Below the pieces are notes generated by a model that was given only the letters and a program-made list of their open reading frames with translations, was not told the origin of the DNA and did not search any database. 39,171 nt of DNA, taken from a virus. The position numbers and the translations under genes were made by a program. The stretch spans positions 1 through 39,171 of IMG/VR virus record IMGVR_UViG_3300043436_002351, one strand, 5' to 3'. This document shows, in pieces, positions 1 through 39,171 of the stretch; within the stretch, counting starts at the first letter, position 1, and every line of letters begins with the position of its first letter.

Positions 1-646
1 TGCCTATGCCGAAGCAAAGAATTTCGTGAAGAAACAATTCGGGTTAACCGAAGCGGAAATTAAAGAATTGGATTTCCAAGGCGTGCTTAAATTGGTGAAT
101 GACCGAGTAAGCGAAAAGTCGGGCAATAAAGATTTATTAGAGCAATTGAATCAAGCCAAGCAAACGATTATCGACTATGAAAATCGGGTAAAAGATTTTG
201 AGGAAACCGTTATTCCTTCTATCAAATCCGAATCCGAATCGGCAATTCGTTCGTTCAAAGTTAATCAGGCTATTCAAGCCGAGGTTAGCAAACATCCTTT
301 GATTGGTGCATCTCAGTATGTCGTACCCGGATTTACTCAGGATTTCAACAAGAAGTATAAAGTTGAAGTTGACGATTCAGGTACAGCAGTTGTTACCGAT
401 TTGAACGGTGCGAAGGTTTACGACAAGAACAAAAAAGAATTGACCTTGTCTGAATTGATTGTTATCGAGGGCAAAGAATCCAAGATATTCAAAGAATCGA
501 ACGGTGACCCACAACCACCGAAGCCGGGCAATGTAGCACCTGTTACCCCACAGCCTGCACCTGCTAAGAATCAAATCAGCAAGTGGCAACAGGAGTCAGC
601 ACAAAGGGTCGCTGAGATGAAACAGCGTGCTGGATTGAACGGATAA
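1..646 (+). CDS. Capsid scaffold-like protein, 5'-truncated by window edge
   Basis: The reading frame is open from the first bases, so this is the C-terminal 215 or so residues of the gene that is complete at 37546-38370. An apparent GTG start at base 26 is only an internal valine codon. Against the full copy the protein differs at five positions: one Ser/Asn change near the start and four in the Pro/Ala/Gln-rich linker near the C-terminus. The DNA differs at close to 40 sites, mostly third codon positions, so the protein is under purifying selection. The sequence is charged and predicted helical, with a likely coiled coil in the first third and a basic helical tail ending RAGLNG. Position directly before the major capsid gene is the main argument for a scaffold role; no protease signature was seen. 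Confidence 0.7.
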   Translation, partial: AYAEAKNFVKKQFGLTEAEIKELDFQGVLKLVNDRVSEKSGNKDLLEQLNQAKQTIIDYENRVKDFEETVIPSIKSESESAIRSFKVNQAIQAEVSKHPLIGASQYVVPGFTQDFNKKYKVEVDDSGTAVVTDLNGAKVYDKNKKELTLSELIVIEGKESKIFKESNGDPQPPKPGNVAPVTPQPAPAKNQISKWQQESAQRVAEMKQRAGLNG

Positions 647-671
647 ATTTTACTAATGCTCAAACACAACT

Positions 672-695
672 AACCCGGCTTATGTCGGGTTTTTT
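672..695 (+). terminator. Intrinsic terminator after scaffold-like gene
   Basis: AACCCG pairs with CGGGTT, extended by a G-T and a C-G pair around a short loop, and is followed by six T. It lies 25 bases after the scaffold-like stop codon. The right-end copy keeps the stem with one change in the loop. The T-run merges into the next promoter's -33 box. Confidence 0.8.
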
Positions 696-723
696 GTTTT
701 TATCGAAATTCTATTTATCTTTG
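693..723 (+). promoter_or_regulatory. Bacteroidota-type promoter of the capsid gene
   Basis: The -7 box TATCTTTG (716-723) matches TAnnTTTG. A TTTG -33 box lies at 693-696 with a 19-base spacer. The -33 box is made from the T-run of the preceding terminator. In the right-end copy the -7 box reads TACATTTG: only the two free positions changed. Confidence 0.8.
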
Positions 724-727
724 TATT

Positions 728-832
728 GTCTGATGCCAATCAGGCTTAGGTGGCGACCATCCGCATTAGGGTTATCCCCTCGAACCCACAACAGACGAGG
801 GATTTCAAACGCAAATAATAAACTTATTTATC
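728..832 (+). promoter_or_regulatory. Structured 5' leader of the capsid mRNA
   Basis: About 105 transcribed bases precede the capsid start codon. Three helices can be drawn: CTGATGC (730-736) with GCATTAG (763-769); inside it GGT (749-751) with ACC (756-758) around a GGCG loop; and CCCTCG (777-782) with CGAGGG (796-801). In the right-end copy the whole leader is identical except that the inner hairpin reads GGA and TCC, so a T-A pair became A-T. This is a compensatory change. The last 30 bases are unstructured and A/T-rich, as expected for a Bacteroidota translation start. Confidence 0.65.
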
Positions 833-1864
833 ATGTCATTTTCCGCAATTTGCCCGGCTATAAACGAGCAGTTACTAAATTTGGCTAATGAGCATACACC
901 TGCCATCAAATCAAGTCAGGTTGGAACTCTACGAGCCGTAAGCGACCAATACAATCGCTACAATGTGAACATCGTTCCATTGAATCGCCAGAATGGACAA
1001 ATCAAAACCGTTCAGGTAATGTATCAAAAGCGTTCAACAATCAACGAGGTAACATCCACGATTGATTCTTGCTTGAACGGTCCTTTCGATGAATCCGATA
1101 ACTTCGCAGAGAATGTTACAATCGGATTCCAAGCATCTCAGCAGTTCAAATACACTGAGGAGAGCATTCGTGAACTTTGCGAAGGTCGCAATTCTTGGGT
1201 GACTAAGGACATTGCTAATCGCCTTGATGCGATGCGTCAGTACATCAACAACGACATCATTACCGAGATGCTTGCAAACTCTGGTAATTATGCTGGTGGT
1301 ACTAACTCTGGAACATCCCCAATCGCATTGAATCTACTTGAGCCAATCGCAACAGGTGGTATCACCGTAGGTAACTACATTGGTGAGGCTACGATGTTGA
1401 ACACTTTGAGTGATGCTCGTGTATCAGGTCTTCCAATGGCTATCGGTAACGGTGACTTGCGTACCTATACCAAGATGCAGAAAATCGGATGCTGTAACAA
1501 CGGTGGTATCGATATGATGCAGGCTGGTCAGTTTGCATATTTCGAAGATGACCAATTGACAACAGCACTCGCAAACAACAACTTCTATGTATTAGAGGCT
1601 GGTGCATTGCAATTCATTCCAGTACCGTTCTACTTGGGCGAATACGAAACATTGACCGAAACAGAAACTCGTTCAACTATTGTTGACCCATTGATTCCGG
1701 GATTGGTTTATGACTTCAAAATCTACAAGCCACAAGGATGCGATGAGTGGAATGCTCAGTTGTCATTACACTACGCTATCACTGCACTTTACAACAACAA
1801 CTACCGTACAGGTGACCCGTTGTTGGGTGTGAATGGTATCTTCAAATTTAACGCTGCGACATAA
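833..1864 (+). CDS. Major capsid protein
   Basis: A 343-residue protein, a normal size for a phage major capsid subunit. It follows the scaffold-like gene and has its own terminator-promoter-leader unit, which fits the most abundant virion protein. I see no N-terminal delta-domain or cleavage site, and no protease gene is nearby, so a separate scaffold is likely. The partial second copy at 38559-39171 has about 22 base differences, all synonymous where I checked, showing strong constraint. The ATG is preceded by an A/T-rich stretch with no Shine-Dalgarno sequence. I did not recognise a named capsid family motif; the call is from position, size, expression signals and conservation. Confidence 0.8.
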   Translation: MSFSAICPAINEQLLNLANEHTPAIKSSQVGTLRAVSDQYNRYNVNIVPLNRQNGQIKTVQVMYQKRSTINEVTSTIDSCLNGPFDESDNFAENVTIGFQASQQFKYTEESIRELCEGRNSWVTKDIANRLDAMRQYINNDIITEMLANSGNYAGGTNSGTSPIALNLLEPIATGGITVGNYIGEATMLNTLSDARVSGLPMAIGNGDLRTYTKMQKIGCCNNGGIDMMQAGQFAYFEDDQLTTALANNNFYVLEAGALQFIPVPFYLGEYETLTETETRSTIVDPLIPGLVYDFKIYKPQGCDEWNAQLSLHYAITALYNNNYRTGDPLLGVNGIFKFNAAT

Positions 1865-1866
1865 TC

Positions 1867-2307
1867 GTGGTTTTAAATTACTCTGACAAAACGGTAAACA
1901 TCCGGGTGGCGAAAGCCCTCCGGATGGTTGCTGACACACTCGAAGGGTCGGGGTATCATGTTCGCATGTTACCTCTTCCCAACGAGGTGCAGTTTCTTGC
2001 GTTGTGCAAGGCTGGTAAGGCTTTGAAGCGATACAATACCGCTCGAATCGAATCGGGATTATGGGAAGTAAAGCAGGATAAAAACATTGAGATAGTCGAT
2101 AAGACTTGGAAAGGATTGCACGATGGTTCTGGTGTTTATTTTACTTTACATTGGAACAACTCAATCCACATTAAAGAGTTTTTGCCTGATGAGTTATTTG
2201 ATAAAATATTTGAGGTTGCTTCGAATCAAAACAAGTTGGTTGAAGTGCTACATAACAAAGAGTATAGTGTAATTTATCTTTATGAACCTGATAAACTGCC
2301 TTCGTAA
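1867..2307 (+). CDS. Hypothetical protein downstream of capsid
   Basis: A 146-residue protein starting at a GTG two bases after the capsid stop codon; the next in-frame ATG is at 1924, so the start is uncertain. The N-terminal part resembles a helical segment (VAKALRMVADTLEG) and the C-terminal part is rich in Lys, Glu and aromatic residues. It overlaps the next gene by 26 bases, suggesting coupled translation. Its place right after the capsid gene suggests a head-completion or capsid-associated role, but no family was recognised. Confidence 0.65.
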   Translation: MVLNYSDKTVNIRVAKALRMVADTLEGSGYHVRMLPLPNEVQFLALCKAGKALKRYNTARIESGLWEVKQDKNIEIVDKTWKGLHDGSGVYFTLHWNNSIHIKEFLPDELFDKIFEVASNQNKLVEVLHNKEYSVIYLYEPDKLPS

Positions 2308-3277
2308 TATAATTGGGTCAAACAATCCTGCTTGGAATGTTCCGAGTGATTTCAATCTTTATGTTGAATCACTGCCGGGCATATCGAGAGCGGATATAAT
2401 TGCAATGACCGATTCGGACTGGCAGACAACAGGCGATTTTATTCAAGATAAAGTTAGTTTCAGCATGAATATGGTCGTGGCTGAGTTGTCGCAATGGATT
2501 ATCCAAGACTTCCGACAAAACTCAATTATAGACCGTATGAAGGCTGGTAAGTATCCAAACAATACGGTAATATACAATACGACTACAAACGCAAACAGGG
2601 GTATCAGATTCGTTCGTAAAAAGAATGATGACTACGGCTTGTTGGTTGTGCCAAATATAAAAATACTCGTTAACAATTCGGGTTCAGTTACGGTAACAAT
2701 TAGCGACAATATCGGACAAACACAAACCTATACCGAAACCGTTGTGGCTGGTGTGCCTTATGAGATAAATACCGATTTTATTACTGATGGAGGCGAGGTG
2801 TTTTTAACGATGGATAATACATCGCTTGACACTGCTGACTTAAAGGTTGGAGGATGTTGCAACCGACCTTACAATGAATCGAGCGTTGGTGCTTGGCGTG
2901 TTTATGGTTGGGATGGCTCGGTTGCAGTTGATAATACATTCGGTATAATCGCTGAGGCTCAATACCAGTGCGACCAAAGTCAAATAGCCTGTATATTTCG
3001 GAATAGTGTTAGTTTCCAGCAGGCGTGTATGTATCGATTAGGTGTTGACTTATTAGACGAGTTAATTAATACAAGTCGTGCCAATGCCAAAACGATTCAC
3101 AACAAAGAGGAAAAGATTGAACTGCGTAATAAGTTTGAATTAGATTACGAACGCAGGATGGAAATATTACGGGTTGAAGCAAGAACGATGCTGTCAAGAC
3201 CCAGAACGAATTGCATAGCGTGCAACGGAACACGCTACGCTGAAACTCAAAGACAATCTAAAGGATATTACAGATGA
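2282..3277 (+). CDS. Putative head-tail junction structural protein
   Basis: A 331-residue protein. Residues 1-100 are helical and acidic, residues 100-200 are Thr/Asn/Val-rich and predicted beta, and the C-terminal third is charged and helical, ending with CIACNGTRY, a C-x-x-C pair. A second Cys pair (GGCCNRPY) lies in the middle. It follows the capsid gene and precedes the lysis and tail-completion genes. A neck, decoration or tail-attachment role is plausible from position only. It overlaps both neighbours (26 bases before, 4 bases after). Confidence 0.6.
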   Translation: MNLINCLRNIIGSNNPAWNVPSDFNLYVESLPGISRADIIAMTDSDWQTTGDFIQDKVSFSMNMVVAELSQWIIQDFRQNSIIDRMKAGKYPNNTVIYNTTTNANRGIRFVRKKNDDYGLLVVPNIKILVNNSGSVTVTISDNIGQTQTYTETVVAGVPYEINTDFITDGGEVFLTMDNTSLDTADLKVGGCCNRPYNESSVGAWRVYGWDGSVAVDNTFGIIAEAQYQCDQSQIACIFRNSVSFQQACMYRLGVDLLDELINTSRANAKTIHNKEEKIELRNKFELDYERRMEILRVEARTMLSRPRTNCIACNGTRYAETQRQSKGYYR

Positions 3278-3405
3278 AAAACTTAATGCTTCCAATGTAT
3301 GCAGGCTGTGCTTCCTGCGGTGGCTCAAGACCACAACCAAGACCAAGCACAGGCAGACCAGCACCAAGACCGGGAACGGTAAGAATACCCGGAGTTAAAC
3401 GATAA
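3274..3405 (+). CDS. Small Pro/Arg-rich protein
   Basis: A 43-residue frame whose ATG overlaps the previous stop in an ATGA arrangement, a common sign of a real coupled gene. After a short hydrophobic start with a C-x-x-C (GCASCGGS) the chain is almost entirely Pro, Arg, Gly and Ser. It stops three bases before the next start codon. Function unknown. Confidence 0.5.
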   Translation: MKNLMLPMYAGCASCGGSRPQPRPSTGRPAPRPGTVRIPGVKR

Positions 3406-3407
3406 CA

Positions 3408-3656
3408 ATGGGAACGATAAAAAGTAGTTCTGCAAAGGGCAAGAAGTGGTCTGTTGAGGTCGGAGGCAAAACATATCACGCCGGCGATGCAAACGCCAAG
3501 GTAAGCCCCGGAACGCCCCGAGGCGATGCGTATTGTGCAAGGTCGGCTAAGATTAAAGGTTCAGGCGTGCCAAATAAATTAGCCCGAAATATGTGGGGAT
3601 GTGTTGGTACGAAATCAGTCAAGTCAAAAGCAAAAAAAATAGGAGATAAATTATGA
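3408..3656 (+). CDS. Small basic phage protein with YCARS motif
   Basis: An 82-residue, strongly basic protein. It contains GDAYCARSAKIKG and later NKLARNMWGC. A paired pattern of this type (CARS or CART, then N-A-R-x-W-x-C) recurs in small proteins of unrelated tailed phages and is of unknown function. The two cysteines, separated by about 23 residues, could bind a metal or form a disulfide. It overlaps the holin-like gene by four bases. Confidence 0.65.
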   Translation: MGTIKSSSAKGKKWSVEVGGKTYHAGDANAKVSPGTPRGDAYCARSAKIKGSGVPNKLARNMWGCVGTKSVKSKAKKIGDKL

Positions 3657-3904
3657 GCAAGATTACATTCGGAACAATGGAAAGCCCTACTCCCAATTGG
3701 GCTAAGAAGATTCGCAACACTGCATTGAAGATAGGCGGTGCATTGGTTGTCGTGGGTGGTGCAATTGCAACCCTTCCACTATCGTTACCTGTTGCTGTTG
3801 TAACAATTGCGACCAATGCAGTTGTTTACGGTACGGCAATCACAACCCTCGTTAGTGCTGTATCGCAGGCGTTCGGAGTTGAACAAGATAAACCAAACAA
3901 TTAA
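3653..3904 (+). CDS. Putative holin (two membrane segments)
   Basis: An 83-residue protein with two hydrophobic stretches, about residues 27-44 and 46-70, joined by a short Pro-containing turn, with a short charged N-terminus and a polar tail. Size and topology fit a two-segment holin, which would form holes in the inner membrane at the end of infection. The gene for a DUF5675 cell-wall protein follows within 160 bases, which supports a lysis role. Start is ATGA-coupled to the previous gene. Other small membrane proteins cannot be excluded. Confidence 0.6.
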
Positions 3905-3905
3905 G

Positions 3906-4049
3906 ATGCCACTGAAAAAAGGATATTCGCAAAAGATTATTTCGTCAAACATCAAGACTGAAATCAAAAGTGGAAAGCCACAAAAACAAGCAGTTGCAAT
4001 CGCTCTATCAAAGGCTGGCAAATCTAAGCCTAAAACTAAGCGTAAATAA
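3906..4049 (+). CDS. Small Lys-rich phage protein
   Basis: A 47-residue basic protein with [18 protein letters not shown] in its second half. This short conserved phrase occurs in small proteins of many phages; the role is unknown, and nucleic-acid binding is a guess from its charge. The frame is open further upstream to 3807, but the ATG at 3906, right after the holin stop, is the sensible start. Confidence 0.65.
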
Positions 4050-4059
4050 TTTGAAAAAA

Positions 4060-4455
4060 ATGGAATTGGTTTTAACTCGTGATGCATTTTTACCGACAAG
4101 AACATTAGGTAAGTTATACGCTGACAATGTATTCGAGTGCTTTACTTGCGAGGATGCTGTTCGTGATACAAAGATTGCAGGCGAAACGGCTATTCCGAAA
4201 GGCAGGTATCGGGTTATAATTACTTTGTCAAATAGATTCAAGCGTGAATTACCAATACTTTTGAATGTGCCGAATTATGAGGGCGTCCGCATTCATTCAG
4301 GAAATACCGAAGCAGATACGGAGGGTTGTATCTTATGCGGTTCAACTCGAAACGATAGCGGTGTATTCAGTTCTCGAATTGCAACGAATAACCTGATTTT
4401 AAAAATTCGAAACGCCATCAATTCGGGCAAAGAAGTCTGGATTACGATTCGTTAA
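4060..4455 (+). CDS. DUF5675 family protein, putative cell-wall enzyme
   Basis: A 131-residue protein with the full DUF5675 pattern: an N-terminal LxRxxFxPxxTLGKL strand, CEDxxR, KIxGxTAIPxGxY near residue 37-50, and RIHSGN (His79) followed by DTEGCIL (Cys90). The H-x-G then x-G-C-I layout resembles the active site of L,D-transpeptidase (YkuD) proteins, so a peptidoglycan-acting role is likely, though the family's reaction is not established to my knowledge. The neighbouring holin-like gene supports lysis. The start is the ATG at 4060, just after the previous stop; an upstream frame to 3970 lies inside another gene and is rejected. Confidence 0.75.
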   Translation: MELVLTRDAFLPTRTLGKLYADNVFECFTCEDAVRDTKIAGETAIPKGRYRVIITLSNRFKRELPILLNVPNYEGVRIHSGNTEADTEGCILCGSTRNDSGVFSSRIATNNLILKIRNAINSGKEVWITIR

Positions 4456-4458
4456 ACT

Positions 4459-5127
4459 ATGGCTAACTTAACGCCTGAGCAGTTCGAGAAAGCATTGTCA
4501 AACGCTAAGCAGGCGTTGACGAAAAACATAGGCAAGATATTAATCAATGCGACTAATATCGGGTCTTCCGAAATGCAGGTAAGGGTGTTTAATCGTGGTC
4601 AAACAACTGCGGGCAAACAGATGCGATATAGGTCTGCTCCTTACAAGAAATTGAGAACCGATGCAGGTTTACAAACAAACTGGAAAGACTTGATTTTTAC
4701 GGGCGATTTATTCTATTCGCTTACGATTCTATCAACTGCGGAAAAAGAAGTCACCTACGGCTTTAATAATGCCGATACAGCACAAATAGCCGAGTGGCAA
4801 CAGACATCGAATGTGCAGGTAGGCGAACCGATATTCCCTTTGAATCAAAAGGAAATATCAAAGATGGAACGGCAAATTGCGATTGATGTTGCTAAGGTAT
4901 TTACAGGGGCGTTGGAGAGTTTCCCGAATATGCCGAGCGTGTCTGGTATCGGTAAATCAGCAACGGAAAAAAGTATTGCAAGGAATAAGGCGAAGAAGGC
5001 TAAGGCAAAACCAAAAGCAAAACCAAAATATCCGAAAGCCTCAACCGCAAAAGATAAAGCAAGAATTGACCGAGCAAGGAAATTACGACAAGGCACTTAC
5101 AAACCTAAGAAACGAAAGAAAAAATGA
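4459..5127 (+). CDS. Tail completion protein, HK97 gp10 / virion-morphogenesis-like
   Basis: A 222-residue protein. Residues 1-140 follow the pattern of gp10-like or Mu gpG-like neck proteins: helical start, RVFNRGQTTAGK, YRSAPYKKLR, then LIFTGDLFYSLT and a GF-N-ADTAQIAEWQ segment. Such proteins join the completed tail to the head connector. Residues 165-222 form an extremely Lys/Arg/Ala-rich tail that the core family lacks; it may be disordered or contact DNA. The last four bases overlap the next gene. Confidence 0.65.
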   Translation: MANLTPEQFEKALSNAKQALTKNIGKILINATNIGSSEMQVRVFNRGQTTAGKQMRYRSAPYKKLRTDAGLQTNWKDLIFTGDLFYSLTILSTAEKEVTYGFNNADTAQIAEWQQTSNVQVGEPIFPLNQKEISKMERQIAIDVAKVFTGALESFPNMPSVSGIGKSATEKSIARNKAKKAKAKPKAKPKYPKASTAKDKARIDRARKLRQGTYKPKKRKKK

Positions 5128-5681
5128 CATCAGAAACGATTTATATCATTTCATCCATACGCCAACAGATTGAGCAATACAATGTGATATTCCCTGTTGG
5201 ATATGACTTCTGTTTTCGTGAACCCGACACAGGTAATATCTTCCTGCGTAGAATGGATGACAATTCGGAACTTGTTCGATTCCCCAACATCGACACTCAA
5301 GGCAATTGGTTTTATTTGAGATATGAAGAATTGGAGAAATCCACATTCAGACCAATCGACAGACAAGGGTCTTGTCAGGAACGGTTCGAGCAATCAATCA
5401 CGCTCAAAGGTGTGTTTATCTTTACTGCCAATAATCAATACGAAGTTGGAGATTATACGGTAAATACAATTATGGGCACATTCATTCCACCGTTCGGAAC
5501 GATTGATACTATCAAGATTGACCCTGCCTCGATTCAATACGATTACTTCAATTTTAACGAAGCGGATACGGGCAATGAATTACGCTCATACATGCCCGAA
5601 ATTCAATCGTTTGCAATTGATATAAATGTTACCTTTGCAAGAGAGTTTTCCGATTGTCGAAATCCACCTGAACTGATATAA
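5124..5681 (+). CDS. Putative tail terminator or completion protein
   Basis: A 185-residue mostly beta protein without hydrophobic segments or recognised motifs. Its size and place directly after the gp10-like gene fit the tail-terminator position in many siphoviruses. It contains a conserved-looking GVFIFTANNQYEVGDY segment. The functional suggestion comes only from gene order. Confidence 0.45.
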   Translation: MTSETIYIISSIRQQIEQYNVIFPVGYDFCFREPDTGNIFLRRMDDNSELVRFPNIDTQGNWFYLRYEELEKSTFRPIDRQGSCQERFEQSITLKGVFIFTANNQYEVGDYTVNTIMGTFIPPFGTIDTIKIDPASIQYDYFNFNEADTGNELRSYMPEIQSFAIDINVTFAREFSDCRNPPELI

Positions 5682-5683
5682 TT

Positions 5684-5989
5684 ATGAATACTTTTAGCAC
5701 ATTGAACTTGGGTAATTTCCCAGCCAGCCAAACAACTATTCCTATCCCCGGTATGGTTTATCCTGATGCCGATAGTTACACATTTGAAGCACTCATAAAC
5801 GGTGTATTCAGCATCCAAGTAGTTACATCTGTATTGGGCAATCCTATTGTTATACCGAATAACTTTCCAGACGATGCAACCGTAATGGTTCGGATTAAAA
5901 TACCCACAGCCAATCGGACATTGACCAATACATACATCAACGATTCGGCTGGACATATCTGGTTTCAATTCACAAACATCCCAGTATAA
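5684..5989 (+). CDS. Hypothetical small structural protein
   Basis: A 101-residue protein of beta-rich composition (Thr, Val, Ile, Asn, Pro) with few charges, typical of a small virion surface or tail protein. It begins two bases after the previous stop. The segment GHIWFQFTNIPV ends the chain. No family recognised. Confidence 0.6.
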   Translation: MNTFSTLNLGNFPASQTTIPIPGMVYPDADSYTFEALINGVFSIQVVTSVLGNPIVIPNNFPDDATVMVRIKIPTANRTLTNTYINDSAGHIWFQFTNIPV

Positions 5990-5992
5990 TTT

Positions 5993-6304
5993 ATGCTTGA
6001 TTTTGCGATTAATTTATTTATCCTGCTGTCGTTCAGTTTTGCAGTTTCGTGCGTGTCTTATGCGTTCGAGGTTTGGATTCAACCGAACCACATATTCCAA
6101 AGATATGGCAGGTGGTTACATAAGCATCAGGACAAGCACTGGTCAAAGCCATTAGGGCTGTGTATATTGTGTCAGAATGCTTGGCTTGAACTAATTGCTT
6201 TCAATGTGGCGTTAATCGCTCTGGGGCAGTTAGAATCGTGCTGGTGGATGCCAATTCTTGCTCCGTTTGTTGGTAACGCTTGGTTGCGGAAGGTGTTGAA
6301 TTAG
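5993..6304 (+). CDS. Small membrane protein with CxxC
   Basis: A 103-residue protein with hydrophobic stretches at about residues 6-28 and 66-90. Between them lies a His/Lys-rich loop and the phrase KPLGLCILCQNAW. Variants of this K-P-x-G-x-C-x-x-C-x-x-x-W phrase are seen in small membrane proteins of other phages. It is the last gene of this rightward block, and its stop codon overlaps the stop codon of the facing leftward gene by four bases. Lysis or superinfection functions are possible but unproven. Confidence 0.6.
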   Translation: MLDFAINLFILLSFSFAVSCVSYAFEVWIQPNHIFQRYGRWLHKHQDKHWSKPLGLCILCQNAWLELIAFNVALIALGQLESCWWMPILAPFVGNAWLRKVLN

Positions 6305-6441
6305 TTACAATCGTTTAATTCAAATTCAATGATTTTTGAAACTTTGCTGTACATAAAATAATAGAAGTCTGGGTAATATTTACTTCGATTCATTCTCCTT
6401 GCCTCGATTCGGTTGCGGATGTCGGATGGGCGTACTTTCAT
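6301..6441 (-). CDS. Small hypothetical protein, last gene of leftward operon
   Basis: A 46-residue frame whose ATG overlaps the stop of the gene before it (ATGA). It is basic at the N-terminus (RPSDIRNRIEARRMNRSKYY) and ends acidic. The coupled start and full use of the gap between the converging blocks support a real gene. Function unknown. Confidence 0.5.
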   Translation of the reverse strand: MKVRPSDIRNRIEARRMNRSKYYPDFYYFMYSKVSKIIEFELNDCN

Positions 6442-6827
6442 CGTTTTAATCCTATCCAAAACCCATCCCCACTAATCGGGTATCGGTCAACCCGTTTGAA
6501 TTCAAGTTTGCCCGGAGAAATGCGATAAATCAGGGCTTCATTATCCCAATCCGTTACATCCCAGACCTGAACGAAATAATGCGAGTGCTTGCCGTACAAT
6601 TTGATAATAACGGCACAATCGGAGGCGAGTGTATCTTTGTCGGACATAAACCAATCAGGATAAAGACAGGACAAAGGAATAGCATCGAAGCCTTCGAATA
6701 CCTCGTTACGATTCAAGTCGATTAGTACGGTATCTTTTGGAATTTCGTTTCGGGTAAGCGTCCATCCGGCATAGTATTTATCGGATTCGAGTGCCCAGAG
6801 TGGGTGTGTTGATGGTGTGAATGTCAT
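6438..6827 (-). CDS. Hypothetical protein
   Basis: A 129-residue acidic, Trp-rich protein (nine Trp by eye) with no recognised motif. It belongs to the accessory end of the long leftward operon. The stop codon overlaps the start of the following small gene. Confidence 0.65.
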   Translation of the reverse strand: MTFTPSTHPLWALESDKYYAGWTLTRNEIPKDTVLIDLNRNEVFEGFDAIPLSCLYPDWFMSDKDTLASDCAVIIKLYGKHSHYFVQVWDVTDWDNEALIYRISPGKLEFKRVDRYPISGDGFWIGLKR

Positions 6828-6864
6828 AGTAGTTTATACGCTATTCGTTTCGAAAAGTTACCGA

Positions 6865-7062
6865 TTATTCAAAGTTATCCTCTATCCACTTCTCAATTGT
6901 TTCTTTAGCCATTTGATGCGTGTTGCAAATCGTTTCAGGCTTATTAACAGAGATATGTAGCACAAGTTCTCGGATAGCCTTGTCATATTGCCCAGCAAGC
7001 CACAAATCAATTATAGCCTCGGTTCCTGCCATTGTCGTTCCGTATATTGGTTTCATACTCAT
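6865..7062 (-). CDS. Hypothetical small protein
   Basis: A 65-residue predicted helical protein (EAIIDLWLAGQYDKAIRELV) with ATGA coupling to the preceding small HTH gene. No family recognised. Confidence 0.55.
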   Translation of the reverse strand: MSMKPIYGTTMAGTEAIIDLWLAGQYDKAIRELVLHISVNKPETICNTHQMAKETIEKWIEDNFE

Positions 7063-7178
7063 TTCCCCGTCTTAACTATCCTCAATATTGTCGATTCTGC
7101 TTTGCCGTACATTTTGGCAATGTCGTAGATTGACATTCCGCATTCGTAAAATGCAATGATGTATTGGGTTTCGCTCAT
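7059..7178 (-). CDS. Tiny helix-turn-helix protein
   Basis: A 39-residue protein that is little more than one homeodomain-like HTH: YECGMSIYDIAKMYGKAEST then a recognition-helix continuation ILRIV. This matches the HTH of resolvases and transposases, but no catalytic domain is attached. Both ends overlap neighbours in ATGA arrangements, which argues strongly for a real gene despite its size. It could be a DNA-binding regulator or the relic of a larger protein. Confidence 0.55.
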   Translation of the reverse strand: MSETQYIIAFYECGMSIYDIAKMYGKAESTILRIVKTGK

Positions 7179-7378
7179 TTCAATTTCGGGTTAAGTCGTT
7201 TGCTTTGCTTCCAGTCAAGTCCGGATGGCAGTAGGTGGGTGTAGTCGGGTTCGCAACTATTCGGTTTTTCCGAACGGTTCAATTTACTAAAATTATTCGA
7301 AATATGCTGTTCGGCTAACTTTGCCTCGATTCGCTCAATCCGGAATTGGAGTGCGTCAATTTGTTCCTGTTTGTCCAT
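7175..7378 (-). CDS. Small coiled-coil protein
   Basis: A 67-residue protein. Residues 1-30 form a heptad-like helix (QEQIDALQFRIERIEAKLAE); the rest is polar and likely disordered. ATGA overlap with the next gene. Function unknown. Confidence 0.55.
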   Translation of the reverse strand: MDKQEQIDALQFRIERIEAKLAEQHISNNFSKLNRSEKPNSCEPDYTHLLPSGLDWKQSKRLNPKLK

Positions 7379-7385
7379 ACTAAAT

Positions 7386-7700
7386 TTATTTACTTATTTC
7401 CATCGCCTTCCTTGCAATATTTTCCCGAAACAATTCTTTTCGGGAACAATACAAATCCCACATAGCCATCTCTTGCGAAGTTATCTGGTCAATTACCAAA
7501 TCGGTCTGATGAATTGAAACCAAATATAACGCCTTGTTCGTGACTGCTTCTTTCCGCCAATATATTTCATTAGTCTTGGCAATATCTCGCTGTGTTGAGG
7601 CTGTAATCCACGCTACAATCAATCCTGCACAAATAAAGGTCATCAGGTAGAATCCGAACTTGTAATAAAATCGGTAGGTGTAAGAATTGGGCATTTTCAT
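7386..7700 (-). CDS. Single-pass membrane protein
   Basis: A 104-residue protein with one hydrophobic segment at about residues 15-33 (FGFYLMTFICAGLIVAWIT) after a basic, Tyr-rich start, then a long soluble helical part. The positive N-terminus predicts that the C-terminal domain faces the periplasm. ATGA overlap with the upstream gene. Could act in host-envelope modification or exclusion, but nothing specific shows this. Confidence 0.6.
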   Translation of the reverse strand: MKMPNSYTYRFYYKFGFYLMTFICAGLIVAWITASTQRDIAKTNEIYWRKEAVTNKALYLVSIHQTDLVIDQITSQEMAMWDLYCSRKELFRENIARKAMEISK

Positions 7701-8092
7701 AAGTTCTCAGGTAGTTTAGGGAGTGGTTGCCACATAGTCGTTTCTTTATCGCAAAACCTCACCATATCGAATTTGGTAATTGATTTACGGGCATTTTCTC
7801 TAAGAATTAGCACATTTTCAAATTCATCCGCATCCTCCTTAGTCGGCAATCTCTCGCTTACCGGAATCCAGCCGTTGAGGTTTGGTTGGGGCATGTCGAA
7901 TTCGCCTTGTTTGGCTCTGTTCCTAATGCCAAGCCAATACTCATTGCCTTGAGGTGTTAATTGCCAAACAAATCCGCCAAAAATTGCCTCTGAAAGAGAA
8001 ATATCTTCATAATCAGATGTGCAATTCTCCAACGCCTGTGTCCGATACGGCTCAGGTAGTTGCTCGAACCATTCTTTTGCTGTTTTGCTCAT
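7697..8092 (-). CDS. DUF551 domain protein
   Basis: A 131-residue protein. The C-terminal half contains GWIPVSERLPTKEDADEFE and ends MWQPLPKLPENL, the hallmark of DUF551, a domain common in phage accessory genes with unknown function. The N-terminal half (KEWFEQLPEPYRTQALEN, then FVWQLTPQGNEYWL) is a second module also found in phage accessory proteins. The pairing of both in one protein is sensible for phage early operons. Confidence 0.8.
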   Translation of the reverse strand: MSKTAKEWFEQLPEPYRTQALENCTSDYEDISLSEAIFGGFVWQLTPQGNEYWLGIRNRAKQGEFDMPQPNLNGWIPVSERLPTKEDADEFENVLILRENARKSITKFDMVRFCDKETTMWQPLPKLPENL

Positions 8093-8349
8093 AGTTCGTC
8101 TGGTGTGTTATTCGGTTCAACATTGTACCTGTCTGCATACTTCACTCCGATATGATGAAAATTATCCCTCGTATAAAATTCGCACCCTTTAATCAGTTCT
8201 GTCTTGTAATCGCTATACGGCACTAATTCGATTCCAGATTCATTGCTTGCAATCATTCGGTAAAGCATGATTTTAAGGTTCTCGTTCTCGTACTCAATCG
8301 ATTCGAGGCGTTTTTCTAATTCGTGAACTTGTGTGGATAGGTTGGTCAT
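8089..8349 (-). CDS. Coiled-coil hypothetical protein
   Basis: An 86-residue protein if it starts at the ATG at 8349, which lies just after the upstream stop; the ATG at 8376 would overlap that gene by 20 bases. Residues 5-34 are a strong coiled coil (STQVHELEKRLESIEYENEN). The rest is polar and acidic. The last four bases overlap the DUF551 gene. Function unknown. Confidence 0.55.
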   Translation of the reverse strand: MTNLSTQVHELEKRLESIEYENENLKIMLYRMIASNESGIELVPYSDYKTELIKGCEFYTRDNFHHIGVKYADRYNVEPNNTPDEL

Positions 8350-8356
8350 AATGTGT

Positions 8357-8785
8357 TTATACGGTTTCAGTTTCATTTTGTTTCACCAGCGTAGCCAACA
8401 TTTTCAATGCGTCTTTATCTCCAATCGAAATCAATCCGCTGAAATCGTCTCTGTGATGCATTACGGTTGTGTGGTCAATGTACCCGAGCATATTGGCTGT
8501 GTCTTTGAGGCTGAGATTATTCAGTTCGGTTAGGTAATAGCACAATGCTTTTCGAATGTTTATAATTTTCCTCAGCCTACATTTGGAACGGATGGATTCG
8601 GGCGTGAATCCGTAATATTTCAACCATTCTGAAAGGTCATTTAGGCTCTGAACTTTCCGCTTCGATATATCCGGTGCAAGTGCTTGCAATCGTCTGCGTT
8701 GTTCTTCGTAAATCATATCCGATAGTGCTTGACTGACTGCTTGTTGTCCGCATAACTTTACGGCTCGATGGTAGGCGTTGCTCAT
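8357..8785 (-). CDS. DnaA domain IV-like DNA-binding protein
   Basis: A 142-residue protein. Residues 66-112 resemble the DNA-binding domain of DnaA: RKIINIRKALCYYLTELNNL, SLKDTANMLGY and the signature DHTTVMHH, compared with the DnaA pattern R-x-x-A-x-x-L-x-x-x-x-x-SL-x-x-I-G-x-x-x-x-x-x-DHTTV. There is no AAA+ ATPase domain, so it is a stand-alone HTH protein. It follows, with ATGA overlap, a second protein of the same kind. Likely a transcription regulator or origin-binding factor. Confidence 0.65.
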   Translation of the reverse strand: MSNAYHRAVKLCGQQAVSQALSDMIYEEQRRRLQALAPDISKRKVQSLNDLSEWLKYYGFTPESIRSKCRLRKIINIRKALCYYLTELNNLSLKDTANMLGYIDHTTVMHHRDDFSGLISIGDKDALKMLATLVKQNETETV

Positions 8786-9054
8786 ATCCCAAACACCTTA
8801 ACCGCCTCCACCAAACTTAAATCGACCTTGTCTAAGCCATGACAAATAGTGGATGGATGTTGATTGTAAATCTCACCAATCTCTTCACAGGTCAATCCCT
8901 GACGCCTCAGATTCCACGCAATTGCTCGTCTGATTGCGACTATTTCACGATATTGAATACCGCTCAGGATTAATTCTTTCGTAACTGGCATCCATGTGTC
9001 AGTCAATCGGTTCTGCTTATCTCGCAGTCGATATTTTAATTGGTTCTGGTTCAT
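8782..9054 (-). CDS. Second DnaA domain IV-like protein
   Basis: A 90-residue protein with IVAIRRAIAWNLRRQGLT, CEEIGEIYN and HPSTICHGL, again the DnaA domain IV layout (helix, HTH, H-x-S-T-I). It has no ATPase domain. It sits between an XRE regulator gene and the first-described DnaA-like gene with four-base overlaps on both sides. The two DnaA-like proteins share layout but little identity, so they are not a recent duplication. Confidence 0.6.
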   Translation of the reverse strand: MNQNQLKYRLRDKQNRLTDTWMPVTKELILSGIQYREIVAIRRAIAWNLRRQGLTCEEIGEIYNQHPSTICHGLDKVDLSLVEAVKVFGI

Positions 9055-9245
9055 TTCAATGTTATCGTTATCTCCAAAATCTTAACTATCTCCATCAATC
9101 TCGGAACGCTCAAAGTCGTTATTTGTCGTTCCATTCGTGTGTACTGTTGTTTGGTCATGTGCAGTCGGTCTGCCATTTCGTTTTGGCTTAATCCGATTAG
9201 TAGTCGTGTGGCTCGGATTTTGTGAATTAGTTCTGGGTAGGTCAT
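9051..9245 (-). CDS. XRE/Cro-type helix-turn-helix regulator
   Basis: A 64-residue protein that is a single Cro/CI HTH domain: IRATRLLIGLSQNEMADRLHMTKQQYTRMERQ with the typical Q-N-E-M and Y-x-R-M-E positions. It is a DNA-binding transcription regulator of the size of phage Cro. Its targets may be the paired half-sites around the leftward promoters at 10.8 and 16.5 kb, which is inference. No integrase is present, so lysogeny control is not implied. Confidence 0.8.
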   Translation of the reverse strand: MTYPELIHKIRATRLLIGLSQNEMADRLHMTKQQYTRMERQITTLSVPRLMEIVKILEITITLK

Positions 9246-9607
9246 GATTGTTTCAATTCAGCCAGAATTTTCTCAAGTTCCGCAATCTGCTCCGATTTTG
9301 TTCCGGAGGGGATGGTTAATTCAGGGCGTATTTTTTTGCGATGAAGTAAAATAACGCTATTCGAATAAGAATAACTCCAATCATTCAAGTCTAATTTAAT
9401 CTGGTCTGGAATTACTTCCCGAACTGGTAGCATGGATTCGGGCAGGGCGAACCAGTAAGTCCAACTGGCATCAGCAGTATCGTAGTGCCCCCTTTTGTGA
9501 AAAGCCATTCTGTGCAATTCCCCTTCCAAACTATCCGCCACCCCATAAACCCTCCCCGGAACTCTTTGCTCAACGGGTACTTGTGTCAATTCGCTTTTCT
9601 GTATCAT
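9242..9607 (-). CDS. Hypothetical protein
   Basis: A 121-residue protein with SWTYWFALPESMLPVREVIPDQIK in the middle and a C-terminal helix (SEQIAELEKILAELKQ) that may form a coiled coil. Four-base overlaps with both neighbours place it in the same translational chain. No family recognised. Confidence 0.6.
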   Translation of the reverse strand: MIQKSELTQVPVEQRVPGRVYGVADSLEGELHRMAFHKRGHYDTADASWTYWFALPESMLPVREVIPDQIKLDLNDWSYSYSNSVILLHRKKIRPELTIPSGTKSEQIAELEKILAELKQS

Positions 9608-9801
9608 ATTCCATCCTCCAATTTACTTTTTCTTTCCTCATCACCCCTGCTGTTGGCATCCCACCACGCCATGGTTTCGATGTCCATGGTTTCTTCCGGT
9701 TCGTCGTGATGCGGACATCTGCCACGCTCCTCACAGCATCCATCGTAATCGCAACAGCACCCATCGCAATCTTCGCATCTTACTTTTTTTTGGCTTTCCA
9801 T
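9604..9801 (-). CDS. Cysteine-rich small protein
   Basis: A 65-residue protein with nine cysteines and two histidines in residues 9-32 (CEDCDGCCCDYDGCCEERG, then RCPHH), followed by an acidic, helical tail. The density of Cys suggests a metal-binding cluster. The start overlaps the upstream gene by 22 bases, and the stop overlaps the next start by four. Function unknown. Confidence 0.5.
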   Translation of the reverse strand: MESQKKVRCEDCDGCCCDYDGCCEERGRCPHHDEPEETMDIETMAWWDANSRGDEERKSKLEDGI

Positions 9802-9977
9802 ACTCGAGAAAATAAAGAGTTAATTGTTCCTACCTTAACAGCCTCGCTAATGGCTTGTTTTTGCTCGGGTGATAGATTCACACCTTGACGCTCCCAAACG
9901 GCTAATACAGCCTCGTTTGCGTTCGATTCGGGCGGTAATTCCCGAATGATGTCGATTATCTTTAGTGGTTTAAGCAT
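9780..9977 (-). CDS. Hypothetical small helical protein
   Basis: A 65-residue protein starting at the ATG at 9977; a TTG six bases upstream is also in frame. It contains PPESNANEAVLAVWERQG and NLSPEQKQAISEAV, predicted helices, and ends AKKK. No family recognised. Confidence 0.55.
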   Translation of the reverse strand: MLKPLKIIDIIRELPPESNANEAVLAVWERQGVNLSPEQKQAISEAVKVGTINSLFSRVWKAKKK

Positions 9978-10074
9978 TTCCAAGGAATCTAAGAAGTTGA
10001 ATCAATACAATAAATGCGAACATGGCTAATAACCCAGCCACAAGGTAATCGGTGAAAGTTGCTTTTGGTTTCAT
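9970..10074 (-). CDS. Tiny single-pass membrane protein
   Basis: A 34-residue frame consisting of a short polar start (MKPKATFTDY) and one hydrophobic segment (LVAGLLAMFAFIVLIQLL). Its ATG overlaps the upstream stop (ATGA), and its end overlaps the next gene by eight bases. The coupling supports it being translated. Function unknown. Confidence 0.45.
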   Translation of the reverse strand: MKPKATFTDYLVAGLLAMFAFIVLIQLLRFLGNA

Positions 10075-10307
10075 GAGTTCAGTATAATTCTGTTGTCAAG
10101 TGTAATTTTCATGTTAGGGTGCGATTCTTTAATCAAACATTCAAGTGCTGAGCATTTTTTAGCCCATTCAGACCAATGCCCTGATGTATCGTTTAATTTG
10201 TCGCAAATCGGTTTATCCCAAGTTAATAATTCACGAAGGCGTTTTTTGTATCCGGTTATATTTCCGATACTTTGCTCGTATGCGTTAATCCAAGTTGTAG
10301 TTGTCAT
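10071..10307 (-). CDS. Hypothetical protein
   Basis: A 78-residue helical protein with SGHWSEWAKKCSALECLIKE in the middle. Four-base overlaps on both sides. No family recognised. Confidence 0.55.
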   Translation of the reverse strand: MTTTTWINAYEQSIGNITGYKKRLRELLTWDKPICDKLNDTSGHWSEWAKKCSALECLIKESHPNMKITLDNRIILNS

Positions 10308-10483
10308 TTCGAATCGGTTTTAATAGTTACGCCTGATTTTTGGAATATCTCCAACCACTGCTCGTCGCACCAAACGGCATGAGGTGAGGTTGGATGGTTT
10401 GGGTCTGTGCTGACCAATCTGATTTCGTTAGTCGTAGCGTCTTTTTTGGGCAAGTACCAGCCGGGTGTGAATTGATTTGTCAT
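10304..10483 (-). CDS. Hypothetical small protein
   Basis: A 59-residue protein starting at the ATG at 10483 (TNQFTPGWYLPKKDAT); an in-frame start 51 bases upstream would reach into the preceding gene and adds an atypical segment. The opening resembles short host-interaction proteins with a GWYLP phrase, but no family can be named. ATGA overlap with the next gene. Confidence 0.5.
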   Translation of the reverse strand: MTNQFTPGWYLPKKDATTNEIRLVSTDPNHPTSPHAVWCDEQWLEIFQKSGVTIKTDSK

Positions 10484-10512
10484 TTTGTGTGTGGTTTGAA
10501 TGGTGAAATTGA

Positions 10513-10734
10513 TTAAAGTAAATCTGATATGCAATCACCTGATGCTAATACTTTCCAAGTGCCCTTTTCGATAAGGAAAAATATCTCATCTCCACTGATT
10601 GTATTTTCGTATTTTGATACAAATGCGTTTGGTCTAATTTGGGTAAAGTTGCATCTAACTTTTTCCCATCCAATTCCGAAGTGAATTGATTTCTGCAACT
10701 GGTTTAGGTCTTGTGTTTGTGTCGCTGTGTTCAT
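10513..10734 (-). CDS. Hypothetical protein, first gene after a leftward promoter
   Basis: A 73-residue protein of mixed alpha/beta composition. It is the first gene downstream of the well-formed leftward promoter at 10767-10798, with about 25-30 bases of untranslated leader. First-gene position after a strong early promoter is typical of host-takeover proteins, but there is no motif to support a function. Confidence 0.6.
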   Translation of the reverse strand: MNTATQTQDLNQLQKSIHFGIGWEKVRCNFTQIRPNAFVSKYENTISGDEIFFLIEKGTWKVLASGDCISDLL

Positions 10735-10758
10735 GTCGTTTTTGTTTATGTTATGTTT

Positions 10759-10816
10759 AACGAGTACAAAGGTATATTTAGTTTCAACAAAAGCAAAACT
10801 ATTTTTTTAACTCGTT
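10759..10816 (-). promoter_or_regulatory. Leftward promoter with flanking half-sites
   Basis: Read on the minus strand, TTTTG (10798-10794), a 19-base spacer, and TACCTTTG (10774-10767) make a textbook Bacteroidota promoter. AACGAGT (10759-10765) and ACTCGTT (10810-10816) are perfect inverse copies that bracket it, as expected for operator half-sites. It drives the accessory genes at 6.3-10.7 kb. Confidence 0.75.
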
Positions 10817-10835
10817 GAAAATCAGGCTGAAAAAA

Positions 10836-11966
10836 TTATAGCGTTGCCATCCACTTCTTGATTATCTCGTCCTCTTTCTTGATTTTGTTCTTAAAAAGTA
10901 TCTGGTCTTTGCTGTAATTAAACTCATTATCTCTTGCCCAAGTTATATTTCCCTCCCAGTCGCAAAGTAGTATTCGCTTGACCATGTATTTACACGCTCC
11001 GACATCATCAGTATCGCCAAATCTACTCCATTGAAACCTGAACAATTTAGACAAGTCTGGATGAATGCTATTAAGTAAAAAGTCCTTGTATTCTTTCCAT
11101 GTTTTAAAGCGTTCAGGCAAAGTTTTAATCGAGTAAATCAAATCCTCTTTTGCATAAATCGAAGCCGTATGAACGCCTTGTAATCGCTCCTCAAGTTTGT
11201 TGTATGTATCTGGTTCAAGTTCCTGCAAATCGGTTAAACAACGGAATGCTTTTTCGTGAATCAAATTAGATACACGCAATGTACGCAGGTCGTGTCCCAG
11301 CATGTACATCTTGTCGTATATTCGATTGTACTTGAATCCTCCATCAATAAGATACTTCCAAATATCCTTGTACTTCCAGTCGATAATCGGATATGCCTTA
11401 TGCGGTTCGTTTATTCTTCTAAGCCAAAACATTTCCGAATCTTCACCAAATAAAACGAATCGTCTGTCTGGGCTTTCTTCTGCCCTCAAGCCAATAATAG
11501 ATACACTTTTGCCGGGTAATTTTCGCAAGTTCTGACCAACCCATAAATTAAACTTATGAAAGCGTTTCGGGTATTTGCCATCAATGTCGTGTATAGCAAC
11601 AGGGTTCTTATCTCTTACCCATTTTTCTTCATTACCCCACGCCCATAAAAACAACTGACTGGTACTGCAAGCATTAGTCATAAATATAGGCACTTGATAC
11701 CATAACGGTATAACATTAGGCTGGGTCATAACCCATTCGACAAGTTCTATCGTTGCTAAATACTCTGCCTCTTGGTCTTGAAAATAAACAATAAACTTTC
11801 GGTTACGCTTCTTTGCTTCTTCATTCAGCAGATGGAACAATACGGTGCTATCCTTGCCACCAGAGAATGATAGTTGAATATTGTCGTAGTTATCAAATAA
11901 GAATGCAATACGCTTGTGTGTTGCATTAAGTACATTATCAACGCCTCTTACTGCTGTGCGTGCCAT
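10836..11966 (-). CDS. PAPS reductase-like PP-loop protein (IbrA/DUF3440 type)
   Basis: A 376-residue protein. Residues 33-41 (SFSGGKDST) are the PP-loop of the adenine nucleotide alpha-hydrolase superfamily that includes PAPS reductase and the DndC sulfur-transfer protein. Further conserved features are VYFQDQEAEY near residue 60, IIGLRAEESPDR (about 158-169) and AYPIIDWKYKDIWKYL (about 192-207). Length and layout match the IbrA-like branch. The upstream ParB-like gene overlaps it by one base (TAATG), the usual partner arrangement. IbrA and IbrB were described as regulators of immunoglobulin-binding proteins in E. coli; the biochemical role in phages is not established. Confidence 0.85.
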   Translation of the reverse strand: MARTAVRGVDNVLNATHKRIAFLFDNYDNIQLSFSGGKDSTVLFHLLNEEAKKRNRKFIVYFQDQEAEYLATIELVEWVMTQPNVIPLWYQVPIFMTNACSTSQLFLWAWGNEEKWVRDKNPVAIHDIDGKYPKRFHKFNLWVGQNLRKLPGKSVSIIGLRAEESPDRRFVLFGEDSEMFWLRRINEPHKAYPIIDWKYKDIWKYLIDGGFKYNRIYDKMYMLGHDLRTLRVSNLIHEKAFRCLTDLQELEPDTYNKLEERLQGVHTASIYAKEDLIYSIKTLPERFKTWKEYKDFLLNSIHPDLSKLFRFQWSRFGDTDDVGACKYMVKRILLCDWEGNITWARDNEFNYSKDQILFKNKIKKEDEIIKKWMATL

Positions 11967-12499
11967 TATATTTCTTCCTGAATATCTTCTCCTGCTTCCA
12001 CTATTTGCCGTTCAATCGAATAAGGTACACCATGTATTTCTGATGCAATACCTTTGATGCCAATCAGTCGTTGAACCTCTTCCAAAGTCATCCCCAATTC
12101 TTTCATTATCTTTAACTCATCCCATCCAGATTTAAGCATACCAACGAGCGATGCTTGCAGTTCAACTTCGTGCTTTCCTCTTGCTCGATTGTGCCGGATT
12201 GTACTTGCCATCCGGTCATTTATATCTTTCTCAATTACCGATACCGGAAGCATGCCATTTTCACGCTCATAAATATCTTTTCTGGTCAGCATTATCGTAT
12301 ATCGATGGAAGCCATCAACGATAACATATTTATCCCTGTCAGCATCGTAAAAGCACACCACTGGCATAGTATAACCATCGCATTTGATTGACTGATACAA
12401 CAATTCCATCTCACGCTTTGCGACATGGTTTGGATTGTAATCATTTGCCTCGATTTTATCAATCGGTACGGCAATAACATTGTAAACTGGACTTTTCAT
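11966..12499 (-). CDS. ParB-like domain protein (IbrB type)
   Basis: A 177-residue protein with a ParB/Srx N-terminal domain: VPIDKIEANDYNPN (about 11-24), then VDGFHRYTIM (about 57-66), the G-x-x-R/H motif, and ASTIRHNRARGKHE (about 98-111). The C-terminal part is helical with an HTH-like stretch (DELKIMKELGMTLEEVQRLIGI). This domain binds nucleotides in related proteins. It lies between, and overlaps, the SNF2 helicase gene (four bases) and the PP-loop gene (one base), so all three are one translational unit. Confidence 0.85.
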   Translation of the reverse strand: MKSPVYNVIAVPIDKIEANDYNPNHVAKREMELLYQSIKCDGYTMPVVCFYDADRDKYVIVDGFHRYTIMLTRKDIYERENGMLPVSVIEKDINDRMASTIRHNRARGKHEVELQASLVGMLKSGWDELKIMKELGMTLEEVQRLIGIKGIASEIHGVPYSIERQIVEAGEDIQEEI

Positions 12500-13683
12500 A
12501 TTGTGTTTATTATCTCTTCAATTTTTACTGCTCTGAAATACTCATCCATACTCTGCTTCTTTTGGATATTGTCATTAACGAGAATATCAAGACCAGTGTT
12601 GCTATTCATGTCGTAATAAATACAATCATGATTCTGCCCTGTTCGATATGTACGCTGTTCGCTCTGCAATCGCTGAGCATAGTCAAAGGTCTTATCGAAA
12701 TAAATCGTGATGTGTTTATCCTGTAAGTTTAACCCAAACGAGTGCATGCCATACGACATAACCGATACTAACGGATATTTCTTTTGCAATGTTTCACGAC
12801 TTATAATATACTTGCAATATATCAAGACCTTGCTCTGGTCTAACTTAGCCAACAACGCATCCAACTTTTCCAACTTATTTTCCGATATGCAGTACAGGTG
12901 TTGCATCTTCTGGGTCATTTCGATGAAGATGTTGTTGTTCAGGAATTGAAGCGTTTCATTATCCAAATAGTGCGTTTTGAGATGCTGGTACTGCTCCATT
13001 TCTTCATCGCTAATCTTGTAATTGATATGATTATATTCTTTTTTGACTTGAATAAATAAATCAGATTCATAGACATACGGAGCAATTACGCTGTACAGGT
13101 AATCAATGTTCGTAAATTCGTGAATGACTTCTTTTGATACCTGTCTGCCCGATACCCATTTGGTTACTTTTGACCATTTGCAGAATGTATTCTTAAACTC
13201 GGCAAAATCCATCTTTAATATTTTCGGAGAAAGAAATTCCATCTGCGCCCAGATGTCCAGCAGGTTTTTGGATATTGGCGTGCCGTTCAGCACCAACTTA
13301 TACTTAGCATATTTACCTATCTCAATTATGCGTTGCGTCCTCTTGGCTGTGTTATTTTTGATTTTAAGCGATTCGTCTACGACAACGAAGCAATCGTGCG
13401 TCTGGACATAGTTAAATAGCCTTAAATACTCTCTATCGGATGAAGATAGCGTTTCAATTCCAATAACTTGACAATTTTTGACAAAACCAGATTTGGCAAG
13501 TTCGATACGCAGGTTGTCTTTTGTCCGAAATGGCGTGAACCAAATAACTTCGGGTACTTCGGTTGAGTTAATAAGCGTTACGGCTGTAAGTGTTTTGCCT
13601 GTGCCGGGACGCATGAATAACGCCCCGACTTTCAAGCAATTTAACTTCTCGACTGCCGACTGCTGGTCTGGCAGTAGATTCAT
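12496..13683 (-). CDS. SNF2-like DNA helicase/translocase
   Basis: A 395-residue superfamily 2 protein. Motif I is MRPGTGKT (24-31), motif II is VVDESLKIKN with DES in place of DEAH (about 101-110), motif III is LNGTPISKN (132-140), and motif VI is SEQRTYRTGQ (about 340). These are SNF2 hallmarks. It is compact, without extra DNA-recognition domains. It heads the helicase-ParB-PAPS cassette and probably moves along double-stranded DNA. The modified motif II is common among phage SNF2 proteins. Confidence 0.85.
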   Translation of the reverse strand: MNLLPDQQSAVEKLNCLKVGALFMRPGTGKTLTAVTLINSTEVPEVIWFTPFRTKDNLRIELAKSGFVKNCQVIGIETLSSSDREYLRLFNYVQTHDCFVVVDESLKIKNNTAKRTQRIIEIGKYAKYKLVLNGTPISKNLLDIWAQMEFLSPKILKMDFAEFKNTFCKWSKVTKWVSGRQVSKEVIHEFTNIDYLYSVIAPYVYESDLFIQVKKEYNHINYKISDEEMEQYQHLKTHYLDNETLQFLNNNIFIEMTQKMQHLYCISENKLEKLDALLAKLDQSKVLIYCKYIISRETLQKKYPLVSVMSYGMHSFGLNLQDKHITIYFDKTFDYAQRLQSEQRTYRTGQNHDCIYYDMNSNTGLDILVNDNIQKKQSMDEYFRAVKIEEIINTI

Positions 13684-14048
13684 TTTACAAGGTCTGAATC
13701 TGCTTCCATTTTATCAGCAACAAGCACTGGAGGATTGTTTTTTTCAACTATCACCTCGTTGTGTCCTGTGCCGTATGTGGTTTCTGTTTGTCCGGCTTTT
13801 TCTTCCATGTACTTAATTTCCTCAAGAACCTGCTCAATTACCCGTTGCTTTTCTTTCTGCAACCACTGATAAGGCTGGCTTGGGCAGTCAACAAATACCG
13901 ATACTTGTACTTTACCATCCTGAATGTAAATGTAGGTGGTGGTATTCATTTTCTTGGTTTTGTAACCGAATTGTGGAAGATAAACTCGGCTTTCTTTCCA
14001 TACTTTTGAGCCGAAGTAATTTGCGAGTGATTCGAGTGTGTGTGTCAT
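13680..14048 (-). CDS. Hypothetical protein before the SNF2 helicase
   Basis: A 122-residue protein with a beta-rich first half (TTTYIYIQDGKVQVSVFVD) and a charged helical segment (QWLQKEKQRVIEQVLEEIKY) followed by a polar tail. It overlaps the helicase gene by four bases and may be a subunit of that cassette; that is inference from coupling only. Confidence 0.6.
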   Translation of the reverse strand: MTHTLESLANYFGSKVWKESRVYLPQFGYKTKKMNTTTYIYIQDGKVQVSVFVDCPSQPYQWLQKEKQRVIEQVLEEIKYMEEKAGQTETTYGTGHNEVIVEKNNPPVLVADKMEADSDLVK

Positions 14049-14077
14049 TTTTGTCGTTTTTGAAAGTGTAAAATTTA

Positions 14078-14386
14078 TTAACCTAATACTTGTTTTTTGC
14101 GATTAGCCAAAAGGTCGTTATTGAAATTTTGGCAAGCAACTGAATCTGTATCGTACCTGTCGTTATTGTCACGATAAAAATTCTCGATATAAACGAGTAG
14201 ATTTTTTTTGCCCTGAACGCTCTGAATTGTTACGCTCTCGTGATTCATCCAATTTACGAAATCAGTCATTAAGGTCTTGATATCAACTGATTTGAACTCA
14301 AATTCCAATTTCAAGTTATGGATGATGAAATTTCTTTCCACTTTGAAGTAGTTTAGGATTTCTGGATTAATTTGTGTCTGTGTCAT
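14078..14386 (-). CDS. Hypothetical protein
   Basis: A 102-residue protein, acidic and predicted mixed alpha/beta, with no recognised motif. It is the first gene downstream of the leftward promoter region at about 14425-14456 and starts the transcript that carries the helicase-ParB-PAPS cassette. Confidence 0.6.
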   Translation of the reverse strand: MTQTQINPEILNYFKVERNFIIHNLKLEFEFKSVDIKTLMTDFVNWMNHESVTIQSVQGKKNLLVYIENFYRDNNDRYDTDSVACQNFNNDLLANRKKQVLG

Positions 14387-14424
14387 TGTGTGTCGTTTTA
14401 TGTTTTGTTTAACTGATAACGATT

Positions 14425-14456
14425 CGAAATTAATAAAGGTTTCAACAATCGCAAAA
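14425..14456 (-). promoter_or_regulatory. Leftward promoter, weaker variant
   Basis: On the minus strand TTTTG (14456-14452), a 19-base spacer and TAATTTCG (14432-14425, one mismatch to TAnnTTTG). The surrounding sequence is clearly related to the 10.77 kb promoter: both have GTTTTGC, then TTGTTGAAAC, then GTTAAACA and ACGACA before the start codon, and a TAACTC(A/G)TTGA element upstream. Confidence 0.55.
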
Positions 14457-14504
14457 CATTTATTAAAATATTTTGTAACTCATTGATTTTCAAACTGCCT
14501 ATTT

Positions 14505-14747
14505 TTACTTCCAGCACCCATAAATCCAACTCGAACACTCCTGATTCAGAAACTCATAGACCGCAACCGACCCGACTACATGCGTATTATTCGTGCTAAT
14601 TGAAAGCATTTGCACCTTGAATACTTCGCCCGGCTCACGCTCGATTATCGCCACCGGAAGCCCGTTAAGGCTTACCGATGTGCGATTCGATTCTGGATGA
14701 CGCTGGTAGGTTAGGTTCAGATTTGCGATAACAGCGTTTGATTCCAT
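14505..14747 (-). CDS. Hypothetical protein after the SSB-like gene
   Basis: An 80-residue beta-rich protein starting at the ATG at 14747, eight bases after the upstream stop; a longer frame to 14837 runs inside the SSB-like gene and is rejected. It contains NLTYQRHPESNRTSVSLNG. Function unknown, possibly linked to ssDNA metabolism through its neighbours. Confidence 0.55.
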   Translation of the reverse strand: MESNAVIANLNLTYQRHPESNRTSVSLNGLPVAIIEREPGEVFKVQMLSISTNNTHVVGSVAVYEFLNQECSSWIYGCWK

Positions 14748-14754
14748 GGCTAAC

Positions 14755-15111
14755 TCAAAAAGGCAACTCAATCTCATCCTCATCCTGTGCGGATTGAATC
14801 GGTGCGGAAGGTATTTGACCCGGACCGCTCGATTCAACCGCTACCTTCCAAGCCGTAATGGTGTTGAATACCTTGGTTTCACCTGTTGGGCTTGACCACT
14901 CCCGACCTCTCAAATTCAGGCTAAAATCAACCGTATCACCTGACTTGAAAGAATCTGCCAGACTGCATTTTTCTCCCTGAAATTCAATCTCAATCGTTTG
15001 CGGATACTTTGAATCTAAGTCTATTTCAACCCATACTTTCCGCTTTTGAAAGTTGTTCGTCCCAACCGATTCAACCGGATGGATTTGCTTAACTCTGCCT
15101 TTTATGTTCAT
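14755..15111 (-). CDS. DUF3127 single-strand-binding-like protein
   Basis: A 118-residue protein with an OB-fold-like pattern (MNIKGRVKQIHPVESVG at the start, KRKVWVEID, then FSLNLRGREWSSPTGETKVFNTITAW) and an acidic C-terminal tip DEDEIELPF. This is the DUF3127 family, common in Bacteroidota and their phages. The acidic, Phe-terminated tail is the hallmark of single-strand-binding proteins that recruit partners. It lies directly after the recombination exonuclease, so it likely coats ssDNA during replication and recombination. Confidence 0.85.
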   Translation of the reverse strand: MNIKGRVKQIHPVESVGTNNFQKRKVWVEIDLDSKYPQTIEIEFQGEKCSLADSFKSGDTVDFSLNLRGREWSSPTGETKVFNTITAWKVAVESSGPGQIPSAPIQSAQDEDEIELPF

Positions 15112-15114
15112 AAT

Positions 15115-15735
15115 TTAAAATGTTACTTGGTTAAAATACTTCTCAAATTTAGCCCAAAATTTGACCACCTCGGCTTCAAGCGTATTCAACTCGTCGATTA
15201 TATCGTTCCGCTCAATTCGATGGATGTACAACGGGCGTGGCGTGAATCTCGGGTCGTACGAAACAAAGTCAAGCCATTGCAACTTCTCATTTACCAAAAA
15301 GTACTGATACACTTGATACTTGTGGTCGTTCGGCAATCCACCCATCCGAATCGTACGGATGTGGGTCTTTGTACTTGGGCATTTGACTTCAATACCACCT
15401 GTCCTGTCTGGCGTTAATCTATCTGGTGACATAGCAAGGTATTCGAGTGTGTCGTGTGTGCAGAATCCGACCTGCTCTAATTCGTGTCCGGTCTGCTTCG
15501 TGTAAATTTCCGAAGCCTCCTGCTCATGGTCTGTTCCCCATTGCATAGCCTCCGATACGAAGCCATCGACTTCATCCCATACTGCCATATCTGGACATAC
15601 TCGTTCATAAATCAGTTCGTCAACTACTTTCAGGTTGTCCGACTTCATGATTCCAGCGACACGACTGCTGGTAATTTTTCCGATTCGCAACTTATGCCAA
15701 TCGGGCGTGCCTTGTTCAACTTTGTGTTCTATCAT
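15115..15735 (-). CDS. YqaJ-type recombination exonuclease
   Basis: A 206-residue PD-(D/E)XK nuclease. The N-terminal GTPDWHKLRIGKITSSR (about 9-25) is the YqaJ/lambda-exonuclease signature. SPDRL (Asp105) and GGIEVKCP (Glu116, Lys118) supply the metal-binding D and E-x-K. Length is normal for the family. Such enzymes resect one strand of a double-strand break and work with a single-strand annealing or binding partner, here plausibly the DUF3127 protein. No RecT or Erf-type annealing protein was recognised. Confidence 0.9.
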   Translation of the reverse strand: MIEHKVEQGTPDWHKLRIGKITSSRVAGIMKSDNLKVVDELIYERVCPDMAVWDEVDGFVSEAMQWGTDHEQEASEIYTKQTGHELEQVGFCTHDTLEYLAMSPDRLTPDRTGGIEVKCPSTKTHIRTIRMGGLPNDHKYQVYQYFLVNEKLQWLDFVSYDPRFTPRPLYIHRIERNDIIDELNTLEAEVVKFWAKFEKYFNQVTF

Positions 15736-15950
15736 TGTTCTGTTTCAATTATAATCCAATCCTGAAAATTTATGTGTCCGCACACCTTACTACTACAATA
15801 AGTGGGCGATGTGTCATCTGATAATATTGTAAATAGATACCCAACCCGTTCGTTAGGTTGACTTGAGGAAGTATTTACATCATAAATCTTTCCCGGTGTT
15901 AAATATTTAGCACATCCATTCGGTGCTTTTACTTTTGTTGGTCTGTTCAT
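15732..15950 (-). CDS. Hypothetical small protein
   Basis: A 72-residue protein starting at ATG 15950, which overlaps the upstream stop (ATGA). A longer frame to 16025 lies inside the upstream gene. It contains APNGCAKYLTPGKIYDV, a phrase typical of small SH3- or KOW-like folds that bind in early phage operons, and two further Cys (CSSKVCG). Function unknown. Confidence 0.6.
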   Translation of the reverse strand: MNRPTKVKAPNGCAKYLTPGKIYDVNTSSSQPNERVGYLFTILSDDTSPTYCSSKVCGHINFQDWIIIETEQ

Positions 15951-16441
15951 TTGCTTAACTCTAATTTGCGTGAATCCTTTACCGCCAAACATGCCGTTTG
16001 ACCTTCGCTGTCCAGACCCTTCCAAAGCGTCTGCAATGTAGCCAAGTCAGGTGCGTTCCGGATTGCCTCGATTTGCTTTGAATAGTCCTGAGGTGCTTTT
16101 GTACTTACCTTCTCATTCCTTACCCGTAACGCATCCGTTACATCCCCAAACGCTTTGACCTTGTCTACTCCAATCTTAATTTGTTGACCTGCCCATGATT
16201 CGATTGCAGGCGTACCGAGCAAACGAGTTATAGTTTTGCAGTTCGTCTTGTTCAGGATAATCGGCTTCGTTTCTTTTGTAGTCGCTACGATGCAGTCCGA
16301 TTTCTTGCCATCCGCACCCGGTACGGCTTTCTTTTCAACCGTTACGAGCGTAACGATGACTTCCCGATACTGATTGTCCGATTCGAATAGGTCGTGACTT
16401 CCGAAGTAGTCAGGGTTTGTGAGTTGTTTCCAATGTGTCAT
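15947..16441 (-). CDS. Conserved phage early protein, replication/recombination-associated
   Basis: A 164-residue protein. The first 110 residues (THWKQLTNPDYFGSHDL, then ETKPIILNKTNCKTITRLLG, SWAGQQIKIGVDKVKAFG, DALRVR) form a pattern I recognise from early proteins of many phages placed beside exonuclease and SSB genes; an OB-like fold is likely but its role is not known. The last 50 residues (EAIRNAPDLATLQTLWKGL) form a short helical module also found at the end of phage recombination proteins. First gene of the leftward operon. Confidence 0.7.
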   Translation of the reverse strand: MTHWKQLTNPDYFGSHDLFESDNQYREVIVTLVTVEKKAVPGADGKKSDCIVATTKETKPIILNKTNCKTITRLLGTPAIESWAGQQIKIGVDKVKAFGDVTDALRVRNEKVSTKAPQDYSKQIEAIRNAPDLATLQTLWKGLDSEGQTACLAVKDSRKLELSK

Positions 16442-16460
16442 AGTGTTTTCGTTTTTTTTC

Positions 16461-16517
16461 TGTTTTAACGCACAATTTTCACAAAGGTTACAAAACTTTT
16501 AATTTATTTTTGCGTTA
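16461..16517. promoter_or_regulatory. Divergent promoter and operator region
   Basis: The rightward -7 box TATTTTTG is at 16505-16512. The leftward -7 box is AACCTTTG (16489-16482, one mismatch). The half-sites TAACGCA (16466-16472) and TGCGTTA (16511-16517) are perfect inverse copies that bracket both promoters, as at 10.8 kb, although the half-site sequence differs. A bound regulator could control both directions at once. Confidence 0.65.
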
Positions 16518-16618
16518 GATACAAAATACAGGCTGTGCAAGAGCCTAAACGATATTCCTTCATCGGATAAACTCAGGGTTGAATAGAATGCTTGCACCGT
16601 TCTGTTCAGCCCTTTTTT
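16518..16618 (+). ncRNA. Leader RNA with kissing-loop pair and terminator
   Basis: Starting near 16518, about 100 transcribed bases form three hairpins. Hairpin 1 is AGGCT (16530-16534), loop GTGCAAG, AGCCT (16542-16546). Hairpin 2 is CGAT/ATCG (16550-16565). Hairpin 3 has a 13-base stem (16576-16588 with 16600-16612), an 11-base loop and then six T, an intrinsic terminator. Loop 3 contains CTTGCAC (16591-16597), the exact reverse complement of loop 1. The next gene starts 15 bases after the T-run, so this is either an attenuator of the helicase-primase operon or a small RNA. Confidence 0.7.
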
Positions 16619-16632
16619 ATTGACTCAAAATT

Positions 16633-16818
16633 ATGTACTACTTAAAAATCAAAACAATCGATTCAGACCTGAAACTGGTCAAAGTTGGGATGTATGAAAC
16701 TGCAACCGACAAATGGATAAAATGGGTTAAGATTAACGATGTAACTATTGAAATACTTACATCTGGTTTAATTCACTTTGACCTTGTTGATGGCAAACCA
16801 ATTCTATGCAAACCTTAA
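16633..16818 (+). CDS. Hypothetical small protein, first rightward early gene
   Basis: A 61-residue mixed-charge, beta-rich protein (YYLKIKTIDSDLKLVKVG). It follows the leader RNA and overlaps the helicase start by 13 bases. No family recognised; a helicase accessory role is possible. Confidence 0.6.
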   Translation: MYYLKIKTIDSDLKLVKVGMYETATDKWIKWVKINDVTIEILTSGLIHFDLVDGKPILCKP

Positions 16819-18170
16819 GACCATACCAAATACAGGCAATCGACCTGCTCCGAACCAGCATAAAACGGCACAAACGCTCAATTCTATGCGTTCCGACTGG
16901 GGGCGGAAAGACTACGATAGTATCTGCAATGATAGCCAGTGCCATAAGTAAGGGTAAACGAATCCTATTTCTGGCACATAGGTCTGAACTATTAAGCCAA
17001 GCCACAGAAAGGCTAAAATCATTCGGGCTTAATCCGGGTTTGATTCAAGGTAAAAACAGCCGGGTTCATCCTTTCCTGAATGTCGCATCGGTTCAAACTC
17101 TAAGAAACCGAACCAATCGAATACTTCCTCCAGACATTATTTTTGTTGATGAGTGCCACCTTAGTATGGCAAACTCCTACCGAAAAATATTTGATGCATA
17201 TCCTAATGCTTTTGTCGTAGGTATGACAGCCACTCCAACACGACTGGATGGAAAGCCTCTTGGTGATGTTTATTCGGATATAGTCGCACCTATTTCAATT
17301 GACCTGTTAACTAATCAATCATTCCTTGTGCCAGTCAGAAAATTCGTGGCAAAAGAAAAGGTTGATTTATCAGGCGTTCACATGGTGGCAGGTGATTATA
17401 ATAGTGCTGAATTGTTCCAAAAATACGACAAAGCAAACCTTTACGCTGGCGTGGTTGATAATTATAATAAATTCGCCAATGGTCGGCAGTTTATAATATT
17501 TTGCGTAAATGTAGCCCACTCAAAAAAAACCGCAGAACTATTCAGGCAAAACGGAATATCCTGCGAGCATTTGGATGGGGAAAGCACTGAGCAGGAACGA
17601 AACGCCACTATTTCCAAATTTCGTGCAGAATTAATTCAAGGTATTTCAAATGTTGCTTTATTTACCGAGGGCTTTGATGTGCCTAATGTGTCCTGTGTCA
17701 TCCTAAACCGAGCAACCAAGAGTTTAGCCTTATATTTGCAAATGATAGGCAGGGGGCTAAGACCAAATCAAAATAAAACCGATTGTGTAATTCTTGACCA
17801 TGGAGATAATGTCGTAACTCATGGCTGGTATTCGCATGAACATGAATGGAGTTTGACAGGTAAAAAGAAAAAAAACAAACAAGATGCTTTTTCCGTTAGA
17901 CTATGCGACAACTGCGAAGCCATGATGCCAATCAATCAGAATATTTGCCCGAATTGCGGATACGCACGACCACAAAAAGAACGAACTCAAAATATTATAC
18001 AAGAAAGCGAAATGATTGAAATTACAAAAACACTAATCCCTCAGCACCTTAAAGGTAAACCATGGGGCAGAATGAATGAAGCCGAATTAAAAGAATTGGC
18101 TCAGATTAAAGGATATAAACCGGGATGGGTTTACAGGCAATTACAAATTCAGAGGGGTAAAAGAGCATGA
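16806..18170 (+). CDS. SF2 DEAD/DECH-box helicase with zinc ribbon
   Basis: A 454-residue superfamily 2 helicase. Motif I is PTGGGKT (30-36), motif II is DECH (114-117), motif III is TATPTR (140-145), and motif VI QMIGRGLRP is near residue 315. These place it with the RadD-like/UvsW-like group. A zinc ribbon follows (CDNCEAMMPINQNICPNCGY, about 370-390) and then a helical C-terminal module (GRMNEAELKELAQIKGYKPG) found in RadD-like proteins. It probably remodels branched or replicating DNA. Four-base overlap with the primase gene. Confidence 0.88.
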   Translation: MQTLRPYQIQAIDLLRTSIKRHKRSILCVPTGGGKTTIVSAMIASAISKGKRILFLAHRSELLSQATERLKSFGLNPGLIQGKNSRVHPFLNVASVQTLRNRTNRILPPDIIFVDECHLSMANSYRKIFDAYPNAFVVGMTATPTRLDGKPLGDVYSDIVAPISIDLLTNQSFLVPVRKFVAKEKVDLSGVHMVAGDYNSAELFQKYDKANLYAGVVDNYNKFANGRQFIIFCVNVAHSKKTAELFRQNGISCEHLDGESTEQERNATISKFRAELIQGISNVALFTEGFDVPNVSCVILNRATKSLALYLQMIGRGLRPNQNKTDCVILDHGDNVVTHGWYSHEHEWSLTGKKKKNKQDAFSVRLCDNCEAMMPINQNICPNCGYARPQKERTQNIIQESEMIEITKTLIPQHLKGKPWGRMNEAELKELAQIKGYKPGWVYRQLQIQRGKRA

Positions 18171-20326
18171 CAATTAGCCTATACAAAAATGTGTCCGATG
18201 TACGCTCAAAGGACACCACTACGATTGACGCTTTCATATCAGATATTCGTTCAGGTAGATGGGAAAAGCAAGTTCTAAAAATTCGGGAAAGCCAAGACCC
18301 AGAACAAAAGAAACTACTTCCACTTGTTACATGCTCAGGTCATTTCAGTGAGCGTAACCGGAAAAGCCTGATATCCCATTCCGGATTCATTTGCATTGAT
18401 ATTGATAACCTAAATTCAGACGAACTAACATCAACCGCTCAGCAACTTTGGAATGACCAGTACACCTATGCCTGCTTTCGTTCAGTTCGTGGAAATGGTC
18501 TGGCTGTACTCGTTAAGATTGACCCAGCACAACATGAGGCACTATTTGAAGGACTTGAATATTATTACGCTAAAACATATCAGGTAAGTATTGACCGTTC
18601 GTGCAGGGATGTAAGTCGAGCCAGATTTGTTTCGTTTGACCCGGGTATTTATCACAATCCAAAATCAGCCCTATTCAAAAAAACCGTACCGAAAAAAGAC
18701 CAGCCAAAAAACCTGCCTCACGCCGTACTGCCAGACAATGACTTAAGCGAAATATTCAATCAAATTGAATCACGCCGTATCGATTTAACTCAAGGAGATT
18801 ATAACAGATACCTTCGTATTGGTTTTTCCTTGGCTGAATACAAACAAGAGGCTGGAAGGGCTTACTTCCATACTGTTTGCCAATACTCGGAAAAATATGA
18901 CCATTCAAAATGCGATAAGCAATATACCAACTGCCTAAAAAGTACAGGCAACGGCGTAAATATTGGAACATTCTTATTCTATTGTCAACAGGCTGGAATA
19001 AATATTAGAAGCGAAAAAACAAAACTCGCTATTCAAACGGCAAAAATGGGTAAAAAAACCCAGACAAAAGAAAGCCTTGTTTATACAATTACAAACCTGC
19101 ATGGTCTTGAACAAAATCACGCTCAGCAAGTGGTTGAACAAGTTTTGTCAGAATCAGACCAATCGGGTTCAGGCGAAAAGGAAAATATTATAGTCGTAGT
19201 AGAAGCGTTTGTAAATGCAAACTATAAATTAGTTCGGAATACCGTAACTAATCGCTTGGAGAATAACGGTGAAGTCTTTACAGATGCCGACCAAAATAGC
19301 CTATTTATTAAACTAAAACGAACATATCCAAAGGCTTCAATGGAGGTGATTGACCGTTACCTTAACTCAAATGAACTGACCCAATATAATCCTCTTATTT
19401 CATTTTTGGAGGCAAACGAACACAGACGCCCGTATGGAGTAATTGCAAAAATGGCAGACACTATTAAAGGGTATAACGGACACATGGACACTGGGGATGT
19501 GATGCATAATTATGTGGAATTTTTTCTAACCAAATTCTACCTCGGATTAATCGGTTCGGCTTTGGGTGATGAAGTGCCTCCAATCATTCCAATTATTTAC
19601 GGAACGAAAATGGGAACTGGAAAGACTGAATTTTGGAAACGACTTTTGCCAAAGGAACTTAATAAATACTTTGCAATCAGCGACCTTTCAAATGGTCAAG
19701 ATGATGACATTCTAATGAGTATGAAATGGCTTGTATGCGACGATGAATGGGGCGGTAAAATGGCAACCAATACAAAACTACTTAAGGCTAAATCCAGTCA
19801 GTCAAACACAACTATGCGGAGAGCATACGGACGCAACCATGAGGATATTAAACGCCTTGCCATGCTTTGTGGCACTTCAAATGATTCGGACATCATAAGC
19901 GATTCCAGCAACAGGCGTATTGTGCCGATTAACGCCACCGATATTGACTTGGAAACATACTACTCAATTGACAAAACGGACGCACTAATCGAAGCCTATC
20001 ACCTTTACACAAGTGATGGTCAGACTGGATTTTTATCAAAGGAGGAAAATAAAATACTTCAATCAGTCAGTTTGCAAAATACCAGCCCAGATGTTCATGC
20101 AGAACTTTTAACGAGTAAATTTCATCCGGGAGAACCAAACGAGCCTGAATGTATTACAATGACTGCCTCCGAAATTGCATCGATTATTCAGCAAAAAACA
20201 CAACTCAAAATTACCGCCGTTGGTATCGGTCGGGTACTTTCAAGACTTGAATACCCATTTACAATGGAAAGGCAAGCAGGGCTTAGCCCAAAAAAGGTTT
20301 ATTTTGTGCGACCAGTTTCGCTATAA
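18167..20326 (+). CDS. Primase-helicase (BT4734 N-terminal + VirE-like ATPase)
   Basis: A 719-residue fusion. Residues 50-170 match the BT4734 N-terminal domain common in Bacteroidota mobile elements: FICIDIDN (DID at 78-80) and SVRGNGLAVLVKI (106-118), which are primase active-site features. Residues 200-290 resemble a PriCT-type linker (RIGFSLAEY). Residues 440-620 are a VirE-family P-loop ATPase with YGTKMGTGKT (about 477-486), a DDEWGG Walker B region and a conserved TSNDSDIISDSSNRR sensor segment. It should prime and unwind at the origin; the origin candidate lies 350 bases downstream. Confidence 0.88.
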   Translation: MTISLYKNVSDVRSKDTTTIDAFISDIRSGRWEKQVLKIRESQDPEQKKLLPLVTCSGHFSERNRKSLISHSGFICIDIDNLNSDELTSTAQQLWNDQYTYACFRSVRGNGLAVLVKIDPAQHEALFEGLEYYYAKTYQVSIDRSCRDVSRARFVSFDPGIYHNPKSALFKKTVPKKDQPKNLPHAVLPDNDLSEIFNQIESRRIDLTQGDYNRYLRIGFSLAEYKQEAGRAYFHTVCQYSEKYDHSKCDKQYTNCLKSTGNGVNIGTFLFYCQQAGINIRSEKTKLAIQTAKMGKKTQTKESLVYTITNLHGLEQNHAQQVVEQVLSESDQSGSGEKENIIVVVEAFVNANYKLVRNTVTNRLENNGEVFTDADQNSLFIKLKRTYPKASMEVIDRYLNSNELTQYNPLISFLEANEHRRPYGVIAKMADTIKGYNGHMDTGDVMHNYVEFFLTKFYLGLIGSALGDEVPPIIPIIYGTKMGTGKTEFWKRLLPKELNKYFAISDLSNGQDDDILMSMKWLVCDDEWGGKMATNTKLLKAKSSQSNTTMRRAYGRNHEDIKRLAMLCGTSNDSDIISDSSNRRIVPINATDIDLETYYSIDKTDALIEAYHLYTSDGQTGFLSKEENKILQSVSLQNTSPDVHAELLTSKFHPGEPNEPECITMTASEIASIIQQKTQLKITAVGIGRVLSRLEYPFTMERQAGLSPKKVYFVRPVSL

Positions 20327-20642
20327 AATCTACTATTTCCTCCGAACTTCTAAAAACTTTCACATCAACGCCCTGCTCGCTCCATTTTGCGTGCAGGGTT
20401 TTTTGATTTTTTGATAAATATCCTGTTGGCGTTTTAACCTCGATGTAATGCGTTTTGCCTGCCCAGACGAATACAAGGTCGGGCACACCAGAGATAACGC
20501 CTTGTGCCTTAAATTTAGCCCCTTGCCGAGCATCTATATTCATTCCGTTAGGAACATGAAACAAACAGAGCCGGGTTTCTGGCATTTCGTTCCAAATTTT
20601 CATAATTGCTTCCTGTTGGATTTTTGCTTCGGTTTGTTCCAT
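20283..20642 (-). CDS. VRR-NUC domain nuclease
   Basis: A 119-residue stand-alone VRR-NUC protein: QQEAIMKIWNEMP, FHVPNG, GVPDLVFVW (Asp), HYIEVKTPTGYLSKNQK (E-x-K) and WSEQGVDVKVFRS. The PD-(D/E)XK residues are all present, so it is likely an active structure-specific nuclease such as a Holliday-junction resolvase. It is the only leftward gene in the right two-thirds of the genome and overlaps the end of the primase gene tail-to-tail by 44 bases. Start is ATG 20642; a TTG two codons upstream is less likely. Confidence 0.88.
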   Translation of the reverse strand: MEQTEAKIQQEAIMKIWNEMPETRLCLFHVPNGMNIDARQGAKFKAQGVISGVPDLVFVWAGKTHYIEVKTPTGYLSKNQKTLHAKWSEQGVDVKVFRSSEEIVDFIAKLVAQNKPFLG

Positions 20643-20645
20643 TTT

Positions 20646-20657
20646 CAAATTTACGAA
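20646..20657 (-). promoter_or_regulatory. Promoter abutting the VRR-NUC start
   Basis: On the minus strand TTCGTAAATTTG ends three bases before the ATG at 20642. The start of transcription would fall at or just inside the start codon, giving a leaderless mRNA. The extended box TTCGTAnnTTTG recurs at 21181, 33105 and 36786. Confidence 0.55.
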
Positions 20658-20675
20658 AAATTAGGATGATAGGTT

Positions 20676-20947
20676 TGTATAAAGATGAGTTAATTTTCAT
20701 CCTTATACACAAAATATTTGATTTACAGCACTTTACTGCTTTCCGATGGGGATAGATAGGAAAAAAATAAAATTTGAAACTATTGGGAATTTTTTTTTTT
20801 GAAATCAGGAAAAAAAATTTCTGTATAAAGATATAATGATATTATCTTAATCTATCTATATTTATATCTATAATAGGGCTGAACTTCAAATAGTTAGTGT
20901 ATAAAGATGAAAAAATTCTCATCTTTAACATCCCCATCTATCCCCAT
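20676..20947. other. Repeat-rich AT region, candidate replication origin
   Basis: Three direct copies of TGTATAAAGAT start at 20676, 20822 and 20898. Each opens an inverted repeat: TGTATAAAGATGA with TCATCCTTATACA (20676-20709), AAGATA with TATCTT (20828-20848), and TGTATAAAGATGA with TCATCTTTAACA (20898-20930). GATGGGGATAGAT (20745-20757) has an inverted partner in 20929-20947. Between them is a very AT-rich stretch with ten T in a row (20791-20800) and stacked TATCTA units. No gene is seen from 20643 to 20978. Repeats plus melting region next to the primase gene suggest an origin; an operator cluster is the alternative. Confidence 0.55.
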
Positions 20948-20966
20948 TTTTTAGGCTAAAATTGAT

Positions 20967-20974
20967 TACTTTTG
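20967..20974 (+). promoter_or_regulatory. Promoter of the 20979 gene, probably leaderless
   Basis: TACTTTTG matches TAnnTTTG and ends four bases before the ATG, so transcription would begin at or next to the start codon. The upstream inverted repeats at 20898-20947 lie where a regulator could contact polymerase. Confidence 0.5.
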
Positions 20975-20978
20975 CCCC

Positions 20979-21179
20979 ATGAATCATTACAAAAAACAAT
21001 CAATCGAAACTTTCGAAATGATGTTGAAAGTTTACGGCAAAGAAAAACTCATTCACTTTTGCGAAATAAACGCTTTCAAATATCGGATGCGTGCTGGCTA
21101 TAAAGATTCTGCCGAGCAAGATATAGCCAAGGCAATCTGGTACGAGAACAAAGCGAACGAGTTGAAAGAATCAAAGTAA
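20979..21179 (+). CDS. DUF3310-like phage protein
   Basis: A 66-residue protein: FCEINAFKYRMRAGYKD, then EQDIAKAIWYENKANEL. The KYRxRAGxK...D-x-x-KAxWY pattern is that of the DUF3310 family, small proteins widespread in phages, often near replication genes, of unknown function. It is the first gene of the late rightward block. Confidence 0.75.
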   Translation: MNHYKKQSIETFEMMLKVYGKEKLIHFCEINAFKYRMRAGYKDSAEQDIAKAIWYENKANELKESK

Positions 21180-21180
21180 T

Positions 21181-21192
21181 TTCGTATATTTG
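21181..21192 (+). promoter_or_regulatory. Promoter before the terminase genes
   Basis: TTCGTATATTTG contains TATATTTG (21185-21192) and starts right after the previous stop. It leaves about 17 bases of leader before the small terminase gene. Confidence 0.65.
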
Positions 21193-21214
21193 CGAAATTC
21201 AGCATTGAATCAAA

Positions 21215-21673
21215 ATGGCAAAAAGACAACCAGTTAAGCCAGTAGGGTCAGACCAACCCAAAACAGGTCGAATTGAAAAAATACCCAGACCATCACTCGA
21301 AACCGTATTTGAGGACATTTACAACGGGTTATCTTACAGGGCAATGGCACAAAAGTACGGCATGAGTTTGACCTTGCTTTTCGAGTTCCTCCATGACCCT
21401 GAACATTCCGCACGAATTAAAGAGGTACGACAAGCATCCGCAGACATGGATTCAGACCGAGCCGAACAGGTTTTAATCGAATCGGAGGGCACTATGGCGG
21501 AGGTAACGAGGGCAAGGGAATTGGCTCAATTTTACAAATGGAGAGCATCAAAAAAAGCCCCGAAATATTACGGGGATAAACTTGAAACGGAAACAACCCA
21601 AGCCGAACAATACCAACCGCCCCAAATTACCGTAAACATATCGAAGGAAGCAATTGAAAAACTAAACAAATAA
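21215..21673 (+). CDS. Terminase small subunit
   Basis: A 152-residue protein with an N-terminal HTH region (FEDIYNGLSYRAMAQKYGMS, FEFLHDPEHS) and a central helical segment RELAQFYKWRASKKAPKYYGDK. The A-R-x-x-x-x-x-KW-x-ASK-x-PK-x-YGDK phrase is typical of small terminase subunits that recognise the packaging site. The C-terminal tail PPQITVNISKEAIEKL fits the part that contacts the large subunit. The large subunit gene is 420 bases downstream. Confidence 0.85.
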   Translation: MAKRQPVKPVGSDQPKTGRIEKIPRPSLETVFEDIYNGLSYRAMAQKYGMSLTLLFEFLHDPEHSARIKEVRQASADMDSDRAEQVLIESEGTMAEVTRARELAQFYKWRASKKAPKYYGDKLETETTQAEQYQPPQITVNISKEAIEKLNK

Positions 21674-21677
21674 AATC

Positions 21678-21893
21678 ATGGAAACATTTACAGCAGATTA
21701 CGCAAGACAATTAGTCGAACGCTCCAAACTCAAAGAACTTGGATTGATTCTGGCAGACATTCACAGCGTCGCAGAAACCGGAGCGACAGAACTTGTATTA
21801 AGTTACAAGTTAAAAAACAACACCGAATTTGAGTTGAACAACCTCGGATTTACGATTGAAAATCAAGAACCGCATACCTTCATCCGGTGGTAA
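21678..21893 (+). CDS. Hypothetical protein between terminase genes
   Basis: A 71-residue protein, helical in the first third and beta-rich after. Starts four bases after the small terminase stop. No family recognised. Confidence 0.6.
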   Translation: METFTADYARQLVERSKLKELGLILADIHSVAETGATELVLSYKLKNNTEFELNNLGFTIENQEPHTFIRW

Positions 21894-21894
21894 A

Positions 21895-22095
21895 ATGACC
21901 GAAGCCGAAGCCATCCAATTGCATAAAGTTCTGGAAACAAAAACAGCCGAATTGATGGAGCATTTCGATACCGTTCAGATAGTTGTAACACGCCACAATA
22001 GACTGGATGAATCAACCGAAATGATGTCCAAAGGTCGGGGCAATTTATACGCTCGTTTCAGTTCGGTTGATGCGTGGTTGGAAACAATCGAATGA
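21895..22095 (+). CDS. Hypothetical protein coupled to large terminase
   Basis: A 66-residue protein starting at ATG 21895, one base after the preceding stop. It is acidic at both ends with a central IVVTRHNRLDES. It overlaps the large terminase start in an ATGA arrangement. Function unknown. Confidence 0.6.
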   Translation: MTEAEAIQLHKVLETKTAELMEHFDTVQIVVTRHNRLDESTEMMSKGRGNLYARFSSVDAWLETIE

Positions 22096-23420
22096 CCGAA
22101 CTAAACGAAGCCCAACAGCAAGCGTATTATTTACTTCACCATTCCGAGGCTAAAGAAGTTCACATGGTTACGGGCGTTGGAGTAGGAAAGACCTTTATGC
22201 TCGGGATGGCTTCGATTCCATTCCTGTCCGTACCGAATAGCCGAGGGTTAATCTGTGCTCCAACCGTTCCGATGATGAAGACTGCCACCTTGCCCGGTAT
22301 CGAATCGGCTTGGCAACGGGCAGGACTTCAACCGGAACGGGATTATATCGTAAACCGCCAGATGAAGGGCGTTAAACCTTATTCCCGTATCGGTTCGGAG
22401 AATGTTATTACCTTTCGGTGGGGGTCTTATGCTGTATTAACTTCACTCGAAAATTACAACACCGTAAACGGCTCTGAGTGGGATTGGATTGTTGTGGATG
22501 AAACTCGTGATGTGCGGAACTTTGAATTTGCACTCGGTAAACTACGGGCAAGGATGCGTGGTCAAACTTTCAAAGGGTTGAATCTTACCCACAAAATCCT
22601 AACGGCTACAACTCCACCGGACAATGTCAAGTACTATCTCGAACTCAAAGAAGCCAGTCAGGTTGAATCGAATCGAATTGCAATAGTTCAAGCCGAAAGT
22701 TATGTAAACCAACACAACTTACCACCGGGCTATATCGAGCAGTTAGAAGCCACTCTTGACCCTCAGACATTCAAGCGTGAAGTATTGGCTCATTTGATTA
22801 CCGCACAAAGCAGTATCTACGCTTATTCATTTACCCGTTCAGTTCATGTCGGTAAGGTTGAGGAAGACCCGAACCTACCCATTTACATTTCATTCGACTT
22901 TAATGTGTCGCCAATGACCTGTATCTATGCTCAGCACACGCCTGACCGTAAGCGAATCAGGATAATCGGGGAGGAACGGATAATAAATTCTGATGTTACC
23001 GAACTATGCCAAAGAATAAAAACAAAATACCCGAACCAGCACAGGTTGATTTTGACTGGGGACGCATCGGGTCGGAATCGTACAACAATAAGCAAGGGTC
23101 TATCCAACTGGAAAATAATAAAAGGCGAACTGGGTGTATCGGAGGCTCAGATACGACTACTATCCGCTAATCCGCTCAGTGTTGATTATATTGTCCTGCT
23201 TAATTCAATGTTGTCAAAACACGGTAATATCATGATTGATTCAGGATGCAAGTACCTAATTCAAGACATGGAGTTAATGCAACGGGCAGACGATTCGGGC
23301 AAGAAAGCACCGGACGCACTTACCGGACACTTATTCGATTGTGCCGAGTATTATCTCTGGACATTCCATCGGCAGTTTTTGGATAGATTTGCCAAAAAGG
23401 GTAACTTTACATCGATATGA
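22092..23420 (+). CDS. Terminase large subunit
   Basis: A 442-residue packaging motor. ATPase: Walker A TGVGVGKT (27-34), Walker B WIVVDE (132-137) and coupling motif LTATTPP (170-176). Nuclease: SFDFNVSP (Asp269), LTGDASG (Asp324) and PDALTGHLFDCAEY (Asp408 and Asp416). All catalytic residues expected for an active motor-nuclease are present. The start is ATG 22092, overlapping the previous stop; an upstream ATG at 22074 lies in the previous gene. The enzyme cuts concatemers and pumps DNA through the portal. Lineage (cos or pac) cannot be told from motifs alone. Confidence 0.93.
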   Translation: MTELNEAQQQAYYLLHHSEAKEVHMVTGVGVGKTFMLGMASIPFLSVPNSRGLICAPTVPMMKTATLPGIESAWQRAGLQPERDYIVNRQMKGVKPYSRIGSENVITFRWGSYAVLTSLENYNTVNGSEWDWIVVDETRDVRNFEFALGKLRARMRGQTFKGLNLTHKILTATTPPDNVKYYLELKEASQVESNRIAIVQAESYVNQHNLPPGYIEQLEATLDPQTFKREVLAHLITAQSSIYAYSFTRSVHVGKVEEDPNLPIYISFDFNVSPMTCIYAQHTPDRKRIRIIGEERIINSDVTELCQRIKTKYPNQHRLILTGDASGRNRTTISKGLSNWKIIKGELGVSEAQIRLLSANPLSVDYIVLLNSMLSKHGNIMIDSGCKYLIQDMELMQRADDSGKKAPDALTGHLFDCAEYYLWTFHRQFLDRFAKKGNFTSI

Positions 23421-23662
23421 CACACACATACGACCTCAAGATTTACAACGGTAGAATTAAGATTTATGTGGATGGCTTTGTCATGTTTAGTTTCAATCAA
23501 ATCGATTTCTCCGGATATTATGCATTCAAAGATGATTCCGATTTATACGGCATTACAATCTACATGAATAGAGAAAAAGCAGGGGCACAAGAGATGGATA
23601 TTTATTTCAAGACCAAACAAAATTGGCTTAATATTTTAGAATTACTGGACAATAACTTATGA
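23417..23662 (+). CDS. Hypothetical protein
   Basis: An 81-residue protein rich in aromatic residues (YDLKIYNGRIKIYVDGFVMF), predicted beta. Four-base overlaps with both the large terminase and the tail chaperone. Position between terminase and tail genes is unusual; no family recognised. Confidence 0.6.
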   Translation: MTHTYDLKIYNGRIKIYVDGFVMFSFNQIDFSGYYAFKDDSDLYGITIYMNREKAGAQEMDIYFKTKQNWLNILELLDNNL

Positions 23663-24201
23663 GCAACCTAAAAAACATTTACACCGACGCAAACGGCATC
23701 GAGTGGCGTTCATTTGAAACATGGGGAGATATTCCAGCCAATCGTGTTATACCTGCTGACCTTGCCGTTCGTAGGGCTTCGATGGGATTGAATCCAGAGC
23801 GATTGGTTCAGGCGTTTGAAGAAATTAAACAAGACTTAAACGCAGGTAAAATAGTCGATGGATTTGCCAAATTTGACCAACTTCAAAAGCGAATCAACGA
23901 CATTCCAGACGAATCATTACTGCAAGATTTAGCCTGTGTTTTTGTCATTCATCCCGACGAAGAACCGCTCGACTTCGACCCGAAAATGCAACGAACGAAA
24001 ATCGAATTGTGGAAGCAGGATGAAGAAGCAAGGTTTTTTTTTATTCAGTTGGCAGTGCGTTATACAATGGACTTATCGGACATCTCCGACGCTTATATCC
24101 GTATGCATATCCTTCAAAGGAGTTTGATGGAGTCGAGCGACCCAAGCAAGAGTATCTTTCCCTTAGCCGAAACTGGGCTGATGAGTTCTCAACCTGCGTA
24201 A
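23659..24201 (+). CDS. Putative tail assembly chaperone, zero-frame product
   Basis: A 180-residue acidic, helical protein. It lies two small genes before the tape measure, the expected place for the chaperone (lambda gpG type) that coats the tape measure during tail assembly. Codons 126-128 are three Phe codons within a run of nine T (24034-24042), a T TTT TTT slippery site. A -1 shift there enters a frame open for 102 codons. N-terminal features include YTDANGIEWRSFETWG and a helical FEEIKQDLNAGKIVDGFAKF. Downstream of the T-run the zero frame continues 52 codons. Confidence 0.6.
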   Translation: MSNLKNIYTDANGIEWRSFETWGDIPANRVIPADLAVRRASMGLNPERLVQAFEEIKQDLNAGKIVDGFAKFDQLQKRINDIPDESLLQDLACVFVIHPDEEPLDFDPKMQRTKIELWKQDEEARFFFIQLAVRYTMDLSDISDAYIRMHILQRSLMESSDPSKSIFPLAETGLMSSQPA

Positions 24202-24350
24202 CTGAGGTGAACTTATTACATCGCATGGCTTGCAACGGGTCAATAACTGAAATTAAAATGCTTGAACGGATGCCAATTGAAGAGTACGCCTCTACAATAA
24301 ACGCATGGAAATACGAATTACATTTAAAACAAAAAAGCGTTAAGGTATGA
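24042..24350 (+). CDS. -1 frameshift extension of tail chaperone (gpGT-like)
   Basis: This frame is one base back from the chaperone frame and stays open from the slippery T-run to a TGA at 24348-24350. A shift would give a protein of about 230 residues. The extension has coherent protein features, notably EFSTCVTEVNLLHRMACNGS and MLERMPIEEYASTINAWKYE, a helical pattern usual for the second chaperone part. Without the shift, 150 bases from 24202 would be non-coding in an otherwise gap-free operon. Independent initiation at an internal ATG (24223) is the alternative. Confidence 0.6.
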   Translation, partial: YSVGSALYNGLIGHLRRLYPYAYPSKEFDGVERPKQEYLSLSRNWADEFSTCVTEVNLLHRMACNGSITEIKMLERMPIEEYASTINAWKYELHLKQKSVKV

Positions 24351-24424
24351 TGGTACTAATATTTTTAATTGGAGTAATTTGCGGAATAGCACTAACAGCA
24401 TTTACTTATGGCGAGCATAAATAG
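24347..24424 (+). CDS. Tiny membrane peptide
   Basis: A 25-residue frame, nearly all one hydrophobic segment (VLIFLIGVICGIALTAFTY) with a short polar end. Its ATG overlaps the stop of the frameshift frame (ATGA), and the next frame overlaps it. Short length keeps confidence low; function unknown. Confidence 0.35.
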   Translation: MMVLIFLIGVICGIALTAFTYGEHK

Positions 24425-24533
24425 GCAATATCGAAGAGGTTTGATTCGTGCCGTTATTGACGATACAGGCAAGGTAATCGGTCATGTAAAAAAGACGAAT
24501 CGGGGCAAGTGGGTTGATGTGAAATTGCCATAA
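24408..24533 (+). CDS. Small basic protein before the tape measure
   Basis: A 41-residue frame with RQYRRGLIRAVIDDTGKVIG and then HVKKTNRGKW, a typical compact beta protein. It overlaps the preceding peptide by 17 bases and ends just before the tape-measure promoter. Function unknown. Confidence 0.45.
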   Translation: MASINRQYRRGLIRAVIDDTGKVIGHVKKTNRGKWVDVKLP

Positions 24534-24539
24534 TTTTCT

Positions 24540-24606
24540 TACCTTTGTCTTGTCCTCCCCGGACTTAGGCTTTCCAAGCCATATTGGGTTAATTTATTAA
24601 AAACCG
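24540..24606 (+). promoter_or_regulatory. Promoter and short leader of the tape-measure gene
   Basis: TACCTTTG (24540-24547) matches the -7 box; TTG at 24514-24516 is a possible -33 element. The leader contains GTCC/GGAC and GGCTT (24568-24572) with AAGCC (24576-24580) around a three-base loop, then an A/T-rich stretch to the ATG. Confidence 0.6.
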
Positions 24607-26931
24607 ATGGCTCAAAATATAGTATTCCGAGTAGTTGCCGATACCCAGCCAGCAGTGGATGGGATGAATAAATTGGACAACGCAACCAAAAAAGCAAGTA
24701 AGGATGTATCTGGTCTTGATGATGCACTTGGTAAAATCGGTGGCATGGTTGCTGGTGCTTTTGCAGTTGAAAGATTAATTGCATTCGGAAAGGAAGTGTT
24801 GAATGTTACGAAGCAATTTGAATCTATTCAGATACGACTTAATTCAATTGCAGGCGGTGCAATTGAGGGTCAAAAAGCCATGGATGACCTGCGAATATTG
24901 GCGAATAAATTAGGACTTGAATTTAAAGGGTTAGCAAACGAATATGTGAATTTCGTAGGTGCTGCGAAAGCATCTGGAATGGAGGTAAGTAAAGCGGATA
25001 AGATATTCAAGTCAATGTCTGTTGCAATTGCTGGTTCAGGTGCGAGTGCGGAAAGTGCTGGTCGTGCCATGACTGCATTGACTCAAATGATTGGGAAAGG
25101 AAAAATCTCAGCCGAGGAATTGCGTGGGCAATTAGGAGAGGCACTTCCTTCGGCTATGGGAATCATGGCTAAATCATTAGGAGTTACCACACAACAACTC
25201 GATAAGATGATGGCGAATGGAGAATTACTGGCATCGGAAGTTCTCCCCAAGTTCGCAACCGAAATGGAGAAGGCGTTTGGAGGCGATGCGGAAAAGTTAT
25301 CAGAGGGGCTTCAAGGTAGTTTGAATCGACTTGCAAACGCATGGGATTCACTTATGCTGAATATAGGTAATTCTGCCCCGTTTGATATTGCTATTAACGC
25401 CTTTACTGGATTAATTAACGCAGTCGATAGAGGAGTTCAGGTATTAACGAAAGGAACTACTGAGGCTTATTTAAGTGGCAAAAAAACCGAGCAAACTTTA
25501 CACGCTCAGGCGGTCATAAAAAACATAAATCAAAAACTTGACGAAAAGCAATTAACAATTGACCAGAAAAAAGAGGCTTTAAATAAATTACTCGAAACTG
25601 GTCAGAAAAAAGAAAACGAGTTATTATTAGAGAGGGGCAAAGTAAGAGCAGATATAGAAAGAGGCGGTGCAGGTTATGATGCCAAACGCAGGCTATTTGA
25701 TTTATTTGAATTAGTTCAAAAGCAACAAGTCTATAACGAAGCGGTCAAGTCGGAAATAAAAGTATTGCAGGATGAGGGTGCGGAAAAAGCAAAAACAACA
25801 ACCTTGACCGATGCTCAAATTAAATCACTCGAAAAGGAACGCAAAGAGCGTGAGAAGTTGCAAGCGTTACGAGCCAAAGAAGAAGGCATTCAACCCGGTG
25901 CTGAGCAGAATGTTCCCGAGTTAAATAAACAAGCATATCTTGAAATATTCTTTAAATGGCAGGACAATGCGTACGAACGAAATTTAAAGAAAAGACTATC
26001 CGATATTGATGAATTAGAGGAAGCGTCAAACTATTATCATTCCGAGCAAATGAAGTTGTTCAATGGAGAGTTAGGGGCATTGGATATGAAGCATCGGTTG
26101 GGCAAAATCAAAGAAGACGAATATTTAAAAGAACTACTTAAACTACGCAAAAAATACGGTGTTGATGTTGCAGATGCTGAGGAAAAGATAACAATAGCCG
26201 ATTTTGATAAAAAGCAAACACGCAAAGCCTATGCATATCAAATGGCAGGAGAAACAGCATCAGCCGTAACTAATACGATATTGGCATACAAGCAAAAGGA
26301 GATTGATGGCGAGAAGGAAATGGTAGAGAATCAACGCCAACAAGGGTTGATTAGTCAAGAGCAATACGACCAACAAATTAGAGCAATTAAACGGAAAGAA
26401 GCCATTGCGGATAGGATTGCAGCGATTGCCCAGATTGCAATCAATACAGCCATTGCAATCACTAACCCAACCAACGCAGCATCAGCGTTAGCACTCACAC
26501 CGTTATACCTTGCAAATGCTGCGATTCAAACAGGTATCGTACTTGCTCAGCCTTTACCATACAACAAAGGAACGAAGCGAGTACCAATGATGCGAGGTGC
26601 AGTTAGGGGTAGAGATTCCGTTCACGCTATACTAACACCAGACGAGCGTGTTGTTCCTGCTGACATCAACACACAGCCCGGTTATTCTGCACTACTCGAT
26701 TTGGCTCAGGATAAAAAGATAAGCGACAAAGAGGCTGGCTTCTTAGCCGAACTTGCCACATCAGGAATGAGGCGAACAAACACTTCGCAAACAATCGACC
26801 CTGATACGATTGGTCGGGCAATTGCAAAATACATTCCGCATACCAATGTGGCTATTAACGAGCGAGGCATTGCGGTTATAACAGAACGAAGCCAGACCGA
26901 GATACGCAGACTAAGAAGGAGGATATCTTAA
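24607..26931 (+). CDS. Tail tape measure protein
   Basis: A 774-residue protein. Residues 1-30 (FRVVADTQPAVDGMNKLDNA) and the segment around 110-210 (GKISAEELRGQLGEALPSAM, LGVTTQQLDKMMANGEL, LPKFATEMEKAF) are the conserved tape-measure module that includes the TMP_3 type. Residues 290-620 are long charged helices with coiled-coil character. Residues 640-690 contain a hydrophobic Ala-rich segment (IAAIAQIAINTAIAITNPTN) that may insert into a membrane during DNA entry. The C-terminus is basic. By the usual rule of about 0.15 nm per residue the tail would be roughly 115 nm. The stop shares a base with the next start (TAATG). Confidence 0.9.
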   Translation: MAQNIVFRVVADTQPAVDGMNKLDNATKKASKDVSGLDDALGKIGGMVAGAFAVERLIAFGKEVLNVTKQFESIQIRLNSIAGGAIEGQKAMDDLRILANKLGLEFKGLANEYVNFVGAAKASGMEVSKADKIFKSMSVAIAGSGASAESAGRAMTALTQMIGKGKISAEELRGQLGEALPSAMGIMAKSLGVTTQQLDKMMANGELLASEVLPKFATEMEKAFGGDAEKLSEGLQGSLNRLANAWDSLMLNIGNSAPFDIAINAFTGLINAVDRGVQVLTKGTTEAYLSGKKTEQTLHAQAVIKNINQKLDEKQLTIDQKKEALNKLLETGQKKENELLLERGKVRADIERGGAGYDAKRRLFDLFELVQKQQVYNEAVKSEIKVLQDEGAEKAKTTTLTDAQIKSLEKERKEREKLQALRAKEEGIQPGAEQNVPELNKQAYLEIFFKWQDNAYERNLKKRLSDIDELEEASNYYHSEQMKLFNGELGALDMKHRLGKIKEDEYLKELLKLRKKYGVDVADAEEKITIADFDKKQTRKAYAYQMAGETASAVTNTILAYKQKEIDGEKEMVENQRQQGLISQEQYDQQIRAIKRKEAIADRIAAIAQIAINTAIAITNPTNAASALALTPLYLANAAIQTGIVLAQPLPYNKGTKRVPMMRGAVRGRDSVHAILTPDERVVPADINTQPGYSALLDLAQDKKISDKEAGFLAELATSGMRRTNTSQTIDPDTIGRAIAKYIPHTNVAINERGIAVITERSQTEIRRLRRRIS

Positions 26932-28658
26932 TGCTACACATAAAGATTAACGGCACACCGATACAGGGCAGGATAGAAGGGTTAGAAGATTTCACTCTGA
27001 ATTATTCGAGAGATTCGGAAACAGGCAGAACGCAAAAGTCATACACGAATCAGTTGAAGTTTTACGATGATGGCTTTGCAATAATCTATCCTCTTATGGT
27101 TGCTAACCCAAACGGATTGAATCAATCTGCAACGGTTGAGGTCTGGGATGACTGCTGTAATGCTCCTGTGTATCGCGACCTTATCATTCGTGGTGATATG
27201 GTTGATTTTTGTGCAAATGATTGCTTCGTAACTTGCCGATTAACACGACAAGACCCAGATGATTTAATTTATCAGTGTTTAAACAAATACGAGATAAGTT
27301 CAAACAAAAACGGATATTTCAACCAACCTCCAAGCGGACAACCTAAGTTTCCGTTGGTAGTATATTGCAATGAGTTGCGTCCGAATTGGCTGATGGCATA
27401 TCTTATTGTTTTAGGTATATTTTTGGGGTTTGTTTACAAAAGTATTTTTATTACACTATTTGGATTAATTGTAAGCATTTCACTTATATTAATCGGAATA
27501 TGTGCATCGTTGAAAGCCATTGAAAAATTTATAAATTGGTTTGTTCCGGGCAATCCATTTGATTGCACACCGCCAGTGTGTGACCAAATACTACAAGACC
27601 CAACATTTTTACTTAATGAGTTAAAAGAGATTTACGACCTACTAATTCAGAACTTCATCGGATGCGGACGAAAGCACCCTACTCCATTGTATCGGCAGTA
27701 TATCGAAAATGCTTGTCAAATATGTGGAATAAATCAGTTTAATTCATCCATATTAAACGACCCCAATAGCGAGTATTATAATGCTTTATACTTCAATGCC
27801 CCAGCCGATGCAGGGGATAGACAATCAGTAGGATATATTAGCGAAAATAGACCAACAGCAATAATTTCAAGTTGGCTTGATACCATTGCCAAAGACTTCA
27901 ATGCTCGCTGGTGGATTAGCCAAAATCAATTATATTTTGAACGAAAAGATTTCTTCCTTAGTCAACCTGTAATTTACGATGCTGTTGTAAATGCATCAAC
28001 AGGCGATATATTAGAGGGTGTTTGCTTTACTTATAATGAGGGTAAATTATTTTCCTCTATCAAAGTCGAAGCGTTAATGGATGCCCTTGACGATGTGGGT
28101 AATGAAGACAGGAATAGATATACCGTTTATTTCGATTACGGTTCAAACCCTAATTGGGAAGGTGCAAATAAGAAGGCATTATCTTATTCTCCTGCTCGAT
28201 TTAGGGATGATGGAGTTGAGTTTGATGTGTTGTCATTTTTTGGCAATTCAAAATTTGTAAACTTCTTATTTGGAGGGCAATTAACAGGAACTGACCAATA
28301 TCTCTTAATGTCAAAAGGCACAGCGTCTAACCCAAAGATGCTTATTTGGGATGGGCAAAGTTATACTGATGCAATAATTCGAAAATACAACGGTGTCCAG
28401 AATATGCCTGCAATGGTTAATTCGGGTCAGTCGGATTTATACGATAAGTTCCACCGTATCGATGACCCCAATCAAAACCCATTCCGATTCTGGAATGCCG
28501 AATTTACCGTTCGGGCAAATTGTCAATTAGTGCAACAACTTGATGTCAATCGCACCGTTCGATTAAGCACTCCATACGGTGCTGTTGTTAATGCCCGAAT
28601 AAATCAAATCAATGCTAATTTAGGTGAGCGAACAATTCAATTTACTTGTGAATTTTAA
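26931..28658 (+). CDS. Tail tip/distal tail protein with embedded membrane segments
   Basis: A 575-residue protein right after the tape measure, where distal tail and hub proteins are encoded. Residues 1-140 and 280-575 are beta-rich, with several Cys (DDCCNAPV, CANDCFVTC). The unusual part is residues 152-196: two strongly hydrophobic stretches (WLMAYLIVLGIFLGFVY and ITLFGLIVSISLILIGI) separated by a Lys. A soluble virion subunit would not normally carry these. They may be buried until the tail contacts the host membrane. Family not recognised; hub or distal tail is assigned from position. Confidence 0.65.
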   Translation: MLHIKINGTPIQGRIEGLEDFTLNYSRDSETGRTQKSYTNQLKFYDDGFAIIYPLMVANPNGLNQSATVEVWDDCCNAPVYRDLIIRGDMVDFCANDCFVTCRLTRQDPDDLIYQCLNKYEISSNKNGYFNQPPSGQPKFPLVVYCNELRPNWLMAYLIVLGIFLGFVYKSIFITLFGLIVSISLILIGICASLKAIEKFINWFVPGNPFDCTPPVCDQILQDPTFLLNELKEIYDLLIQNFIGCGRKHPTPLYRQYIENACQICGINQFNSSILNDPNSEYYNALYFNAPADAGDRQSVGYISENRPTAIISSWLDTIAKDFNARWWISQNQLYFERKDFFLSQPVIYDAVVNASTGDILEGVCFTYNEGKLFSSIKVEALMDALDDVGNEDRNRYTVYFDYGSNPNWEGANKKALSYSPARFRDDGVEFDVLSFFGNSKFVNFLFGGQLTGTDQYLLMSKGTASNPKMLIWDGQSYTDAIIRKYNGVQNMPAMVNSGQSDLYDKFHRIDDPNQNPFRFWNAEFTVRANCQLVQQLDVNRTVRLSTPYGAVVNARINQINANLGERTIQFTCEF

Positions 28659-28660
28659 AC

Positions 28661-31600
28661 ATGGCAAATAATCAAATTATATCGGTCGGATTTGACCGCA
28701 ATTGGAATGTAGATTTCGGCAATTTATGCGATGGCGATACGGTAACATTAAGAGTATGTCATAACGACAATACCGGAACGCACACAGGAACAGTTAATAT
28801 TTGCGGATGCGATGCATTTACGGTATTGCCTCCAACATTTACACTCGGTCCATGTGCTTGTACCGATTTAACATTTACGCTAAATGGTAACGGTTATCCC
28901 GGTTCTGGTAGTTGTTATATTGAGATTAAATTTAACAACAAGGTTAGTTCAATCAATCTTAATTGGAACGAGGTTTATTGCGATATTAAAGAAGTCGATT
29001 GGACTTTTGGCGATTTAAATAGTTCAATTATAATCGAAAGTAGAACATTCAAAGCCGATTGCGATATAACTGATAATTATGTATTTGCTCAGGCTGTTTA
29101 CTTGCAACGCCGGCTATTATTCAATCAGCCATTAGTTGCAGGTGATGAGTTGTTTTTATCGCAGTGGTTATTCGCTCAAATACCCGAATGGACTTATCAG
29201 AATTATCCCGTTGCAGGTTGGAGAAGTCGGTTATGTTTGCAACCAGCAGGAGAGGGTGAAGACCCAAGCGTTGATGGTGTTTATCAAATGGAATGGTACG
29301 GACAACAACCATCGGAAGAGAATAGCCAAGACACGCCTTATGTATTTGCAACGGTATCGAATAACGGCAGTAATGTAACTTACAACATTGAGTTTAACCT
29401 ACCCGAGGACGCTTTAAACCCACCGAGCAACTTTGAATTATCAAATCATAGAACACTACTTGCCAACTCGATTAGGAACGGAATTGAATTAAACAATCAA
29501 AGCGAAAATTCAATTTATCGGAATCTAAAATACATGAGTTGGGCGTTTGTTATTTATCGCTCAGTTGGTTCAGTTTATCAAGACGATATCTTTTCAATTC
29601 GTGGTAAATTTCCATTTGAAAAGGAAAGCCCGAGTCCGAGTGCCGTTCAGTTGTTTGTGTTGAATGTGGCACTTGCAACGCCACTTAATCAACCTACTAC
29701 CTACCTATCAACAACGAGACAAACAAAGGTTCGTGTAGACTTTCAATTCAGCGACAATAACACAACAGGAACGCCACCGACTGATATGTGGGTGTATTTG
29801 ATTCGTAACGATTCGCAGAATAATCAATTGGATTATTATGAGAATTACGAATACGACCAATCCGATTTGACCAACTCTTTAGCAGGCGTTTATATCACAC
29901 CTGTAACCATTCCGACCAACATCACATCGAATGAGTTCTTTACCGAATTTGATGTATCTCAACTCAGAACAGATTTAGGTGGCGTTGAAAACATATCGAA
30001 TAATTACCGATTCATTTTCGTTGTTACCAGTGCCTTGGATAGACAGAGCAGGTCTTGGATAACAGAGCCTATTCAGTTAATCAATTACGATGACCAAGAC
30101 TTGACATTGACTGGTATCGAAGCAAAGTTCAGAACGGTAGAGCAAGAGTATGCAGGTACGATTGGAACATTGACAGGTACTTGTGTCAATATGAATCTTG
30201 AAACGGCATTACAGGCTAATTTGCCATTGTCGGATTCAGAAGTTCAAGCCAAGACAGGTAATTTAATTATGACTGCATTCGAAGCGTACAAAGGTGCGAG
30301 GCTATCAATTTATGAAGAATCGCCCTTGACAGGCTCGCAGTTGCTTAATACGCAATACTTCCAAGCAAGTGGTCAGTTAATTTGCGATAAAGTAACAGAC
30401 AACGGCTTAGAGCCAATTATAAACAGAACGCAAGGAAGTTCAATTGATTTAACTTTTCCGTTTACTATTCCCGATAATGTTTATCGCAAAATAGGCAGGG
30501 AGGGTTTATTTCAATCGGATATATCCGAACCGACTGCTTGGAGTACATTAAGTTTGGCTTCGTTGTCGTGCGTTCAAAATAGAACAAGCGAGCAGTGCGA
30601 TGTGTTGTTTGCCTTGCCTGATGTAACAGGATTTACACAGCCCGAGTACATGACTTATGTACCCGATACAAACGAGTTATGGGTGGCAAATAATGGAGGT
30701 GATGAGATTGCAATAGTAGATGTTACCAATATGACTGCAACGGTATTTGTTCCACTAACTGCTGGAGATGCACCGACTGGAATTGTTTATGTTCCGGGCG
30801 TTGGCGTTTTTGTTGCTTGTACTGGTTCAAGTTCTGTTCGTTTGGTAAATATATTTACTCGCACCGTTACTTCATCCACTGCCAGCCCTGTTGGATGTCA
30901 GCAGATAATATTTGAACCGAGCATAAACAGGCTATTTGTTATCGGTTCACTTGCAGGCGATTTGTGGGAATTGAATGCAAGTACAGGAGCATTGATAACG
31001 ACCATAGCAACAGGATTATCAAGCCCTGAATCCGTAACTTACGAACCAAGTATAAATACTCTTTATGTAGCAGGTCAGGGTTCAAATGACTTTTGTATTA
31101 TTCCACGCTCAACCAACATTCCATCTGCCCCGATTGCAACGGTATCAAGCCCAAAAAGTATTTTATCAAACGGTTCAAACATTTGGATAGCAGGAATAAA
31201 TGATATTGAGGTAGTTGATTTTGCAGGCGTAAGTTTATCCGTAATTAATCAACCCGGATTGATTGGTAACGGCATGGTTTATAACGCTGGTATAATGTAT
31301 GTAGTCGACACAAACGATTTACTTGTACTTACATTCGATTCCGTATTATTTACACCTATCAGTACATTTGCAATTGATGCAGGTGCAAAGCGGATAACAT
31401 TTGGAGGCAATCATTTATGGGTAAGTCAGCAAACACCTGCAACCGTTCGACCCTTCCTACTCGACTGCAACGATTCTCTTCCACCGTTTACGATGGTAAA
31501 CAGAAATATTAAATTGAATTGGGATTTAGAATTTCAATTTTTCGACAACACCGAAATTTATACTATCAGTCAAGAATTGAACAGACCAAGCCCAAGTAGG

Positions 31601-31954
31601 TTAGGTGATTTGGTTAATGATTTTGTTGATATTATTATTGAGGAGTATGTTGGTACACCTACGCCCGTTCCAATCAACAACCTTTGCCCCACAACAGGAC
31701 AAGTAATCGTTACGGCTAACTTCATCAATCCGCAACGAGTTATGTCGGTTGGAATTGAATTGCAACCAGTCAGAGGTGGCGTTTATACTTCCGAATCTTC
31801 CGCTTCGCCAATATCAATTCCAAGCGATTCAGAAACGATTTACGACCTTACACCTGCATACGGAACAACGAGTACCGTTCAATTCAGAATTGATACGCCA
31901 TCGCTGAATCTGACTGGTGATTATGAAATACTTTTACACTTCATTACACAATAA
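28661..31954 (+). CDS. Large tail tip protein with seven-bladed beta-propeller
   Basis: A 1097-residue protein. Residues 1-110 are Cys- and Thr-rich beta sequence. Residues about 655-940 are a beta-propeller: seven repeats of about 40 residues, each with the YVTN/NHL-like phrase, for example YVPDTNELWVANNGGDEIAI, FEPSINRLFVIGS, YEPSINTLYVAGQGSNDF. The rest is beta-rich with immunoglobulin-like character. Propellers of this kind bind proteins or glycans, so this region is a good candidate for receptor recognition. Position after the tail tip gene agrees. The repeats vary enough to be an old domain, not a recent expansion. Confidence 0.75.
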   Translation: MANNQIISVGFDRNWNVDFGNLCDGDTVTLRVCHNDNTGTHTGTVNICGCDAFTVLPPTFTLGPCACTDLTFTLNGNGYPGSGSCYIEIKFNNKVSSINLNWNEVYCDIKEVDWTFGDLNSSIIIESRTFKADCDITDNYVFAQAVYLQRRLLFNQPLVAGDELFLSQWLFAQIPEWTYQNYPVAGWRSRLCLQPAGEGEDPSVDGVYQMEWYGQQPSEENSQDTPYVFATVSNNGSNVTYNIEFNLPEDALNPPSNFELSNHRTLLANSIRNGIELNNQSENSIYRNLKYMSWAFVIYRSVGSVYQDDIFSIRGKFPFEKESPSPSAVQLFVLNVALATPLNQPTTYLSTTRQTKVRVDFQFSDNNTTGTPPTDMWVYLIRNDSQNNQLDYYENYEYDQSDLTNSLAGVYITPVTIPTNITSNEFFTEFDVSQLRTDLGGVENISNNYRFIFVVTSALDRQSRSWITEPIQLINYDDQDLTLTGIEAKFRTVEQEYAGTIGTLTGTCVNMNLETALQANLPLSDSEVQAKTGNLIMTAFEAYKGARLSIYEESPLTGSQLLNTQYFQASGQLICDKVTDNGLEPIINRTQGSSIDLTFPFTIPDNVYRKIGREGLFQSDISEPTAWSTLSLASLSCVQNRTSEQCDVLFALPDVTGFTQPEYMTYVPDTNELWVANNGGDEIAIVDVTNMTATVFVPLTAGDAPTGIVYVPGVGVFVACTGSSSVRLVNIFTRTVTSSTASPVGCQQIIFEPSINRLFVIGSLAGDLWELNASTGALITTIATGLSSPESVTYEPSINTLYVAGQGSNDFCIIPRSTNIPSAPIATVSSPKSILSNGSNIWIAGINDIEVVDFAGVSLSVINQPGLIGNGMVYNAGIMYVVDTNDLLVLTFDSVLFTPISTFAIDAGAKRITFGGNHLWVSQQTPATVRPFLLDCNDSLPPFTMVNRNIKLNWDLEFQFFDNTEIYTISQELNRPSPSRLGDLVNDFVDIIIEEYVGTPTPVPINNLCPTTGQVIVTANFINPQRVMSVGIELQPVRGGVYTSESSASPISIPSDSETIYDLTPAYGTTSTVQFRIDTPSLNLTGDYEILLHFITQ

Positions 31955-31957
31955 GAA

Positions 31958-33094
31958 ATGGGAATAATTAAATGGGTAGATTCAGGCGTTGGAGTTGGTA
32001 ACGGCTCGGTCAATGCCGAAGATATAATCTGGCAAGTTCCAGTCACGCCAAACTGCGGACAATTGTGCGATACGATAATTCAGGACGAGATTATTTGCAA
32101 TCAAGCCGATGCGTGGAATAATAATCTATGTCCAAATGATTTTTGCTATTCCGCACCAGTAGTACCGGGTGATTGCTTGCACTTTCAATTTCAATTCCAA
32201 GACACACGCAACGCAAAGAATACAATCAGTTACTTGCAATTTTTGCAAAGACCGAATCCGAAAATAAGATACAATTGGTATCATCCGACTATCAATCCAA
32301 CCGACTGGACGATTCGTGTTCGTATGTTTAACGCCTGCACCAATCAGGAATACAAAGACCCGATTAATAATTACAACTATGCCGATATATTTATGCGTAA
32401 TGCTGGTATATTCCTCAGCCAAGACCGCAACGCATCGGCTAAGACGCTTCCGATAAACTCGTGGTACAGGTGGACGCAGAACATTCAAATCTGCATACCT
32501 TCGACTTTGCCTGCTAACTTTCCGAATCAATTTTATTTCACTTTCGAAGTTCGCAATTTTTCAAATAGCGGTTCGACCGTTTACACTCAACTCTATGAAC
32601 TCGACACTTGTTCGAATACCGTTTATTTAGAGGGTGCGTACAGCCTCAAAGATTGTTTCGGGTATGATTACTCCATTCCGCTTGAGAACGACCAATACGG
32701 GGGAGATATCAAGCCGTTCAATCAAATTATATCAAGTAACTTCCTGTATCGTGGCGTGTCAAAAGAATATCGCAACGCACACAGGCTAAGAGGTACGGCA
32801 TCTTATGTGGGTAGAATGATTGAAAAGGACATTCCAGAGCGTCAATGTTTATCGATAAAGACAAGTACAAAGGAGCAGTACAGCGTTAAGTTAAAACCAC
32901 TGCCTCCGTATGTTGCTGAGATAGTTAATAACAATCTATCTGGCAAGGTATCGTATCTATCAGGTGTACCCGGCAAAGGTGCGATTGAAGTACAGCCGAA
33001 TGGAGGTGCAGAAAAGGCAAACGATATAAGCAATATGTGGGTAGTTGATTTGACTTTAAACGGTTGCGAATGTTTGGATTTTCATCAGTGTTAA
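31958..33094 (+). CDS. Cysteine-rich tail-associated protein
   Basis: A 378-residue beta-rich protein with a high number of Cys, concentrated in residues 33-73 (NCGQLCDTIIQDEIICN, LCPNDFCY) and at the very end (GCECLDFHQC). It follows the propeller protein and shares its Asn/Thr/Tyr-rich style, so both are likely parts of the tail tip or fibre. Disulfides or metal binding could stabilise it outside the cell. No known family. Confidence 0.6.
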   Translation: MGIIKWVDSGVGVGNGSVNAEDIIWQVPVTPNCGQLCDTIIQDEIICNQADAWNNNLCPNDFCYSAPVVPGDCLHFQFQFQDTRNAKNTISYLQFLQRPNPKIRYNWYHPTINPTDWTIRVRMFNACTNQEYKDPINNYNYADIFMRNAGIFLSQDRNASAKTLPINSWYRWTQNIQICIPSTLPANFPNQFYFTFEVRNFSNSGSTVYTQLYELDTCSNTVYLEGAYSLKDCFGYDYSIPLENDQYGGDIKPFNQIISSNFLYRGVSKEYRNAHRLRGTASYVGRMIEKDIPERQCLSIKTSTKEQYSVKLKPLPPYVAEIVNNNLSGKVSYLSGVPGKGAIEVQPNGGAEKANDISNMWVVDLTLNGCECLDFHQC

Positions 33095-33104
33095 TAAGAT
33101 AATA

Positions 33105-33116
33105 TTCGTATATTTG
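33105..33116 (+). promoter_or_regulatory. Promoter of a short transcript
   Basis: TTCGTATATTTG contains TATATTTG (33109-33116). It is followed within 85 bases by a strong terminator and no gene, so its product would be a short RNA of about 75-80 bases. A 7-base-pair hairpin around a CAA loop (33119-33135) lies close to the predicted start. Confidence 0.5.
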
Positions 33117-33159
33117 TGCGTGGTGCAACGCCACGATTGGTGTTAATTGGTTTTAGGGG

Positions 33160-33199
33160 TCAGTCTGGGTTAGTCGTTTTTCCCAGACTGATTTTTTTT
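33160..33199 (+). terminator. Strong intrinsic terminator after tail tip genes
   Basis: TCAGTCTGGG (33160-33169) pairs perfectly with CCCAGACTGA (33182-33191) around a 12-base loop, followed by eight T. The T-run sits where the -33 box of the next promoter should be, as at the capsid gene. Confidence 0.88.
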
Positions 33200-33216
33200 A
33201 TTCAAATTATTTTATT

Positions 33217-33273
33217 TATCTTTGCCTAACCTCTCCCAGAGGGTAGGCAGTTAGCCATATTTCGGGACGAAAT
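33217..33273 (+). promoter_or_regulatory. Promoter and structured leader of the probable major tail gene
   Basis: TATCTTTG (33217-33224) is the -7 box, identical to that of the capsid gene. The leader begins with a nine-pair helix (33225-33234 with 33238-33247, one mismatch, CCC loop), then ATTTCG (33259-33264) with CGAAAT (33268-33273) around GGA. An A-rich, unstructured stretch leads to the ATG at 33300. Confidence 0.7.
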
Positions 33274-33299
33274 TTGTCCACACTCAAAACAAAACAAAT

Positions 33300-33848
33300 A
33301 TGCCATTAACTTGTACCGGATGCTCAGTTAGCGTTCCTACCCTTTCCGCTTCGTGCGGTAAAAACAAAAAGCCGGGCGGTCTTCCATATCTCGCCATTGT
33401 TGCCTGCGATTATACATTTGCAGACATTGAAGATTTAGCAGAATGGGCAACGGCAATCGCTGCGAATGATGCTCGTGTCGTAAAAGGCTTGTTGGGTTCA
33501 TTATCTGACCCATCCAACACAACTAAGCGTATCGGCTCTTGCGACCCTGAAACGCTATTAGGTCGTGTATGGACATTGAACTTCCAAGATTATAACTTCA
33601 CCGAAACAGGCTCACCACTTGTATTCGAGAAAGAAGCATTCTACAACGATGTTCAAGCAGACCCATCTAAATATTATTTAGTTTATGGTTCTTGCGATGG
33701 TCGGTCGTGGTTGGTCGAAAACTTCACTCTGATGATGAATGTGAATGTACCTGATAACAATCAGGATGCTCGCTTCATGAATGTTCAAGTGATGTACCAA
33801 GGGCTAACCATGGGTACTCAATATATTCTTGATTTAGGTCTAGTTTAA
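33300..33848 (+). CDS. Probable major tail tube protein
   Basis: A 182-residue protein, the usual size of a tail tube subunit. It has its own terminator-promoter-leader unit built like that of the major capsid gene, and no other late gene shares this full arrangement. Composition is that of a beta-rich virion protein, with a Cys-rich start (CTGCSVSVP, SASCGKNKKPGG) and a C-terminal QVMYQGLTMGTQYILDLG. It lies between tail tip and portal genes, unusual for a tube protein, so a different abundant virion role remains possible. Confidence 0.6.
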   Translation: MPLTCTGCSVSVPTLSASCGKNKKPGGLPYLAIVACDYTFADIEDLAEWATAIAANDARVVKGLLGSLSDPSNTTKRIGSCDPETLLGRVWTLNFQDYNFTETGSPLVFEKEAFYNDVQADPSKYYLVYGSCDGRSWLVENFTLMMNVNVPDNNQDARFMNVQVMYQGLTMGTQYILDLGLV

Positions 33849-33862
33849 TCCACCCGTAAATC

Positions 33863-35698
33863 ATGGCAATAGAGCCTATTGATACGGGTTTCGGGTTCGA
33901 CTTCGACCCTGAAGAACGACCAGATGCTTATCTGCGTTGGGCAGAGCAGTATTACTCGATGATTGTTCATACACAAGGACATAACCCGGGTAAACTGCTC
34001 TACCTGCAACGCCCGAACGAAGCGGACGATATCTATCGGTATCGTCTTGCTAATTTCGAGGCGATAACGAAAGGGGCAATCAGTCGGGCAAAGAACGAGG
34101 TGTTCAGTCCTATCGGGTCGGCTAAGTTTAGTTACAAGGTCGATGAAAATACGGAAGAATACATTGAACGCCCTGTCTTTGGTATGTCCGAGGGTTACGG
34201 CACTGGATACGACTATTGGCAGTATATTTTCAAAGTTGCTTGCGAGCGTATAATTGATGACCCAAACGGATACATTACTTGGATGCCATTCGGAGAGGGT
34301 ACGACAGACCCAACACAAAAGGTAGACTTATATCCATACCAGATTTATTCTGTTTGTATAACTCGACTTACAAAGGACAGAATTACCTTTTATAAGCCAG
34401 AAGAACGCTTCTATTTAAATTCCGGTACAACAGGTCGGATATTCTATACAATCGACAGGGAGGCTTATTATCGGCACTACGAAATCGAACTGCCAGACAA
34501 CAAGTCCACATTCGGTACGGAACTAATTTATCGGCACAACTTAGGCGAGTTGCCTATTGTGTTAAACGGTGGATTTCGTAAATCTGCAATCGGACAATAC
34601 GATTACAAGACACGCAAAGCGGTTTGGGGTGAATCAACTTACATGGGTTGGTCACCATACACATTCAATAGTGGGTCAGCCTTGTTGCAGAATACATTCA
34701 TGCCTCAATTTGTTGACTACATGGAATCGTTCTTTGTCGGTTTCGTTGGTTATGCGAATGAAGCGTTAAAGACATTTGATGACTGGAAAGGTGCGAGGGT
34801 AATGACTTCGAATCCGATTCGGGTTGAGAAGCAAATGCCCTGTACTGCTGAGGGTTGTCAGAATGGATTAGTGTGGGGTACGGATAGTTTGGGTAACGAT
34901 ACACGCAACAACTGCAATACCTGCAACGGTTCTGGCGTGTTGGTTCGTAGCCCATTCGGAGTGTATCAAATCAAAGTACCCGATTCAACTACGCTTGAAA
35001 ATCAAACGCTAATTGATGACCCAGTTTCGTATGTATCGCCACCAGTCGAAGGATTGGAGTACATGCAAAAGGCTTGGGAAACATTGATACACAAAGCAGA
35101 GTTGGAATTGTATCAATTGTTTACCGATTCGGCACAATCAGGCGAGGCTAAGAAGGTAGACAGAGAGGGTAAATACGCAATGATTATGGCTATGAGCAAT
35201 CATATCTATGACCATATCGTTTTCAACCATCTGAACTACTTGATTAGGTTGCGGAATATCGTCAATCCTGAGCCTCCAATTATTGTCAAGCCGACATCGT
35301 TTGCTATTCGTGATGAGGGTATGATAATTGAGGAGTTGAAGCAACTGAACGAAGCAAACGCACCGATTCCAGTTAAAGTCAAAGCCCAAAAAGACTTGAT
35401 GAAAAAACGCTTTTCGGGTAAAGCCGAAGCGAGTGAAGTAATCGAGTTGATGGTTCAGTTTGACCCGTTATACGGTCAATCCATGGAGGACATCGAGCGT
35501 ATGCAACGGATGGGTGCTATTGATACCAGAAGCGTTCAGAAGCATGCATATTGCTATTACATTCTCGAACGAGTTATGGAGCGTGATGATGTTTACAAAA
35601 TGGAAGAGGTCAATGTACTTGAATTGATGGAAGCCGAGTTCAATGTAATCGTTCCTCCACCTGCTACGACTATAATTGTACCTGAGTTTGCCGAGTAA
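33863..35698 (+). CDS. Portal protein with inserted zinc finger
   Basis: A 611-residue protein, a suitable size for a portal. Helical segments near residues 270-310 (FMPQFVDYMESFFVGFVGYANEALK) and 395-470 (EYMQKAWETLIHKAELELYQLF, then KVDREGKYAMIMAMSNHIYD) match the wing and stem pattern. MuF-type gene follows directly with a one-base overlap, as in many phages. A DnaJ-like zinc module lies at about residues 329-362: CTAEGC, NGLV, then CNTCNGSG. Such an insert is not part of the core portal. The protein would form the dodecameric DNA channel at one capsid vertex. Confidence 0.8.
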   Translation: MAIEPIDTGFGFDFDPEERPDAYLRWAEQYYSMIVHTQGHNPGKLLYLQRPNEADDIYRYRLANFEAITKGAISRAKNEVFSPIGSAKFSYKVDENTEEYIERPVFGMSEGYGTGYDYWQYIFKVACERIIDDPNGYITWMPFGEGTTDPTQKVDLYPYQIYSVCITRLTKDRITFYKPEERFYLNSGTTGRIFYTIDREAYYRHYEIELPDNKSTFGTELIYRHNLGELPIVLNGGFRKSAIGQYDYKTRKAVWGESTYMGWSPYTFNSGSALLQNTFMPQFVDYMESFFVGFVGYANEALKTFDDWKGARVMTSNPIRVEKQMPCTAEGCQNGLVWGTDSLGNDTRNNCNTCNGSGVLVRSPFGVYQIKVPDSTTLENQTLIDDPVSYVSPPVEGLEYMQKAWETLIHKAELELYQLFTDSAQSGEAKKVDREGKYAMIMAMSNHIYDHIVFNHLNYLIRLRNIVNPEPPIIVKPTSFAIRDEGMIIEELKQLNEANAPIPVKVKAQKDLMKKRFSGKAEASEVIELMVQFDPLYGQSMEDIERMQRMGAIDTRSVQKHAYCYYILERVMERDDVYKMEEVNVLELMEAEFNVIVPPPATTIIVPEFAE

Positions 35699-36552
35699 TG
35701 AAGCCAGAGGATGAAATCGACATACTCATTGATAACTTGGTTGACAACGCCCGCAAAGGTGCAGACAATGCCACTGCGAGAATCATTAAGTTACTGGACA
35801 AATACTTGGATGGCTTTCAATTGTCTGATGGAACTTTCGTACTATCAGAGCAGAACAGCCGACTACTTACCGGATTGGACGCAGAAATTGCCAAAGCAAT
35901 TAACGCAAGTACCTACCCAGCAAGCGTGTCCGAAATTGTCCGAAGCCTGCCCGAAATTGAAAAGTTAAGCGAGATGGTACTGCGACAATATAACAGCACC
36001 TTCTCGTTTGATTTTGATAAATTAGGTGTAAGTCAAATTCGTTTGATGCAGACTGAAACAATTGTTCAGAATATGACTGGTACTGGATTGACTGCGGAAA
36101 TAAGACAACCGATTCGAGATGCTATTAATCGTAATGTGTTCGCAGGTGCTAAGGTAACGGATACCAAGAATCGTTTAAGAGAGTTCCTTCTTGCATCGGA
36201 CAAAGACAAGTTTAACCGAATGGCTCGATATGCTAATGTGTGGGCTCAGGATGGGATTATGCAGTACGATGGCATGATTTACGACAGGTTCAGAACCGAG
36301 TACCAGCCCAACAACATTCGATACATAGGTAGTTTAATTGGCGATTCCAGACCGCAGTGTGTAAGGTGGGTTGGAAAGTATCAAAGTAATATCCCAATTG
36401 ATAAACTTCAAAGCGAAATTAATTGGGCATTTAATAACGGTTCAGGGATGAATCCAGCAACAACAAAAGAATCATTTTGCACATATCGTGGAGGCTTCAA
36501 TTGCCGACACAAAGCCATTCCAGTATTTATTTCGCCCGATGAAAATGAGTAA
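35698..36552 (+). CDS. MuF-like head morphogenesis protein
   Basis: A 284-residue protein. Residues 1-190 are mostly helical. The C-terminal part YIGSLIGDSRPQCVRWVGKY and YRGGFNCRHKAIPV is the conserved MuF/SPP1 gp7 domain (R-x-x-C ... G-x-N-C-R-H). These minor head proteins associate with the portal and help assembly or DNA ejection. The one-base overlap with the portal gene is typical. No toxin domain is fused to it. Confidence 0.85.
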   Translation: MKPEDEIDILIDNLVDNARKGADNATARIIKLLDKYLDGFQLSDGTFVLSEQNSRLLTGLDAEIAKAINASTYPASVSEIVRSLPEIEKLSEMVLRQYNSTFSFDFDKLGVSQIRLMQTETIVQNMTGTGLTAEIRQPIRDAINRNVFAGAKVTDTKNRLREFLLASDKDKFNRMARYANVWAQDGIMQYDGMIYDRFRTEYQPNNIRYIGSLIGDSRPQCVRWVGKYQSNIPIDKLQSEINWAFNNGSGMNPATTKESFCTYRGGFNCRHKAIPVFISPDENE

Positions 36553-36781
36553 TACCGAAGCCATTCTAATTGATAGAGTGAAAGCCTATGCGTTTCCGAT
36601 AGCCCTTGCCGTAGTTGCATTTTTTATGATGCGATTAATTACCGGAATTGATAATATTCAACAAGACCTTGTTGATATTAAGGTTGAGCAAGCCAAGCAA
36701 CAAGGATTAATCAACGGCAATATTCAATCAATCGAAAAGCGTTTGCAGGTGATTGAAAACAAGATAAACGAATGGGAATAA
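36539..36781 (+). CDS. Membrane-anchored coiled-coil protein
   Basis: An 80-residue protein starting at ATG 36539 (a second ATG follows two codons later). One hydrophobic segment at about 16-35 (AFPIALAVVAFFMMRLITGI), then a coiled coil to the end (LVDIKVEQAKQQGLINGNIQ, IEKRLQVIENKI). It overlaps the MuF gene by 14 bases. Layout fits a lysis accessory protein or a membrane anchor, though the holin-like gene lies 5 kb away. Confidence 0.6.
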   Translation: MKMSNTEAILIDRVKAYAFPIALAVVAFFMMRLITGIDNIQQDLVDIKVEQAKQQGLINGNIQSIEKRLQVIENKINEWE

Positions 36782-36785
36782 TTAT

Positions 36786-36797
36786 TTCGTAACTTTG
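36786..36797 (+). promoter_or_regulatory. Promoter of the signal-peptide gene
   Basis: TTCGTAACTTTG contains TAACTTTG (36790-36797), 21 bases before the ATG at 36818. It gives this gene its own transcription inside the head module. No clear -33 box. Confidence 0.6.
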
Positions 36798-36817
36798 TAA
36801 AACAACAATAAATTAAA

Positions 36818-37309
36818 ATGAAACATTTAGTAACACTTATCTTCCTCTTTGCATTCGCCTTCATCGGCTTGAGTGCCCAAACAAAAGATACGCTTTCCGT
36901 ATCTCAAAACACATCGACTGGCGTTATTACAATTCGCAGTCAGAAGTCTGGTAATCTCGTTATCAATCCATTCGAGTATAATGGATTTGGAAACATTGAA
37001 GCCGTTTACAGCACAGCAGGTGCGGACACAATGGTTTATTTGCGTAATGTAAAAACCCAGACCGTTATTACTCGTTATCGCAAGACAGGATTCTTCTTTG
37101 GGTATCGTCAATTGGGTATCAGTAATGCGACTGCACTTTGGTTGAATGCCACTTATTTTAATCCAGTTAATTTGCGTCAATTGAATGTAACCACAGCAGT
37201 TAGAGATAGCCTACTATTATGGGGAACAGTACCAGCAGGAACGGTTATATTTAACACGACTTTGGATAGTCTTCAAGTAAGAACAACAAGCACTTGGCGT
37301 ACATTCTAA
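36818..37309 (+). CDS. Secreted protein with Sec signal peptide
   Basis: A 163-residue protein with a clear signal peptide: KH, hydrophobic LVTLIFLFAFAFIG, then LSAQ with cleavage likely after SAQ. The mature part is beta-rich; it ends AGTVIFNTTLDSLQVRTTSTW, a phrase common in surface and fibre-like proteins of Bacteroidota. Export from an infected cell is unusual for a virion head protein. With its own promoter it looks like an extra gene that alters the host envelope, for instance to block superinfection; that is inference. Confidence 0.65.
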   Translation: MKHLVTLIFLFAFAFIGLSAQTKDTLSVSQNTSTGVITIRSQKSGNLVINPFEYNGFGNIEAVYSTAGADTMVYLRNVKTQTVITRYRKTGFFFGYRQLGISNATALWLNATYFNPVNLRQLNVTTAVRDSLLLWGTVPAGTVIFNTTLDSLQVRTTSTWRTF

Positions 37310-37320
37310 TTTAATTTACT

Positions 37321-37527
37321 ATGCAGAAATTAAACGAAAAGCAGGTATTGGTTCAAAATACCAAGACAGGCAAGCAGTTTATGTTATCGAAGCACTTCTT
37401 TGAGCGTCAAAAAGCATTAAAGAAAAACGGTTTCAGCGACTGCGAGATAGTTCCATCCATCTCGGATGAGATAAGCGAACCTGATGCAGTAAAAAAGCCA
37501 AGGAAGTCAAAAGAAGTAACCGAGTAA
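37321..37527 (+). CDS. Hypothetical small protein before the scaffold gene
   Basis: A 68-residue polar protein: KQVLVQNTKTGKQFMLSKHF, then a disordered charged tail rich in Ser, Glu, Lys. Such a short beta strand plus tail is common for the first gene before capsid scaffolds, possibly a head-tail joining or decoration factor. No family recognised. Confidence 0.6.
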   Translation: MQKLNEKQVLVQNTKTGKQFMLSKHFFERQKALKKNGFSDCEIVPSISDEISEPDAVKKPRKSKEVTE

Positions 37528-37545
37528 ATTAATTAGTCAGCAACT

Positions 37546-38370
37546 ATGAGTAAAGCAATCGAATTTTTAAAAACTATTGGCGTTCCTGAGGATGTAGTTA
37601 CATCAATCGAAACCGCCAATGAGGAAACAGACCTTTCCAGTCTTGTGGACTTGACCGAAAACCATTTTACGAACTATTATAAAGAGCGTGTCAAGGATGA
37701 AATACACAAGGCTGGAAAGGGTTCTGCCTATGCCGAAGCAAAGAATTTCGTGAAGAAGCAATTCGGGTTAACCGAAGCGGAAATTAAAGAACTTGATTTC
37801 CAAGGTGTGCTTAAATTGGTTAATGACCGAGTAAACGAAAAGTCAGGAAATAAAGATTTATTGGAGCAATTGAACCAAGCCAAGCAAACGATTATCGATT
37901 ATGAAAATCGGGTAAAAGATTTTGAAGAAACCGTTATTCCTTCAATCAAATCTGAATCCGAATCGGCTATTCGTTCGTTCAAAGTTAATCAGGCTATTCA
38001 AGCCGAAGTTAGCAAACATCCTTTGATTGGTGCAAGTCAATATGTCGTACCCGGATTTACTCAGGATTTCAACAAAAAGTATAAAGTTGAAGTTGACGAT
38101 TCAGGAACGGCAGTTGTTACCGATTTGAACGGAGCAAAAGTTTACGATAAGAATAAAAAAGAATTGACCTTGTCTGAACTGATTGTTATCGAGGGCAAAG
38201 AATCCAAGATATTCAAAGAATCGAACGGTGATGCACAGCCACCGAAGCAGGGCAATGTAGCACCTGCTACCCCACCGCCTGCACCTGCTAAGAATCAAAT
38301 CAGCAAGTGGCAACAGGAATCCGCACAAAGAGTGGCTGAGATGAAACAGCGTGCTGGATTGAACGGATAA
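37546..38370 (+). CDS. Capsid scaffold-like protein (complete copy)
   Basis: A 274-residue protein. It is helical and charged, with a coiled coil around residues 75-140 (SGNKDLLEQLNQAKQTIIDY, ENRVKDFEETV), a small beta region (KKYKVEVDDSGTAVVTDLNG) and a Pro/Ala linker before a basic helix at the C-terminus. Acidic N-terminus with a basic C-terminal helix is the usual layout of scaffolds that grip the capsid protein with their end. It immediately precedes the capsid gene. The N-terminal 60 residues are seen only in this copy. Confidence 0.7.
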   Translation: MSKAIEFLKTIGVPEDVVTSIETANEETDLSSLVDLTENHFTNYYKERVKDEIHKAGKGSAYAEAKNFVKKQFGLTEAEIKELDFQGVLKLVNDRVNEKSGNKDLLEQLNQAKQTIIDYENRVKDFEETVIPSIKSESESAIRSFKVNQAIQAEVSKHPLIGASQYVVPGFTQDFNKKYKVEVDDSGTAVVTDLNGAKVYDKNKKELTLSELIVIEGKESKIFKESNGDAQPPKQGNVAPATPPPAPAKNQISKWQQESAQRVAEMKQRAGLNG

Positions 38371-38396
38371 AATATTACTAATGCTCAAACACAACT

Positions 38397-38420
38397 AACC
38401 CGGCTAATGTCGGGTTTTTT
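38397..38420 (+). terminator. Intrinsic terminator after scaffold-like gene (right copy)
   Basis: AACCCG pairs with CGGGTT, loop changed by one base relative to the left copy, then six T in total from the stem end. Confidence 0.8.
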
Positions 38421-38449
38421 GTTTTTTATCGAAATTATATTTACATTTG
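38418..38449 (+). promoter_or_regulatory. Capsid promoter (right copy)
   Basis: TTTG (38418-38421), 20-base spacer, TACATTTG (38442-38449). Compared with the left copy, the spacer has one extra T and only the two free positions of the -7 box differ. The structured leader follows at 38454-38558 with the compensatory pair at 38477 and 38482. Confidence 0.78.
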
Positions 38450-38558
38450 TATTGTCTGATGCCAATCAGGCTTAGGAGGCGTCCATCCGCATTAGGGTTA
38501 TCCCCTCGAACCCACAACAGACGAGGGATTTCAAACGCAAATAATAAACTTATTTATC

Positions 38559-39171
38559 ATGTCATTTTCCGCAATTTGCCCGGCTATAAACGAGCAGTTA
38601 CTAAATTTGGCTAATGAGCATACACCTGCAATCAAATCAAGTCAGGTAGGTACGCTTAGAGCCGTTAGCGACCAATACAATCGCTACAATGTGAACATCG
38701 TTCCATTGAATCGCCAGAATGGTCAAATCAAAACCGTTCAGGTGATGTACCAAAAGCGTTCAACAATCAACGAGGTAACATCCACGATTGATTCTTGCTT
38801 GAACGGTCCTTTTGATGAATCTGATAACTTCGCAGAGAATGTTACAATCGGATTTCAAGCATCTCAGCAGTTCAAATACACCGAGGAGAGCATTCGTGAA
38901 CTTTGCGAAGGTCGCAATTCTTGGGTAACCAAAGACATTGCCAATCGCCTTGATGCGATGCGTCAATACATCAACAACGACATCATTACCGAGATGCTTG
39001 CAAACTCTGGTAATTACGCTGGTGGTACTAACTCCGGAACATCTCCAATCGCATTGAATCTACTTGAGCCAATCGCAACAGGTGGTATCACCGTAGGTAA
39101 CTACATTGGTGAGGCTACGATGTTGAACACTTTGAGTGATGCTCGTGTATCAGGTCTTCCAATGGCTATCG
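38559..39171 (+). CDS. Major capsid protein, 3'-truncated by window edge
   Basis: First 204 codons of the capsid gene, same start context as at 833. The frame is open to the last base. All differences from the complete copy that I checked are synonymous, so the protein is identical over this part. Confidence 0.85.
   Translation, partial: MSFSAICPAINEQLLNLANEHTPAIKSSQVGTLRAVSDQYNRYNVNIVPLNRQNGQIKTVQVMYQKRSTINEVTSTIDSCLNGPFDESDNFAENVTIGFQASQQFKYTEESIRELCEGRNSWVTKDIANRLDAMRQYINNDIITEMLANSGNYAGGTNSGTSPIALNLLEPIATGGITVGNYIGEATMLNTLSDARVSGLPMAI

Follow-up and report, generated by a model that had tools for sequence, protein, structure and literature searches.

The nearest described relatives of the locus reported here are IbrA-IbrB and YbdN-YbdM of Escherichia coli, in which a PP-loop protein and a ParB-like protein are encoded by adjoining genes. 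CitR represses ybdNM (PMC9068703), and the IbrAB island activates eib according to work cited in PMC7649339. Related components act in DNA modification. DpdB, a ParB-like ATPase, acts in bacterial Dpd (PMC12839542), and phosphorothioation by Dnd, Ssp and BREX type 4 involves a PP-loop protein, with a ParB-superfamily partner, DndB, in Dnd. In CmoA-CmoX-CmoY carboxymethylcytosine hypermodification, CmoY, an asparagine-synthetase-type phage enzyme, hypermodifies DNA as an ATP-dependent ligase for which adenylation is proposed, and ParBc proteins are often encoded nearby (PMC12783734).

Here, we describe a phage cassette in which the same two protein families, again in adjoining genes, are joined by an SNF2 protein. 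The E. coli pair differs in being chromosomal and near-universal (ybdNM in 5,350 of 5,426 genomes), in having the PP-loop gene first and in having no SNF2 gene. CmoY is likewise distinct as an asparagine-synthetase homologue, and no CmoX- or CmoA-like gene was identified in the cassette. From comparative sequence evidence, we consider the cassette to be, on balance, a putative phage DNA-modification module. While the pair already bears the name IbrAB, a DNA-modification role, a dedicated SNF2 protein and swappable tailoring enzymes appear to be undescribed in the searchable literature, in which our searches found no study of the biochemistry of the cassette and no restriction data for Flavobacterium phage DNA.

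Gene content of the cassette

The window, which is the whole stretch of DNA analysed here, is a virus record of 39,171 bases with terminase, tape-measure and portal-like genes, indicating a tailed phage, apparently of a Flavobacterium-like host. The four genes of the cassette (Table 1) overlap by 4 bases (X122/SNF2), 4 bases (SNF2/ParB) and 1 base (ParB/PP-loop), and its enzymes retain their motifs. Coordinates and family matches agree with the initial annotation, which had described overlapping genes for an SNF2 translocase and for proteins of the IbrB (ParB) and IbrA (PP-loop) types. Its claim that a fourth gene is coupled to these is borne out by the overlap with the SNF2 gene, yet X122 is the variable part of the cassette.

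Table 1. Genes of the cassette, in window coordinates
Gene product	Position	Strand	Length (aa)	Features
X122	13680-14048	minus	122	Variable small protein preceding SNF2; tail EADSDLVK
SNF2 ATPase/translocase	12496-13683	minus	395	GTGKT, DES, NGTP, NLQ and QxxxRxxR motifs conserved
IbrB/YbdM-type ParB/Srx-fold protein	11966-12499	minus	177	DGFHR and TIRHNRARG; helix-turn-helix-like C-terminal half
IbrA/YbdN-type PP-loop ATPase	10836-11966	minus	376	PAPS_reduct and DUF3440 domains; SGGKDS intact

Family searches found no family for X122, and its place before SNF2 is often taken by other small proteins, whose tails resemble its own. Unrelated small proteins preceding SNF2 (the window's; L034, 3910-4233; L081, 4083-5180) have a common C-terminal tail consisting of an acidic residue, Leu or Phe, and a few often charged residues. 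This pattern fits 47 of 73, 15 of 21, 12 of 25 and 5 of 23 tails versus 147 of 7,547 control ORFs; as it was devised after the tails had been viewed, it serves as a lead only.

The PP-loop and ParB-like proteins

The PP-loop protein matches PF01507 (E = 2.7e-16), PF11922/DUF3440 (3.3e-9) and phrog_2302 (8e-117), and the ParB-like protein matches phrog_2159 (4.9e-84). Full-length matches (phrog_2302, phrog_2159 and DUF3440), together with the adjoining genes, assign the two to the IbrA/IbrB families. The SGGKDS loop of the PP-loop protein is of the ATP type, and ECGxH, the catalytic C-terminal motif of PAPS reductase (CysH), is found in 0 of 236 family sequences, the window's included; only the fold is common to both. 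An auxiliary enzyme of sulfate assimilation is rejected on these two grounds.

Structures of moderate confidence were predicted from 39 and 44 sequences, with annotated phage-record rows left aside. For the PP-loop protein, the model (mean pLDDT 77) has as its nearest folds FAD synthase (Z = 15.4, 166 residues, rmsd 3.1), APS/PAPS reductase and CysD. These proteins handle adenylyl compounds, in line with the chemistry by adenylation that we propose. The thiolases TtuA and NcsA are also among the matches.

Most cellular relatives of the PP-loop protein, including many chromosomal ones, have five co-varying cysteines, so the idea of a family devoid of conserved cysteines is rejected. All five are absent from the window protein and from 31 of 31 relatives that have SNF2 and the ParB-before-PP-loop order, and the set is also lacking at every locus with a glycosyltransferase-like or N-terminal methyltransferase family. 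C243 and C335 are the sole cysteines kept throughout the window clade. Given this difference, the function of the chromosomal pairs could differ from that of the window pair.

The cysteines bear on a link to DndC made in the initial annotation. In a DndC-like reading, the PP-loop protein would put sulfur into DNA, as phosphorothioate, or into a base, with a host cysteine desulfurase as donor. Consistent with it are the SGGKDS loop of a PP-loop ATPase, weak, short matches to DndC (4e-6) and BrxP (7e-7), the thiolase folds, and the cysteines of most cellular relatives, which could bind a metal or an Fe-S cluster. However, DndC, which lies outside our alignment, is recognised by at least three Fe-S-binding cysteines, and the window protein has none of the five common to its family. 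PADLOC gave no match to DndA, DndD or DndE among the four cassette proteins, and the cassette has no desulfurase. Because the five-cysteine set and ECGxH are absent, sulfur transfer by the window protein is unlikely, although C243 and C335 are kept in its clade; we regard DndC-like chemistry as quite improbable, and the earlier link is not supported for this protein.

The ParB-like protein is under purifying selection (dN 0.025 versus dS 1.34, compared with contig L002). Its model (mean pLDDT 72) matches ParB (7bnk; Z = 11.6, rmsd 2.0, 91 residues), indicating the ParB N-terminal fold; KorB, sulfiredoxin and free serine kinase are further matches. DGFHR stands in the region of the GERR-type motif of partition ParB and is close to DGVHR of SbnI, with DGxHR in common, and E30, a candidate counterpart of the catalytic Glu of the free serine kinases SerK/SbnI, is nearly invariant.

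An SNF2 protein dedicated to the pair

The SNF2 protein matches PF00176 (1.9e-11) and phrog_62 (6.5e-62), and has the helicase motifs I, II, III, V and VI of SNF2 ATPases, with invariant residues G27, G29, K30 and T31; D103, E104 and S105; N133 and G134; N319, L320 and Q321; and Q340, R344 and R347. When SNF2 alone was used for searching, 73 of the 79 nearest relatives were found to adjoin a PP-loop/ParB pair, a figure that holds for this SNF2 clade rather than for phage SNF2 proteins generally, the query having been made from pair-linked proteins. Among the six relatives without the pair, two reach a contig edge right after SNF2 and four are among the more divergent. The SNF2 type of the window is dedicated to the PP-loop/ParB pair, and a generic phage helicase that is a neighbour by accident is rejected by the same search.

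A scan with the PP-loop protein yielded 41 viral contigs, in 39 of which the order SNF2, ParB, PP-loop is kept, and the same set occurs in Flavobacterium phages 1H, 6H and FCL-2. Since the order is kept so widely and named phages have the set, the arrangement is not due to chance. The conserved association of the helicase with the other two genes, the lack of which was half of what the initial annotation had named as refuting it, is strong both by gene order and by the neighbours of SNF2. Streptococcus, Lactobacillus and Fusobacterium phages have the same three genes in different arrangements.

Conservation of ParB and the PP-loop protein is much higher than that of SNF2. ParB-profile scans of viral and cellular contigs show that the PP-loop gene is tied to the ParB-like gene in nearly all loci (adjoining in 141 of 142 with ParB called); SNF2 accompanies them at 33 of the 69 viral loci and at 18 of the 73 cellular ones. 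The pair is annotated in some 200 sequenced phages. We also note various neighbouring genes. In Fusobacterium phage phiFN37 (L051, 3713-10459), PP-loop, ParB and SNF2 genes lie near a queuine-transglycosylase-like gene, which is accompanied by another ParB gene and one for a queuosine precursor transporter. Several Bacteroidota cellular contigs (L162, 6264-6707; L197, 6296-6691; L206, 6276-6701) have a small acetyltransferase-like gene directly before the pair, without SNF2. At the end of Microbacterium phage Rasputia (L053, 1080-6137), a PP-loop gene stands in a row with genes for three glycosyltransferases, an acetyltransferase and a methyltransferase.

PADLOC finds that the SNF2 protein partially matches the motor domains of ZorD, DpdE and DrmD; the full-length defence proteins and effector that identify Zorya, DISARM or Dpd were not found. 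The resemblance, and the accessory nature of the cassette among close relatives, would suit an anti-phage or counter-defence role, in which the cassette either excludes superinfecting phages or interferes with Dnd/BREX of the host. Against such a role, no nuclease or other effector was recognised among the four genes, the PADLOC matches are partial and confined to motor domains, and the cassette is present in the isolate FCL-2, in which lysogeny was not detected (PMC4541368). We hold a defence role to be improbable.

Exchange with known DNA-modification genes

Homologous gp1 (ParB-like) and terminase genes flank variable genes in phages of the Bclasvirinae and in a Gordonia phage related to them. 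This slot holds the genes of the proven dPreQ0 pathway, DpdA-QueC-QueD-QueE-FolE, in Ares and Quesadilla, those of thymidine hypermodification, Tet/JBP-aGPT-PPlase-5hmU DNA kinase, in Gordonia phage Wooper and a PP-loop/IbrB pair in Mycobacterium phage Phlyer; it is empty in Imvubu, which has no gp1. The pair in Phlyer branches far from that of the window, to which its PP-loop and ParB proteins are 23% and 32% identical. In DNA of Rosebush, a phage of the same genus as Ares, dPreQ0 has been measured at about 28% of G (PMC6884629). A pair of the same families thus fills the homologous slot of phage deazaguanine modules; unlike these and Dpd, the cassette lacks both a transglycosylase and preQ0 genes. 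In Cooper-type mycobacteriophages Hydro and Stinger (L295, 785-3462; L296, 776-2376), the slot has an oxidoreductase and an adenylate kinase, another candidate module.

Within the window lineage, defined by its YqaJ and g164 genes, the cassette is accessory, being absent from most contigs, although many are short, so that absences do not amount to a tally. Several cassette-less contigs that extend far enough encode in this region Mom (PF25680, E = 4.5e-36), an SNF2-methylase fusion, or DNA methylases of the N6/N4 or C5 type. The two states are not mutually exclusive, as L310 has both the cassette and the fusion. The window has no homologue of the lineage methylases, Mom or the fusion, except that its own SNF2 protein weakly matches the fusion (E = 3.3e-7). 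The fusion, as in sister phage L307, resembles the cassette in combining an SNF2 motor with a DNA-modifying enzyme, but is a single protein with an ordinary N6/N4-methylase domain. In another sister phage (L320, 2003-4829), N6/N4 methylase, Mom and C5 methylase genes are near each other.

Judged from the known modification genes that take its place in other phages, the cassette probably puts a chemical mark on phage DNA. The initial annotation had offered self-modification of DNA, countering of a sulfur-based defence and transcriptional regulation; displacement by known DNA-modification modules makes the first of the three the best supported, while the data decide neither way on the other two. 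Control of transcription or takeover of the host would follow the proposal made for IbrAB, a system that raises prophage eib expression in E. coli, and would agree with membership of the same families and with a ParB fold that has a helix-turn-helix-like part. It leaves the dedicated SNF2 protein, the tailoring proteins described below and the displacement by DNA-modification pathways unexplained, and the effect on eib could itself stem from a DNA mark; we deem transcription control unlikely.

A variable slot between the PP-loop and ParB genes

Several phage DNA-hypermodification pathways, such as those acting on thymidine, have a constant core around which the finishing enzymes vary (see also PMC12783734). 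The 244 distinct loci compared here were pooled from different queries, towards which their overall proportions are biased; at 39 of them, another gene separates the PP-loop and ParB genes. About 34 of these 39 inserts encode proteins of four kinds. An ectoine-synthase-family cupin accounts for 20 (PF06339; E = 2e-41 for L212) and a GNAT acetyltransferase for about 9, the others being glycosyltransferase-like or methyltransferase-like. Assignments of the remainder draw on weak or no library matches and on motifs seen by eye: a protein of a family with weak glucosyltransferase matches (phrog_854; 2 loci), a putative methyltransferase with DPPC motifs and no library match (2 loci) and one further methyltransferase-like protein (L102). 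Cassettes of the window type, with ParB before PP-loop, also include such genes: GNAT in L036, which lacks SNF2, glycosyltransferase-like in L022 and L030 and methyltransferase-like in L038 and L134. By analogy, the slot proteins appear to alternate as tailoring enzymes of DNA-hypermodification pathways do. No homologue of the tailoring proteins was detected in the window, and its product would for this reason be a simple form.

The cupin and GNAT partners could also be read as signs of metabolism, with the pair acting on a small molecule, ParB as a kinase like SerK/SbnI and the PP-loop protein as an adenylyltransferase. The DGxHR shared with SbnI, the folds of free serine kinase and FAD synthase, and the near-universal presence of the pair in E. 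coli fit this reading. It is opposed by an SNF2 motor dedicated to the pair and by displacement by DNA-modification genes, and we think it rather unlikely.

A putative DNA-modification module

In the DNA-modification reading, for which we infer DNA as the substrate, the division of labour and the purpose, the IbrA-type PP-loop enzyme would activate its target with ATP, by adenylation, so that a group becomes attached to DNA. The IbrB-type ParB/Srx-fold protein would bind nucleotide and DNA and deliver or gate the PP-loop enzyme, or act as a kinase. The dedicated SNF2 motor may travel along the duplex, exposing or scanning sites. In relatives, the interchangeable GNAT, glycosyltransferase-like, methyltransferase-like and cupin proteins would decorate the handle further. 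The mark probably shields phage DNA against restriction.

We know of no such DNA mark in E. coli, although the core pair is there as ybdNM, and this counts against the DNA-modification reading. The E. coli pair may be silent, owing to repression by CitR, or may act on another substrate. More tentatively, and with less confidence than for the cassette itself, one may envisage a widespread and hitherto overlooked DNA-hypermodification family, in which the PP-loop/ParB core and SNF2 would install a handle, perhaps bearing an amine or amino acid and made via adenylation, and swappable glycosyltransferase, acetyltransferase, methyltransferase or ectoine-synthase-like enzymes would lead to final bases that differ from phage to phage.

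If true, DNA modification would provide a function for a pair that is annotated as "PAPS reductase" and "ParB-like partition protein" in phages and in nearly all E. coli. It would represent a new kind of camouflage for phage genomes, with a bearing on restriction and on the choice of therapy phages, and would open the old IbrAB/YbdNM puzzle to mass spectrometry.

Follow-up and report, generated by a model that had tools for sequence, protein, structure and literature searches.

What might a leader RNA do whose first hairpin and terminator carry mutually complementary loops, when it stands directly in front of phage replication genes? The leader in question lies at about 16505-16632 on the + strand of a 39,171-base virus record (the window, by which we mean the whole stretch of DNA analysed), between two divergent operons. 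Behind a TAnnTTTG box, which we take to be a -7 element of the Bacteroidota type, come a first hairpin (HP1), a weak mini-hairpin (HP2) and a predicted intrinsic terminator (HP3), that is, a stable hairpin with a T run directly 3′ of it (Table 1). Each 7-base loop is the exact reverse complement of the other, with every loop base used. Sequence and fold thus confirm the two hairpins with 7/7 complementary loops that a preliminary description of this DNA had reported, though its 13-base terminator stem is in fact 16 bp long (13 Watson-Crick and three G.U pairs). The terminator does stand shortly before the first gene, as stated there, but the first ATG follows the T run after 14 bases rather than 15. 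Folding of the 181-nt leader stretch beats all 200 of its shuffled versions (z = -4.19). HP2 reads UUUCC/GGAAA or UUUGAC/GUCAAA in related leaders, as judged by eye and with no formal count, and free folding of the corresponding region of the window favours a different small hairpin.

Table 1. Leader elements and downstream genes in the window
Feature	Position	Strand	Basis
-7 box TATTTTTG (TAnnTTTG)	16505..16512	+	sequence match to Bacteroidota-type consensus
Hairpin 1 (HP1), stem 16530-16534/16542-16546 (AGGCT/AGCCT)	16530..16546	+	sequence, fold
Kissing strand 1, the HP1 loop GUGCAAG, pairs with 16591-16597	16535..16541	+	7/7 complement, covariation
HP2, weak mini-hairpin UCC/GGA between HP1 and terminator	16556..16567	+	by eye
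Predicted terminator hairpin (HP3), stem 16575-16590/16598-16613, T run 16613-16618	16575..16618	+	sequence, fold, stem covariation
Kissing strand 2, the terminator loop CUUGCAC, pairs with 16535-16541	16591..16597	+	7/7 complement, covariation
First ORF past the terminator, 61 aa, ATG 16633	16633..16818	+	without PHROG or Pfam match
DNA helicase of the replication operon	16806..18170	+	PHROG 16, E 5e-102
DNA primase of the replication operon	18167..20326	+	PHROG 15962, E 9e-96

A scan of both strands of the window for two hairpins whose 7-base loops are complementary, plus a T run, returned this place alone, and the same scan applied to 200 Markov-shuffled windows gave 31 matches, or about 0.16 per window. 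Starting from helicase and divergent-gene searches among viral contigs, we collected 17 distinct leaders on 26 contigs, the window included. The contigs comprise 20 that match a C-type terminator pattern and six of the A type; the distinct leaders divide into 13 C-type and four A-type. Loop pairs encountered in this way include GGGCAAG x CUUGCCC (L005), GUGGAAG x CUUCCAC (L027 and L031), CUGGCAG x CUGCCAG (L057) and GUGAGAG x CUCUCAC (L058), with GUCAGAG x CUCUGAC (L069) found by DNA pattern. The C-type pattern is blind to the loops, as it specifies the base of the terminator alone, leaves the loops free and demands nothing upstream; nevertheless, all 20 of its contigs, several of them already known, have an exact 7- or 8-base loop complement upstream. 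Likewise, an A-type pattern with a free HP1 loop found five stretches, each with a partner loop. A pattern of the -7 region plus HP1, loop free, found eight stretches, seven of which carry the element; the eighth (L071) is an HP1-like hairpin with neither partner nor terminator, ahead of an HTH-like gene, and was set aside as belonging to another context.

A scanner for hairpins with paired loops added L026, L028, L033 and an eighteenth leader, L023. This last leader (1485-1605) shows a -7 box, a hairpin, a small hairpin, a terminator with T run, a 132-aa ORF and a primase gene, in that order, yet has no evident sequence relation to the others and was missed by the leader model R1. Its architecture suggests that the design extends beyond this phage group. 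The scanner recovers 14 of the 17 distinct leaders, missing L005, L063 and L082, and its empty results are accordingly weak. Among nine pieces of long contigs, seven held exactly one element, as does the window; in the remaining cases the known leader of G006 was missed and that of G008 lay outside the piece scanned.

Searches further afield returned little. Most loci from the divergent-gene search have no leader right beside that gene, another gene intervening. No leader was visible by eye near distant helicases of 26-37% identity (L008-L016 and L059-L062), and the scanner found none in L008-L017 and L059-L062 save for one match in L061, whose AU-rich loop we attribute to chance, as we do a poly-T match in L073 lying away from the leader of that locus. 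The leader DNA of the window matched none of the named phages, and that of L090 none of the named phages and plasmids. Of six named Flavobacterium, Cellulophaga and Nonlabens phages that have a related helicase or primase, five gave scanner matches with a T run; none had a -7 box within 80 nt, and we took these matches as chance. Model R1 found nothing at E 1e-4 in 395 genomes of the phylum of G011, a search that A-like leaders would escape, since R1 gives A-type leaders only 22-25 bits; one weak match in G011 itself has an E of 0.6.

The relatives allow the loop-loop contact to be judged by covariation. Among the 18 leaders there are ten loop pairs, nine in the main group and the tenth in L023, all of them 7/7 Watson-Crick, with position 6 of loop 1 an A in all ten. 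Alignments A1 and A2 mix leader types with HP1 loops of 7 and 8 bases, and pair counts were therefore taken from the 13 C-type rows only (alignment A3). There, 91 of 91 cells of the kissing helix are paired, and five of its seven pairs show changes in both partners and no pair in just one. Its covariation is 0.553, compared with 0.107 ± 0.042 in shuffles that do not preserve the relatedness of the leaders and of which none in 500 reaches the observed value; sliding the helix by 1-3 columns yields at most 0.168. A rough leader tree, made from 77 columns with those of the loops left out, implies at least 13 double substitutions and eight changes of loop type in the kissing helix. The stems behave similarly: the HP1 stem is paired in 65 of 65 cells, with two of five pairs changed on both sides, and the terminator stem, which also covaries, in 220 of 221. 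Counted apart, the four A-type terminator stems include two T.T mismatches in L063 and one A.C in L005. Loop-to-loop spacing is 56-59 nt in all 17 leaders and 68 nt in L023.

The contact between the loops is almost certainly real, since relatives that differ in one loop differ in the other to match. None of the 18 distinct leaders has one loop changed without the other, the pattern that the preliminary description had set as its refuting test, and its proposal of a kissing complex gains strong support from the covariation. The stems contain 33 G.U cells and one A.C, which indicates that the constraint acts on the + strand RNA; in the kissing helix G.U pairs are absent. At the level of sequence, then, covariation establishes the loop-loop pairing and both stems, with strand and position established as well.

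The genes behind the leader point to its setting. PHROG matches bear out both genes of the helicase-primase operon that had been proposed for the window, and in all eight operons scanned past the first ORF, replication genes follow the leader. These are helicase and primase in the window and L092, primase in L023, and DnaB in L080, L087, L090, L093 and L099, where a small ORF stands ahead that in some (L090, L099) encodes an initiator-like or primosomal protein. In L086, where the first ORF alone was scanned, no family was found, and L079 has no ORF of at least 55 aa listed behind the leader. Because the genes differ, the leader appears tied to replication genes but not to one kind of them. 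The same leader stands ahead of two different helicase genes in L057 (2394-2489) and L075 (7127-7222), a sign that it is exchanged as a module. L023 and 15 of the 17 distinct leaders have a TAnnTTTG box at most 60 nt ahead of loop 1, against a rate of about 0.05 boxes per 60 nt across the window; the two without it, L080 and L087, have GATATTTG instead. At the other end, all 17 leaders have their first ATG 3-17 nt beyond the matched terminator stretch, though in L087 the gene starts at a later ATG, 17 nt on. Judging from this -7 consensus and from helicase and primase relatives that occur in Flavobacterium, Cellulophaga and Nonlabens phages, among others, the uncultivated carrier phages probably come from Bacteroidota hosts.

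Several further features of these loci caught our attention. On the - strand of the window, a promoter-like TTG ... TAATTTTG site (16657-16626) faces leftward into the terminator; its -7 part is missing from 16 of the 17 distinct leaders. Several C-type leaders show by eye an extra inverted repeat (e.g. TCCTGA...TCAGGA) between the -7 region and HP1, near 8040-8065 in L090 and also in L079, L082, L086 and L080, perhaps a fourth hairpin or an operator. The two ends of the window (1-1445 and 37725-39171) are 1.4-kb copies of one another at 95.2% identity, from which the genome is probably near complete, though terminal repeats that differ by 5% are unusual for a single phage. A phosphoadenosine phosphosulfate reductase-like gene lies beside a ParB-like gene on the - strand (10836-12499), perhaps as a DNA-modification pair. 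Finally, one of the 56 ORFs of the window has an HTH_3 domain (Pfam) and might encode a repressor; a scanned set of ten window ORFs did not include it.

With confidence a little past even, we read the leader as a cis-acting transcription attenuator of the phage replication operon, in which the kiss sets read-through. Transcription would start about 0-30 nt before HP1, as placed from the -7 box, and HP1 would fold first. As soon as the apex of the terminator hairpin had emerged from the polymerase, the terminator loop would form 7 bp with the loop of HP1, and the terminator stem would then close beneath the kissing helix. Part of the polymerases would halt at the T run and release an RNA of about 100 nt, while the remainder would continue into the helicase, primase or DnaB genes. 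Since the kiss is the sole contact between upstream RNA and terminator found in all leaders, it most likely sets the share of polymerases that read through. We infer termination, read-through and a shift of their ratio by the kiss; the kiss and the terminator stem are mutually compatible, and the kiss need not affect termination. We would guess, with little confidence, that the cis contact promotes read-through and that, as phage copies rise, released leaders with the same loop type accumulate and compete for it. Such competition would make the leader a copy-dependent brake on the replication genes.

Stacked on the 5-bp and 17-bp stems, the kissing helix would span about 81 Å, while the 27-nt linker, drawn taut, reaches 168 Å, or about 96 Å with HP2 formed. 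These figures are arithmetic from lengths per base, and by comparison of the two the contact is possible within one molecule. When the 3′ arm of the terminator is left out, the predicted folds of 16 of 17 leaders bring loop 1 and the terminator loop together as an ordinary helix with HP1 open, the program being pseudoknot-free and thus unable to display a kiss; one of the 16, L005, pairs at five of seven positions, and L063 is the exception. These folds also pair 4-11 nt of the terminator 5′ arm with upstream sequence in all leaders but L087 (0 nt), 16 of 17 in total, at places that vary from leader to leader. From these folds, the contact can precede the termination decision, and it may be either a kiss or a refolding antiterminator with HP1 open. 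Covariation of the HP1 stem means that HP1 matters at some stage.

The main rival to this cis attenuator, which we favour over it, is attenuation in trans: the terminated leader would be an immunity or copy-control RNA that pairs with the nascent leader of another copy and causes termination there, with loop type as specificity in the manner of P4 CI RNA or P1/P7 C4 RNA. We regard this as doubtful overall, yet as carrying appreciable weight. Each leader holds a loop and its exact complement, hence any two copies of the same type can pair, and the nine loop types of the phage group, with the tenth in L023, would be so many specificities. The close pair L056/L057 has changed at 3/8 and 2/8 loop positions, 8/16 positions of the upper terminator stem and 2/10 of the HP1 stem, set against 1/26 in the linker and 0/20 in the lower stem. 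There is also precedent, in that P4 CI RNA is described as pairing with segments of the leader that carries it and so stopping replication genes from being transcribed (PMC4825925), and the C4 specificities of P1 and P7 as separated by 4 nt (PMC5320573). Against this, an intramolecular contact should win at ordinary RNA concentrations, and the nearly constant loop spacing is what cis geometry would need. Diversifying selection on the loops, which we considered, finds no footing, as mean pairwise differences are 0.317 and 0.322 in the loops against 0.353 in the linker, so that the loops are overall no more variable than the linker; another pair, L076/L079, differs in the linker too (6/25). Moreover, lysogenic immunity would have no evident user, the HTH_3 domain notwithstanding, because no integrase family occurs among the 25 of 27 Pfam families listed for the 56 window ORFs, or in the 29 ORFs of G001 (Pfam, all 17 families listed).

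Other readings make less of termination or of RNA altogether. An improbable one is a structural or protein-binding RNA, in which the kiss builds a fold for a phage factor, host factor or ligand and the terminator is merely the 3′ end. In its favour, both leader types retain HP2 and the linker in part, and the kissing hairpins of the guanidine-II riboswitch are regarded as forming its ligand site (PMC7357161); however, the loops here vary provided they pair, which fits poorly with a pocket built from loops, and no Rfam family matched. The two or three hairpins straight after an early promoter also recall a put-like RNA, which would modify RNA polymerase so that it passes terminators processively, a variant raised in the preliminary description. 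We find it unsupported and think it very unlikely: the last hairpin here is itself a predicted terminator with a T run, whereas putRNA consists of two stem-loops without one, and the leader loops are variable. Scarcely more credible, and if anything less so, is a DNA element such as origin hairpins or two operator half-sites, to which inverted repeats beside replication genes, in the window between divergent operons, would lend themselves. The 33 G.U cells pair solely in + strand RNA, set against the single A.C, and the elements are framed by a -7 box ahead (15/17) and a T run and ATG behind, with stems that covary. As for chance complementarity, which the background rate in shuffled windows might invite, its probability is negligible: conservation in relatives removes it as an explanation, in line with the earlier judgement that chance was unlikely, given 20 of 20 contigs in the loop-blind scan and ten loop types.

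Kissing loops are already known from antisense control and from riboswitches. What appears new is a terminator bound through its own loop to a hairpin further upstream in the transcript, by a loop pair that occurs in ten versions; nothing alike was found in the literature searched, which lies outside most subscription journals. The leaders would offer a natural series in which to study the effect of nascent-RNA tertiary contacts on intrinsic termination, and a collection of naturally occurring loop pairs that differ in specificity; for this uncultivated phage group they would also be a point of control by RNA. A bolder and rather unlikely proposal is that they represent an undescribed RNA family in which the leader is its own antisense, its loops pairing in cis and, between copies, in trans. 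If true, an RNA would count phage genomes, and loop type would set compatibility groups among co-infecting phages.

Comparison with known systems places the leader near several of them. Against the 4227 families of Rfam, the leader of the window had no match at gathering score or at E up to 1, the sole weak match in the window (13674-13746, E 0.22) lying away from it, and 14 related loci had none at gathering score. For C4 in particular, there was no match in the window up to E 1 and none in the 14 related loci at gathering score. The attenuator of plasmid pT181 likewise precedes a replication gene. By its published description, its leader too combines a 5′ hairpin that acts as a sensor with kissing loops and an intrinsic terminator, with the difference that a separate antisense RNA kisses the 5′ hairpin, where here the terminator loop is the partner (PMC4878617). 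The pT181 antiterminator, moreover, blocks the terminator arm by default (PMC4878617), while arm pairing here is weak and non-uniform in folds lacking the terminator 3′ arm. Looked for as the start of such an antisense RNA, a TAnnTTTG box on the opposite strand within 40 nt past the terminator was present in one of 17 leaders, a count of this promoter type at this place only.

Among phage systems, the CI RNA of P4 with its seqA and seqC comes close by description, the only basis on which we liken it: complementary segments lie on one leader before phage replication genes, and pairing decides premature termination (PMC4825925). In P4, a processed trans RNA meets separate target sites, whereas here both segments are hairpin loops and one of them is the terminator's own. 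The C4 RNA of P1 and P7 is similarly a short phage RNA with specificity loops, in which changes of a few nucleotides shift specificity, but it is reported to be cut out by RNase P, to have three stem-loops and to act partly by covering ribosome-binding sites (PMC5320573). HK022 putRNA resembles the leader as a hairpin RNA straight after an early phage promoter; it differs in binding RNA polymerase with two stem-loops and no terminator, and a word search of the main text of its structure paper gives 0 occurrences of 'kissing' and 'pseudoknot' (PMC9378689). The guanidine-II riboswitch and phi29 pRNA offer two kissing hairpin loops, within or between molecules, though the former uses fixed ACGR loops with a ligand and the latter four-base contacts for a packaging motor, and neither set is described as terminator loops (PMC7357161). 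As far as these accounts go, P4 CI RNA, C4, pT181, putRNA and the riboswitch and pRNA each share part of the design of this leader, and none shares all of it.
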